IMG/VR virus record: IMGVR_UViG_3300046331_000424
Location: 1 to 44,730 of that record
Origin: a virus
Length of the DNA: 44,730 nt
Direction: 5' to 3' (one strand)
Shown: positions 1-44,730 of the stretch, piece after piece
How positions within the stretch are numbered: the first letter of the stretch is position 1
How the letters are laid out: the number at the start of each line of letters is the position of its first letter
The notes under the pieces: model-generated
Seen by the model: only the letters and a program-made list of their open reading frames with translations
Databases searched by the model: none
What the model was told of the DNA's origin: nothing
Translations under genes and position numbers: made by a program

Positions 1-183
1 GTCTAATCTTGTTGCCAAAGCACGCATCAAGCGACTTTCATCGGTTTCATTGGCATCAATGGCAGCAGGTAAAACCAAAGGCTTGCCAATCTCTCCAATG
101 AACACTTCGGTAACTAAACCATCGCCCTCGATTAAGCAATCAAGGCGATTAAGTTTTCTTGCTTTTTTGTAGCAGGTATTCAT
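1..183 (-). CDS. Partial unknown protein, cut by the window edge
   Basis: An open frame of 61 codons starts with ATG at 183 and runs off the left edge, so the C-terminus is missing. The visible N-terminus is basic (MNTCYKKARKLNR) and is followed by a mixed stretch with no motif I recognise. It is separated from the nuclease gene upstream by a terminator hairpin, so it probably has its own promoter (a weak candidate lies at 197-225). It continues the leftward direction of the late genes. No function is assigned. Confidence 0.55.
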   Translation of the reverse strand, partial: MNTCYKKARKLNRLDCLIEGDGLVTEVFIGEIGKPLVLPAAIDANETDESRLMRALATRLD

Positions 184-196
184 TTTGATAAAAATT

Positions 197-225
197 ATAA
201 GTTAATAAACTGTTTTTTGCACCAA
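197..225 (-). promoter_or_regulatory. Candidate promoter for the leftmost partial gene
   Basis: On the minus strand TTG (223-225) is followed after 18 nt by TAACTTAT (197-204), a partial match to the Bacteroidota TTG / TAnnTTTG promoter. It sits directly after the nuclease terminator and 13 nt before the ATG at 183. The -7 box is imperfect. Confidence 0.3.
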
Positions 226-244
226 ATTAAATAATAAACTTTCA

Positions 245-277
245 TAAAAAATAGCCAAACATCATTTGTTTGGCTAT
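245..277 (-). terminator. Rho-independent terminator of the nuclease gene
   Basis: A perfect 11-bp stem (251-261 with 267-277) with a 5-nt loop is followed on the minus strand by a run of six to seven T. It lies 22 nt past the stop of the nuclease gene and would end its transcript. Confidence 0.8.
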
Positions 278-299
278 AATATATTTTTTTGACTAAAAA

Positions 300-929
300 C
301 TATTGACTAAAAGAAAAATTTAACCCTGTCAATACTTGCAAAGTATCAAGATTACACTCGTAAGTTTTCCAGTTGAGATTCACGTTTTCATCGTTTGGAA
401 TAATAACGCATATTAGCTGCTCTAAATTATCAACAGTACGAACATGAACTACTTTAAAGAAATATTCGGGTACTGTGATGAAACCTCTCGCTATTGTTGA
501 TTTTATACCTAATACACCTGCAACGCATTGCAGTTTAGATTTATTTTTCACACAAAGTTTTTTACAATAATCTTCTAAAAACTTCCAAGTTCGTTGATTG
601 AGTTTAGGAACTTGTGGAACGATATTGCTCATAAAAAAAGTTTCTCTACTAAGTTCTTGGTCGAAACTTCTATCTTCCGCAGGGCATAAATGACCTCTAT
701 CAAAACCTTGTTTGATGTATGCTCTTTCTCGTGGACGATAAAAACCTTTTGGCAGTTTTTCAGTAAAAAAGGTTTCAGACCTTTTTATGTCTCCGTAGGA
801 AAATTCGTCTATATCCCAAATAACAAAATTCGGAGTGCCTTTTAGTTCATTATAGCTAACACTAAAACCTTTCTTTTTTATCAAGAAATTCGTTGGTAAA
901 TTGTTTGGTTTTGGCTCTACTAATATCAT
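300..929 (-). CDS. DNA/RNA non-specific endonuclease (NUC family, beta-beta-alpha metal)
   Basis: The protein carries DRGHLCPAEDR, the DRGH signature of DNA/RNA non-specific nucleases, in which the His is the general base. It is followed by FMSNIVPQ...LNQRTW, matching the conserved metal-binding Asn and downstream helix of the family. At 209 aa it is compact. No convincing signal peptide is seen, so an intracellular role is more likely. The ATG at 929 is chosen; the longer frame begins with TTG at 950. The gene is divergent from the small plus-strand gene at 971 and ends at its own terminator, making it a separate unit from the tail operon. Its role could be host DNA degradation or nucleotide scavenging; that is inference. 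Confidence 0.85.
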   Translation of the reverse strand: MILVEPKPNNLPTNFLIKKKGFSVSYNELKGTPNFVIWDIDEFSYGDIKRSETFFTEKLPKGFYRPRERAYIKQGFDRGHLCPAEDRSFDQELSRETFFMSNIVPQVPKLNQRTWKFLEDYCKKLCVKNKSKLQCVAGVLGIKSTIARGFITVPEYFFKVVHVRTVDNLEQLICVIIPNDENVNLNWKTYECNLDTLQVLTGLNFSFSQ

Positions 930-951
930 ACTTTGTATTTTTTTACACAAA

Positions 952-979
952 TAAAACTAAAAATATTCAAATGACACAA
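952..979 (-). promoter_or_regulatory. Candidate promoter of the nuclease gene
   Basis: On the minus strand TTG (977-979) and TAGTTTTA (952-959) are spaced by 17 nt. The boxes lie about 20 nt upstream of the nuclease ATG and overlap the first codons of the divergent gene. The -7 box deviates from TAnnTTTG at the last base. Confidence 0.35.
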
Positions 980-1261
980 GAAAAGGAAATCTTGGTTATG
1001 TTAGATGATTTACTAACACATCCGTATTTTATCTCTATTCAAAATCGTTTAGATGCAGGGGTTCAAAGAAAAACGCTAAATGTTTCAGCTTGGGAGCATC
1101 TTATATTAGCACAATCACAAATGAAGTTCCACATAGCTAAACGTGATTCTGAATTTCCCGAAATAAAGTATCTTGATGATAACGACCCATCAAATGATGA
1201 TATTAAAAAAATTAAGTCTGAAACCATTTCAGATATAGCAACAAAAAAGCCACTTACTTAA
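971..1261 (+). CDS. Small unknown protein, the only supported plus-strand gene
   Basis: An ATG at 971 opens a 96-aa frame (MTQEKEILVMLDDLL...). The start is placed here because the longer frame from 893 would overlap the nuclease gene, and its extra N-terminus is antisense to nuclease codons. The product is soluble and charged, with a helical N-terminus and a Lys-rich end. I recognise no family. The last codons form the left arm of a perfect terminator hairpin, which supports this being a real transcription unit. As a lone oppositely oriented gene at a junction between operons it resembles a phage moron (extra inserted gene). That is inference. Confidence 0.6.
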   Translation: MTQEKEILVMLDDLLTHPYFISIQNRLDAGVQRKTLNVSAWEHLILAQSQMKFHIAKRDSEFPEIKYLDDNDPSNDDIKKIKSETISDIATKKPLT

Positions 1262-1274
1262 AAGTGGCTTTTTT
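1243..1274. terminator. Bidirectional terminator shared by convergent genes
   Basis: A perfect 13-bp stem (1243-1255 with 1262-1274) has a 6-nt loop and A6/T6 tracts on its two sides. It can therefore terminate both the plus-strand gene, whose stop codon lies in the loop, and the leftward tail operon ending at 1301. Confidence 0.85.
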
Positions 1275-1300
1275 GTTAAAAAACGAATTAACTTATACTA

Positions 1301-2227
1301 TTAATAAGCTACGCCCAAACGAGGGAGTGAGTAACCTACATAAATAGCAAGTTCATCGCCAGCTTCTAAGCTATAACCCATTTGTGAAACGTTGCAATAC
1401 AACTTCGCACCATTTGTGTCATAACCTGCTACCGCAGTTGCTCCATTGTCTTTCGATAAGAAGAACTGACCGCTTGTAGAGTTAGTTACTGGGTGAGTTA
1501 CACCATTGACAGTAACGAACGAAGCACAAAGCACTTCTGAAAGTGGGGCAGAACTTGAACTAACTTCAACCAATCCCGAAGATACAGTTGCTGAAATTGT
1601 TTTCTTGCTCCAAAAACCCATGCCGTCCATTTTTTTGTCTTTGAGAGTATTTCCCAAAGCCAAAGCACTATCGGCAGTTGTTTGTGCTGCTACTGCTTTA
1701 CCATCAGCTACTACTGCTTTTGCATCGGCTGCTTGTGCAGCAGTTAAAGCAGAGTTTGCAGTTGTTTGAGCAGCGTTTGCAGTAGAAAGGGCATCGTTTG
1801 CTGTACTTTGTGCATTGTTAGCAGCAGTTTGAGCAGCCGTAGCTTTTGAGTCAGCAGTTGCTGCATTTGCTAACGCTTGCGTTGCATCTGCCTGTGCTGC
1901 TTGGATTGCAGGAGTTACGTTTGCTGTAATGTAGTTCGCAAGAACCGTAGCAAGCGAAATATTGTGCGTACTACCATCTGTTTCAGTTACCGTGATAACA
2001 TAGGTATTTGCATCAATAGTCGCAGAAGCTACATTCACATCAACAGCCAATGAAGCCAAATCAACCTGCTTTTGAGTAGTATTACCATCTTTGTCCGTGA
2101 ACGGAATTTTAAGAGTAGTTCCCTCCAATGTTGGAGTTCCTACGCTGATGGCTGCTACATTACCAAAAAGCGTTGATAGGTCGCTAACTAAGCCTTCAAT
2201 CTGCTTTTTTTGAATTAACTTTTGCAT
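1301..2227 (-). CDS. Tail fibre protein with alanine-rich coiled coil
   Basis: A 308-aa protein and the last gene of the leftward tail operon. Residues 1-100 form an N-terminal region with a predicted beta-rich part. Residues 108-192 consist of alanine-rich heptads (TANDALS, TANAAQT, TANSALT), typical of trimeric phage fibre shafts. Residues 200-308 form a Ser/Gly/aromatic-rich globular tip (GFWSKKTI..., ending PRLGVAY), the likely receptor-contact domain. It lies 12 nt downstream of the preceding gene and ends at the shared terminator. The role in host binding is inferred from architecture and position; no specific family is assigned to the tip. Confidence 0.7.
   Translation of the reverse strand: MQKLIQKKQIEGLVSDLSTLFGNVAAISVGTPTLEGTTLKIPFTDKDGNTTQKQVDLASLAVDVNVASATIDANTYVITVTETDGSTHNISLATVLANYITANVTPAIQAAQADATQALANAATADSKATAAQTAANNAQSTANDALSTANAAQTTANSALTAAQAADAKAVVADGKAVAAQTTADSALALGNTLKDKKMDGMGFWSKKTISATVSSGLVEVSSSSAPLSEVLCASFVTVNGVTHPVTNSTSGQFFLSKDNGATAVAGYDTNGAKLYCNVSQMGYSLEAGDELAIYVGYSLPRLGVAY
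1652..1906 (-). repeat. Alanine-rich heptad repeat of the fibre shaft
   Basis: About twelve 7-residue units with alanine at the core positions are encoded here (residues 108-192 of the fibre protein). The DNA is correspondingly repetitive in GC-rich alanine codons, unlike the surrounding AT-rich sequence. Confidence 0.75.
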
Positions 2228-2239
2228 TTGAACAAAAAT

Positions 2240-2716
2240 TTAAGAGTTTGAAAAATGTAAATATTTGAATCTGACTTTATCAGTTGATTCCAAACTAAAT
2301 GGAGATAACCAAGTTAAAACGCCATTCTCTATACTGTACTCTGCACCGTTTTCGTATTCGATATTATTAACAACCATCGAAATAAATCTATACTTAGGGT
2401 CGAGGTTTGGCATAGGAATAGCCTTTTGTTCATTATCTACTTCTATCGGGTGTAAATATATTCCGTATTCTAAATTTAAAACAGTATTACTGCAATTATT
2501 TTTATTTTCTACGGTTATGTACCCAATTTTAACTATGCTTCTATCGCTGACTTTTTTAACTTCCCAACGATAAATGCCCGGTCCAAGATGGTAAAAAACA
2601 TTAGACTGTTGCCAAACGGTTATCTCTTGGCTTCCTGCATTACTTCTACCAAAAAGGTAAACCTCCCCATTGGTTGGGGAGGTTGTTTTTATTTCGAGTG
2701 TTCCTAAACAAGACAT
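2240..2716 (-). CDS. Unknown small tail protein
   Basis: A 158-aa protein, MSCLGTLEIK..., beta-rich with GIYRWEVKKV and a C-terminal part (NGAEYSIENGVLTWL) that reads like the end of a beta-sandwich. Its ATG overlaps the stop of the upstream 1027-aa adhesin by one base (TAATG), so translation is probably coupled. Its place between adhesin and terminal fibre suggests a structural accessory or connector protein. I do not recognise a named family. Confidence 0.6.
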   Translation of the reverse strand: MSCLGTLEIKTTSPTNGEVYLFGRSNAGSQEITVWQQSNVFYHLGPGIYRWEVKKVSDRSIVKIGYITVENKNNCSNTVLNLEYGIYLHPIEVDNEQKAIPMPNLDPKYRFISMVVNNIEYENGAEYSIENGVLTWLSPFSLESTDKVRFKYLHFSNS

Positions 2717-5700
2717 TACGGCAAGGTGGTTACTTGAACGGTTTTACTAACACTATGGTTATTAACTTCTCTGCAATGTAAGAAATATTGCGTACTTGGC
2801 AAAACTGAAAATGTTTTGCTCGATTGCCAAACAAGACCACTATCAGAAACTAATGCAATGCTCGTGCTGATGGCATACTCTAAAACATTACCACAACTAC
2901 CATTAAAAGTAGCATCATACTCGTAAGTATTTGGAACTAATACGTTTCCACTAAAAGCAGAAACCAAACTATTTACCTGCAACTTGAAAGTATAATTACC
3001 TGTACTTTGTGGAGTGTAAATAAACGAAGTCGTTTGGTTTGGAATCGTTGAAATTTGGTTGCCATCTTTGAAAACCAAAACTGTGCCAGCTTCGCTAATT
3101 GTTCCTGTTATCGCTGTGCCAATTTGACCATTTAAGCCGCTTGTAATTACTGGGGCTGATGGAGCAATAATAGCATTTACAACAAAACCACTCGTTTTTG
3201 CAGATTCAGTTTTTCCGCTTTCAGTTTGACTAAAAGTAAAATTACCATCTACATTTGGAGTGTAACTCCAATTTCCATTTCCATCTACAATGACGTTAGT
3301 CAAGTGAACATCGTTTTTGTAAATTTTAATCGTTGCACCTGCTACACCTGTACCATTAATGGCAGTACCTGTGAATTGAGGGCTTGCAGTGCTAACAACT
3401 GGAACGGCTGAAACCAATAATGGTGCATTTGTTACAGATATTGCATTTGTTTTCTCCGATTCTGTTCTATCAACATCAGTTCTTGTAAATTGGTAAGAAC
3501 CTGTCGAAGTAGGAATAAAGCCAAAAGAACCATCGCTGGCTTGTGGTGGCAAAGTTTCCAGATAAACACCGTTTTTGTAAACTTTTACAACGGCATCATA
3601 AATTGCCTGTCCGCTGATAATCATATCAACATAAAACGGTGCTGTGTTTTCAATCAAAGGCATAGGGCTTTGTGATTGATTAACAACGCTTACCGCTGTT
3701 TTTGCCGATTCGGGTTTTCCGCTTTCTTCCTGTGAAAAATAGTAATTACCACTTGTTTGTGGCGTTATGCTCCATGCTCCGCTACCGTTTACTGAAACTT
3801 GAAAAGCAAAAACATTTTCTTTATAAACCTTAATCCAAGAACCTGCTACACCTGTACCGTTTATCGTTTGCTCTGTGAGCGATGGACTGACTGTTGTTAC
3901 TATTGGTAAAGCTGAACTTATTGGAACATCATTAACCATAAAATCAAAATGAGAACCAACATTATTTATTCCCCAAAATAAATCATATTGGTAGCCATCC
4001 TCTGCCACTACCGTAGGTGTCCAAGAAACTGTGTTTTGTGCTGTTAAGCCATTTTGTGCAACCGTAGTCCATGCTCCTGTGGTTAAGTTGCGAACTCGTA
4101 AACCAAAACCCAAAGAACCAACTAAACTTTCGCCTGTTACAGAAAAATCTTGCGTAAAGCTAAACACAATAGGAGTTCCTACCTGTTTTGGGTCTGAAAC
4201 TACTGGATTGAAAGAATGAGGGCTATAATTATAAACAACCTCACTTGTAAACTCGCTGTAATTTGCTCCGTCTTTCATTCGGAACTTATACGTGCCAACT
4301 TCGTATGGGTTAAAATAATGTGTACCCTGTGTAACACTTATTGTTTCAAGTAGTACATTGTTTTTCCATAATTCCATTTGTCCTGTAAATGGAATTGTAA
4401 TGTCAGTTTTTTGCACCAAATTTCTTGAAGTGTGCAAAACTGTTGGGGCTGTAACTTGTGATACTGGGGCTGAATAAACAAAGTTTGCTGAAAACGCTGA
4501 AAAATCTTCAAAATTTCCTGTACGCTTGCCTAATCGGAATTTATAAGTTCCATAATCGCCTGCACCTGCCGTAAACAAGAAAGAACCGTCATCGTGTTTC
4601 TTTCCTGCCGAACCTGTCGAACCTGCATTGTTTAGTAATTCAGTTGTGTAAACGCCTGTGCTACTTGCAGTATCTCCATCTGTAATGTCATATTTCAAAT
4701 ACAACTGGTTGTTTTTGTAAACTTCCATTATATAGCCATAATCAAACCACAAATCATAAAATGGCTGTGGACTTGAACCATGACCCATAAGAATAGCACG
4801 TAAATCGCCCTGTTGGTCATTCCATGCTTTGATTGGAACATCAAGCCCTACGTTTGGCAATGGCTGTGGAGGATTTGAGCCTTGCGTAATTTCGTATGCA
4901 GTTGATAACGACAAAGGGGTTCTTACACCTGCTTGAACTTGGGCAAACTTATATGTTCCAACTTGTGTGATTGGATAAGTCGCACCCCCATTTGTTACTG
5001 GTCTTTGACCTGCATAGTCATAGTTTCCATTTATCAGTTTAAATATTTGAAAACTTGTAACATTTGGCTTTGTTCTTGTAAGGGTTGCCGTAGCCGTTGG
5101 GTTCGCTGAATTTATGCTTGTTCTGTCAAGGCTTACCGTAGGGCTTGGCATAACAAATAAAATCAAATCGCCTGTAAAGTCGCTATCTTCGTAGCCATCA
5201 CCCCAAATTGCTTTAAACTTGTAAGTTCCTGCAATCATAGTTTGATATGTCGTGCTATTTACCTGCTCTATGGTAGTAATTTTCACACCATCACGCCAAA
5301 CTTCAAACGCCTGTGCATCAGTTGATTCAAGATAAATGTAAGCACCATCAAACTCCGTATCTATCGGCTTTTCACCAACACCTCCACCTACTGAAATAGT
5401 TAGTTTTGGCATTTGTACTGGTTCGTAACCAAAACGGTCGAGATTAAACGCCACTCCTGTTACTCCCGAAATTCTCATTGGAGTTGTACCTTGTGGAAAC
5501 CAAACATTTTCAAATGTAATTGGAAAAATTCCACTTGTTGAAGGAACTTCAACTTCATATTCAGACCCATCTACTGTTAATCTTGCAATTACATTTGTAT
5601 CTACTAAAGATGTTCTTTTTACATAAGCTACTACGCTTGTTTCTCCTTCGGCTACTTGTGTAATGTCATATTCAATCCATTCGCCTGTATTTCCTAAGTT

Positions 5701-5799
5701 TCCAGTAATTTGTCCACCAGATGCTTCGGAATCGCTGTTAATACCTACATATTCACTTTTGCGGTCAAAACTTTCCGCTTCTCTAAGAATTTGTGCCAT
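2716..5799 (-). CDS. Large tail adhesin: CBM6-like module plus Ig-like repeats
   Basis: A 1027-aa protein. Residues 5-127 (AESFD..., GEWIEYDI, then NLDRFGYEP) match the pattern of a family 6 carbohydrate-binding module, a beta-sandwich that binds polysaccharide. The rest is a chain of Ig-like beta-sandwich repeats; four close copies lie at about 631-708, 712-790, 798-876 and 880-955, each with a GTxVAGxxIKVYK-like strand and a GNYxFxxxESGKxES end. Looser repeats lie at 130-305 and 450-524. The C-terminus has a separate short domain with two cysteines. By position it belongs to the distal tail. A surface-glycan adhesin is the best reading; no enzymatic motif is seen. Confidence 0.75.
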   Translation of the reverse strand: MAQILREAESFDRKSEYVGINSDSEASGGQITGNLGNTGEWIEYDITQVAEGETSVVAYVKRTSLVDTNVIARLTVDGSEYEVEVPSTSGIFPITFENVWFPQGTTPMRISGVTGVAFNLDRFGYEPVQMPKLTISVGGGVGEKPIDTEFDGAYIYLESTDAQAFEVWRDGVKITTIEQVNSTTYQTMIAGTYKFKAIWGDGYEDSDFTGDLILFVMPSPTVSLDRTSINSANPTATATLTRTKPNVTSFQIFKLINGNYDYAGQRPVTNGGATYPITQVGTYKFAQVQAGVRTPLSLSTAYEITQGSNPPQPLPNVGLDVPIKAWNDQQGDLRAILMGHGSSPQPFYDLWFDYGYIMEVYKNNQLYLKYDITDGDTASSTGVYTTELLNNAGSTGSAGKKHDDGSFLFTAGAGDYGTYKFRLGKRTGNFEDFSAFSANFVYSAPVSQVTAPTVLHTSRNLVQKTDITIPFTGQMELWKNNVLLETISVTQGTHYFNPYEVGTYKFRMKDGANYSEFTSEVVYNYSPHSFNPVVSDPKQVGTPIVFSFTQDFSVTGESLVGSLGFGLRVRNLTTGAWTTVAQNGLTAQNTVSWTPTVVAEDGYQYDLFWGINNVGSHFDFMVNDVPISSALPIVTTVSPSLTEQTINGTGVAGSWIKVYKENVFAFQVSVNGSGAWSITPQTSGNYYFSQEESGKPESAKTAVSVVNQSQSPMPLIENTAPFYVDMIISGQAIYDAVVKVYKNGVYLETLPPQASDGSFGFIPTSTGSYQFTRTDVDRTESEKTNAISVTNAPLLVSAVPVVSTASPQFTGTAINGTGVAGATIKIYKNDVHLTNVIVDGNGNWSYTPNVDGNFTFSQTESGKTESAKTSGFVVNAIIAPSAPVITSGLNGQIGTAITGTISEAGTVLVFKDGNQISTIPNQTTSFIYTPQSTGNYTFKLQVNSLVSAFSGNVLVPNTYEYDATFNGSCGNVLEYAISTSIALVSDSGLVWQSSKTFSVLPSTQYFLHCREVNNHSVSKTVQVTTLP
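2935..3909 (-). repeat. Four tandem Ig-like protein repeats in the adhesin
   Basis: Four units of about 78-80 residues share the strands ...GTAINGTGVAGATIKIYK-like and NGNWSYTP-like, and an ESGKxESAKT end. DNA identity is moderate, so the repeats are old or under recombination. A further copy occurs in the small membrane protein at 34482-34790. Confidence 0.7.
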
Positions 5800-5825
5800 T
5801 CTTTTAAAATTTTAAAGGTTTACAA

Positions 5826-6320
5826 TTAAACTTCTTCTAAAACTACGTCCAAGATTGGATTTTCGTTTACATCTTCAACCAGTTCTTGTTCAGATTCGTC
5901 CAGTTGGTCGGGAGTTGCAAACTCTTCGTTTTCGGTATTTGGTTGAGGGATTCCGCTAACGCTCGGACTTGTGGAAAGGATAGGCGGAGTAGTAGAGCCG
6001 CCAGTAATAAATGGCTTTCCACCAATTACGCTACCATCAACTACGCCTTTTTTCTTGAAAGACACAAAAACAATAACACACGGTGCTAATGGGTTTGGTA
6101 CAATTTTTTGCAGATTACCAAGGTTAAATCTTCTCGGTTCTGAAAACTCTTTGTTGTCATTTTTCCTTTTGGCAACGTAGAGTTTTGAGTTTGTACCAAC
6201 ATTATCAAAAACCGTTGCGGATTGAAAAGGCTGTGCTGTTGAGCCATTTTCATCTTTCAACCCAAAATCATAGTCATTTGGATTGAAGCCATTTTTTAAA
6301 ATAATCGTTGCTTTTACCAT
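5826..6320 (-). CDS. Unknown small tail protein
   Basis: 164 aa from the ATG at 6320 (MVKATIILKNGFNPNDYDFG). The frame extends back to 6455 but that part would overlap the upstream 617-aa gene by 70 bases, so the internal ATG is chosen. The N-terminal 90 residues look like a compact beta domain. The C-terminal half is Pro/Thr/Ser-rich and then very acidic (DQLDESEQELVEDVNE), probably a disordered tail. It sits between two large tail proteins. No family recognised. Confidence 0.6.
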   Translation of the reverse strand: MVKATIILKNGFNPNDYDFGLKDENGSTAQPFQSATVFDNVGTNSKLYVAKRKNDNKEFSEPRRFNLGNLQKIVPNPLAPCVIVFVSFKKKGVVDGSVIGGKPFITGGSTTPPILSTSPSVSGIPQPNTENEEFATPDQLDESEQELVEDVNENPILDVVLEEV

Positions 6321-6385
6321 TGTTAAAAAAATTAAAGTTCGGCTACAAAAGTAACCGAACTTTGATGTTATAAAAAGATTTTTTA

Positions 6386-8239
6386 TTAAACTGTTACCGT
6401 TATACTGCCAATGTAAAAAACGTTGCTTGTAGCCGTCTTTTGACGTGCAAAACAATGGTATGTTCCTGCTGTCAAGGCGAACTGTTTGTATTGGTATTGA
6501 ACACCGCCACTCGTAACCTCACTTGTTACACCTCCTGTCGAGATTAATTGAACCGTTCCATCTCTATCAACCCAGTTTGTAGGTTGTGTCGATTGAGCAT
6601 TACTATAACCAAATTGCAAGATTTCATTTGTGCAACCTGTGCCATCAATTTTGGCAGGAATGCGAACATTTTTAGTTGTTCCGCCTGTGGTAGCATTTAC
6701 AGTCCAATTTACTGAATGGTCAGAAACTGTTTTGCCACTTACTCCTAAAGTCGCATAATAAGTTCCTGCAACTGTTGGAGTATAGCTCCAAGCAAAAGGC
6801 GAACTTGTTCCTGTCTGAACAGTTGCTACAAGTTGATTGCTTGAATTGAAAATTTCGATAGTTCCTGCTTCGGGTGCAACTCCGCTAAATAAAACGCCTA
6901 CTGTACCAGTTGTAGCATTTGGAATTGGCTTTCCTGCTTTTACAGATATTTTTTTGTAAATATTTCCATCTTTTGTATATCCTACTGGCGTAGCGTAGGT
7001 TGTGTCAAAAGCCATTCCAACGTCTTGACCAACTAAACAATCTACCATTGCATTAGTAATGCCACTTGCAAGCGGAAACTGCATAAACAAGTTTCTACCT
7101 CTCGCTTCAAACCAAAGTGGAGTTAAATCTGTGTCTCGCTTTAAGATTTTCAGCAAATGGTAGCCTGTATTTCCCTCTAAATCCCAAGATTCTAATGGTT
7201 GATTTGCAAAAACACCATTTGAGCCATCGCTTGCATTATTCCATGTAGAAAATAGCTTTTTATTGATAACTGCCGAACAATCCAAAGAACTTGTAACATT
7301 TACCGTTACCTCTGCGGTTTCTGCTGTTGGTGATACTACACCACCTCCACAATCATTGTAAATTCGACACTTATACGTTCCTGCATTTGTCGTAGTAAGA
7401 TTGCTTACGGTCAAAGTTGCATTTGTAGCGTTTGGAATTTCAAAAAAACCGTCCTTAATCCATTGATACCTTAAAGCTGTACCTGTTGCCGATGCTGTTA
7501 ATGTAATAGATTCTCCAACCAACTTATTTAGTGTACCTGTTGGGCTTATGCTCAACGCTGTTGGACTTGCACACGCATTTGAACCCGAATTATACCAATA
7601 GTTAGTTTCCTGTCCATTTGCAGTTGCCCATGTAGCCGTATTTGGTAACACGATTTGGTTTCCTGCCGAAATAGTAGGATTATTCCAACGAATGTTACCA
7701 CCCGAATAATCTAATTGAAAAAAATCTGCACCATAATCTATTCCATTGTTAGGGTTTACAGGTGTCATATTACCATTTGACTCTAAGAAAACACAATTAC
7801 AGTTAATTTTCCACCAACTATTCGCAACGGATGAGGCTTTAAATCTCATAATAGTTTTTTGTCCACCTATCAAGGTTTTATGCAATTTCACGCTACTTCC
7901 ATCAACCGAACCATTACCATCTACCATTCCTGTTGGAAAAGAATTGATATTGTTTGTATTTGTTGTATCGCCATTCATAACGATTATTTGCATTGGCAAC
8001 CTATTTAATGACAAATTGTATATTCTAAATTCAATTATATCATCAACATTAACTACGATTCCATTTCCTGTATGGTTATCGTCGCCATGAACTCCGCCAT
8101 CTTTGTTCCATTGTCTTCTAACAAGGGTGTCATTCACATAGAGTTCGAGCAAAATACTTGCTCTTTCATCCATATTTTCACTAATACCTATTTTATTTGT
8201 CCAAGTCAGCGACTTGTTTGGTACACCTAAATTATTCAT
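6386..8239 (-). CDS. Tail protein with Ig-like domains
   Basis: A 617-aa protein. Residues 225-315 form an I-set-like immunoglobulin domain: a Leu-rich strand, RYQWIKDG around the core Trp, and NAGTYKCRIYNDCGG at the second-Cys region. Residues 430-515 contain a second beta-sandwich (PEAGTIEIFNSS..., WSYTPTVAGTYYATL) resembling the repeats of the 1027-aa adhesin. Residues 1-220 and 515-617 are beta-rich and unassigned. Ig-like domains on tail proteins commonly give weak carbohydrate binding. Host-surface contact is inferred from this and from its place among tail-tip genes. Confidence 0.65.
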   Translation of the reverse strand: MNNLGVPNKSLTWTNKIGISENMDERASILLELYVNDTLVRRQWNKDGGVHGDDNHTGNGIVVNVDDIIEFRIYNLSLNRLPMQIIVMNGDTTNTNNINSFPTGMVDGNGSVDGSSVKLHKTLIGGQKTIMRFKASSVANSWWKINCNCVFLESNGNMTPVNPNNGIDYGADFFQLDYSGGNIRWNNPTISAGNQIVLPNTATWATANGQETNYWYNSGSNACASPTALSISPTGTLNKLVGESITLTASATGTALRYQWIKDGFFEIPNATNATLTVSNLTTTNAGTYKCRIYNDCGGGVVSPTAETAEVTVNVTSSLDCSAVINKKLFSTWNNASDGSNGVFANQPLESWDLEGNTGYHLLKILKRDTDLTPLWFEARGRNLFMQFPLASGITNAMVDCLVGQDVGMAFDTTYATPVGYTKDGNIYKKISVKAGKPIPNATTGTVGVLFSGVAPEAGTIEIFNSSNQLVATVQTGTSSPFAWSYTPTVAGTYYATLGVSGKTVSDHSVNWTVNATTGGTTKNVRIPAKIDGTGCTNEILQFGYSNAQSTQPTNWVDRDGTVQLISTGGVTSEVTSGGVQYQYKQFALTAGTYHCFARQKTATSNVFYIGSITVTV

Positions 8240-8261
8240 TGTATTGAAAGTTTAATAGTTA

Positions 8262-10349
8262 CTAAATTAATTTTATACGACTTAAATTACAATGCAGTCC
8301 TTTTAATACTACATCAATGGTCTTATCAGCAATTTTTACTTTCAAAGTCTGATTTTCCCAGTGATTTTGGTACATGGTTACTGCCACTAATACCCATTCG
8401 TTGAGCGTTGGGTGTTTTCTCATTCTTACAATCGGAATACGCAAGTATTGTGCCGATGCTGGCAAAAGGTCGTTACCTGTATAGTAACTCGTTCCACCAT
8501 TAGTTGAAAATTCTGGTCGAATGATTCCACTTATTCCAGTTCCAATAATATCACTACTAAATGACAACTCATAAAGCCCTCTTGTGGCATAATCATAGCC
8601 TATCATGCTTGTAAAGTGCATACTTGAACTATGTGGTGCAACAAAATCAACTCCTAAATAATCTTGGTCGTTAATGTCTCTCGCATTTGAACCCCAATAG
8701 TCATAACCTTCCATAAACGGCAATGGCTCATCCCAAAACCATGTTCCTTTACCAAAGAAATTTGATAAAATAGTCATGTTTCTCATGTGCGATGGTTGGC
8801 ATGGCGGTTTTGTTTGGCGGTAATAACTTTGACCATTTGACTTTTTAAATCGCCTCGGCCATGTATCAAAATCACTACCACCTAAACCTTCTGTCAAGCT
8901 CCAATTTAGAGAAACGGCTTCTATCTCAAATTTTGCCATTAACTCAAATTCTTGGATAGTATTATACAATACTGTTTTCTTGATGGTGTAATTGTATATT
9001 CCAACCCATGAAGCCATGTGTTTACCCATAATTTGATACACTCCTGTACCTGCTCCTGTGTTCACATTCAAAATTTCGCCTGTATGTCCAAAGAAACCAC
9101 CTGCAAGTTGAGACAAAGTTTTGTTAAACTTTGCATTGTGGTAATCCCTTCCCGAAATGGTCGTCGGGTCTTGTGTAATGTCATAGAACGGATTTGCATG
9201 AATATAGGACGTAAACATAGTATTTGGATTTGCTTCATAGAATTTCTGAAACAAAGTAGTGAGTTTATTTACAACATCTTGCGACCAAATATCAAAACCA
9301 ATATACTCCCAGTCAAGAAACAAAAAACCCTTACCGCTACCTGCATTTATTACTTCCGTAAAGGCGTTGTAAATAGTGTTCATAGAACTATTTCTAAGCC
9401 ATTCAGCCGATTTTATCGCTATATCGTGTATGGTGTATTTGTTTTCTGACGGAATAGTTACATGGTACGGTATTGGGTTTCCTACCTGTTGTCTAATCCA
9501 TTCGTCATAAATTCCTACAAATTGGTGCATACCTGTACCACCTTTGCCAATGCTCCAACCTTTTTGAAGAAAAGCCGATGATACTTCATTTGCTCCACTA
9601 TCATCTGTCTGACGAAAATAAATAACGTTTTGTTTATTCGCTGGCAAGGTTACATTTGGAAAACTGTAAGCCATTTGTGGCATACGCTTATTTGGGTTTC
9701 TTGCAAGAAACGAGGGTACAGGCGTTGAAGAATCACCTTTGATGTGAACAAAAGTCCAACCACAATGCGTATGTTCATTGTTTATTGTATTTGCATCTAC
9801 CGCCAAAATCAACACATCTTCGCCTTTCTGATTGGAAAAGTCGATTGCTTCCAACTGTGCTTTCGTAAGAAAATTGTTTGAACTTTCAACTATGTATCTA
9901 AGATTTCCCGAACCATACCAACCCCTTAAATCCTCAACAACTGTTAGCTTGTTGTTTGAACCTACTGTAATAGTGAGGTTATTCCAAACATTACCGCTAC
10001 CATCTACCTGCGTTGGAAAATCGAATTGATAACCACTATCAGAAATTAACCCAGTAGCAAACTGATTTAAAACTGAAAGCTGACCTACTGGTGGTGTAGA
10101 TACACATTGAGCAAGGTTAATTACCTCACTATTACTGTTTGTTGAGAAACTATAAGAAACACCGTTGTAACTCGCTCCGTAAACCTTATTTGCTTGTAGC
10201 TTTTGGGTCATAGGTGCATCGGTGTAAATTACCAATCCATTACGCATACTTTCTCCCTGCGGAATGTACCATGTTTGGGTAACTTGCGAACCTGCTACTC
10301 CGTAGCTATCGCATACCTCTGTTGCTGAAAATGTTGTTTTTACTGACAT
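8262..10349 (-). CDS. Large tail-tip protein with glycoside-hydrolase-like region
   Basis: A 695-aa protein. Residues 1-90 form a small domain with Cys13 and Cys82 at its ends. Residues 260-600 read like an alpha/beta barrel: GFLFLDWEYIGFD (341-353) places an Asp-x-Glu pair at the end of a hydrophobic strand, as in the catalytic strand of several barrel glycosidases. FTSYIHANP and GKGTWFWDEPLPF follow, with many Trp and Tyr. The C-terminal 100 residues look like a beta domain. I infer a polysaccharide depolymerase or glycan-binding tail enzyme. The catalytic assignment is unproven and no CAZy family is claimed. Confidence 0.5.
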   Translation of the reverse strand: MSVKTTFSATEVCDSYGVAGSQVTQTWYIPQGESMRNGLVIYTDAPMTQKLQANKVYGASYNGVSYSFSTNSNSEVINLAQCVSTPPVGQLSVLNQFATGLISDSGYQFDFPTQVDGSGNVWNNLTITVGSNNKLTVVEDLRGWYGSGNLRYIVESSNNFLTKAQLEAIDFSNQKGEDVLILAVDANTINNEHTHCGWTFVHIKGDSSTPVPSFLARNPNKRMPQMAYSFPNVTLPANKQNVIYFRQTDDSGANEVSSAFLQKGWSIGKGGTGMHQFVGIYDEWIRQQVGNPIPYHVTIPSENKYTIHDIAIKSAEWLRNSSMNTIYNAFTEVINAGSGKGFLFLDWEYIGFDIWSQDVVNKLTTLFQKFYEANPNTMFTSYIHANPFYDITQDPTTISGRDYHNAKFNKTLSQLAGGFFGHTGEILNVNTGAGTGVYQIMGKHMASWVGIYNYTIKKTVLYNTIQEFELMAKFEIEAVSLNWSLTEGLGGSDFDTWPRRFKKSNGQSYYRQTKPPCQPSHMRNMTILSNFFGKGTWFWDEPLPFMEGYDYWGSNARDINDQDYLGVDFVAPHSSSMHFTSMIGYDYATRGLYELSFSSDIIGTGISGIIRPEFSTNGGTSYYTGNDLLPASAQYLRIPIVRMRKHPTLNEWVLVAVTMYQNHWENQTLKVKIADKTIDVVLKGLHCNLSRIKLI

Positions 10350-10352
10350 CTT

Positions 10353-10793
10353 TTATACGTTTAAGCCAATTACACCAATGAACGATTGTGGCTGAGAATC
10401 TGCTGTTTTGATGTATGGTAGGAGTGCTGAAATTGTACACGATTGTAAACCGTTTACAACGTAAGGACTTAAACCAGTAATCAAACAACTATTACCAGTA
10501 ATAGGATAATAAGGATTCAACCCAGTAATAGTACAGTTTGAAGTACCTTTCTTGCTGAAAGTTACAAACTGAATACTGCAAGGTTGGTTTTCACAATTAA
10601 CCTGCTTGAAGAACGAAAAATAAATAGTGCCGTCATGGTTCTTACAAAAAAACCAATAAGAACCATTCTGAACACGCAAAACGTTGCTATCCTGCCAATT
10701 TTGGACGGTACTAACATTGTTCGTTAGGGAGTAGCCATATACAAAATCTTGGATTCTGTAACCTTTACCGATTCTGATTAAAACTTTATTCAT
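10353..10793 (-). CDS. Unknown small tail protein with a C-terminal 16-residue repeat
   Basis: A 146-aa protein. The C-terminal third holds three imperfect copies of a unit with the pattern Cys-x-Ile-[TS]-[GA]-Leu-x-Pro-Tyr (NCTITGLNPYY, SCLITGLSPYV, SCTISALLPYI). Its start overlaps the stop of the upstream gene as ATGA (10790-10793), so the two are likely co-translated. It lies between tail-tip proteins. No family recognised. Confidence 0.6.
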   Translation of the reverse strand: MNKVLIRIGKGYRIQDFVYGYSLTNNVSTVQNWQDSNVLRVQNGSYWFFCKNHDGTIYFSFFKQVNCENQPCSIQFVTFSKKGTSNCTITGLNPYYPITGNSCLITGLSPYVVNGLQSCTISALLPYIKTADSQPQSFIGVIGLNV

Positions 10794-11764
10794 ATACTTT
10801 CATAAGTTACTGTTGCAAAAAAATCAATATCATTATTGCTGCCACAACAATCTACTTCAACATCATCAATAGGATTTGGCAAGCAACCAACTTCTACATC
10901 TGTAATCGGAGTGATAGGCTCACAAAGTCTAATTGTTGGCTCTACAATCGCTGGGCAAGTGGTGTCTAAAATAAAGTCTGAACTATCGCAAGAACTTTGC
11001 TCTGTACTTTCTGAACCAACAAACGACAATTCAGTATCAAACAAAGTGGCTCTATTATCCTGTACCGAAGATTTAACTTTTGTCTGATTGCTTAAAACGG
11101 TAAAAACCTTACCACTTGTATCGGTAAGGTTGATTGTATCGAGCATTTCCAAACTGTGAAAAAAACGCTTTATGTGAGTGGGTACACCATAACTAAAAAT
11201 CGTATAATTTGGAATCAATCGACCGTATTTTAAATACTCATAACCTTTTTCGTCTTTTGAATCAACTCTATAAGTTTCATAGTTCGGCTCATAAAGTTCA
11301 TCTTGAATCCAAAACCATTGCTTGAATCCAAGGTTGTAAGGTATGTTTTTGAAACTCGTAGCGTTACCAACTTCTAATTTAGTAAAACCAGTACCCTCGA
11401 AAACATAGAAACTTTCTGAATACATATTACCAATTTTTAGGTAGTACCCTAAGTTGCACGGAGGAAGTAAGAAACATGGTAGCGTTCCACCCTCAAACAT
11501 AACGAATTTTTTACTGCCATTCTTTATGATTTTATGCTTGTATTGGTCGTTTTCTATTCTATACAGAAACTCGCCAATGATGGTATAAACTTCTATTGCT
11601 CCATCACAACCAATGTTTTCGATGGGGCAGATAAAAGGCAACATTTCGCCTTGTTTGGTATAAATCTTAAATTCTTCTTTCGGAAAATCATTATACCTGT
11701 CAGCATTGAAAATTTCCAACTTGCTAACATCGCTTTTAAAAGGCAACACTAAAAAATCTTTCAT
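10790..11764 (-). CDS. Putative distal tail protein
   Basis: 324 aa from ATG at 11764 (MKDFLVLPFKSDVSK); the longer frame begins at a TTG at 11773. It is rich in aromatic residues, with a middle section resembling Bacteroidota phage tail-tip proteins (CNLGYYLKIGNMYSESF). The C-terminus is Cys-rich (SCDSSDF, CPAIVEP, CEPITP, CLPN, DCCG). It immediately follows the 635-aa tail protein. A structural role at the tail tip is inferred from order; the family resemblance is weak. Confidence 0.55.
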   Translation of the reverse strand: MKDFLVLPFKSDVSKLEIFNADRYNDFPKEEFKIYTKQGEMLPFICPIENIGCDGAIEVYTIIGEFLYRIENDQYKHKIIKNGSKKFVMFEGGTLPCFLLPPCNLGYYLKIGNMYSESFYVFEGTGFTKLEVGNATSFKNIPYNLGFKQWFWIQDELYEPNYETYRVDSKDEKGYEYLKYGRLIPNYTIFSYGVPTHIKRFFHSLEMLDTINLTDTSGKVFTVLSNQTKVKSSVQDNRATLFDTELSFVGSESTEQSSCDSSDFILDTTCPAIVEPTIRLCEPITPITDVEVGCLPNPIDDVEVDCCGSNNDIDFFATVTYESI

Positions 11765-11766
11765 AA

Positions 11767-13674
11767 TTAACAATCATTTTGAGGTTCATCAGCTTCTAAA
11801 TAAACTTCCTCATAATATGAGCCACATTCTCCATCAGCATAAAATTTGCGTTTTCCGTACCAGTTAGCAGGGAAACTAACACAACCATAACCGCTACTAG
11901 TATCAACATTTCTACTTACAACTTGGTAACAATCCTCTTCATACAAGAAAGTTCCTCGTGCTTGGCAACCTGTTGAACCTCCAACTGGAAACTTCAAATC
12001 AGAATCACAACTACTTGGCAAAACCAATTCAAGTTCTATCGTTTCGCTGCTAAAAAAGAACTCTGCACGTTTTAGGTCAGCTTTTAAGTTTTTGTACTTA
12101 ATCAACTTTCTGAAATCAAAAGAATCATCACAACAAAAAGGGATATTTATTTTTTCAGTAAGAACCTTTGTCTTTTTTACTGAATACATTTCTCTGTAAA
12201 TACCTTTTCCTTTTTCTCCATTTGGAGTATCTGAATAGTTCATTAGACCTCTTTCAAATGGACGTTCCCACCTATGAAAATCTCTCATTAATGCGGTTGC
12301 CGATAATCGAGCATTTAGAACATTTGACAAAGCACTTCTTTCGCACGTTGCTTTTTTTATCAAATATGCTTGGTTTTCGGGTAACACTCCAATCTCTCCA
12401 ATTTGAGGTTCTTCGTAGCAGTCAATTAAAACCCATTTGGTTTTATCTAAATTTTCGGGATTCATTACTACACCGTTCACAAATGTAACAAACATATCGT
12501 TTTGAAGTGTATTTTTTTGTAACTCTCCTTTGTCATTAAGAATAGCACACTCACTATCGTACTTGACATTTCCTAACTCGAAATCATCTATTTTACTGAA
12601 CTGATAAGTATTAAACCAGTTAAACATTCCATCAGTAGGAACAACTACGGTAGAATCTGAAATGGCTGCTTTATCAGAATTTAGTGCCTTGTTTTGGCTA
12701 ATTTCAAGTTCTTGAATACCATACATTTCGGCAGAATCATTCTTATAACTTCCGTAAATCCTTGCAACATTTTGACTATACTTGGATTCGTCTAAGTCTA
12801 AGCCAATATTGTTTTCGGTAGTTGAGTAACTATATCCATTTGCAAAAAATGATTCGTGTTCGATTCTAAATTTACCTGTGATAGAATCAATGTACCAATC
12901 TAACCGAAACAATATTTTTAAACTCGAAAGTAAGTCTTTTAATGAAATTGCCATGCTTTCATTAATTCTACCATCTGCTAACGTTCCATCGGCAGGGCTT
13001 GAAGAGTGCGGCTCAACAAAATCACTGATTTGAAAAGTCATTGCATGGGTAAATATTGATTGCTGACCAGTACAAGGATTTATGTTTAAGTCCATAATTT
13101 GGCTCATAAACGAAATCGAACTTGGAATGATGGAATTATAAGGAGTTCCATCAAAAGTCTTTTGTACGCAATAAAAAACCCAATCAGCGAAACGCCTACC
13201 TCTATTGCTCGTTATGGTTGGGTAAGTGTAGCTATCAATCTCGCCACTACTATTCGTTTTTCTGTACCAGTATTTCAACTTTCGATTGAAAGGCATCGTA
13301 CACATATTTATCTTTTTTTCCCAGTTGCGAAAAACGCCTTTGTAGCTATCTGCAATGTCTATCTTGGTAGTTTTAACCGTGTTACTAACTTTGTTCCAAT
13401 CAAAGGCTTTTGAGGGCAGTTCTGCGGTAACAAATACGGTGTTTTCTCCTTGACAGGTTCGATAAATTGTAAATGGGAACGTTTTACAACATTCCTTTTC
13501 TAATTCGGGTAGAATATTGCAGTCTAATTTACCAAACTCAATATCTCCATTAATCTTTCTTCTAAAAAAAGATGTTTCGGTTTCTTTCTCTATCACTAAA
13601 CGCAAATTGGTTAGCCCTATTGGACTAACCTTTACGTTCAAACCGTTTATAAATAAAGCTGATTCAAAAGACAT
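11767..13674 (-). CDS. Putative tail-tip / baseplate hub protein
   Basis: A 635-aa protein encoded directly after the tape measure gene, the usual place of distal-tail and hub proteins. The N-terminus contains ETSFFRRKINGDIEF, a pattern I associate with Bacteroidota phage tail proteins. The middle is long and beta-rich, and the C-terminus has several Cys pairs. The region with IEHESFFANGYSY and similar strands may correspond to the structural core of a tail hub. Position is the main evidence. Confidence 0.6.
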   Translation of the reverse strand: MSFESALFINGLNVKVSPIGLTNLRLVIEKETETSFFRRKINGDIEFGKLDCNILPELEKECCKTFPFTIYRTCQGENTVFVTAELPSKAFDWNKVSNTVKTTKIDIADSYKGVFRNWEKKINMCTMPFNRKLKYWYRKTNSSGEIDSYTYPTITSNRGRRFADWVFYCVQKTFDGTPYNSIIPSSISFMSQIMDLNINPCTGQQSIFTHAMTFQISDFVEPHSSSPADGTLADGRINESMAISLKDLLSSLKILFRLDWYIDSITGKFRIEHESFFANGYSYSTTENNIGLDLDESKYSQNVARIYGSYKNDSAEMYGIQELEISQNKALNSDKAAISDSTVVVPTDGMFNWFNTYQFSKIDDFELGNVKYDSECAILNDKGELQKNTLQNDMFVTFVNGVVMNPENLDKTKWVLIDCYEEPQIGEIGVLPENQAYLIKKATCERSALSNVLNARLSATALMRDFHRWERPFERGLMNYSDTPNGEKGKGIYREMYSVKKTKVLTEKINIPFCCDDSFDFRKLIKYKNLKADLKRAEFFFSSETIELELVLPSSCDSDLKFPVGGSTGCQARGTFLYEEDCYQVVSRNVDTSSGYGCVSFPANWYGKRKFYADGECGSYYEEVYLEADEPQNDC

Positions 13675-13677
13675 AAT

Positions 13678-16600
13678 TTAATAATTTGGTTCTTCTTTGA
13701 TTCCTACAATTTTACCTTGTTTTACTCTCGCAAATTTACCATTTTCCATGTACTCTAACTTTTCATCTTTTAAGATTTCGGTATTTTCTTTCACGGCTTC
13801 CATTGTGAGAATGAGTTTTTTATAGTGGTAATCATTCATTAAAACACGCTCTTTGCTTTCCATCACATACTTTGATTCACGAATAGCTTTGTCGGTATGA
13901 GTAACAGCGTTATTGTGCATAACTACACCCAAAGGAGCAAGCAACTTTCTTTGCTCGGAAAATGGCAATCTTCTAAGGCTATCGTTATTGATGTGTCCTA
14001 AAAGGTCGTTGTGTTTCTCCGATGGCTCTGAACCCATTAACCACTCATTTTTTTCAATGTTGTATAATGGCTCGCCAGTTTGAGAATCTACAACGTCCAT
14101 ACCTCCGTTTTCATGGCTTCTACCTGCGGTTAATCGTTTACCCTTTCTAAGCCTATTTACAGCTTTAAATTTACCTCTGATACTTGCAAACGTTGCAATC
14201 AAACTGATGGCTGATGCGATACCAATAGCAACACCAACAAAAGGAACTTTCGACCAGTCTTTAATGGTTTGCGATGCCGATGCAATCATATTGACAATAG
14301 TTAAAGCGGTTGCACTCGCCATTTCCAAAGATTCAATAGCTGCTTTTTCTTTCTGCACTTTTTTGTAATGCTCTTTTTCTTCATCACGTAGCTTTTTGGT
14401 TTTCTCAACTTCGGCACGTTTCTCGTTGGCAGAATTGGCAAGTCCTTGTTTCTCTTTTTCAATTTCTTGGTTGAGGAGGTCATTTTTTCTATTCAAATCT
14501 TCCTCATAAGAATCAAGTCTATCTTTGCTCGCTTGTGATTCAGCATCAAGCATTTGCTTTAAACCATCGCCTACCATTCCCATCGCTTTGGTAAACTTAC
14601 CAGTAATAGCATCGTTTAATTCGGGGTTGTCTGAAAACTTTACACCAAGAGTTTTAAATGTCAAATCCCAAATACTGCTGTACTCTTTGAATTTTTCCGA
14701 TGTAGTTTCGTTTAAATTATTAAGTTCGCCTTTTGCTTTGGCACTTGCATTTTTCAACAACTGTAATCTATTATCGAAATTCTTCTTTTCTTCATCAGTA
14801 AGTTCTCGACCACCAATACGAGCCAGTTCAAGCATTGCAGTCTGATAAGCAATTTCGGATTCGATGGCTTTTTGTGCAAACTCAATTTTGACATCTAACC
14901 TTGCTTTCGCTACTCTTTTCTCAAAATCTTCTTGGCGTTCTCCTTTGTCTTTTTTGAGCAAATCAACTGAATCCTCTGCCAGCTTTCTTTCAGTTTCGAT
15001 TTCGTTGTCTGCATACTTTTTACGCAAGCCTTCTCGGTCGATTAGATACTGTTCAAAGTATGCTTGCGAAACTGCACCGTTGGACTTATTGGCTTCGTAC
15101 AATTCTGCATACTTTTGTTCAAGTTGTGCTAACTCTTTGCTAAGGCTTTCACCTTGCAGGTTTAGCAGAATTTTAGCAGTTTCTCGCTGTAAGTTGATAG
15201 TTTCTTTATCTGCTCCTTTTCTTATTACATCTTTTTTCAAGTTGAGCAATTCAGTAACTTCAACGCTTTTTTCAGCAAACTCTTTTTCTAATTCCAGTTC
15301 AGCTTCGAGTTCTGATTTACCCGATTTCACTAATACTTCTTTACGAGTAAACAACTTAAATTCGGGATTGCCTTTATCATCTTTGCCGTTCTGTAATACT
15401 TGACCTGCTTGAATATTATACAACTCTTTGAACTTTTCACGCTCTGCATCAACCAGTTTTAAGTCGTATTCTTTCTTTTTGTCGATATACTCTTGGCTCT
15501 TTTTGTCCAGTAACGATAAGCGTACATTTTCAGAATCAAGTTCCAAACTTGCTAACTTTTCTTTATAATCTTCTTGCAGTTTTAGCAAACGCTGCTGTTC
15601 TCTCTGCAACTCTTTTTCTGCATTACTTGCACCTGCGTTTGGAGTGGTAGCAATGTTTGGCTTGTCTGCTTTGGGAACTGCGGGAACTCCTGCTAAACTG
15701 TTCTTGTAGCCTTGCAACGGTTTTTCAATATCGTTGATGGCTCTCTTACGCACACTTTCGGGTAATACACCACTATCAGAATTTTTAGCCATTTCTTTCA
15801 ACTCTTTATTATACTGTTGGAGTTGAGCATTTTTCTGTTTAAGAACTTCGGCATTTTGTTTTGTGGCGGAGGTTTGACTAATCTCCGATGCCAGTTGTTT
15901 AGACTGCAATTCAAGATTGTTTCTAATCTCTGAATAGAGTTCTCCGTTGATGGCTTTGTTCTTTTTGAGGTAATCAATTTTAGCCTGTTCAGCATCAATT
16001 CTCGCTTTATCTTGTTTAGCGAAATTGTCATTGATTTTCTCATTATCAACTAACACCTTATTGTATTCGGTTTGTGCTTTGGCTGATTCATCTAATCCCT
16101 CAATCAAATCTTTGAACGCTCTACCAAATTGAGTGGCATTTATCTTGCTGAAAATACCGTTGTCTTTATCAAGTTGGGCTTGAACCTTTAATAATATTTC
16201 TCTCTGCTTTTTAGAAGTAGCAGTAAGGAAACCATCTAAGGACTGACCCTGTTGTTTGAGTAATCGCTCAAACCCTGCCTTATTACTTCCTTTTCCACCA
16301 GTTTCATCAAAGATAGTCTTGAAACCCTCTTCAACTTTCAACTGCGAATCGGTAGCGTTCTGTAAAGCATTATCAGCTAACTTGCTACGAGCCGCTAATC
16401 TGATTTTTCTTTCATACTCTGCGTTTATCAATTTCAAGGCATTTAGCAACTGTCCATTACTTGCACTTTCTGCATCAATGTACCGTAGAATACTTGGGTA
16501 CTTATTGATTAATTCAGTCATTAACTTGCTCCTAACGGCTGAATTTTCATTGCTTGCAATGATGGAGTTTACCAAAGAATTTAACTCTATTTTTTCATCA

Positions 16601-17715
16601 CGGAGTTTCTTGTCAAATGGTATCGAAGTAGCTTCTTTGAGCCAACCAACCATATCAGCCAAAAACGTAACCGTTGCATGGAAAATACCACTTTGACCCT
16701 CTCCTAAGTTTTTAAGTATTTGCTCCCAGTTGTCAGACATTGCCGATAACTGACCGTTTAATGTAGTTGAGGTTGCACTCATTGCACCTGCTACACCTTG
16801 CAAATCTCCAAACGAAAGAATGGCGTTCTTGATGCCCTCTTCGTCCATTTTCTTAACTTCCTTGGTAATTCCTTTGAACGTGAAAGAAACCGTATCGCCA
16901 ATGGTTCGAGCCTTAATACCAAATTCTTTGAGCCGTTCATACTCATTGGTCATGGCATCAAGTATAGCTTCCGTTAGTTGGTCAAAACCTTTGCCCTGTG
17001 ATGCTGCTATATCTCCCTGTTTTATCAGTTCTTCTCGTGTAGGAATGATACCCCGATTAACTAATTTTATGTAGCTTCCAGTAAGTTCATCGACGGTAAA
17101 GTTCGACTTGATGGCAACATTGGCAACCATTTCCATCGCTTCGGCAGTAGCAATTTCATCTTGCGTAGCGTTTTGGAGTGTGGCACGATACGCTTCATAT
17201 TTGGCAGTTACATCAAATATTTGACCCTCTATGTCTAAGGCTGCATCAGCAATAAACAACGCACCAACTGCACCAATAGCACCTTTGGCGAAACCTGCAA
17301 ATCTTGAAAGCAAACTGGTGGAGTTATTAACCCCACCATTGAATGTTTGAAGTGCTGATGATATTTCAGAAATACGTCCGTTTACGGCTGTTAAATCCCC
17401 TGTAAGGCGGTCGTATTCCTTACTGTTAGAGAATTGTGCCTTTTGTCTAATTAAGTCTGATTGAATCTTTTTTAATCGCTCTAATTCTTTCTCATAAGAC
17501 TTGGCAGAATTTTCTAACGTCTGATAGACTTTGCTATTATCGAGCAAAACCCTATTATAAGCCTTAGCACTTTCAGAAGTACCCTTAAACGTATCTTTCT
17601 TTTGGAGTTTGTCCTCTTTTTCATCGACATTATCCAAAAGCCCCGAAACCTGTTTTAGTTCGGCAATAAGGTTCGATAATTTCGCCCCAAATTCTATCAG
17701 TACATTATTATCCAT
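13678..17715 (-). CDS. Tail tape measure protein
   Basis: A 1345-aa protein, the longest gene of the window. Residues 1-130 are coiled coil. A hydrophobic segment lies near 140-160 (GAIGAVGALFIADAAL), followed by the conserved tape measure region (MANVAIKSNFTVDELTGSY, YERLKEFGIKARTIG). Residues 690-1160 are extended coiled coil rich in Lys and Glu. A hydrophobic hairpin near 1180-1225 and the C-terminal HENGGMDVVDS end the protein. It sets tail length and is threaded in the tail tube. The ATG overlaps the stop of the chaperone extension frame by 8 nt, as expected for the G/GT-tape measure arrangement. Long antisense frames here are shadows. Confidence 0.92.
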   Translation of the reverse strand: MDNNVLIEFGAKLSNLIAELKQVSGLLDNVDEKEDKLQKKDTFKGTSESAKAYNRVLLDNSKVYQTLENSAKSYEKELERLKKIQSDLIRQKAQFSNSKEYDRLTGDLTAVNGRISEISSALQTFNGGVNNSTSLLSRFAGFAKGAIGAVGALFIADAALDIEGQIFDVTAKYEAYRATLQNATQDEIATAEAMEMVANVAIKSNFTVDELTGSYIKLVNRGIIPTREELIKQGDIAASQGKGFDQLTEAILDAMTNEYERLKEFGIKARTIGDTVSFTFKGITKEVKKMDEEGIKNAILSFGDLQGVAGAMSATSTTLNGQLSAMSDNWEQILKNLGEGQSGIFHATVTFLADMVGWLKEATSIPFDKKLRDEKIELNSLVNSIIASNENSAVRSKLMTELINKYPSILRYIDAESASNGQLLNALKLINAEYERKIRLAARSKLADNALQNATDSQLKVEEGFKTIFDETGGKGSNKAGFERLLKQQGQSLDGFLTATSKKQREILLKVQAQLDKDNGIFSKINATQFGRAFKDLIEGLDESAKAQTEYNKVLVDNEKINDNFAKQDKARIDAEQAKIDYLKKNKAINGELYSEIRNNLELQSKQLASEISQTSATKQNAEVLKQKNAQLQQYNKELKEMAKNSDSGVLPESVRKRAINDIEKPLQGYKNSLAGVPAVPKADKPNIATTPNAGASNAEKELQREQQRLLKLQEDYKEKLASLELDSENVRLSLLDKKSQEYIDKKKEYDLKLVDAEREKFKELYNIQAGQVLQNGKDDKGNPEFKLFTRKEVLVKSGKSELEAELELEKEFAEKSVEVTELLNLKKDVIRKGADKETINLQRETAKILLNLQGESLSKELAQLEQKYAELYEANKSNGAVSQAYFEQYLIDREGLRKKYADNEIETERKLAEDSVDLLKKDKGERQEDFEKRVAKARLDVKIEFAQKAIESEIAYQTAMLELARIGGRELTDEEKKNFDNRLQLLKNASAKAKGELNNLNETTSEKFKEYSSIWDLTFKTLGVKFSDNPELNDAITGKFTKAMGMVGDGLKQMLDAESQASKDRLDSYEEDLNRKNDLLNQEIEKEKQGLANSANEKRAEVEKTKKLRDEEKEHYKKVQKEKAAIESLEMASATALTIVNMIASASQTIKDWSKVPFVGVAIGIASAISLIATFASIRGKFKAVNRLRKGKRLTAGRSHENGGMDVVDSQTGEPLYNIEKNEWLMGSEPSEKHNDLLGHINNDSLRRLPFSEQRKLLAPLGVVMHNNAVTHTDKAIRESKYVMESKERVLMNDYHYKKLILTMEAVKENTEILKDEKLEYMENGKFARVKQGKIVGIKEEPNY

Positions 17716-18037
17716 TTCTGAACTTCATTTTATCAGCAATCTCTGCTTGCTTTTTGATTTTTTCTAACTGTGATTCGTATAAACTAAAAACTTGCACCCA
17801 AGATAATTTGTATAAATCTCCTATGGGTGCAACTTCTTGAAGTATAAAGCAAATGTCTGAATGTAGCTTTTCATGCTCTAACAAAACATCTTCTATTGAT
17901 TTTGTGAGAATAAGTTCATCATTCTCGATGCCATTACTGCGACTTCTTTTGTGCTTTTCCCCTCTATCAAAGATTCGAGGAAAGTAATATTGTTTAAGTT
18001 CGGATAAGTTACCGCACAACTCGCTGCAAAGTGTAAA
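17708..18037 (-). CDS. Tail assembly chaperone extension (GT-like, by -1 frameshift)
   Basis: This frame has no ATG before its last few residues; its upstream limit is a TTG, so independent initiation is unlikely. It overlaps the end of the 191-aa chaperone gene in the -1 frame. A run of nine T (18043-18035) lets ribosomes slip back one base after Phe144, adding 109 residues and giving a fused protein of about 253 aa. The extension is charged and ends at 17708, overlapping the tape measure start by 8 nt. Overlapping chaperone genes just before the tape measure are typical of siphophages such as lambda (gpG/gpGT). The frame layout is seen; the slippage is inferred. Confidence 0.75.
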   Translation of the reverse strand, partial: FTLCSELCGNLSELKQYYFPRIFDRGEKHKRSRSNGIENDELILTKSIEDVLLEHEKLHSDICFILQEVAPIGDLYKLSWVQVFSLYESQLEKIKKQAEIADKMKFRNG

Positions 18038-18468
18038 AAAAAACCTTGCTTGAAGTTTTTCGACCAATCTTCAATTTTTTCCTTTGCAATGTTCTTATCC
18101 CAATCTCCCCGAAAAGATTCAGTTGAGCGATTCATCGCTAATGAGCAAATCCAAAAAGCAGGGTCGTATTTCAAATCTGCATTGGTCATGCCATCAATCA
18201 AGTTTGAGATTAGCGTTCTTGCTTGATTCTTTTCTTTGTTGGTTTCTCCATCGAGCAAATCCAATGCCTTAACTAATCGCTCAACGATAACCTCCCATGT
18301 TGTGCCGAAAACAAAATAAGCCATGTACTTATCAATATGCTTGGCTCTCTCGTATGGTAACTCTGATAGGTTGGTTTCGATGATGTACTTTATTCCAGTT
18401 TCTTCACTCGTGAATTCCGTTGCATCTAACGGTATTTCTTGACATTTGATGTTGTTTGTTTGTTTCAT
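17893..18468 (-). CDS. Tail assembly chaperone (gpG-like)
   Basis: A 191-aa, mostly helical protein encoded two genes from the membrane protein and directly before the tape measure gene. Its start forms an ATGA overlap with the preceding gene (18465-18468), and the first codons include the CAAACAAACAA element seen in other leaders. It would bind the tape measure protein during tail assembly. The reading frame contains GGT TTT TTT TTA at residues 142-145, the probable frameshift site. Sequence family not identified; the call rests on position and frameshift layout. Confidence 0.7.
   Translation of the reverse strand: MKQTNNIKCQEIPLDATEFTSEETGIKYIIETNLSELPYERAKHIDKYMAYFVFGTTWEVIVERLVKALDLLDGETNKEKNQARTLISNLIDGMTNADLKYDPAFWICSLAMNRSTESFRGDWDKNIAKEKIEDWSKNFKQGFFLHFAASCAVTYPNLNNITFLESLIEGKSTKEVAVMASRMMNLFSQNQ
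18035..18043 (-). other. Slippery T9 run, probable -1 frameshift site
   Basis: Nine consecutive T on the coding strand allow tRNA-Phe to re-pair one base back on TTT codons in both P and A sites, fitting X XXY YYZ with all bases T. It is the only good slippery heptamer I found in the frame overlap (17893-18067). Polymerase slippage on the same run would be an alternative mechanism. Confidence 0.7.
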
Positions 18469-18926
18469 TTTTCTTCAATGTTTGTGATAAGATTAACCCA
18501 TAAAATAGAAAGACATATCAGCGTGATATGCTCAAAAAAATTGTAATTGTGAAACCAGTTAATTAAGTCGTTGAAAGTATAAACGTTAGTGTGTCGAGTA
18601 AGCAGGTAATACCAAAGTGCTAACTGTCCAGTAAAACAGGTTTCACATAATCCAAGTGGTTTACCAATCCATTTGAGATAAAACTCGTATTTGTTGCAAC
18701 CTCCTAAATACTCGCATAGATGGTAGAGTAGATTTTTATACCAATGAAAAATCATTCCATAATCCATAAGAATAATCGTAAATACATAACCAACGCAAGC
18801 GACTGACAAAGATTCTTGAATGATGCTTGGCGTATCTCGGTCGATGCCATACATCAAAAAGAATCCATCAACAACACCCGTCAAAATTGACAGGAACAAT
18901 AGGCGAAAAACAGCTTTGAACTTCAT
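18465..18926 (-). CDS. Four-helix membrane protein in the tail operon
   Basis: A 153-aa protein with four hydrophobic segments at about residues 7-28, 39-60, 95-110 and 130-147. LGLCETCFTGQ (91-101) places a CxxC pair at the start of the third helix; a Cys pair of this kind just before a helix is also seen in DUF1360-type small membrane proteins, but I cannot assign it. It overlaps the upstream gene by 59 nt and the chaperone gene by 4 nt, so it is firmly embedded in the late operon. A membrane protein between neck and tail chaperone genes is unusual; holin-like or superinfection-exclusion functions are possible but unsupported. Confidence 0.65.
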   Translation of the reverse strand: MKFKAVFRLLFLSILTGVVDGFFLMYGIDRDTPSIIQESLSVACVGYVFTIILMDYGMIFHWYKNLLYHLCEYLGGCNKYEFYLKWIGKPLGLCETCFTGQLALWYYLLTRHTNVYTFNDLINWFHNYNFFEHITLICLSILWVNLITNIEEK

Positions 18927-19500
18927 TTGATGAAAAATTTATTTTAAAGTTAATTGAAAACGAACCAAATGGACAGCCTAAATAGGCACTTCTAAAATCT
19001 GAATAAGTGTACTTTGAAAAGATGTTGCCGTTACTATCATTTACACTAATAACCTCTACCTCTTTAATGCTCAACTCTTGGCTATGTGTCTGAATACTTT
19101 TTAGCTTATTGATGAACAAACTCGAAAGTCGAGTGTGTAAATTTTCAACTGGCTGAAAACCTTGTGAGTTATACCAACAAATAAGCACCAAATTACAACT
19201 ATATTTTGAAACGTTGGGCATACTCTGAACTAACTTTGCATCAGTACCCTCAAAATAGACAATACACCGTTTTGTTTGGTCGGGTACAAGTTTGAAAATT
19301 GGCTCACAGTCGTTACACAATTCTTCTTCTACTTCATCACAATCAACTGGCACAGGTACTTTTCTGATTTGTCCTTGACTGATTGAAACTTCTTTTACCC
19401 TTGTCAATCCTGCTAAGTGTGTGATAACTCCAAGCCCATCGGGTAAATAAAAATCATTGTTGAGTTTATTTCTGAAAACTCTCGCTATATCTCTAATCAT
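18868..19500 (-). CDS. Putative tail completion / terminator protein
   Basis: A 210-aa protein between the gp10-like gene and the chaperones, the usual site of tail terminator proteins. Features include ARVFRNKLN near the N-terminus, a Cys cluster (CDEVEEELCNDC), and a C-terminal beta region (TYSDFRSAYLGCPFGSFSINFKI) of the kind seen in minor tail proteins. ATGA overlap with the upstream gene. The call is mostly positional. Confidence 0.5.
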   Translation of the reverse strand: MIRDIARVFRNKLNNDFYLPDGLGVITHLAGLTRVKEVSISQGQIRKVPVPVDCDEVEEELCNDCEPIFKLVPDQTKRCIVYFEGTDAKLVQSMPNVSKYSCNLVLICWYNSQGFQPVENLHTRLSSLFINKLKSIQTHSQELSIKEVEVISVNDSNGNIFSKYTYSDFRSAYLGCPFGSFSINFKINFSSNEVQSCFSPIVPVNFDGCC

Positions 19501-20039
19501 CGAAATAAGATAGATTTAATGTGTCTGATTAACTCTTCGGTAGCATCTTTTATCAACTCTTCCTTTTCTGCATCAGTTGGAGTAATAAAGTTGCCGTATC
19601 TTTTTACGAGGTAGGGTAAATATTTTTCTACCTCTGCATCGGTTGTACCAATAGCACTTTTAGCAATGCCATCGAAAACACCTTGTTTGACAATCGCTAA
19701 TGATGTCCACATACGGTTTGAGTAAGAAAGATTTACGTTCTCACTACCTCTGCCTTGTGCTTCTTTAAAGTCTGACCACGTAACGGTTTGATGTGATTTT
19801 AGATAGTCAGTACCTGCCTTATTTAGTTCTTTTCCAATAAAAAAGAAACTGGGTAATTCTACTGTACTATACTGTCCAAAATTACCATCTTCTCCATCAA
19901 TAAAGATTCCATCATTTATCGAACGATTCTTAACAACAGAAAGCCCCGAAATAGCCATTATAGCGGCTATTTCTAAGGCTTTTTCTTCTAAACCGTTGAT
20001 AACTGTATCAACTCTATTTTTTAAGTCCTTTACGGTCAT
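19497..20039 (-). CDS. HK97 gp10-like neck/tail protein
   Basis: A 180-aa protein with an N-terminal helix (LKNRVDTVINGLEEKALEIA), then ...VNLSYSNRMWTSLA and a C-terminal helix, resembling HK97-gp10-like proteins that join head connector and tail. It follows the 378-aa gene after 3 nt and overlaps the next as ATGA, in the expected order capsid, neck, tail completion. The match is by general pattern and position. Confidence 0.55.
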   Translation of the reverse strand: MTVKDLKNRVDTVINGLEEKALEIAAIMAISGLSVVKNRSINDGIFIDGEDGNFGQYSTVELPSFFFIGKELNKAGTDYLKSHQTVTWSDFKEAQGRGSENVNLSYSNRMWTSLAIVKQGVFDGIAKSAIGTTDAEVEKYLPYLVKRYGNFITPTDAEKEELIKDATEELIRHIKSILFR

Positions 20040-20042
20040 TTT

Positions 20043-21179
20043 TTAAAGTAAGATTCCTCTTATCTGAATACCAGTACCGCTTCTACAAGAAAAGCATGGA
20101 GTGGTAAGGTTTTTTAGTTCGTAATCATTAGAAAACTGACTGTACCGATTTGTGTAAACGGCTGAATAACCACTAATCAAACCATCGTAATACGTGCTAT
20201 CTGATTGAGATTTTAAGACGTTTACCATCGTTGTTCCTTGCGTGTTTCTGTTCTTCTCTCGCTGAATGAAGTATTGAATAGTTCTTGCTACTATCATTTG
20301 ACCTATGAGCCTTTTAGCAGCATCATTCGACTGTGCCAATGCACAAGCGATATAATCAGAATTACAGTAGAATTGAGTGCCTAAACAAATGCCATTACCT
20401 GTACCGCTTGGGAGTTCATTACCTGCAAAGAATGGTTTGAGTTCAGACAAAGCATTTTGGCAACCATTGCAACGTAAAACATTGTCATAAGGAATTACCT
20501 TTGATGTGTCCAGTTCGTAGTAAACTTCAATAACTCTGCCATCGGTAGCAACTTTGAAACCATCTTCGGGTAAACCTCTAAATGTGGCATCAGCATTCCA
20601 TCTACCGTACATGAAAGTATTTACTACTGGGAAATTCGCTTCAAAGAAAGAATCTTGCTCGTCTTTATACTTGAACTCTACAAGAACGCTGTAAGGTTCT
20701 GTTGGATTTACAAGTTTTCCAAGAAATGCCATCGTTTTAAAGTGAATGATTCCACCGCCTAATTTACCTAAATGCAGTTCAAAACTTTTCTTACCATTGG
20801 CTGATGATGAACTTAGCATACCTAAATTTACATCAGTCAGACCTATATTTAGAGGTCGGTCAATCTTATTTCTAAGCGAAACGCTGTATAGACTTTTTAT
20901 GTCTGAAATCACATCGACAATAGCCGATTGTTTAGCTAACAAAAATCTATCCCACACACCACCTGCTTTACAGTCATTACCTAAGTTATTCATAAGGCAT
21001 GGCTTAAATTGAACATCTTCATCAACATACAAACCCAATGTTGAGGTAGTAATTTCAGCAACCTTATCGACTGGGTAAGATGGTAAGCACTGGTTACAAT
21101 TTGAGCGACTGATACCAACCAAAGAATTTAAGCAGTCTATCAATGGTTTATCTACTCCGAGTATTTTCTCTATTTCCAT
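20043..21179 (-). CDS. Unknown structural protein after the major capsid gene
   Basis: 378 aa from ATG at 21179; the longer frame begins at a TTG at 21197 that lies in the promoter. It has several Cys pairs (CNQC, CNGC, CFSC), an N-terminal helical region and a beta-rich middle (GGGIIHFKTMAFLG, EPYSVLVEFKY). Position directly after the capsid gene suits a head-tail connector or a divergent tail tube protein. It is the first gene after a terminator and a near-consensus promoter, so it starts the tail transcription unit. No family recognised. Confidence 0.6.
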   Translation of the reverse strand: MEIEKILGVDKPLIDCLNSLVGISRSNCNQCLPSYPVDKVAEITTSTLGLYVDEDVQFKPCLMNNLGNDCKAGGVWDRFLLAKQSAIVDVISDIKSLYSVSLRNKIDRPLNIGLTDVNLGMLSSSSANGKKSFELHLGKLGGGIIHFKTMAFLGKLVNPTEPYSVLVEFKYKDEQDSFFEANFPVVNTFMYGRWNADATFRGLPEDGFKVATDGRVIEVYYELDTSKVIPYDNVLRCNGCQNALSELKPFFAGNELPSGTGNGICLGTQFYCNSDYIACALAQSNDAAKRLIGQMIVARTIQYFIQREKNRNTQGTTMVNVLKSQSDSTYYDGLISGYSAVYTNRYSQFSNDYELKNLTTPCFSCRSGTGIQIRGILL

Positions 21180-21194
21180 CGTATGATTTTTTTT

Positions 21195-21223
21195 CAAAGT
21201 TACTTATTAGTTTGGTAAAACAA
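21195..21223 (-). promoter_or_regulatory. Bacteroidota-type promoter of the tail operon
   Basis: On the minus strand TTG (21221-21223), an 18-nt spacer and TAACTTTG (21195-21202) match the Bacteroidota TTG / TAnnTTTG consensus exactly. It lies just after the capsid terminator and about 15 nt before the ATG at 21179, so the leader is very short. Confidence 0.65.
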
Positions 21224-21252
21224 AAAAGGCAAGACAAACGTCTTACCTTTTT
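21222..21252 (-). terminator. Terminator after the major capsid gene
   Basis: A 13-bp stem (21223-21235 with 21240-21252) with a 4-nt loop pairs fully on the minus-strand RNA because its single irregular pair is G-U there; on the plus strand it would be C-A. It ends in a T-rich run, so it works for the leftward transcript. Confidence 0.75.
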
Positions 21253-21289
21253 GCTTCATCTATTCAATTTTAACCTAACCACTAAAACT

Positions 21290-22468
21290 TTAAGCATTAA
21301 CCTGCCAAGTGTTATTCCAACGTTCAGCCGATGCTTCGGGAGCAACTGCTTTGTCTGCAACTACGTGAATAATACCTGTTGTCATTTCTTGACCGCAAGC
21401 TCTCGGATTTAAGAATATATCTAAGAAAACCGACAATCTGAAATAGTCGTGTTCTTGACATTTTCCAGTAACATCGTAGCCTTGGTACTTCGATGCTTCG
21501 AGTGGCGACATGATACGCTCTACTTTCAAGTCCATCTTGATTGGGTCGCCATTGCCATCAACGAAACCGCCGGGCAAATTACGACTTGAAAGCATGAACT
21601 CATAACCCGAACCTTTCTTGGTTACTGGCGATTCTGATTTATTGTTGTAATCATTTACAATACAAACCGAACCGGGCGAAACATACAAACCGTGATACAA
21701 GCCGTTGGCTGTTGGTTGCATACCAAGTGTATTGAAAGATTTTACGGCTTTGTAAACTCTTCTATCTCCCCAAGAGTAGGTTTCAAGGGTTGCTCCTTGT
21801 GCTTCTCTTGTGTTCAATGAAAGCATACCGCCATCAATCATAATTCCACCTGCAAAACCGTTGTAATCTTCCAACTGGTCGAGGTAAGCAGGAAAATCCG
21901 TGCTGTTAGTATTCCAGTATGGTACTTTGGTCAAGTTCCATGCGTTTGGAGCAACACCTGCCGCTTTACCAATACCAAATTGGTGCTTATTGATACCTGC
22001 CCATTGGAACAATTTAGAACCAATGTAGGTGTCAATTTCTCTTGTCAGTTGGAATACAGCTTTGTTGTAAGCAGCAGCAAAAGCCATTTCGGGAGTAAGT
22101 TTAGATTCGTGAAATGTCGTTGGCACAACAAACTCAATCTTAAACTCTTTTTTCAACTCATACTCTGCCGAGTTGGTCGAAATGTCAAAACCACCATGAG
22201 AACAAGGAATACCTCGTACCCAAGCGTTGTTCGTTACTACAACATGGTTTTCATCATCACACGCTTCAATCCACCACATTTTGATTTTAGGGGTGCGATT
22301 TGGGTCTTTCATCTTAGTGATTTCAGCAGCTTTTACACCGCTTAATGCTCTAAGGAATCCTGCCGAATATACTTTGTTCAAATCTTGAACTGCGTGGCTT
22401 TTTTTCCATGCTGATTCGGCATCTACAATTAACTCTTGGAGTTTGGCATCGTCAATTTGCTCGTACAT
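21290..22468 (-). CDS. Major capsid protein
   Basis: A 392-aa protein encoded directly after the scaffold-like gene, with the mix of mid-size length, N-terminal helical arm and beta/alpha core expected of an HK97-fold coat protein (EFKIEFVVPTTFHESK, AAAYNKAVFQLTREIDTYIGSKL, YNGFAGGIMIDGG, then VYVSPGS-like strand LYVSPGSVCIVND). Flanking terminator hairpins on both sides isolate it as its own high-output unit. The sequence alone does not prove the fold; gene order is the strongest support. Confidence 0.75.
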   Translation of the reverse strand: MYEQIDDAKLQELIVDAESAWKKSHAVQDLNKVYSAGFLRALSGVKAAEITKMKDPNRTPKIKMWWIEACDDENHVVVTNNAWVRGIPCSHGGFDISTNSAEYELKKEFKIEFVVPTTFHESKLTPEMAFAAAYNKAVFQLTREIDTYIGSKLFQWAGINKHQFGIGKAAGVAPNAWNLTKVPYWNTNSTDFPAYLDQLEDYNGFAGGIMIDGGMLSLNTREAQGATLETYSWGDRRVYKAVKSFNTLGMQPTANGLYHGLYVSPGSVCIVNDYNNKSESPVTKKGSGYEFMLSSRNLPGGFVDGNGDPIKMDLKVERIMSPLEASKYQGYDVTGKCQEHDYFRLSVFLDIFLNPRACGQEMTTGIIHVVADKAVAPEASAERWNNTWQVNA

Positions 22469-22501
22469 GATTCTTGTAAATTTTAAAATTAAAAGTTAAA
22501 A

Positions 22502-22528
22502 TCTTCGGAGCAATCGAAACCCCGAAGA
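22502..22528 (-). terminator. Possible terminator between scaffold and capsid genes
   Basis: A 7-bp stem TCTTCGG/CCGAAGA (22502-22508 with 22522-22528) with a 13-nt loop is followed on the minus strand by ATTTTAACTTTTAATTTT. The tract is broken, so termination would be partial. Alternatively it protects the capsid mRNA 5' end. Confidence 0.4.
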
Positions 22529-22532
22529 AAAG

Positions 22533-23477
22533 TTAATTACTTGGTTGAGGTGCAACTACCGTGTTAAAGTAAGTTTTTACCTCTGTCAAGGCATCTGTGC
22601 CTAAATCTTCATTACCTAATAGTTTTACGTACTCGGTCTTATCTTTTGGCGGAGTGCCTTTGAAGTGTTGAAAGTTAAATTGTCCACCTCCACCACCTTT
22701 GGCTGGGTCAATACTTCCACCACCTTTTGGGTCAGCTTCTGAAATGTCATAATAGGTACTAATTAAGTCCTTGGTTACATTTTTTATCAATGTCAAAGGT
22801 AAATTAGTAGAAGTATCTCTAAACAACTCGCCTTTATCGTTTTTAAGACGGAAGTCTTTCAATGCTTCATCATACTCGAAATCATCGTAATTGTCTAACT
22901 GACGAAGAAAAGCATCTAAACGCTTTTGAGCCACAACTGCATCAGTAGGAACAATCGCTTTGTGTTCTTCTAACTGGGCAATCAATAGTTTTTCAACATC
23001 TAAACGTCTTAGCTTTTTATCCAACTTAGTACCAAACTCTTTTTCAGCTTCTGTCTTAGCTACCGTAGCTTTGTTTTCGGCATTGGCAAGGTTTGTTTTC
23101 AATTCTTCAACCTGTGATTTCAACTTGGCAACTTCTTCCGAAGTCTTAGGCTCAACTTTTAAGAGTTTTGCAAATTCAGCTTCAAGTCCACCGAGAAAAT
23201 CATCTCCAAACTCGCCAAAGTTTACGGTAATGTTTTTCTTTTTCAAGGCAGCATCTAACTGACCTCTGACTTTTGCCGAACCCTCTTTTAGTCCAGTATC
23301 TTTTCCATCGTTGAACTGCGTTGCAAGTCTTGAATTAACTTTTGCTTGCAAGTCGGTTTCTTTGTTCTCATTGAGCATGGCAGTAACTTCCGTTTCTGTT
23401 AGCCCTGTGGCTTGTGCCAGTTGTTTTGCTGCAAGTGCGAAAGCTGCTTGCAAGGCTTTGATTTGTTCTTCGTTCAT
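22533..23477 (-). CDS. Scaffold-like capsid assembly protein
   Basis: A 314-aa acidic and Lys-rich protein placed just before the major capsid gene. Residues 110-165 are strong coiled coil (VAKLKSQVEELKTNLANAEN), and the C-terminal part contains a Gly-rich linker (GGGSIDPAKGGGGGQ) followed by a short domain. This matches phage scaffolding proteins of the GP20-like type. A protease domain is not evident. Confidence 0.7.
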   Translation of the reverse strand: MNEEQIKALQAAFALAAKQLAQATGLTETEVTAMLNENKETDLQAKVNSRLATQFNDGKDTGLKEGSAKVRGQLDAALKKKNITVNFGEFGDDFLGGLEAEFAKLLKVEPKTSEEVAKLKSQVEELKTNLANAENKATVAKTEAEKEFGTKLDKKLRRLDVEKLLIAQLEEHKAIVPTDAVVAQKRLDAFLRQLDNYDDFEYDEALKDFRLKNDKGELFRDTSTNLPLTLIKNVTKDLISTYYDISEADPKGGGSIDPAKGGGGGQFNFQHFKGTPPKDKTEYVKLLGNEDLGTDALTEVKTYFNTVVAPQPSN

Positions 23478-23526
23478 TTTCCTTTACGGCTGGATTGCCC
23501 AATTTAAGTGAAAAGTCAGTATATCC

Positions 23527-23745
23527 CTATACTTCCTCTGTGGTGGTTTCAGTTGCTTCTCCCGAAACGACTGGTTTTCTTTTTGCTCCGCCTGTAACGA
23601 CTGGGGCAGGATTCGATACTTCAACAGCTTCTATTGGTTCTCCAATAGGTAAACCGTTCTTTCTTAGTAAGTCGGCTTGCTCTGCTGTTAAAAGGTATTC
23701 CCCTCCACCATTGGTAGAAGGGAATTTAATTATTTGTTCGCTCAT
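23527..23745 (-). CDS. Small unknown protein in the head operon
   Basis: A 72-aa protein, MSEQIIKFPSTNGGGEYLLT, with a low-complexity Val/Thr/Pro/Glu C-terminus. The start overlaps the stop of the upstream 120-aa gene as ATGA. It precedes the scaffold gene. It may be a capsid accessory or a degenerate relative of its neighbour; no family recognised. Confidence 0.6.
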   Translation of the reverse strand: MSEQIIKFPSTNGGGEYLLTAEQADLLRKNGLPIGEPIEAVEVSNPAPVVTGGAKRKPVVSGEATETTTEEV

Positions 23746-24104
23746 TGCTCTTTAAGTTCGTTGGCTGTTACAGCAATGATTTCATCAGAATTTTCTCCGT
23801 CTTTTCCATCAGACTTTGGATTTACTCCGTTGTCGTTTGGCTTATCATCGCTTGGTTCGTCCTTTTTAGGTTCTGATGGTTTTTTACTACCACCTCCAAC
23901 AACTTTGCTAACAACTGGTGTAGCTGTAACTTGCGTATTTACTGCTTCGGTTTGTTCCTGTTCATCAGTAACTTTTCCCTCTAACAATGCAATTTCTTCG
24001 GCTGTCAATTCTTCCCAAAATTCTTCATCGCCCGATGCTTTGATGATTTGAGGGCTTAACATTTTAACTTCACCGTTTTTTTTGTTTCTATAATGCTTCT
24101 GCAT
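23742..24104 (-). CDS. Small acidic protein upstream of the scaffold gene
   Basis: 120 aa from ATG at 24104 (MQKHYRNKKNGEVKML). The frame extends to 24146, but a consensus promoter at 24136-24163 makes the internal ATG much more likely. The N-terminal YRNKKNGEVK and WEELTAEEIALLE resemble small head-region proteins. The C-terminal half is low complexity (Lys, Pro, Glu, Asp). ATGA overlap with the next gene. Function unknown. Confidence 0.6.
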   Translation of the reverse strand: MQKHYRNKKNGEVKMLSPQIIKASGDEEFWEELTAEEIALLEGKVTDEQEQTEAVNTQVTATPVVSKVVGGGSKKPSEPKKDEPSDDKPNDNGVNPKSDGKDGENSDEIIAVTANELKEQ

Positions 24105-24135
24105 GACATTTATTTGTTTATGGTTTGAAACTGTG

Positions 24136-24163
24136 CAAATATACAAATCTTTTTATTTACCAA
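24136..24163 (-). promoter_or_regulatory. Bacteroidota-type promoter before the scaffold/capsid unit
   Basis: On the minus strand TTG (24161-24163), 17 nt, then TATATTTG (24136-24143), an exact TAnnTTTG. The start codon at 24104 is 31 nt downstream, with an AAACAAAT-containing leader. It would drive the small proteins, scaffold and capsid genes. Confidence 0.6.
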
Positions 24164-24169
24164 AAATTT

Positions 24170-24544
24170 TTACTCGTCTATTGCGAAAATGATTAGACCA
24201 GTATCTCCCCATACTTTTTCAGCTACACACTTCCAAACGGCTTTATCATCTTTCAATACTGAATCAAGGACTGCTTTTACTAAGTTGTCAATGTCGGGTT
24301 TTTCTTGGTGAGGTTTTCCTCTTAATAAATCCCTTTTCTTTATTTTATAGCTTTTAGGAAAAGGCAGAACAAACCTAACCCTTAAAACTCCATCGTTTAA
24401 ATTAATCTTGTGCTTTTCATATTGCCTAATTAATTCGTCTTTAAACTCATAGTATCGTAAAACACAATCTCTTTTATCCCATTTATCCCTTTGGGTCATT
24501 CTTGGCTTTCCCATAGGGTTTAATTTTATAGTTACAAATCTCAT
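24170..24544 (-). CDS. rusA: RusA-like Holliday junction resolvase
   Basis: A 124-aa protein, near the usual length of RusA. KPDIDNLVKAVLDSVLKDD carries the conserved Asp residues and Lys of the RusA active site, and GKPRMTQRDKWDKR is the typical N-terminal basic region. It resolves branched DNA during recombination or before packaging. It sits inside the head gene cluster, after a terminator and just before the promoter of the scaffold unit. Confidence 0.85.
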   Translation of the reverse strand: MRFVTIKLNPMGKPRMTQRDKWDKRDCVLRYYEFKDELIRQYEKHKINLNDGVLRVRFVLPFPKSYKIKKRDLLRGKPHQEKPDIDNLVKAVLDSVLKDDKAVWKCVAEKVWGDTGLIIFAIDE

Positions 24545-24612
24545 TATTAGAATAGTTCAATGATTTTCGATATAATACTCGGCTTTTGCGGTACTTTCTA
24601 TTGAAATAGTGC

Positions 24613-24642
24613 AAAAAAAGCAGAACTAATGCTCTGCTTTTT
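24613..24642 (-). terminator. Terminator after the 282-aa coiled-coil gene
   Basis: A 10-bp stem (24615-24624 with 24633-24642) with an 8-nt loop and a minus-strand run of seven T. It lies about 20 nt past the stop at 24665. Confidence 0.75.
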
Positions 24643-24664
24643 AAACCTTACCTATGATGAATAA

Positions 24665-25513
24665 TTACTGTTCTGTGTCTTTTTTACCTTTTTTCTTGCT
24701 TGTTGGTGTTTCGCTTGGAGTTTCGGGTAAATTAGTTGGAAACTCTTCACTCAACGATTCTTCTACATTGTTGGCAGGAATATCGCCCAAATCTTTCGGG
24801 GCTTGATGGTCTGTGATAACTTCCTCATTGCTTGCCTGTGCAACTGGTGGAGGAACTTCATTGTTTCGTTCCTCAAATGGATTGTATGACTTCCAAAACG
24901 CTTCAATGATGTCGTAGTAGGTGTCAAACTCAAAAACCTCTCCATCGGTATCAAATACATCATCTTGAATCATTTTGTCGATGGTCAAGGCAACATACTT
25001 GTACTTATGCTCTTCACTATCAGCTAAACTCGACAAAAACTCCATATAATCGAAGTTTTCAATTTTGGCGGTCATTGCTTCGATGTCCTTTTTTATGAAC
25101 TGGTCGAACAAATCAAAAGCCGTTTCTTCTAAGTTATCTTTGCTTTCTTCGATGAAATGCCCTTCAAGAATTGTAATCTGTCTGTGAGCCTGTGCAGGTG
25201 TGAAATCTTCCGTTTTGATAATCAAGCCAGTTTCAACGGCAATGTAGATAGTTTTCATTTGCTCTCTGTCTTTAATGACGTAGCAAAGATGCTCAACGTA
25301 ATCAGTAGCGGAGGTAATGCGATTGCCGAGGGTTTTAACTTCATTGGCTTTGTCGGCAATTTTGGTTTTCATTTTCTGAACCTCCGTTTTCATCAAGTTT
25401 TCAAGCTGCTCTTTTTCTCGAACACATTCTTGCTGACGTTTAGCAAGATTTACAATTTCTCTTTCTGTCAAGTTTCTTGGAATAGAAAGAACGTGCGTTG
25501 GGCGTTTGTCCAT
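24665..25513 (-). CDS. Unknown coiled-coil protein in the head region
   Basis: 282 aa from the ATG at 25513 (MDKRPTHVLSIPRNLTEREI). The frame extends to 25609, but that would place the start inside a terminator hairpin. Residues 12-70 form a coiled coil (REIVNLAKRQQECVREKEQL), followed by a helical domain. The C-terminal 75 residues are Pro/Glu/Lys-rich and probably disordered. The leader contains CAAACAAACAAAC. Nothing identifies its function; the location suggests a head or DNA-related role. Confidence 0.6.
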   Translation of the reverse strand: MDKRPTHVLSIPRNLTEREIVNLAKRQQECVREKEQLENLMKTEVQKMKTKIADKANEVKTLGNRITSATDYVEHLCYVIKDREQMKTIYIAVETGLIIKTEDFTPAQAHRQITILEGHFIEESKDNLEETAFDLFDQFIKKDIEAMTAKIENFDYMEFLSSLADSEEHKYKYVALTIDKMIQDDVFDTDGEVFEFDTYYDIIEAFWKSYNPFEERNNEVPPPVAQASNEEVITDHQAPKDLGDIPANNVEESLSEEFPTNLPETPSETPTSKKKGKKDTEQ

Positions 25514-25552
25514 TTTTGTAGTTGTTTGTTTGTTTGATTGTTTAAACTGCCG

Positions 25553-25560
25553 TAAAGTTA
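25553..25560 (-). promoter_or_regulatory. Possible -7 element before the 282-aa gene
   Basis: TAACTTTA on the minus strand equals the -7 box of the promoter at 39831-39861 and lies upstream of a CAAACAAACAAAC leader in the same way. No TTG with the usual spacing is found, so the assignment is weak. Confidence 0.3.
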
Positions 25561-25577
25561 AAACATTTCGCAACAAA

Positions 25578-25614
25578 ATAAAAAAAACTATGCAAAAAAT
25601 CTTTCGCATAGTTT
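25578..25614 (-). terminator. Terminator with 9-bp stem
   Basis: The stem AAACTATGC/GCATAGTTT (25585-25593 with 25606-25614) with a 12-nt loop is followed on the minus strand by a long T-rich tract. It ends the transcript of the 81-aa gene. Confidence 0.75.
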
Positions 25615-25681
25615 CTGATGTTCACAAACAAACAAACATCAAGACGGATTCTAAGAAGAAACCGAACGTGAGTTGTTCGTT
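25578..25681 (-). ncRNA. Structured 3'UTR with anti-leader loop (candidate sRNA)
   Basis: Between the 81-aa gene and the next ATG lie three hairpins on the minus-strand RNA: CGAAC/GTTCG (25663-25679), GATGTT/AACATC (25617-25640) and the terminator. The 12-nt loop of the middle hairpin reads TGTTTGTTTGTG, complementary to the CACAAACAAACA leader of the gene at 39797 and over 10 nt to the leaders at 33904 and 25513. A 3'UTR-derived antisense RNA is an inference. Confidence 0.3.
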
Positions 25682-25927
25682 TTAGAATACTGTTTTATCT
25701 TTTGTCATTTCAAACTCGTAATGGTTGGATAAGTCTTTGCCACAAGCCAACTCATAAATTATATCATTCGGTCGAATTACTATGCCTGTAACAAATCGCT
25801 GCAACTGTTCGGGGTCGGTAGTTAAATAAACTAATTCGCCTATCATAAACTGCAACTGGGTTCTTCTTGTGTCGTTTCCACAAATAACAACAACTGATTT
25901 ATACTTCTCTGTAAAGTCTGTTTTCAT
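25682..25927 (-). CDS. Small unknown protein after the head morphogenesis gene
   Basis: An 81-aa protein, MKTDFTEKYKSVVVICGND, compact alpha/beta with a pattern (GELVYLTTDPEQLQRFVTGI, then a strand near the C-terminus) suggestive of a small SH3-like or barrel fold. It overlaps the upstream gene by 29 nt. Function unknown; the fold remark is a guess from strand spacing. Confidence 0.6.
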   Translation of the reverse strand: MKTDFTEKYKSVVVICGNDTRRTQLQFMIGELVYLTTDPEQLQRFVTGIVIRPNDIIYELACGKDLSNHYEFEMTKDKTVF

Positions 25928-26765
25928 CGTTGATTTTAATAGTTTTGTCTAAACGCATAGCAGTTGCATTGCTAATCCATGATAAATGATGCCTACAACG
26001 ATAACCGCCTAAATCCTCGAATGGTTGATAACCGTTCTTTGGTTTACCTGCAAAGGTAAGATTTTCCCACGACTGAATTTCATCTTTAAGGAAAACTTTT
26101 CCATTACGTTCTAAACAGAAAGGTCGAGTGCCTGCGATTGTTCCACCAACGTAAATAGATGCCTGTAACTCAAATTGTTCAGCATAAGTGTTTTGAGCAA
26201 ATCTATCAGCCTTTTGATACGAATCAAATATTGAGATTGGGCTGTAATCTTCCGAGCGATAATAAAACCTTTCGTACACTCCCATTGTTTCGCCATTACC
26301 TTTGACAAAGGTTCTTAGTTCTTCTTTGGCAGTATTGAGTAACTCATTTCGTGCAGTCTTAGTGAGGTAAGACCGAACCGATTCTTTTACTCCTGTACTT
26401 TGCCAAACGTTTTTAAGGAATCCATCGCCCATATCATACGCACTGGTAATACCAAACTCTTTCAAGATAGCATTTTTCACAGTTGGCTCAATGGTAGCCA
26501 GTCCAAGTTCTTCTTTGAAGTATGCTTCATTCGATTCTATAACGCTGATAATGTCATTCATAAGCGTTGCAACTACTTCGATGTGATACTTTTGATTAAA
26601 CTCAATAAAGAACGTTTCATACGCACTATTACTGAACACTACCGATGCGTAACTTGACATTAGTTCTTCAAGAAAAACGCCTTGCAGTTCTTCAAGAAGC
26701 AAGGCGAAGTTTTCTTGTCGTTTCAAGATTTCATTGATGCGTTTTTCTATCTCTTTACGGCTCAT
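25899..26765 (-). CDS. Phage head morphogenesis protein (SPP1 gp7 / Mu gpF-like)
   Basis: A 288-aa protein. The C-terminal region has GTRPFCLERNGKVF and GGYRCRHHLSWI, the Cys/His signature of the minor head protein domain found next to portal genes. It follows the portal gene with an ATGA overlap. The N-terminal half is helical. Members take part in capsid assembly or in DNA ejection. Confidence 0.85.
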   Translation of the reverse strand: MSRKEIEKRINEILKRQENFALLLEELQGVFLEELMSSYASVVFSNSAYETFFIEFNQKYHIEVVATLMNDIISVIESNEAYFKEELGLATIEPTVKNAILKEFGITSAYDMGDGFLKNVWQSTGVKESVRSYLTKTARNELLNTAKEELRTFVKGNGETMGVYERFYYRSEDYSPISIFDSYQKADRFAQNTYAEQFELQASIYVGGTIAGTRPFCLERNGKVFLKDEIQSWENLTFAGKPKNGYQPFEDLGGYRCRHHLSWISNATAMRLDKTIKINDENRLYREV

Positions 26766-28648
26766 TTTGTTGGTTGCGGTTTGTTGAACGATGTGCTACG
26801 ATTCAAAGCTGGCAGAACTATCTCGTTTTCTTTCTCTACGACTGTCATAATTTCATCAATCTTGGCATCAAAAGCAGTCATAATCTCCTTAGCATCTTTA
26901 TTGACAATTTCGGGAGTTTCTTCAAGTAGTTGTTTCCAAACATCTTCAAAGTACAGATAAGCTACTTTCGTTTTCTTCATTACAAAGGTACTCGAAAGGA
27001 CTGTTGGCATATTCGTTTCTCCGATGAAAGGCAATGTAACAATCTTGGCATTGTACCGCTTCAATGAATCACTATCAGCTTCAAAGGTCATTCGAGCAAG
27101 TTCTCGTTGCTTTTCAGCTATCAATGCTTTATCAGCTTTGGCATCAATCAACGCACTAAGTTCCATAGCGACATCTTCCTTGGTTAGTGGCTCAAACTTT
27201 TGCGTTTTGTACTCGTATGAGCATTCGAGAACTGAATCGTAAAACTGTCCAAACATCGAAACTACAAACTTCCACATTTCAGCGTTATGGTCCGCATAAG
27301 GTTTCAACGTATTGTTGATATTGTCCTTTTTCAGAATAGAACTCGTAGCTGTTGGTTGGCTATTCGTGCCGATGAAAGTTGAGGTATTGCCTTGCTGTCT
27401 GTTATCGTCAGAACTGAACACCGAAATCATAATCTCGTTTTTCAGTCTTTCAATTTCTTCTTGGGTCATTTTTAAACCATCAATCGGCTTAGTGAGGTAT
27501 TTCATCCAGTCGTCAAGCGGAATAACATTGCCATCTTTGTCCGTATCGTTTGGAATATACATAGCGTGTTGTGGCGATGTTGGCAGGATTTTACCGTAAC
27601 CCTTACAAGTTCCACACTTATCGCTACTATTTGAAATGTAACCTCCGTTGCACGTTCTCATTGGGTCGATGTGAACTTCTCCCGGGCATCGTTCCCCTCT
27701 AATCATCGGAGTAGGAAAATTGTAAAGCAAAAGGCAAATGTCTAAGTTCGATTTGTTGCGAATCAAGTCAATCGCTAAACTGGTGCTTTTGTCAATAGGG
27801 CTTACCAATACTCTCGGATTGTCGTCAGACTTCACATAACCAATTCTAAACGCTTGGATTCTTGGTTGTATCTCGGTTCTCTTAGGACTGTACTTGTTTT
27901 TGATGTAAACATTGTACCGTACCTTATCACGCTTTTCAAATACTTGGTTTGGTTCGGGTAACTTACGAGCATCGTTCTCTAATACTTGCAAGAACTCAAT
28001 ACAAAAGCCTTTGCCAAAGTAGTAATAGTCCTTAGCAACTTTCTTTTCATACTCCTGTGTTTTATCGTTGGTTACGAATACATTCTTTTCGATGCAACAA
28101 AACAAATAGCTTAGTTCTCCTGTATTTGAGTAACCAAAATCATAAACCTCATTGCTATTTACGATTACTGGGTAAGGTATCGGTTTACCTTTTTTCTTTG
28201 GGTCAAAAGGCAAGAAATCAACAATTAGAAATGCGTTAGGGTCGTTGATGGTAAACGCTTTGATAAACTCCTTAAAATAGTTCTCCACGCTTTTGTTTTG
28301 GTAGAAGAACTTTTCAAAGTATTCAATGGCATCTTTATTGCCATTACCCTTGACAGTAATACTCTTGTTTACTGGGGTACGATACACATTGTAGAATTTA
28401 GACAAGCATGGAGCATAAGCAGCCTTGAAAGGTTCAACGGTCAAAGCCAAACGTTGAGTATGTAGTATTTCATCTTCTCCAAATATGAAACGAGGTAGCA
28501 ATGGTGCAAAGTCTTTTCCAGTAACAAGCCTTTTGTATAGAGTGTTGAGCCTTACAGTTTCATCGTAATCAGCGTGTTTATACTGGGTTTCAATGAACAC
28601 TTTGCAGGTGCTTAATGCTTCATCAATGATGGTTTGTAAATCTTCCAT
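26762..28648 (-). CDS. Portal protein with zinc-finger-like insert
   Basis: A 628-aa protein between the terminase and head morphogenesis genes. N-terminal parts (KAFTINDPNAFLIVDF, SNEVYDFGYSN) and the C-terminal helix region fit portal architecture: a ring of twelve subunits forming the DNA entry channel. Cys321, Cys333, Cys345 and Cys348 (CPGEVHI..., CNGGY..., CGTCKGYGK) make a probable Zn site; CGTCKGYG is a CxxCxGxG motif as in the DnaJ zinc domain. A terminator hairpin ends only a few bases before the start codon. Confidence 0.85.
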   Translation of the reverse strand: MEDLQTIIDEALSTCKVFIETQYKHADYDETVRLNTLYKRLVTGKDFAPLLPRFIFGEDEILHTQRLALTVEPFKAAYAPCLSKFYNVYRTPVNKSITVKGNGNKDAIEYFEKFFYQNKSVENYFKEFIKAFTINDPNAFLIVDFLPFDPKKKGKPIPYPVIVNSNEVYDFGYSNTGELSYLFCCIEKNVFVTNDKTQEYEKKVAKDYYYFGKGFCIEFLQVLENDARKLPEPNQVFEKRDKVRYNVYIKNKYSPKRTEIQPRIQAFRIGYVKSDDNPRVLVSPIDKSTSLAIDLIRNKSNLDICLLLYNFPTPMIRGERCPGEVHIDPMRTCNGGYISNSSDKCGTCKGYGKILPTSPQHAMYIPNDTDKDGNVIPLDDWMKYLTKPIDGLKMTQEEIERLKNEIMISVFSSDDNRQQGNTSTFIGTNSQPTATSSILKKDNINNTLKPYADHNAEMWKFVVSMFGQFYDSVLECSYEYKTQKFEPLTKEDVAMELSALIDAKADKALIAEKQRELARMTFEADSDSLKRYNAKIVTLPFIGETNMPTVLSSTFVMKKTKVAYLYFEDVWKQLLEETPEIVNKDAKEIMTAFDAKIDEIMTVVEKENEIVLPALNRSTSFNKPQPTK

Positions 28649-28652
28649 GAGT

Positions 28653-28688
28653 TAAAAAAAAATTAGTCCCTGTAAAATTACAGGGACT
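28653..28688 (-). terminator. Strong terminator directly before the portal start codon
   Basis: A perfect 10-bp stem (28665-28674 with 28679-28688) with a 4-nt loop and a run of nine T on the minus strand. The run ends about 5 nt before the ATG at 28648, leaving no room for a promoter of the usual kind downstream. Confidence 0.8.
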
Positions 28689-28693
28689 TTTGG

Positions 28694-28981
28694 TTATTCT
28701 TCTACTTCGTCATAAGTTTTAGCAAAAATATCTGCTTTACATGGATAAAATTCTCCATTAACTCCTTTTATGATAAAATCACCAACACTTGCTCTCATTT
28801 CTCCTTCAAGAGTAAAAATAAAAATGTCAGTTCCATTATGCCAAGCATTGGGCTTGTCTTTTCCTTGATTGCACCAATTAATAATGCTATCCATTGTTGG
28901 GCTTCCAACTTCATTGTTGGTAGTAAATTGCATAGCTTCAATTACTACTGGTTTCTTTCTGTACTTAGATGCTGTTTTCAT
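28694..28981 (-). CDS. PGDYG-like small phage protein
   Basis: A 95-aa protein with KYRKKPVVIEAMQF at the N-terminus, then GDFIIKGVNGEFYPCKADIF and AKTYDEV at the C-terminus. This is the pattern of a widespread small phage family, often called PGDYG, of unknown function. It lies between terminase and portal and ends at a strong terminator. Confidence 0.75.
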   Translation of the reverse strand: MKTASKYRKKPVVIEAMQFTTNNEVGSPTMDSIINWCNQGKDKPNAWHNGTDIFIFTLEGEMRASVGDFIIKGVNGEFYPCKADIFAKTYDEVEE

Positions 28982-29005
28982 TTGATTGTTATTAGAAATT
29001 AAAAA

Positions 29006-30454
29006 TTATTTGCTTCCTCTGTGTAAATGCTTGAAATACTTATACATAAAATACTTGAACGCATCAAAGCAATGTCCTTTGGTTTCTACTCGTGAGCCGT
29101 CAATGGTTTTCACTTCGGGATTGTAACCATCTGTACCCTCTTGGAGTTCTTCTAAGTCTTTAATGAGGTTTGGGCATCGCTTTTCATCAATCTCAACCTC
29201 GATGGCATACTCTCCGCTAAATACTTCATTCAAAAAATCCCTTGCATCTTCATTGAAAGGGTTTGAGTTCGGTACTTGGTTTGAAAGGTTATGCAAATAC
29301 GGCTTTATGGTGTTTTCAATACCTCTGTAAGCGTTTGCACCATTCTTTCCACTTGCATCGCCATAGAAGTACAACGGAACTGCTCCAAAACTCTTGATAT
29401 ACTGCTTAATAAACGTCTTGGGGGCATATTCGGGGTAGTTGTTAGGGTTTGATGAACAATACTCTCTAAAAACTCTTACAACGAATATTTCTTTATCGTT
29501 TACTATCTTTTTCAAGACTTGAATACACAACATCGTTTGATACGGCTGAATATTAAAGTCAAAGGTCAAATGCACTGGCAAATCTTTGGCATAGAAAACT
29601 GGCTTAGTGTGCAAATCCCTGCGGAATGAGTAAATCCATTCTTTGCCTGTTTTCTGTGATACCCATTTACCCTCTCTACCGTAAACTGCTCTATCTCCTT
29701 TCCAGTTCATAATTACTTTCTTCACGTAATCATCGGGTAAGAAAGGATTATCTTCAAAGTTGCTGTAACAGATTGAAAAGTCGTCTATGTCATAGTACAA
29801 GTCTTTTTCCTCTATTTCGGGATTGAGCAAGTGCTTATACAAAAAGAACTCTTTGCTAATCGGGTTGAGTGTAAAATGTATCTTATGCTTTCCAAGTGGT
29901 GTACGTAAACGAGCATTCAAGTTATCGAAGTCGTCCATCGTAGCCATTTGGATTCTACCGTTTGAAATGGTTATCGGTTCTTCAAACCAAATGTCGGTAA
30001 CATCGTTGATACCCGATAACTTACCAGTATCATCTAAACCACTTGAATACAACCAATGTCCAGTAGCATAACAAAAGATGTCGCAAGTACCGTTGTAAAA
30101 TCTGAAATACTTTTCGAGTTTATAGAATTTAGCAACGTCCTTGAAAGTTTGGTAAACTGACTTGCGTATATCTGTTTTGTGCATACGAACAAACAAACAA
30201 CGAAAGTAAATACTTGGGTTCATCGCTTTCAATAGCAACTGTAAGGCTTTTGCAGTTGATTTACCGCTACCATTACCACCAATCCAAACATCGTAACGCT
30301 TATCAGAATTTAACTCATTGTAAAACCTATCGGGAAAGAATACTGGATAGAATCCAACCTGCTTGATTGTGGTATCATCGAGCATTAGCCGCTTATCTTT
30401 GTCAAGATAACCAAAGATGTCAAGCCCACTCATTGGAAACGCCCTAAATTCCAT
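29006..30454 (-). CDS. terL: Terminase large subunit
   Basis: A 482-aa protein. Walker A GGNGSGKST at residues 59-67 and Walker B TDIWFEEP at 153-160, with the catalytic Glu, form the packaging ATPase. The C-terminal RNase H-like nuclease shows its Asp residues in LTFDFN, FYGDASGKNG and CFDAFKYFMY. It pumps DNA into the prohead and cuts concatemers. It follows the small subunit gene by 5 nt. The ATG at 30454 is used. Confidence 0.95.
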   Translation of the reverse strand: MEFRAFPMSGLDIFGYLDKDKRLMLDDTTIKQVGFYPVFFPDRFYNELNSDKRYDVWIGGNGSGKSTAKALQLLLKAMNPSIYFRCLFVRMHKTDIRKSVYQTFKDVAKFYKLEKYFRFYNGTCDIFCYATGHWLYSSGLDDTGKLSGINDVTDIWFEEPITISNGRIQMATMDDFDNLNARLRTPLGKHKIHFTLNPISKEFFLYKHLLNPEIEEKDLYYDIDDFSICYSNFEDNPFLPDDYVKKVIMNWKGDRAVYGREGKWVSQKTGKEWIYSFRRDLHTKPVFYAKDLPVHLTFDFNIQPYQTMLCIQVLKKIVNDKEIFVVRVFREYCSSNPNNYPEYAPKTFIKQYIKSFGAVPLYFYGDASGKNGANAYRGIENTIKPYLHNLSNQVPNSNPFNEDARDFLNEVFSGEYAIEVEIDEKRCPNLIKDLEELQEGTDGYNPEVKTIDGSRVETKGHCFDAFKYFMYKYFKHLHRGSK

Positions 30455-30459
30455 ACACT

Positions 30460-30972
30460 CTATTTTTTCAAGGATTCTTTAAATTCTCTAAGTTTTTGTA
30501 TTTGTTCGTCCGTCATTGGTTGGTCATTACCGATAATCGGATTGTTTACCGAACCTCCATGCTCTAAGTAATGTCTATTACTGAAATTTTCGGGGTCAGC
30601 GTTACAAATAGCAAACATAAGCAACGCATCACTTGGAAGAATTCGCTTGGTAGTAGTCTTGATTCCTTTGATTCTAACATTGCCGTCAGCATCAACCACA
30701 GAATCAACGATTTTCTCTTCAACCTCAAATCCCTCTAAACGTTCAGTAAAAGTCTTTTTAGATAGGTTTTTGAGATAATCAGCCCTATCTGCTTCTGCTT
30801 TTAGTATAGTATCTAAAACGTCCGATTTTCCTTTCTTCCAATTAACGAAAGTATCGTCTGTAATTCCACAAAGTGCTGATATTGCTCTTTGCGTTTTGTT
30901 TTGAAGTATTCCCTCGTAAATGATGGGTAAATGCTTTTCAGCATTATACTTCGAGCTTTTAGCTTGTGCCAT
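30460..30972 (-). CDS. terS: Terminase small subunit
   Basis: A 170-aa protein with an N-terminal helix-turn-helix (TQRAISALCGITDDTFVNWKKG), then a long helix, a beta hairpin with RIKGIKTTTKR, and an acidic helical C-terminus. This is the layout of small terminases that recognise phage DNA. Immediately upstream of terL. The PENFSNR segment is common in small terminases of this type. Confidence 0.85.
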   Translation of the reverse strand: MAQAKSSKYNAEKHLPIIYEGILQNKTQRAISALCGITDDTFVNWKKGKSDVLDTILKAEADRADYLKNLSKKTFTERLEGFEVEEKIVDSVVDADGNVRIKGIKTTTKRILPSDALLMFAICNADPENFSNRHYLEHGGSVNNPIIGNDQPMTDEQIQKLREFKESLKK

Positions 30973-30987
30973 AGTTTTAAGCGTTGA

Positions 30988-31833
30988 TTACTTACCTTTT
31001 TTCTTTGGTTCTTCGTTCGATGGTTCGGGTTCTTGATACTGTTTGAGTGAATCAATGTGAGCGATTGCATACTCTGCTAATCTAAGAATAGCCGTGCCAT
31101 TTGATTTAATGTTTTCGACTTTCTTAACACGTCTTAGAGCATCAGCGAACTTATCATAAATTTCAAGTGGAGCAAGATAAACAGACGTTCCGCTTTGGTA
31201 AGTTAGGAATTGCTCAATGTCTTTTACAGTTTCATTGAATCGTTCCTCATCTTCGGGTAAGAAAGTAATTGCTATGTTCTTGAACGAACCGATTTTAAAG
31301 TTTAGTGATGAGTAGTTTATTTTCTCTATCTCGGAGTTAAGACCGCTTTGAATTTTGTACTCAATACTTTTGATTTCCTCGAATAGTTCTTTGAGAACAG
31401 TTTCATCATCTTTTCCTACGAGAGCATTATGGCTTATCTGTTTAGAGCGTAATTCATCTTTTCCTCCTTTGAGGTCGATAACCATGATTAAGATATATTC
31501 TACACCTGCGGAGCGACAAGCATCAATTCGATGGTGTCCGCTAATGATTCCGAACTTTCTTTGTTTAGGTTCAGCGTTTTCATCTTGCTTTACTTCATCG
31601 TTTTCCTGTGATACTTCATAGGCAAGCGGAGTTCCTTCCAGTCTTTTATCGTTTTTGATATTTTGGACGAGTTGGTTAAATGTTTGCACATCGAAGTATT
31701 GAGCATTTTTCTTTTGTGCAAGGCATTGTGAGGGTTTCACAATTTCTAAACGAGCAAATCCCATGCTTACGAGCAAAGGATTCAATTCTTCAAGTTTGGC
31801 TTTCGCCTGTTCGATGTTAGTTAAATCAATCAT
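30988..31833 (-). CDS. ParB/sulfiredoxin-like domain protein
   Basis: A 281-aa protein. FGIISGHHRIDACRSAG (residues about 93-110) matches the GxHR-type signature of ParB-like domains, and the N-terminal LEIVKPSQCLAQ is the usual preceding strand. The middle (LRSKQISHNALVGKDDE) is as seen in phage ParB-like proteins beside modification genes. Its start overlaps the stop of the methyltransferase-like gene by 8 nt, so the two are translated together. In this setting such proteins are thought to act as nucleases or DNA-modification partners; the reaction here is unknown. Lys-rich C-terminus. Confidence 0.75.
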   Translation of the reverse strand: MIDLTNIEQAKAKLEELNPLLVSMGFARLEIVKPSQCLAQKKNAQYFDVQTFNQLVQNIKNDKRLEGTPLAYEVSQENDEVKQDENAEPKQRKFGIISGHHRIDACRSAGVEYILIMVIDLKGGKDELRSKQISHNALVGKDDETVLKELFEEIKSIEYKIQSGLNSEIEKINYSSLNFKIGSFKNIAITFLPEDEERFNETVKDIEQFLTYQSGTSVYLAPLEIYDKFADALRRVKKVENIKSNGTAILRLAEYAIAHIDSLKQYQEPEPSNEEPKKKGK

Positions 31834-33199
31834 AAAGTTCTGAACTGTTTTGTATGTGAGAATCTTTTTTTACCCAATGCTTTAAGGCATCACGGTAGGT
31901 GTCAAAAATATTTTTCTTGTTTTGATAAACCAGTTTGTTTTTAAAGAAACCATCGTTTTCTTTTCTTTCATGCAAATCGAAGAAACCTCTGTACTTCATC
32001 GAAACGGCTGCATTAGTAAATACGATTGTCGTAAATCCATCGTGATGCCACATAGTCATATCATTGAAGTCTTTCAATGTTTCCTTAGTACAGCAAAGGT
32101 ACATAATGAGTTTTGATAATCTCTTATACTTTGAGTGTGGACAAGCTGGGTCAGAAATGATAACCGCAAGGCTATTACCGAAACGCATAGCGTCCATGAT
32201 TTGAAATAAGCCGATTAGCTTGCCATCAATGAAAATCAAGAACGGAGTACCTGCATCTTTCATTTCAGCTTTCTTTACCCACATAAGGCGGTAATGGTTA
32301 GCAGTCTTTCCATCAACACGCACAACTTTGATTTCTGAATTTTCAGTTATTTCATCTTCAATGCCGATGGTTCTGAAATTAGGCTGACTTTCCTTTACAG
32401 GATTGAAGCGATTAACAAACAACTTAGAATCCTCCTTATTGGTGTAAATGCAGTAAAAGCCATTCGACTTGTATTGATGCTTGAACACAAGATTGAAGTT
32501 TTCGGGTAAATAGTCTATTGGCTCATTGGTACGGTAGAATACCTTGCAACCTCTCTCGGATAAGTCAATAAGGTTTTGCAGTTTCACTTCATCAGTCATT
32601 TCAGTATAGAAAGGCTCTTCATACTTGAAACATTCCTGCAAAGGTCGGTACTGCTTTTCATAATCTCCAAGTATTACTGGGGGGTCATAGAAAACAAAAT
32701 CATTTTCTTTGCAGTCATTGAGCAACTGAACGCCACAAGTACCTTTGAAATCGAAGTTGCCGAGGTTTTCCTTAAAGCCTAAAATCTTCTTTTCGATGTC
32801 TTGATAATAACGCTGCTGATTCTTTTGCACCTCAACATTCATGTTCTTGTAATATGGAACATGGTTCTTTTTTAAGTTCTTGGCAACTTCATTGAAGAAA
32901 ATTACACCAATAGCCAAACTAAGTGGGTCAGTCTTGCTTAGGAAATAATCGAATTGCTGAATATGCTCTGCATCGGAGTAGGTAAGACCAAAGTCTTTTT
33001 CCATAACACCGAAACCAATGGCCATAGAGTAAAGCGAAACATCGGTACTAACCACATGGATATTTTTGTCAATAAGTCCGCAAAGCTGGCTCACTACAAA
33101 GTTACCTGCAAATGGCTCATACACCTTTTGTGTGCCATAAGTCTTGATTTCGTTAAAAATCCATTGGCTTATGATGGGTGGAGTTGTTCCAAAAAACAT
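31826..33199 (-). CDS. Adenine methyltransferase-like domain fused to a Mom/GNAT-like domain
   Basis: 457 aa from ATG at 33199 (MFFGTTPPIISQW); the longer frame begins at a TTG inside the DUF488 gene. Residues 1-250 resemble a D12-class N6-adenine methyltransferase: motif I YEPFAGNF (27-34), STDVS (51-55), and motif IV FYDPPV (170-175). The catalytic motif reads DPPV rather than DPPY/F. Residues about 300-440 have GNAT-like features (LIFIDGKLIGLFQIMD, PHSKYKRLSKLIMYL, VFTNAAVSMKYRGFF), which recall the Mom DNA-modification protein. A DNA modification role, possibly with the overlapping ParB-like gene, is inferred. The Mom likeness is from memory of the pattern and needs testing. Confidence 0.55.
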   Translation of the reverse strand: MFFGTTPPIISQWIFNEIKTYGTQKVYEPFAGNFVVSQLCGLIDKNIHVVSTDVSLYSMAIGFGVMEKDFGLTYSDAEHIQQFDYFLSKTDPLSLAIGVIFFNEVAKNLKKNHVPYYKNMNVEVQKNQQRYYQDIEKKILGFKENLGNFDFKGTCGVQLLNDCKENDFVFYDPPVILGDYEKQYRPLQECFKYEEPFYTEMTDEVKLQNLIDLSERGCKVFYRTNEPIDYLPENFNLVFKHQYKSNGFYCIYTNKEDSKLFVNRFNPVKESQPNFRTIGIEDEITENSEIKVVRVDGKTANHYRLMWVKKAEMKDAGTPFLIFIDGKLIGLFQIMDAMRFGNSLAVIISDPACPHSKYKRLSKLIMYLCCTKETLKDFNDMTMWHHDGFTTIVFTNAAVSMKYRGFFDLHERKENDGFFKNKLVYQNKKNIFDTYRDALKHWVKKDSHIQNSSELYD

Positions 33200-33213
33200 A
33201 GGTCTATAAACGA

Positions 33214-33246
33214 TAAAAACTAACGCCTTTGTTTTAGCGTTAGTTT
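33214..33246 (-). terminator. Terminator after the DUF488 gene
   Basis: A 10-bp stem AAACTAACGC/GCGTTAGTTT (33217-33226 with 33237-33246) with a 10-nt loop, then a minus-strand T run. It separates the DUF488 gene from the methyltransferase-like gene, whose ATG is only 15 nt beyond. Confidence 0.75.
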
Positions 33247-33266
33247 GGTTAAAAATATGACTGATT

Positions 33267-33674
33267 TTAGAAGAGTGAAGCCTGTTCAACTACTGGCTTT
33301 TTAGGCTCAACTTTCTTTTCGGGTTCGTAAAACTCTTCTACTTCATACCCTGCATCATTAAGCCATTTAGCAACTAACTGGCGATGGCAAAAGTCTGTTG
33401 GAACTTCAAAGCAAAGGAGGGCTACATCTTTGCCAAAACCTAAGCCTATTGCTTTTTTAACGATTTCGTGAGGGTTGAGTTTATCTAAAATTTCTTTTTG
33501 GAATCTATCGCTGTATTGAGGGTTTTCCATGTGTAGAATCTGCTTAGTTGGTGCAAGTTCTTTCATCATGTTGCCTTGGTAATACTTAGGCGGATAGATT
33601 GAAATAGCAATCGGAACAATGTCATGTTCGCTTAACTTTCTTAGTTTTCCGTAGTAGGAGGTGTAAATTTTCAT
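33267..33674 (-). CDS. DUF488 family protein with C-terminal clamp-binding-like peptide
   Basis: A 135-aa protein. LLCFEVPTDFCHRQLVAKWL is the hallmark Cys-His-Arg segment of DUF488, and SIYPPKYY lies in the N-terminal part. The function of the family is unknown. The last five residues are QASLF, which fits the bacterial sliding-clamp (DnaN) binding consensus QL[SD]LF at positions 1, 3, 4 and 5. The start overlaps the upstream stop as ATGA. It is near the modification genes but ended by a terminator. Confidence 0.75.
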   Translation of the reverse strand: MKIYTSYYGKLRKLSEHDIVPIAISIYPPKYYQGNMMKELAPTKQILHMENPQYSDRFQKEILDKLNPHEIVKKAIGLGFGKDVALLCFEVPTDFCHRQLVAKWLNDAGYEVEEFYEPEKKVEPKKPVVEQASLF

Positions 33675-33904
33675 TGATACTTTTCTTTTAAAATGTTGAT
33701 AGCTTTTGAAACTACTGTGTCTTTATTGTAACCTAAATTGGTGTAAAACGATTCGTTACCACTAAGCAACTCGTGAGCGATTTCAATAGTTTCTTTTTCG
33801 TCTTTTGTAAAACCTAATTTGAAAGATTTAGCTATTGATAAGGCTTTTTTGTAATCTTCTGTACTAACGTAATGTCTGACTTTATCCGTTTTAGATTCTT
33901 GCAT
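33671..33904 (-). CDS. Small unknown protein, first gene of the DUF488 unit
   Basis: A 77-aa, helical, Lys-rich protein (MQESKTDKVRHYVSTEDYKK). It has a promoter within a nested inverted repeat and a CAAACAAACAAATG leader that runs directly into the start codon. ATGA overlap with the DUF488 gene suggests coupled translation. No family recognised. Confidence 0.65.
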   Translation of the reverse strand: MQESKTDKVRHYVSTEDYKKALSIAKSFKLGFTKDEKETIEIAHELLSGNESFYTNLGYNKDTVVSKAINILKEKYQ

Positions 33905-33917
33905 TTGTTTGTTTGTT

Positions 33918-33961
33918 TGATAGTATAAATTTAAGAATTTAATTTGGATTGACCAAATTTA
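33918..33961. repeat. Nested inverted repeat over a promoter, candidate operator
   Basis: Outer arms of 11 bp (33918-33928 and 33951-33961; AGTATAAATTT / AAATTTATACT) are perfect and 22 nt apart. An inner 7-bp inverted repeat (AATTTGG / CCAAATT, 33937-33943 with 33949-33955) is nested inside and overlaps the right arm. The arms cover the -7 and -33 boxes of the promoter for the gene at 33904. A two-site operator for a dimeric regulator is the simplest reading. Confidence 0.5.
33922..33952 (-). promoter_or_regulatory. Early-type promoter of the DUF488 unit
   Basis: On the minus strand TTG (33950-33952), 20 nt, TAAATTTA (33922-33929), then TACTATCAAACAAACAAATG. Spacing and downstream sequence match the promoter at 39831-39861. 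An overlapping alternative box TAAATTTG lies at 33943-33955. Confidence 0.5.
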
Positions 33962-33982
33962 TACTTTCTAAATCGTGCAAAT

Positions 33983-34474
33983 TTAAACAGGTTTTTGAAA
34001 ATTTTCTTCCCACAAAGTCAATTCATTTTTTACTTTATCATAACCTTTCGATTTAACCATATCCATAAAGTTCTTTTTGGATTTATCATCTTCGTGAGTA
34101 GTCCAACCTGCTCTTTTTCCGAGTTCAATGTACTTAGCAAGCAAATCAGCTTCTCTTTTTGCTTTTCTTTGATGGTATGCCTGTGAAATTGGACATTTGC
34201 CCGGAATCAAATCTTTGGAGCAATTACACATACCATACACGGTAAAATCTACACAATGACTGACAACGCAATTTGGAGGTTCGAGAATGGTAGCCATTTC
34301 AGCAAATAAGCTGTCTAATTCTCTTTCACTTTTTGCTCTCTTATGGAGTGAATGAAATACATCGTACAATGGTTTGGTGTCGTCATTCTTAAATTCGCCC
34401 ATTGCAGGAACTTTGATGCCAGTTCTGTATTCGATGGCTTTTCTTAGTCGGCTGTACTTTTTTGAATAGTGCAT
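33983..34474 (-). CDS. Unknown early protein with a Cys cluster
   Basis: 163 aa from ATG at 34474 (MHYSKKYSRLRKAIEYRTG); the longer frame starts at TTG 34504 and would overlap the previous gene. The middle has CVVSHCVDFTVYGMCNC and CPISQAYH, a possible metal site, followed by a Lys-rich helical C-terminus. Family not recognised. It is the last gene of the operon before the nested inverted repeat. Confidence 0.6.
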   Translation of the reverse strand: MHYSKKYSRLRKAIEYRTGIKVPAMGEFKNDDTKPLYDVFHSLHKRAKSERELDSLFAEMATILEPPNCVVSHCVDFTVYGMCNCSKDLIPGKCPISQAYHQRKAKREADLLAKYIELGKRAGWTTHEDDKSKKNFMDMVKSKGYDKVKNELTLWEENFQKPV

Positions 34475-34481
34475 GATGGAT

Positions 34482-34790
34482 TTATTTAAAAGTGTAAAGT
34501 CCAAAACCTATTGGAGTAAATGAATAATTGCCGTTTTCATCGCAAACAACACTACCAAAATATACATTGTCTTTGTAAACTTTAACTATTGAGTGAGGAA
34601 CTCCTACGCCATGTATAGTATATGATGTTTGAGGAATTAGGTCTGTTTTTTTAAAAAAAAAGATTTTAAAAATTTGGTAAGGAAAAAACAATCCTTCAAC
34701 TATTGACTTATAGATACTTTCGCCATCAGAATAAGCAACTATTGCCCATATTAAAGCGATATAGATATAAAAACTAAAAGCGGTTTCCAT
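34482..34790 (-). CDS. Small membrane protein with one Ig-like repeat
   Basis: A 102-aa protein. The N-terminus is hydrophobic (residues 2-20, SFYIYIALIWAIVAY), and a second apolar stretch follows at about 33-48. The last 45 residues contain IHGVGVPHSIVKVYKDNVYF and DENGNYSFTP, clearly the same repeat as in the 1027-aa tail adhesin (GTGVAGATIKIYKNDVH, DGNGNWSYTP). It overlaps its upstream neighbour by 17 nt. A membrane protein displaying a tail-type domain is unusual; a role in superinfection exclusion or as a decoy is speculation. Confidence 0.65.
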   Translation of the reverse strand: METAFSFYIYIALIWAIVAYSDGESIYKSIVEGLFFPYQIFKIFFFKKTDLIPQTSYTIHGVGVPHSIVKVYKDNVYFGSVVCDENGNYSFTPIGFGLYTFK

Positions 34791-35070
34791 GATTATCTCC
34801 CATTATAATATGACCGCCCCAAGTTCCGCCATTAGCATTTATTGAGTGGTCAAGATTTAAGTTAATTATTACGTTTTCGGAAGTAGAAATTAGCATAATG
34901 TATTCTTCTCTACTAATTCTACCTTGTTCATACATAAGTAAAATTGATTCATTTTTTTGACATTTTTTTTGCTCAATTTCTTTCGAGAATATTTTTTTTG
35001 CAAATTCAAGAAAACCAACTTTGGCTTTTTCTACTTCTATAAATTTTAATTCATTTCGAGTATTTTCCAT
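34774..35070 (-). CDS. Unknown early protein
   Basis: A 98-aa protein with a Lys/Glu-rich helical N-terminus (ELKFIEVEKAKVGFLEFAKK), then SREEYIMLISTSENVIINL and a Gly/His-rich end. It overlaps the small membrane protein gene. No family recognised. Confidence 0.55.
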   Translation of the reverse strand: MENTRNELKFIEVEKAKVGFLEFAKKIFSKEIEQKKCQKNESILLMYEQGRISREEYIMLISTSENVIINLNLDHSINANGGTWGGHIIMGDNHGNRF

Positions 35071-35085
35071 ATTTTTATTAAAATT

Positions 35086-35277
35086 TTACTTTTTAAGTTT
35101 TGAAACTAAATCATAAAGTTTATAAACATCTCTATCATTAACATCATCAATTCCACACTTTGAGGGGCTTTTATCTGCAAACCTTAGTGCAGTATAGACT
35201 GATTCACTTGTAAGCCAATCTAATAAGTCATTAGGGCTTACTTGGGCGTTTTTTAAGGCAATTTCTAAATCGTTCAT
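35086..35277 (-). CDS. Small unknown early protein
   Basis: 63 aa from ATG at 35277 (MNDLEIALKNAQVSPNDLLDWL). The frame extends to 35340 but that part overlaps the next gene, so the internal start is preferred. Mostly helical with a charged C-terminus. Unknown function. Confidence 0.55.
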   Translation of the reverse strand: MNDLEIALKNAQVSPNDLLDWLTSESVYTALRFADKSPSKCGIDDVNDRDVYKLYDLVSKLKK

Positions 35278-35296
35278 ATATAATTTATTTAAGGTA

Positions 35297-35482
35297 TTAA
35301 AGCCAACCAAAAGCCATTGCTGCAACTTCTCCAATAGCAACTAAATCGCCATCTTCTTCGGGATTTTCTTCATCAAAATCGCCATCACTATTGGTATAAT
35401 ACTTTGAAATTTGTTCGCCTAATAAATCCCATTTTTCGGCTTTGCTTTTAAACTCTTCGATTTGTTCGTTTGTGTAAGTCAT
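35297..35482 (-). CDS. Small acidic unknown protein
   Basis: A 61-aa protein, MTYTNEQIEEFKSKAEKWD, then an Asp/Glu-rich stretch and a hydrophobic end (VAAMAFGWL). It begins 2 nt after the HNH gene's stop. Strongly acidic small phage proteins can be DNA mimics or anti-defence proteins; there is no direct evidence here. Confidence 0.6.
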   Translation of the reverse strand: MTYTNEQIEEFKSKAEKWDLLGEQISKYYTNSDGDFDEENPEEDGDLVAIGEVAAMAFGWL

Positions 35483-35483
35483 T

Positions 35484-35891
35484 TTAAAATAAATTTAGTT
35501 GTTTTTTATTAATTTGTCGAGTAGCCTTGTGCTGTTCTTTGTCATGGTCTAAGTGGCAACGTTGGCACAATGCTTTTAGGTTTGAATAATCATTATTGCT
35601 AATGTCATGGTCGAGGTGTGCAACCGTTAAAACAATCTTGGTAGCTTTTTTGAGTATTCTGCCATCTTTACCGATATGGTGTTTTAGCAAATCATCAAAT
35701 AAATCAATTCCAAATTGTTCAAGTTGGCTTTCGATAAACTCCCAAGTGTAAAACGTTCCATCTTTTGCTCGATACCCTACTAAATGGTTTTGTAAGCCAC
35801 AAAGTTCGCATTTGTGTTCTGCTCGTTCTAAAATGGCAGGTCTGATTTCGCTTTTCCAGTTAGCAGGGTATTTCGAGTAATCGCACGGCAT
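35484..35891 (-). CDS. HNH endonuclease with C-terminal clamp-binding-like peptide
   Basis: A 135-aa protein. Cys28/Cys31 (CELC) and Cys109/Cys112 (CQRC) form a zinc site. VAHLDHD (90-96) supplies the catalytic His pair, and SNLKALCQRCH the Asn-Leu and final His of the HNH motif. The last five residues, QLNLF, fit the DnaN-binding consensus QL[SD]LF well. The start overlaps the 410-aa gene stop as TAATG. It is in the same operon as the C5 methyltransferase and the Spo11-like protein. Target unknown; no intein or intron context is seen. Confidence 0.85.
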   Translation of the reverse strand: MPCDYSKYPANWKSEIRPAILERAEHKCELCGLQNHLVGYRAKDGTFYTWEFIESQLEQFGIDLFDDLLKHHIGKDGRILKKATKIVLTVAHLDHDISNNDYSNLKALCQRCHLDHDKEQHKATRQINKKQLNLF

Positions 35892-37123
35892 TAGTTAAAT
35901 CCTTTTGGTAAATACTGGGAGTCCATCATTCTTTTGGAGTTAAACAAGATGCTCGATAACGGAAACATCTTATCAGTTTCTCTATCTTTGCAAATCTTAG
36001 CGGCTTCTTCCTTGGTAAATACATGAGCCTTGTCGATGTCAGTAGTATAACCATTATTGTTATTTAAACGCCAATAACAAATATTACCTACATAACGCTC
36101 TGAATCTTGAACAAGCCATTGGTCGCATTCATCGGGGTCGGATTCGTCTCTATCAGTTTCTTGCTCTAAATTGATTGCAACGATAATTTCAGCAAACTTT
36201 TTCAAAAATACTTCGTGGTGGTAAAACTCTCCATCTTGCGGAGTAACCAGTTGCTTGAATGGCTCAAAAGTAATAGAGAAATAAAAACCATTTCTAACTA
36301 AGGTAATCAAGTCGCAGGTTAGTGTCATAACCTTATCATCATTGATTCTTTGGAATAGTTCAAGTTCAATACTATCCATGTTTTGATGAATTCTATCTAA
36401 GTCAGAATCTAAATCCTCAAAGTCGATAAAACGCATATTGCTGTGAAACATTCCATAGATGAAATAAACTTCTAACAATCGCTCTTTGATGCTAAATATT
36501 GGGTAAAGGTCGTGGCTTTCTTTTCCTCTGAAAAAACTAATGTCTTTTGGATAGCCGAGTTTTTGAATGGCATCTTTAAGACCGTAGCAGGATTCTTTCA
36601 ACCAAGTACCATCGGAGTGAACACGCTTGCCTTTATACTCGTAAATCTTAGTGTATCTATCAAGCGTTTCATCTTTTTCGATAAACTCAAAGCCGTATTT
36701 CTTTAAAATACAATCTTTTCCAAAATCGAAACTTTCGGCTCTTGGGTATTCTACTGGTTTGTAGGCAATAAGGAACTCATAAACGTTTTGGTGGATATAC
36801 ATAAACGTTAGATGCTTATCAACGTAATCCTCCCATTCTGCACCACTTTTATCGGGGCTATAACCTAACAAGTAGGTGCAAAATTCTTCAATAGTGCAGT
36901 CGAATACCTTTTCGACAATTTCTGTACTGGGATTCTTTACAATATCTTCAATTTCTTGATAGCCATTGTAAGTACCAAAGATTGGAGGTAAGGCAGCCCA
37001 ATAACCCGAATAAATCATACCGCTATTGTGTTTTTGGGCTTTTCTTAAAGGGATAACAACACATTTCATGCCTTCCGAAATGGTTATTTTTGAGTAGGAG
37101 CAATAAACAGATGAATGACCCAT
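35891..37123 (-). CDS. Unknown 410-aa protein coupled to the Spo11-like gene
   Basis: A 410-aa protein, TAATG overlaps at both ends (with the Spo11-like gene at 37123 and the HNH gene at 35891). It is rich in aromatic residues and acidic in the C-terminal half (EQETDRDESDPDECD); the end has VGNICYWRLNNNNGYTTDI and a Lys/Glu helix. No catalytic motif is evident and I recognise no family. The tight coupling makes it a likely functional partner of the neighbouring genes. Confidence 0.65.
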   Translation of the reverse strand: MGHSSVYCSYSKITISEGMKCVVIPLRKAQKHNSGMIYSGYWAALPPIFGTYNGYQEIEDIVKNPSTEIVEKVFDCTIEEFCTYLLGYSPDKSGAEWEDYVDKHLTFMYIHQNVYEFLIAYKPVEYPRAESFDFGKDCILKKYGFEFIEKDETLDRYTKIYEYKGKRVHSDGTWLKESCYGLKDAIQKLGYPKDISFFRGKESHDLYPIFSIKERLLEVYFIYGMFHSNMRFIDFEDLDSDLDRIHQNMDSIELELFQRINDDKVMTLTCDLITLVRNGFYFSITFEPFKQLVTPQDGEFYHHEVFLKKFAEIIVAINLEQETDRDESDPDECDQWLVQDSERYVGNICYWRLNNNNGYTTDIDKAHVFTKEEAAKICKDRETDKMFPLSSILFNSKRMMDSQYLPKGFN

Positions 37124-38181
37124 TATTTACGAGAATTTATAAGTGATAAAATTTCTTTCTTGTCTTTTTCTTCTTGGATAAGGCATTTATCAAAAGCATC
37201 AATGTCGATTATACTTTCAATAGCTTCAACTAAAATAGCATTGAGCGTTTCGGGGCGGAGAGCATCAACCTCCCAACTTGATTTGCCGTACTTAGCAATG
37301 TATTCTTTGGCTCGTGGGTCGTCCACTTTGGCAGGGTTTGGTGGAGGGTTGTAAGATTGTATCTGCTCCCAAGTTAAAGCGATTGGCTTTATCTGAAAAT
37401 ACTCTTTTAAGATGCCTTTTCTGAAATTAAATTGAGGGTCATCATCAGAACCATTGTAAACATCAAACAAGCTATCATCATCGCCAAACTTATCTAATAT
37501 TTCATTAAACTCTTCCGTAAAGCCTTTTGTAGAAATGCCATCAACAAAACAAACTTCTAAAAAGAACTGAATAAAATCATCGTCATTTAGAATAAACTCA
37601 TAAAGTCTTGATTCAATATCTCGAATCATATCTTTTCCGCTTGGGTCATGGTCGCCTAAATACAAGATGCTGCATTTCTTACCACTTAGCAACTTGGTTT
37701 TAAACCGCTTGTAAGAATCGTACATTGATGAAGCTGAACTGTAACCACGATTAACAAGCAAGTAAACACCGTATTTATTTGTTACACGGCTTAAAACACC
37801 GCTTAGGGCATCTTTCTCAATCCATACCTCTATATTGCTTGACTGGTTTTCTGTTCTATCTCTACGGTAGTATTTGTGCGAATCTGTGAGGGCATCAGCA
37901 ACATCATAATTGAAGTATGGACGTTTGGGAACTCTTACCCTATCTTCGATGGCTTCCCAGTCAATCATTCCACCCATTCGGCACTTAGTAAGCAAATCGC
38001 CTAATTTGTTGTATTCTTTTACATCGTTCGGTATAAAATCTCTCGAAACTAATTGATAGTACAACTGTCGTAAAGTCAATTTGTAGCCTTGATTTAGATA
38101 CTCGTTGATAATTAAATCAACATTCTCAAACATCGCTTGGCTTTTGGTGTTGAGTTTTATCTCTTTAAATTTTTCTTTCAT
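37123..38181 (-). CDS. Spo11 / Topo VIA-like TOPRIM protein (mini-A-like)
   Basis: A 352-aa protein. Residues 36-43 read TLRQLYYQ, like the catalytic tyrosine motif (Arg-x-hydrophobic-Tyr-Tyr) of Spo11 and topoisomerase VI A; Tyr42 is the candidate nucleophile. A TOPRIM fold follows: WIEKDAL (120-126) with Glu122, RGYSSA (145-150), and YLGDHDPSG (174-182) with Asp177/Asp179. SSWEVDALRPETL (301-313) resembles the conserved late motif. It would cleave DNA by a tyrosyl intermediate. No GHKL ATPase subunit (VI B) is seen nearby. Stand-alone VIA relatives (mini-A) have been described in mobile elements. Activity is inferred. Confidence 0.7.
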   Translation of the reverse strand: MKEKFKEIKLNTKSQAMFENVDLIINEYLNQGYKLTLRQLYYQLVSRDFIPNDVKEYNKLGDLLTKCRMGGMIDWEAIEDRVRVPKRPYFNYDVADALTDSHKYYRRDRTENQSSNIEVWIEKDALSGVLSRVTNKYGVYLLVNRGYSSASSMYDSYKRFKTKLLSGKKCSILYLGDHDPSGKDMIRDIESRLYEFILNDDDFIQFFLEVCFVDGISTKGFTEEFNEILDKFGDDDSLFDVYNGSDDDPQFNFRKGILKEYFQIKPIALTWEQIQSYNPPPNPAKVDDPRAKEYIAKYGKSSWEVDALRPETLNAILVEAIESIIDIDAFDKCLIQEEKDKKEILSLINSRK

Positions 38182-38182
38182 A

Positions 38183-38668
38183 TTACCAATTATTTAAACA
38201 GTTAATAATTATTGGAGTGTGTGGGTTGTCCATTAAGATATATTTACCAAGTACAGTATTGTTACCTTTTATCATCGTTTCAACACCTTTGTATTTAGAT
38301 ATATCCCTTTCGGTAGAATAGGTGTGCTTGGCTCTTGATTCGCTAATTACCATATTGATAACCAACTTAGGAAAAAATCTGCCAGTTTCAACGCCTTTTC
38401 TTAGCAAGCGATAACAACCAACTCCCTCAATAATTCTATCTTGCTTGTTTTCTTTGTTGAGGTCGTCAAGCAAAGCATAAATAGACTGCTCATACCCAAA
38501 TTTGATATAATCGTCAGTATGGTATAGCTTTTGCGTTTCTCCTTTGAGCAAATTAGCAAGGTGCGTTTTTCCGCTTGCAGGTTGCCCAATGATTACTACT
38601 TCGGTGTTTTGGATTTGATGTAGAGTTAAACCGCTTTTCTCTACAATTTGCTCAATTAGTGGGTTCAT
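38183..38668 (-). CDS. Small P-loop kinase-like protein
   Basis: A 161-aa protein with Walker A GQPASGKT (28-35) and HTDDYIKFG nearby, then RIIEGVGCYRLLRKG, resembling small P-loop kinases of the adenylate-kinase or zeta type. No clear Walker B or lid is found. It is separated from the Spo11-like gene by 1 nt and overlaps the upstream gene by 17 nt. Nucleotide or polypeptide kinase activity is possible; the substrate is unknown. Confidence 0.65.
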   Translation of the reverse strand: MNPLIEQIVEKSGLTLHQIQNTEVVIIGQPASGKTHLANLLKGETQKLYHTDDYIKFGYEQSIYALLDDLNKENKQDRIIEGVGCYRLLRKGVETGRFFPKLVINMVISESRAKHTYSTERDISKYKGVETMIKGNNTVLGKYILMDNPHTPIIINCLNNW

Positions 38669-38900
38669 CTTTATTTTCGTTTGCTATCCAGTTTTTAATA
38701 TCTTCATGCAAAGAATCAATCATTTCTTGTCTGCTCATAACAACAGGCTTTGTGTTGAATAGTGTTCTATGAATAGAACCATCTTCATTTTTTAGGTAAC
38801 ACCAACCTACAACTTGGTTTTCTTTGTTTGGCTCTGATGAATCAATTATTAAGCCATCGGGGTAATTATTTATGACTGTCCAATAAGTTAAATTTGTCAT
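38652..38900 (-). CDS. Small unknown protein beside the C5 methyltransferase
   Basis: An 82-aa, acidic protein (MTNLTYWTVINNYPDG..., CYLKNEDGSI, NTKPVVMSRQEMIDSL). It overlaps the methyltransferase gene by 35 nt and the P-loop gene by 17 nt. Unknown function. Confidence 0.55.
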   Translation of the reverse strand: MTNLTYWTVINNYPDGLIIDSSEPNKENQVVGWCYLKNEDGSIHRTLFNTKPVVMSRQEMIDSLHEDIKNWIANENKDEPTN

Positions 38901-39615
38901 GGTTAATATGAGATTTTATACATTCAAATAAATAATACGCTACAACTGGGTTTACTGCATTGCCTAAACTCTCAACTCTGTGTACCCAATCTCGAAACCC
39001 ATCATGCTTTCCGCTAAGTTCACTCTTTGGCATCGACTGAATCCTTTGCGACAAAGTATATCCATCAATCTGATTTGGTGCGAACTCTCGAAATATCGAC
39101 TTAAAGCATCCTCTGTTTTGAATCTCGATTTGCTGTCTGATTTGGTCGGAGTAGGCAATAACGTAGATTCTTTTTCTAAGATGGGAGAAACCAAAGTCGT
39201 TGTTCGATATACTTTGCCATTCTGCATTATACCCGATTGTGGAAAGGTCGCATAGGACTTGCTCAAATCCTCGAATAGTGAGCATTGGGCTGTTTTCAAT
39301 GATGATGTAGTTAGGTCTAACTCTCCTACAAATTCTAAACATTTCACTCCATAAACTGGATTGCAAGCCATTGATTCCTTGACCTTTTCCGTTAATTGAA
39401 ATGTCTTGGCACGGAAAACCTCCACTAATGATGTCAATAAATCCGCTTGGTTCAAATGTTCTAATGTCTGCATGGTGTAAGGTTTCTGAATAGTGTTTTG
39501 CAAGTATAGCGGTCTGAAAAGGTTCTATTTCGCATTGATAAACAGTTTCGATGTCTGCCAGCTTTGCACCTTTTTCAAATCCGCCAATACCTGCAAATAA
39601 TGAGCCGTGTTTCAT
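38866..39615 (-). CDS. dcm: C5-cytosine DNA methyltransferase
   Basis: A 249-aa protein, short for the family. Motif I LFAGIGGF (6-13), motif IV GGFPCQDIS (65-73) with catalytic Cys69, motif VI ENSP (107-110), motif VIII RKRIYVIA (147-154) and motif X ESLGNAVNP (215-223) are all present. The target recognition region between VIII and X is only about 60 residues. It methylates cytosine in phage DNA, probably to evade host restriction. It lacks a cognate restriction enzyme; the HNH gene five genes downstream is not a clear partner. Recognition sequence unknown. Confidence 0.92.
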   Translation of the reverse strand: MKHGSLFAGIGGFEKGAKLADIETVYQCEIEPFQTAILAKHYSETLHHADIRTFEPSGFIDIISGGFPCQDISINGKGQGINGLQSSLWSEMFRICRRVRPNYIIIENSPMLTIRGFEQVLCDLSTIGYNAEWQSISNNDFGFSHLRKRIYVIAYSDQIRQQIEIQNRGCFKSIFREFAPNQIDGYTLSQRIQSMPKSELSGKHDGFRDWVHRVESLGNAVNPVVAYYLFECIKSHINHDKFNLLDSHK

Positions 39616-39797
39616 ATATGAGGTTTCGGAGAACTGTCCGTATTAACTATCAATTTAAAAGCATGAATGTTGCATATAAATTGACCTCTACAATGAAGAA
39701 AAGAATTACTTGGCTCTTGGTAATTCCAAGAAATTTGCACGCTGTCTTTTTCGACTTTGTGCCAATTTCCTTTATTGTCTGTGAAGTGAATTATCAT
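39612..39797 (-). CDS. Small unknown protein, first gene of the methyltransferase operon
   Basis: A 61-aa protein, MIIHFTDNKGNWHKVEKDSV, that reads like a small beta-barrel. ATGA overlap with the methyltransferase gene. The promoter and CAAACAAACAAA leader are directly upstream. No family recognised. Confidence 0.6.
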   Translation of the reverse strand: MIIHFTDNKGNWHKVEKDSVQISWNYQEPSNSFLHCRGQFICNIHAFKLIVNTDSSPKPHI

Positions 39798-39830
39798 CTT
39801 CGATAAATTTGTTTGTTTGTGTTAATAGTG

Positions 39831-39861
39831 TAAAGTTAAATAATTATTAATTTAAAAGCAA
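39831..39861 (-). promoter_or_regulatory. Early-type promoter of the methyltransferase operon
   Basis: On the minus strand TTG (39859-39861), 20 nt, TAACTTTA (39831-39838), and then a leader with CACAAACAAACAAA before the ATG at 39797. The same layout is found at 33922-33952. The spacer is almost pure A/T and contains a short inverted repeat. Confidence 0.55.
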
Positions 39862-39869
39862 GTATTTAA

Positions 39870-40211
39870 CTATGAAATCGCAGGTTCTCCACCAAAAAAA
39901 TTAAGACCAACTGAATTTTCAATTGCTCTATCAATTTGAGATTTTTGCAAACGTAACATAACAGCAGATGTAAGCATATTTGCGAAATCTTCATTACATT
40001 CCATTGCTCCATGAATAATATCAACTAAATGTTCAGCATGACCTCCAAAACTTGTACAAAGTTCTTCATGTGTAGCATTACCTCTGATATAGATAAAAGC
40101 GTTAGGCAATGTATCTTTTCTTTCTGTAATTTTCTTAGAAAAATCAGTAATTACATCATCAATTTTGTGAAGTTCTTCAGCGGTAAACGGATTTGATTTT
40201 TTCTTGCTCAT
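39870..40211 (-). CDS. Unknown early protein
   Basis: A 113-aa, helical protein: NPFTAEELHKIDDVITDFSKK, then NATHEELCTSFGGHAEHLVDI and a C-terminal MLRLQKSQIDRAI. Start overlaps the upstream stop as ATGA. Unknown function. It is the last gene before the methyltransferase promoter. Confidence 0.6.
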   Translation of the reverse strand: MSKKKSNPFTAEELHKIDDVITDFSKKITERKDTLPNAFIYIRGNATHEELCTSFGGHAEHLVDIIHGAMECNEDFANMLTSAVMLRLQKSQIDRAIENSVGLNFFGGEPAIS

Positions 40212-40459
40212 TTCAGTAAATGGTCTAATTTTAAACGTTTGTAAATTTCTAAATTATGGTCGTATGCACCTTTGCACCGATTGTTTGGTTTGCGGTTTTC
40301 TCTCTCTGTGCCATGACAGATTTGCTGACTTTGAAACAATGTTTGTGATATAACTTTATCAGCCATTTCAACATTTTGCCAATAGCCTTTTTTATTAGGT
40401 TTAAATGGACATGACTTGCAAAACGCTTTCATTACTGGTAAATCACTTACTTGCTTCAT
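40208..40459 (-). CDS. Cys-rich small phage protein (DUF6283-like)
   Basis: An 83-aa protein with CKSCPF near the N-terminus, ICHGT in the middle and CKGAYDHN near the end. This spacing of Cys residues with CP/CH/CKG resembles a small metal-binding family found in phages (DUF6283). Probably zinc or iron-sulfur binding. It overlaps its neighbours at both ends. Confidence 0.6.
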   Translation of the reverse strand: MKQVSDLPVMKAFCKSCPFKPNKKGYWQNVEMADKVISQTLFQSQQICHGTERENRKPNNRCKGAYDHNLEIYKRLKLDHLLK

Positions 40460-40709
40460 CTACTTCTTGGTCATCAGTAAATATTTCGTTGAAATCGCAA
40501 AATAATCTTACTGGTTGGAGTGTAGCGTTGTAAGTATAAACCATCAAATGTATTTGCTTATGCAGGTTTAGCTTTTCCAGTTCTTTATCAGTAATTTCAA
40601 AGGTAGCAACGACAATTCCGTTTTCATCTTTAAAAGCTGGCAATGGAAGAACACCATCTTGGTCTTTTACAAATATAACGTTAGTGTGATTTGTTTTTAC
40701 TGGGGTCAT
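40443..40709 (-). CDS. Unknown early protein
   Basis: An 88-aa, beta-rich protein: NVIFVKDQDGVLPLPAF, IVVATFEITDKELEKL and VRLFCDFNEIF. Overlaps both neighbours by 17-29 nt. No family recognised. Confidence 0.55.
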   Translation of the reverse strand: MTPVKTNHTNVIFVKDQDGVLPLPAFKDENGIVVATFEITDKELEKLNLHKQIHLMVYTYNATLQPVRLFCDFNEIFTDDQEVDEASK

Positions 40710-40971
40710 TCTTTGCGTTAGTTAAAAATTGTTTATAAAACTCTTTTGGAATGGAATAGATACCTATTTCAAGTTTTCTATAAAAGAACGGAACTTTACA
40801 TAAATAGTGCCGTCTTGTACCTCTTGGAGTTACCCAAACTCTAAATAAACAAACTTGCTCATTGTGTTCTTTATACTTAAACAAAACCCTGTTTTGCTCT
40901 TTGTGAACCTTAGCAAATCTTTTCTTAGGGTGGTCGGGGAAAAATGGGCGTATTTGGTATTTCTTTATCAC
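40681..40971 (-). CDS. Unknown basic early protein with GTG start
   Basis: A 96-aa, very basic protein (MIKKYQIRPFFPDHPKKRF, TPRGTRRHYLCK), a possible nucleic-acid binding protein. The start is GTG at 40971, forming a GTGA overlap with the upstream stop that copies the ATGA pattern of its neighbours and supports this start. Function unknown. Confidence 0.55.
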   Translation of the reverse strand: MIKKYQIRPFFPDHPKKRFAKVHKEQNRVLFKYKEHNEQVCLFRVWVTPRGTRRHYLCKVPFFYRKLEIGIYSIPKEFYKQFLTNAKNDPSKNKSH

Positions 40972-41285
40972 AGTTTTTGCATGAGTAAATCATCGTATTC
41001 TTTTTTATTCAATCCTTTTTCTCTACCCTCTTGAACTAACTTTTTAATGTTTTCAAGATGCGTATTGATAACAATTTTTGTTTCTTCATCAAGATTATTA
41101 AATTCTTCATCACTCATTTTGACTAAATTAAAATCTTCATCGAAACAACCAACAGTAGAACAATAAGCACAAACAGATATATCGCCAACTTCGGGTAAAA
41201 CAGCTTCTGCATGGCTTGCACGGTTAAGAGTGGATTTACAAACTTTGCAAATACCAGTTAGTGTTCTATAATGATTTTTGCTCAT
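40968..41285 (-). CDS. Small protein with a zinc-ribbon-like motif
   Basis: 105 aa from ATG at 41285 (MSKNHYRTLTGICKVCKSTL); the longer frame to 41324 lies inside the upstream gene. CKVC and CAYC pairs about 30 residues apart suggest a zinc ribbon. The C-terminal 50 residues are a charged helix. Function unknown. Confidence 0.6.
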   Translation of the reverse strand: MSKNHYRTLTGICKVCKSTLNRASHAEAVLPEVGDISVCAYCSTVGCFDEDFNLVKMSDEEFNNLDEETKIVINTHLENIKKLVQEGREKGLNKKEYDDLLMQKL

Positions 41286-41763
41286 AATACTCAAAATGTT
41301 CAAAATTTGAAGAACTAAACTCACTATTAAATCTAATAATAAACTCCATTGAGATATTTAATTCTTCTGCTTGCTTTTGAATTTTAGACTGTTCTTCAAT
41401 TAGTTTTTTTGCAGATTGATTAAAGTTTTCTACAATGCTTTTTAACCTGCTTTTTGGGTTCTCTATTAAATCTAAATAATTTTCGATGGTAGGAATAACA
41501 CCAGTACCGTTTACAATCGCTTCAATCCCTATAACTAAGATATTTTTCTTAATTCGATAATCTCCGTTGTAATCTTTGGCTTCATTGATTACAACATTGA
41601 TGTTGTGGCTTAATTCCTTGCCTTTTTCTTCGCTGTTGTTTTGAGATTGCTCTGCCAGTTCAGATAACAATAACAATGATTCGAGGTACGAAACCTCTGA
41701 TGTTTCACTTTTGATAAGTGTTAATGAAACTCCTAAAAGTTCCTGTACTTTTTTTGTGTTCAT
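41266..41763 (-). CDS. Unknown early coiled-coil protein
   Basis: A 165-aa protein with mostly helical content; IVENFNQSAKKLIEEQSK and similar stretches form coiled coil. ATGA overlap with its upstream neighbour. No family recognised. Confidence 0.6.
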   Translation of the reverse strand: MNTKKVQELLGVSLTLIKSETSEVSYLESLLLLSELAEQSQNNSEEKGKELSHNINVVINEAKDYNGDYRIKKNILVIGIEAIVNGTGVIPTIENYLDLIENPKSRLKSIVENFNQSAKKLIEEQSKIQKQAEELNISMEFIIRFNSEFSSSNFEHFEYYEQKSL

Positions 41764-42290
41764 TTCTTGATTTGGTTTTTTTGCATAGCTTTTACTCTAT
41801 CTGAAAACGGAACTTTGCTTTTGGGTTCTTCTCCAAATTTTTTCAACAACAAACCACCCATACGAACGTGAGACATTTCTTCTGATGTCAAAGCGTTTTC
41901 TTGTGCTTTACCTTTCGGTCTGTACCATTCATATTCGGGAGTGAGATTTTGAGGGTTAAGCCCAAAAGAACTAAAAAGCGGCACACCACTTTCGGGGTGC
42001 GTAACGATAAAAGGAGTTGTACCATTATCTGAACCCATTGAGGTAACAATGTTGTAAACACCATCTTCGGACGAATAAACATTTATTTGATGGTCGCCTT
42101 TTGGTCGGTCGTTGAGGTCGGTCAATATATCATCTAAGCTGATATTTGAACGCCATGAAACAAGCATTAATCTTTTCTTAGTTGGGTCGTTTAGGCTATT
42201 AAAGCCGTCTAAGCAAGATACTGGTTGCAAAGATTTTTCTTCTAAATCTTTGATGTTAATTGATTCGATTGTAGGAACTGAATAACTCAT
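41760..42290 (-). CDS. Unknown early protein
   Basis: 176 aa from ATG at 42290 (MSYSVPTIESINIKDLEEK). A longer frame from 42335 has a TAATG overlap with the nuclease gene but would run through a perfect hairpin (42304-42324), so both starts are possible; I prefer 42290. It contains RLMLVSWRSNISLDDI and ends basic (SDRVKAMQKNQIKK). Function unknown. Confidence 0.55.
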   Translation of the reverse strand: MSYSVPTIESINIKDLEEKSLQPVSCLDGFNSLNDPTKKRLMLVSWRSNISLDDILTDLNDRPKGDHQINVYSSEDGVYNIVTSMGSDNGTTPFIVTHPESGVPLFSSFGLNPQNLTPEYEWYRPKGKAQENALTSEEMSHVRMGGLLLKKFGEEPKSKVPFSDRVKAMQKNQIKK

Positions 42291-42292
42291 AT

Positions 42293-42324
42293 AAAAAAGT
42301 TTAGGAACGTCATTAAGACGTTCC
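42293..42324 (-). terminator. Hairpin with T run before the 176-aa gene, possible attenuator
   Basis: The stem GGAACGTC/GACGTTCC (42304-42311 with 42317-42324) has a 5-nt loop. On the minus strand TAAAC and then six T follow, ending just before the ATG at 42290. The T run is set back from the stem, so termination would be partial. Confidence 0.45.
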
Positions 42325-42334
42325 ATGTGAAACA

Positions 42335-42943
42335 TTAAACTAATATTTTTTGGTCAGTAATTCTATAACGGTTTATCTCTAAGAAGTTTTTGAACAAATC
42401 AACCCATTCAAACAATCTATCAAAATCGTAGTTTTGGGAATGGTAAACTTCCGTAGCGATGAACTTTTCTTCGAGGTTTACAATAATGTACTTCATTTCT
42501 TCAAAACCTAAATGCTTTAAGCCGTACAAGTACAACGTCTGAACATTATCCTCATGGCTTGGGAACTGGTAGTATGAAGTAGTTTTTAAGTCTATTATTT
42601 TACCTGCTCCTGTAAAATCACTGTAACCGTAGATTCTGCAATCTTTATGAACAAAGTCAATAAATCTTTGCGTTACAAAAAAATCGGGTAATTCTTCCGA
42701 GGTATCATTCAAAAGTTTCAATTCCCAATCTTCTGAAAAGGTGTTTTTACCTTGCATAAAAGCTACAACTTTATCCTCAAAGTTTACACCTTTTTTCATG
42801 GCTTCGGTTTGCTGATAAGGAACTCGGTTTATTCGGTCGAGAACTTGTTGCTCTGAAATAGGTTCGCCAAAACCAAAACTCTTTTCAAGATAAAACATTT
42901 GAAAATAGTTTACCAAAGTTGGATATAACTGGTACTTTATCAT
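42335..42943 (-). CDS. PD-(D/E)XK family nuclease (RecB/Cas4-like fold)
   Basis: A 202-aa protein. GYSDFTGAGKIIDLKT (106-121) carries Asp109, Asp118 and Lys120 of the active site. Glu56 lies in the first helix (KKGVNFEDKV), and VQTLYLYGL follows as in the Q-x-x-x-Y motif. Such nucleases process DNA ends in phage recombination. It is encoded 2 nt after the Sak4-like ATPase gene, supporting a shared pathway. Confidence 0.8.
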   Translation of the reverse strand: MIKYQLYPTLVNYFQMFYLEKSFGFGEPISEQQVLDRINRVPYQQTEAMKKGVNFEDKVVAFMQGKNTFSEDWELKLLNDTSEELPDFFVTQRFIDFVHKDCRIYGYSDFTGAGKIIDLKTTSYYQFPSHEDNVQTLYLYGLKHLGFEEMKYIIVNLEEKFIATEVYHSQNYDFDRLFEWVDLFKNFLEINRYRITDQKILV

Positions 42944-42945
42944 TT

Positions 42946-44073
42946 TTAGGCAGTTTTTGGTTTCTTGGTTGCTTTTGGTGCTGATGGTACGGTAGGAACG
43001 GTTTCAACTGGCTTTGCTTCTTCGGCTTTTTCTTCGTTTTTTTCTTCGGCTCTTTCTTCAACTGCATTTTCATCTAAAAAAGAAACAATTTTTTCGCCTT
43101 GATAAACAGCTTTGAAACCAAGTTCTGATGCTTTCATTTTTATCATTTCCCAAATGTCATTGAGGGCAGTTAGAACAAATAATTTCTTTGCTCTAAATTC
43201 TCTAAATTCATCGAAAATAACATTTATATCAAGAACCATTTCGACATTAGCAATCTTTTCTTGATACTCTGAAATTTGCTTTTTGTACTCTGCATATACT
43301 TTCGAGTTTGCATTTACGCTTTGTCTGTAATCGTAAATAATATCATCTACGGTTTTTTCTGATGCTTTAAATGTTACTGGGAGGTTGCAAGAATTTTTGC
43401 CGTAGTAATCTTCTTGTGGCGTAAATCCTAAAACAGATTCATCATTTACAATCTGCATATAACCAATGAAATCGGCTTCTTTGGTAATTAGTGAACGGCT
43501 TTGTCCTGCGATGTCGGGGCGTTTACGAGTTCTATCTCCCTCTTTTTCTTCTTTCTCGTGAGCAATAAAAATGATGTTTTTATTGTTGTTGAGGTACTTC
43601 TTTTTGAAAGCGATAAACTCCTGTCCTAATGCTCCCCAACCCTGTTGCGATAAATCTCCATTACGCTTGACATTTTTCGCATCAACTGTTTTTACATAAT
43701 CTCCTGCCATTTCCATCATCTTTGAAACTGAATCAAAAATTAGGGTGTCGTAATCGGCAAACAATTCCAAATCAGCTTCCATAAATCTTTGCCAAACAAA
43801 ACGACCATCGGGTTCTCCTTTTTCGACAATATTACCTTTGGCATCTTTTTGGGGTGGTATTGGTGTCATGTCCAAAAAGGTAATTTCTTCGCCTTTGCTG
43901 TCCAGTCGATGATGCCCCATTACACGAATTAAACCATCTTCAAAGTCAAACAGTAAGGGCTTGTTTGATTTGATTGCCCAAGATGTTTTACGAACACCGG
44001 GCTGTCCGTACACTAATACAACAATTCTTTTGATTGTCATAGGGTCATTACCCTTTTTAAAAATTAAAGCCAT
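42946..44073 (-). CDS. Sak4-like RecA-fold ATPase
   Basis: 375 aa from ATG at 44073 (MALIFKKGNDP); the longer frame starts at a TTG. Residues 23-30 are GQPGVRKT, a Walker A with Arg where Gly is usual. LLFDFEDG and DYDTLIFDSVSKMMEM follow (Walker B region), then IIFIAHEKEE and RKRPDIAGQS, the family layout of phage Sak4/RecA-like single-strand annealing partners. The C-terminus is acidic and Ala/Lys/Pro-rich. Works with SSB or a nuclease in recombination. The unusual P-loop may reduce ATP use. Confidence 0.75.
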   Translation of the reverse strand: MALIFKKGNDPMTIKRIVVLVYGQPGVRKTSWAIKSNKPLLFDFEDGLIRVMGHHRLDSKGEEITFLDMTPIPPQKDAKGNIVEKGEPDGRFVWQRFMEADLELFADYDTLIFDSVSKMMEMAGDYVKTVDAKNVKRNGDLSQQGWGALGQEFIAFKKKYLNNNKNIIFIAHEKEEKEGDRTRKRPDIAGQSRSLITKEADFIGYMQIVNDESVLGFTPQEDYYGKNSCNLPVTFKASEKTVDDIIYDYRQSVNANSKVYAEYKKQISEYQEKIANVEMVLDINVIFDEFREFRAKKLFVLTALNDIWEMIKMKASELGFKAVYQGEKIVSFLDENAVEERAEEKNEEKAEEAKPVETVPTVPSAPKATKKPKTA

Positions 44074-44115
44074 TGAATGAAACAATTAAAAGTTAAAAAA
44101 TAAAAATAAAATAGT

Positions 44116-44207
44116 GCGTGTGGCAGGAATCGAACCTGCGTTGGTTATACCATAAGCTACCTACTTTGTTCGGTCAAAACTTTTTCTTACCACTTGAATA
44201 CACACGC
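44116..44207 (-). tRNA. tRNA-like gene, 92 nt, isotype uncertain
   Basis: On the minus strand a perfect 7-bp acceptor stem (GCGTGTG/CACACGC) is followed by U8-A9, a D arm with A14 and GG, and a perfect 5-bp T stem with loop TTCGATT. The anticodon stem has only 3 good pairs; the loop would read TTGACCG with anticodon GAC (Val) and C at 37. The variable region is about 27 nt with no clean helix. CCA is not encoded. It may be a degenerate class II tRNA or a tRNA-like element. Confidence 0.55.
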
Positions 44208-44215
44208 AACCAAGA

Positions 44216-44730
44216 TTATCTATAAGTAGATTTTTTAGACTTGGAAACTTCAATGCCTTTTATCTCAACACCTTTTTTGATGGCATCTTTAATGGCTGAT
44301 TCATTCACTTGTAGATACTCGAAAGGGATTTGAGTAATGTCGATTACTGTAAATTCGATAACAGTTGATAAGCCTTTGTTTGCAGACTTTTCTTTTTTCT
44401 CAATCATTTCATTGAAAAAAACTTTTTCATCTTCATCTACTGGCTCTTGTGCTTTTAGCAAAGCTAATTCAGCTTCTTTTTTCTTGTTTTCTGCAATACG
44501 GTAGTTGCTGACGGCACTATCAAGAAAAGACATATTTTCAACAACTTCGAGAACAAACGACTTTTCAAAGTCCATGATTTCTTTTTTCTTAGCATCAATG
44601 ATTCGAGTGAGGTTCTTTCGTTCTTCTTCAACAGTAGCTAAAAATTTCTTGCCAACTTTGATGGCATTTGCAGCCATTTGTTCGCTAACATTAGATGTGA
44701 TGTCAAGGCTTGTGCTTTTCAACAAAGCAA
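44216..44730 (-). CDS. Partial DUF1351-like recombination-associated protein
   Basis: An open frame runs from the right edge to 44216, so the N-terminus is missing; no ATG occurs until deep in the frame, and the frame is open at the edge. Residues include a Lys/Glu-rich coiled coil (VEEERKNLTRIIDAKKKEI), then a C-terminal ITQIPFEYLQVNESAIKDAI and a VEIKGIEV end. This IP-x-x-Y-L...AIK-x-AIK...I-x-G pattern is typical of the DUF1351-like proteins encoded beside phage annealing genes. The link to the Sak4-like and PD-(D/E)XK genes is positional. Confidence 0.6.
   Translation of the reverse strand, partial: ALLKSTSLDITSNVSEQMAANAIKVGKKFLATVEEERKNLTRIIDAKKKEIMDFEKSFVLEVVENMSFLDSAVSNYRIAENKKKEAELALLKAQEPVDEDEKVFFNEMIEKKEKSANKGLSTVIEFTVIDITQIPFEYLQVNESAIKDAIKKGVEIKGIEVSKSKKSTYR

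Follow-up and report, generated by a model that had tools for sequence, protein, structure and literature searches.

The stretch of DNA considered in the present work (hereafter the window) is a linear viral record of 44,730 bases, without end repeats and possibly incomplete, in which all the long genes lie on the minus strand. It is a phage genome carrying a terminase gene and a RusA-type Holliday junction resolvase gene (24170..24544, minus strand; PF05866, E 1.2e-12); thus, the gene analysed here is virus-encoded. The latter occupies positions 37123..38181 of the minus strand, as an open reading frame that begins with an ATG at 38181, ends with a stop codon at 37123 and codes for a protein of 352 amino acids; the plus strand across the same interval contains many stops. 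The same minus-strand gene run includes a gene coding for a Sak4-like single-strand annealing ATPase (42946..44085; PHROG 124, E 1.1e-34; AAA_24, E 2.4e-34), which, like RusA, is given here as context and not as a proven partner.

The gene overlaps by one base, at its end, with another one (35891-37123) coding for a 410-residue protein; the only family match of this protein is confined to its last ~75 residues (PHROG 2457, function unknown), and no homologue of it was found beside the other relatives of the 352-residue protein. Moreover, the region 31826-33289 encodes a single protein that carries a phage DNA adenine methylase-like domain and, after it, a phage GNAT-like one (PF22555 and PF22559), and a DNA/RNA non-specific endonuclease (PF01223, E 5e-44) is located at 300-950, near the beginning of the record. 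The search for close relatives by means of the terminase retrieved one fragment only, a viral contig of 24.9 kb (IMGVR_UViG_3300046330_000375) whose terminase is 100% identical to that of the window; it belongs to a near-identical virus or is a piece of the same one, and lacks the part corresponding to the gene under study.

The original prediction had described the gene product as a Spo11/topoisomerase VI A-like protein. The comparison with PHROG retrieved a single family, 6247 ("DNA topoisomerase"), with an E-value of 3.1e-85, and the tblastn search matched 76 phage records, among which that of Pseudomonas phage NP1 (E 1e-48, 34% identity over 95% of the length). The NP1 protein is the drawn example of "Mini-A", a name given to truncated Top6A homologues of archaeoviruses and bacteriophages (PMC7614492); the name has been used in reviews since 2021, the family is covered by three of them (PMC7614492, PMC8185306 and PMC8084294), and one review calls its function unknown. 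The homology to NP1 Mini-A also bears out the naming of the protein as a stand-alone mini-A. The two proteins share the catalytic residues, are both phage-borne and lack a B subunit; that of NP1 is about 300 residues long, and the greater length of the one analysed here (352) is due to an insertion at about residues 197-260 (37402-37593, minus strand), a variable stretch inside the TOPRIM region.

An alignment-guided scan confirmed at least 592 relatives in viral contigs and retrieved 153 from contigs of prokaryote genomes, mostly bacterial, with a few labelled as archaeal MAGs. The family is common in phages, where its annotation is "DNA topoisomerase". In the Nipunavirus record of Pseudomonas phage PIP, the annotation splits Mini-A and several of the genes around it into pieces, owing perhaps to sequencing errors or to decay. 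The family is said to have been defined by Takahashi et al. in 2020, and a C-terminal motif reportedly sets it apart from both topoisomerase VI and topoisomerase VIII; the motifs PPPNPAK..D.R and SWELDAL are family-wide and occur in the protein of the window. Judging from its sequence and predicted structure, the gene is a real and ordinary member of the known Mini-A family, with little that is new.

Models from Pfam, NCBIfam and PADLOC did not give any convincing match to the protein. Furthermore, nothing useful was obtained by probing Pfam and the PDB with the protein as a single query, nor from a profile search of PDB sequences or a Pfam scan of 17 family members; since these searches were uninformative, structure and profile–profile comparison were required. 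The full AlphaFold2 model, built from 139 family sequences, reached a pLDDT of 91.5 and a pTM of 0.87, and the first three Foldseek matches were all topoisomerase VI A chains, with modest E-values (3.6e-3 and above). In the VIA-align comparison, where all the matches of the full model fell on the TOPRIM part (residues 108-324; 37210..37860, minus strand), the best one was topoisomerase VI A 1d3y (Z 8.4, 140 residues, 2.8 A), followed by Methanosarcina mazei Top6A 9o0g (Z 8.1), the Wadjet nuclease JetD 8b7f (Z 7.5) and Spo11 8uru (Z 6.5).

Since these matches covered only the TOPRIM, a separate model was built of residues 1-112 (pLDDT 90.7). The resulting model contains a predicted winged-helix DNA-cleavage domain (residues 10-82; 37936..38154, minus strand), for which 1d3y was again the best among the chains compared (Z 7.9, 69 residues, 2.2 A), with residues 11..82 placed on 72..143. 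The offset is a constant 61, so Tyr42 falls on residue 103 of 1d3y, which is the catalytic tyrosine of M. jannaschii Top6A. The fold by itself is not decisive, given the middling Z-scores and the fact that other winged helices score up to Z 7.0; the weight of the structural evidence lies in the agreement of both predicted domains on topoisomerase VI A, together with the register of the tyrosine. The comparison with topoisomerase VI A and Spo11 that had been proposed as a check therefore yielded a predicted winged helix with its tyrosine beside the TOPRIM.

The protein has the motif RQLYYQ at residues 38-43, WIEKDAL at 120-126 and GDHDPSG at 176-182, in agreement with the original numbering of Tyr41/Tyr42 and Asp177/Asp179, which was correct. 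To assess conservation, 180 sequences with 31-56% identity to the protein were aligned. Tyr42 (38056..38058, minus strand), whose variation among homologues had been named beforehand as a refuting observation, is invariant (180/180); position 41 is occupied by Y in 166 sequences, by F in eight and by H in six. Hence, of the two tyrosines originally put forward as catalytic, Tyr42 stands as the candidate nucleophile, since it is invariant and Tyr41 is variable. A similar arrangement appears in the active-site model of mouse SPO11, where Tyr138, the second of two tandem tyrosines, lies at the metal site (PMC11922746). The putative TOPRIM metal ligands are equally conserved, with Glu122 (37816..37818, minus strand) and Asp179 found in all 180 sequences and Asp177 in 179, the remaining one having a gap (Asp177-His-Asp179: 37645..37653, minus strand). 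Taken with the PHROG match and the 76 phage records, this nearly complete conservation places the observation well outside what chance would produce. Mini-A thus carries the type IIB catalytic set, consisting of the winged-helix tyrosine, the TOPRIM glutamate and the DxD motif.

For the profile–profile comparison, 28 Top6A sequences of a single archaeal phylum gave too weak a result, and 60 archaeal sequences from two phyla were used instead. In this case, hhalign aligned the two families in one uninterrupted stretch, with P-values of 1.3e-4 (local) and 7.7e-8 (global, probability 92); opposite LTLRQLYY, the WIEKDA strand and LGDHDPSG of Mini-A stand, respectively, the archaeal STLRELYY, the AIETGGM strand and FTDGDPWS. 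In an ungapped block scan, the YY (6.3 sd) and DxD (4.2 sd) blocks ranked best at the hhalign registers, and the Glu block was at rank 3. The counterparts in M. mazei Top6A are Arg102, Tyr106, Glu202, Asp254 and Asp256 (PMC13040014), of which Glu202 corresponds to Glu122 and Asp254/Asp256 to Asp177/Asp179; the equivalents of all five are invariant across the 60 archaeal sequences.

In M. mazei Top6A, an electrostatic clasp between Arg102 and Glu342 keeps the tyrosine off the DNA (PMC13040014). The counterpart of the clasp arginine in the window is Arg38 (38068..38070, minus strand), conserved in 180/180 sequences and placed, with the same spacing, four residues before Tyr42. The possible counterpart of Glu342 is Glu304 (37270..37272, minus strand), also invariant (180/180) and embedded in the SWELDAL motif, whose ExxAL resembles the surroundings of Glu342. 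An alignment of the C-terminal profiles alone did not return a Glu304–Glu342 match and the block scan placed Glu304 on Glu342 at rank 2 only, for which reasons we can only infer the clasp assignment. Moreover, the residues preceding the arginine are 38 (median) in Mini-A versus 83-103 in Top6A. The winged-helix latch loop corresponds to residues 44-67 of M. mazei Top6A (PMC13040014), and this shorter N-terminus therefore implies that the latch-loop region is missing. In summary, Mini-A shares with archaeal topoisomerase VI A the predicted winged helix and TOPRIM, the catalytic Tyr, Glu and DxD, and the Arg at -4, and differs from it in the shorter N-terminus, the lack of a B subunit and the distant sequence similarity.

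The VI B subunit of topoisomerase VI belongs to the GHKL ATPases. Neither PF02518 (HATPase_c) nor PF13589 (HATPase_c_3) matched anything in the 44,730 bases, whereas both matched in all of the 14 control genomes; the original statement that the window lacks a GHKL gene is thereby upheld. Since the record is linear, without end repeats and maybe incomplete, this absence is proven for the record and not for the whole virus. As for the other Mini-A records, PF02518 was absent from 24 out of 25, the exception being a record of 177 kb, and PF13589 from 36 out of 37, the exception being a sub-threshold match in the record L013. The latter harbors, at 5738-7204, two genes upstream of Mini-A, a GHKL-like protein of 488 residues with the sub-threshold HATPase_c_3 match and an HExxH-like motif near the C-terminus. 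Two relatives of this protein were found, one in another contig, within a stretch that has no Mini-A, and one in an unannotated phage of 485 kb; the gene is sporadic, and the few relatives found are not tied to Mini-A. A similar difference separates Mini-A from topoisomerase VIII, which is likewise a type IIB relative of mobile elements but unites A and B (GHKL) functions within a single protein or operon; no GHKL match was obtained in the 352-residue ORF or elsewhere in the record.

The neighbourhood of Mini-A is variable. Among 162 loci, no gene family directly beside it recurs in more than six, and the PHROG tallies of 140 adjacent versus 108 distant genes did not reveal any dominant partner. 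In NP1, the gene order is ligase, small ORF, Mini-A and Sak4, with a Cas4-type exonuclease nearby, and in the Nipunavirus phages Mini-A is located between the DNA ligase and Sak4; the gene of the window, in contrast, has neither the ligase nor Sak4 as a neighbour. In NP1 and in Pam3, Mini-A lies among replication genes. Mini-A is present in each of the 18 records whose DNA polymerase shares 91% identity or more with the NP1 enzyme; it is missing from the entire records of the two phages that come next in polymerase identity, namely Pseudomonas phage MiCath (66%) and Sphingomonas phage MMDA13 (61%). In MMDA13, the ligase directly adjoins a Sak4 that is 75% identical to that of NP1, and in MiCath the gene directly after the ligase codes for an AAA ATPase without BLAST similarity to NP1 Sak4. 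The replication module therefore works without Mini-A, which behaves as a cassette and is an accessory gene rather than a required component of the replication machinery.

In vitro, mouse SPO11 acts alone: it forms dimers whose active sites are hybrid, the breaks that it makes are linked to protein, and it is able to reseal nicks (PMC11922746). Mini-A shares with Spo11 the A-type fold, and differs from it in being viral, in lacking meiotic partners (Spo11 forms meiotic breaks together with a VI B-like protein, for which no gene was found here) and in a structural score below that obtained for topoisomerase VI A. No cleavage assay for any Mini-A was found in the literature consulted; by homology to SPO11, the protein most likely does likewise without ATP. 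According to this model, two copies would probably dimerise through the TOPRIM domain on duplex DNA that is bent or supercoiled, and the Tyr42 of each winged helix would attack one of the two strands within a hybrid active site, where Glu122, Asp177 and Asp179 of the other copy hold the metal, so as to become covalently joined to the 5' DNA ends. Neither ATP nor a B subunit would be needed for the cleavage; since there is no GHKL gate, ATP-driven passage of a duplex is not expected, and the reaction would yield breaks or nicks linked to protein, or DNA relaxed through cutting and resealing.

The likeliest use of such an activity might be to supply breaks that feed the phage's own recombination, here through the Sak4-like annealing protein and the RusA resolvase. 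This role is favoured because of the Sak4 and exonuclease neighbours in NP1 and of the Sak4-like and RusA genes in the window. The link is not a general one, in that just 11 of the 49 virus records with Mini-A gave a Sak4 match (E ≤ 0.001), roughly half of these matches being weak, and a general association between Sak4 and Mini-A was accordingly discarded. The proposal as a whole, i.e., a homodimer performing covalent DNA cleavage free of ATP and B subunit, the breaks feeding recombination, and an accessory gene, is in our opinion rather probable.

A different outcome of the same chemistry is that Mini-A is an ATP-independent relaxase or swivel, cutting and resealing DNA so that supercoils are relieved while the phage replicates, the breaks being only transient. 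Relaxation without ATP is known for the topoisomerase VIII of Microscilla marina (PMC7614492), and both the resealing ability of SPO11 and the placement of Mini-A in NP1 and Pam3 fit this idea; the phages with related polymerases nevertheless manage without Mini-A, and strand passage would lack the control of a B subunit, so that we consider a relaxase unlikely, albeit worth keeping in mind. A more elaborate version of the break-making proposal, in which Mini-A is a minimal and self-sufficient Spo11-type phage break maker that needs neither ATP nor partner, is restrained by an Arg38–Glu304 clasp and starts recombination, appears doubtful.

Mini-A might also rely on an unrecognised host or phage partner in place of topoisomerase VI B. 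One such partner could be encoded by the GHKL-like gene found in L013, and host GyrB or ParE is, as a matter of general knowledge, always available; against this stand the lack of a recurrent neighbour and the fact that Mini-A is devoid of ~55 N-terminal Top6A residues, the latch-loop region included, which makes a substitute partner distinctly unlikely. It is improbable, too, that Mini-A is a nuclease weapon cutting host DNA or that of competing plasmids or phages, as JetD of Wadjet does. The accessory, cassette-like distribution would suit a weapon and JetD is among the best structural matches in the TOPRIM, but JetD works with the JetABC SMC complex, whereas no SMC or kleisin was recognised among the neighbouring genes searched and no PADLOC model matched; moreover, every homologue has the winged-helix tyrosine, a residue for which a plain TOPRIM nuclease would have no use. 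Finally, a catalytically dead DNA-binding relative, as its sole annotation in Microbacterium phages, "DNA binding protein", might suggest, is hardly credible in view of the invariance of Tyr42, Glu122 and Asp179 in 180 sequences down to 31% identity.

The value of the finding lies in a testable question rather than in novelty. Mini-A is a widespread phage family that no Pfam or NCBIfam model covered in these searches, and the demonstration, in 2025, that SPO11 cleaves alone makes the role of a VI A without VI B directly testable on small phage proteins. If Mini-A cuts alone, it would represent a convenient model for break formation and its control.
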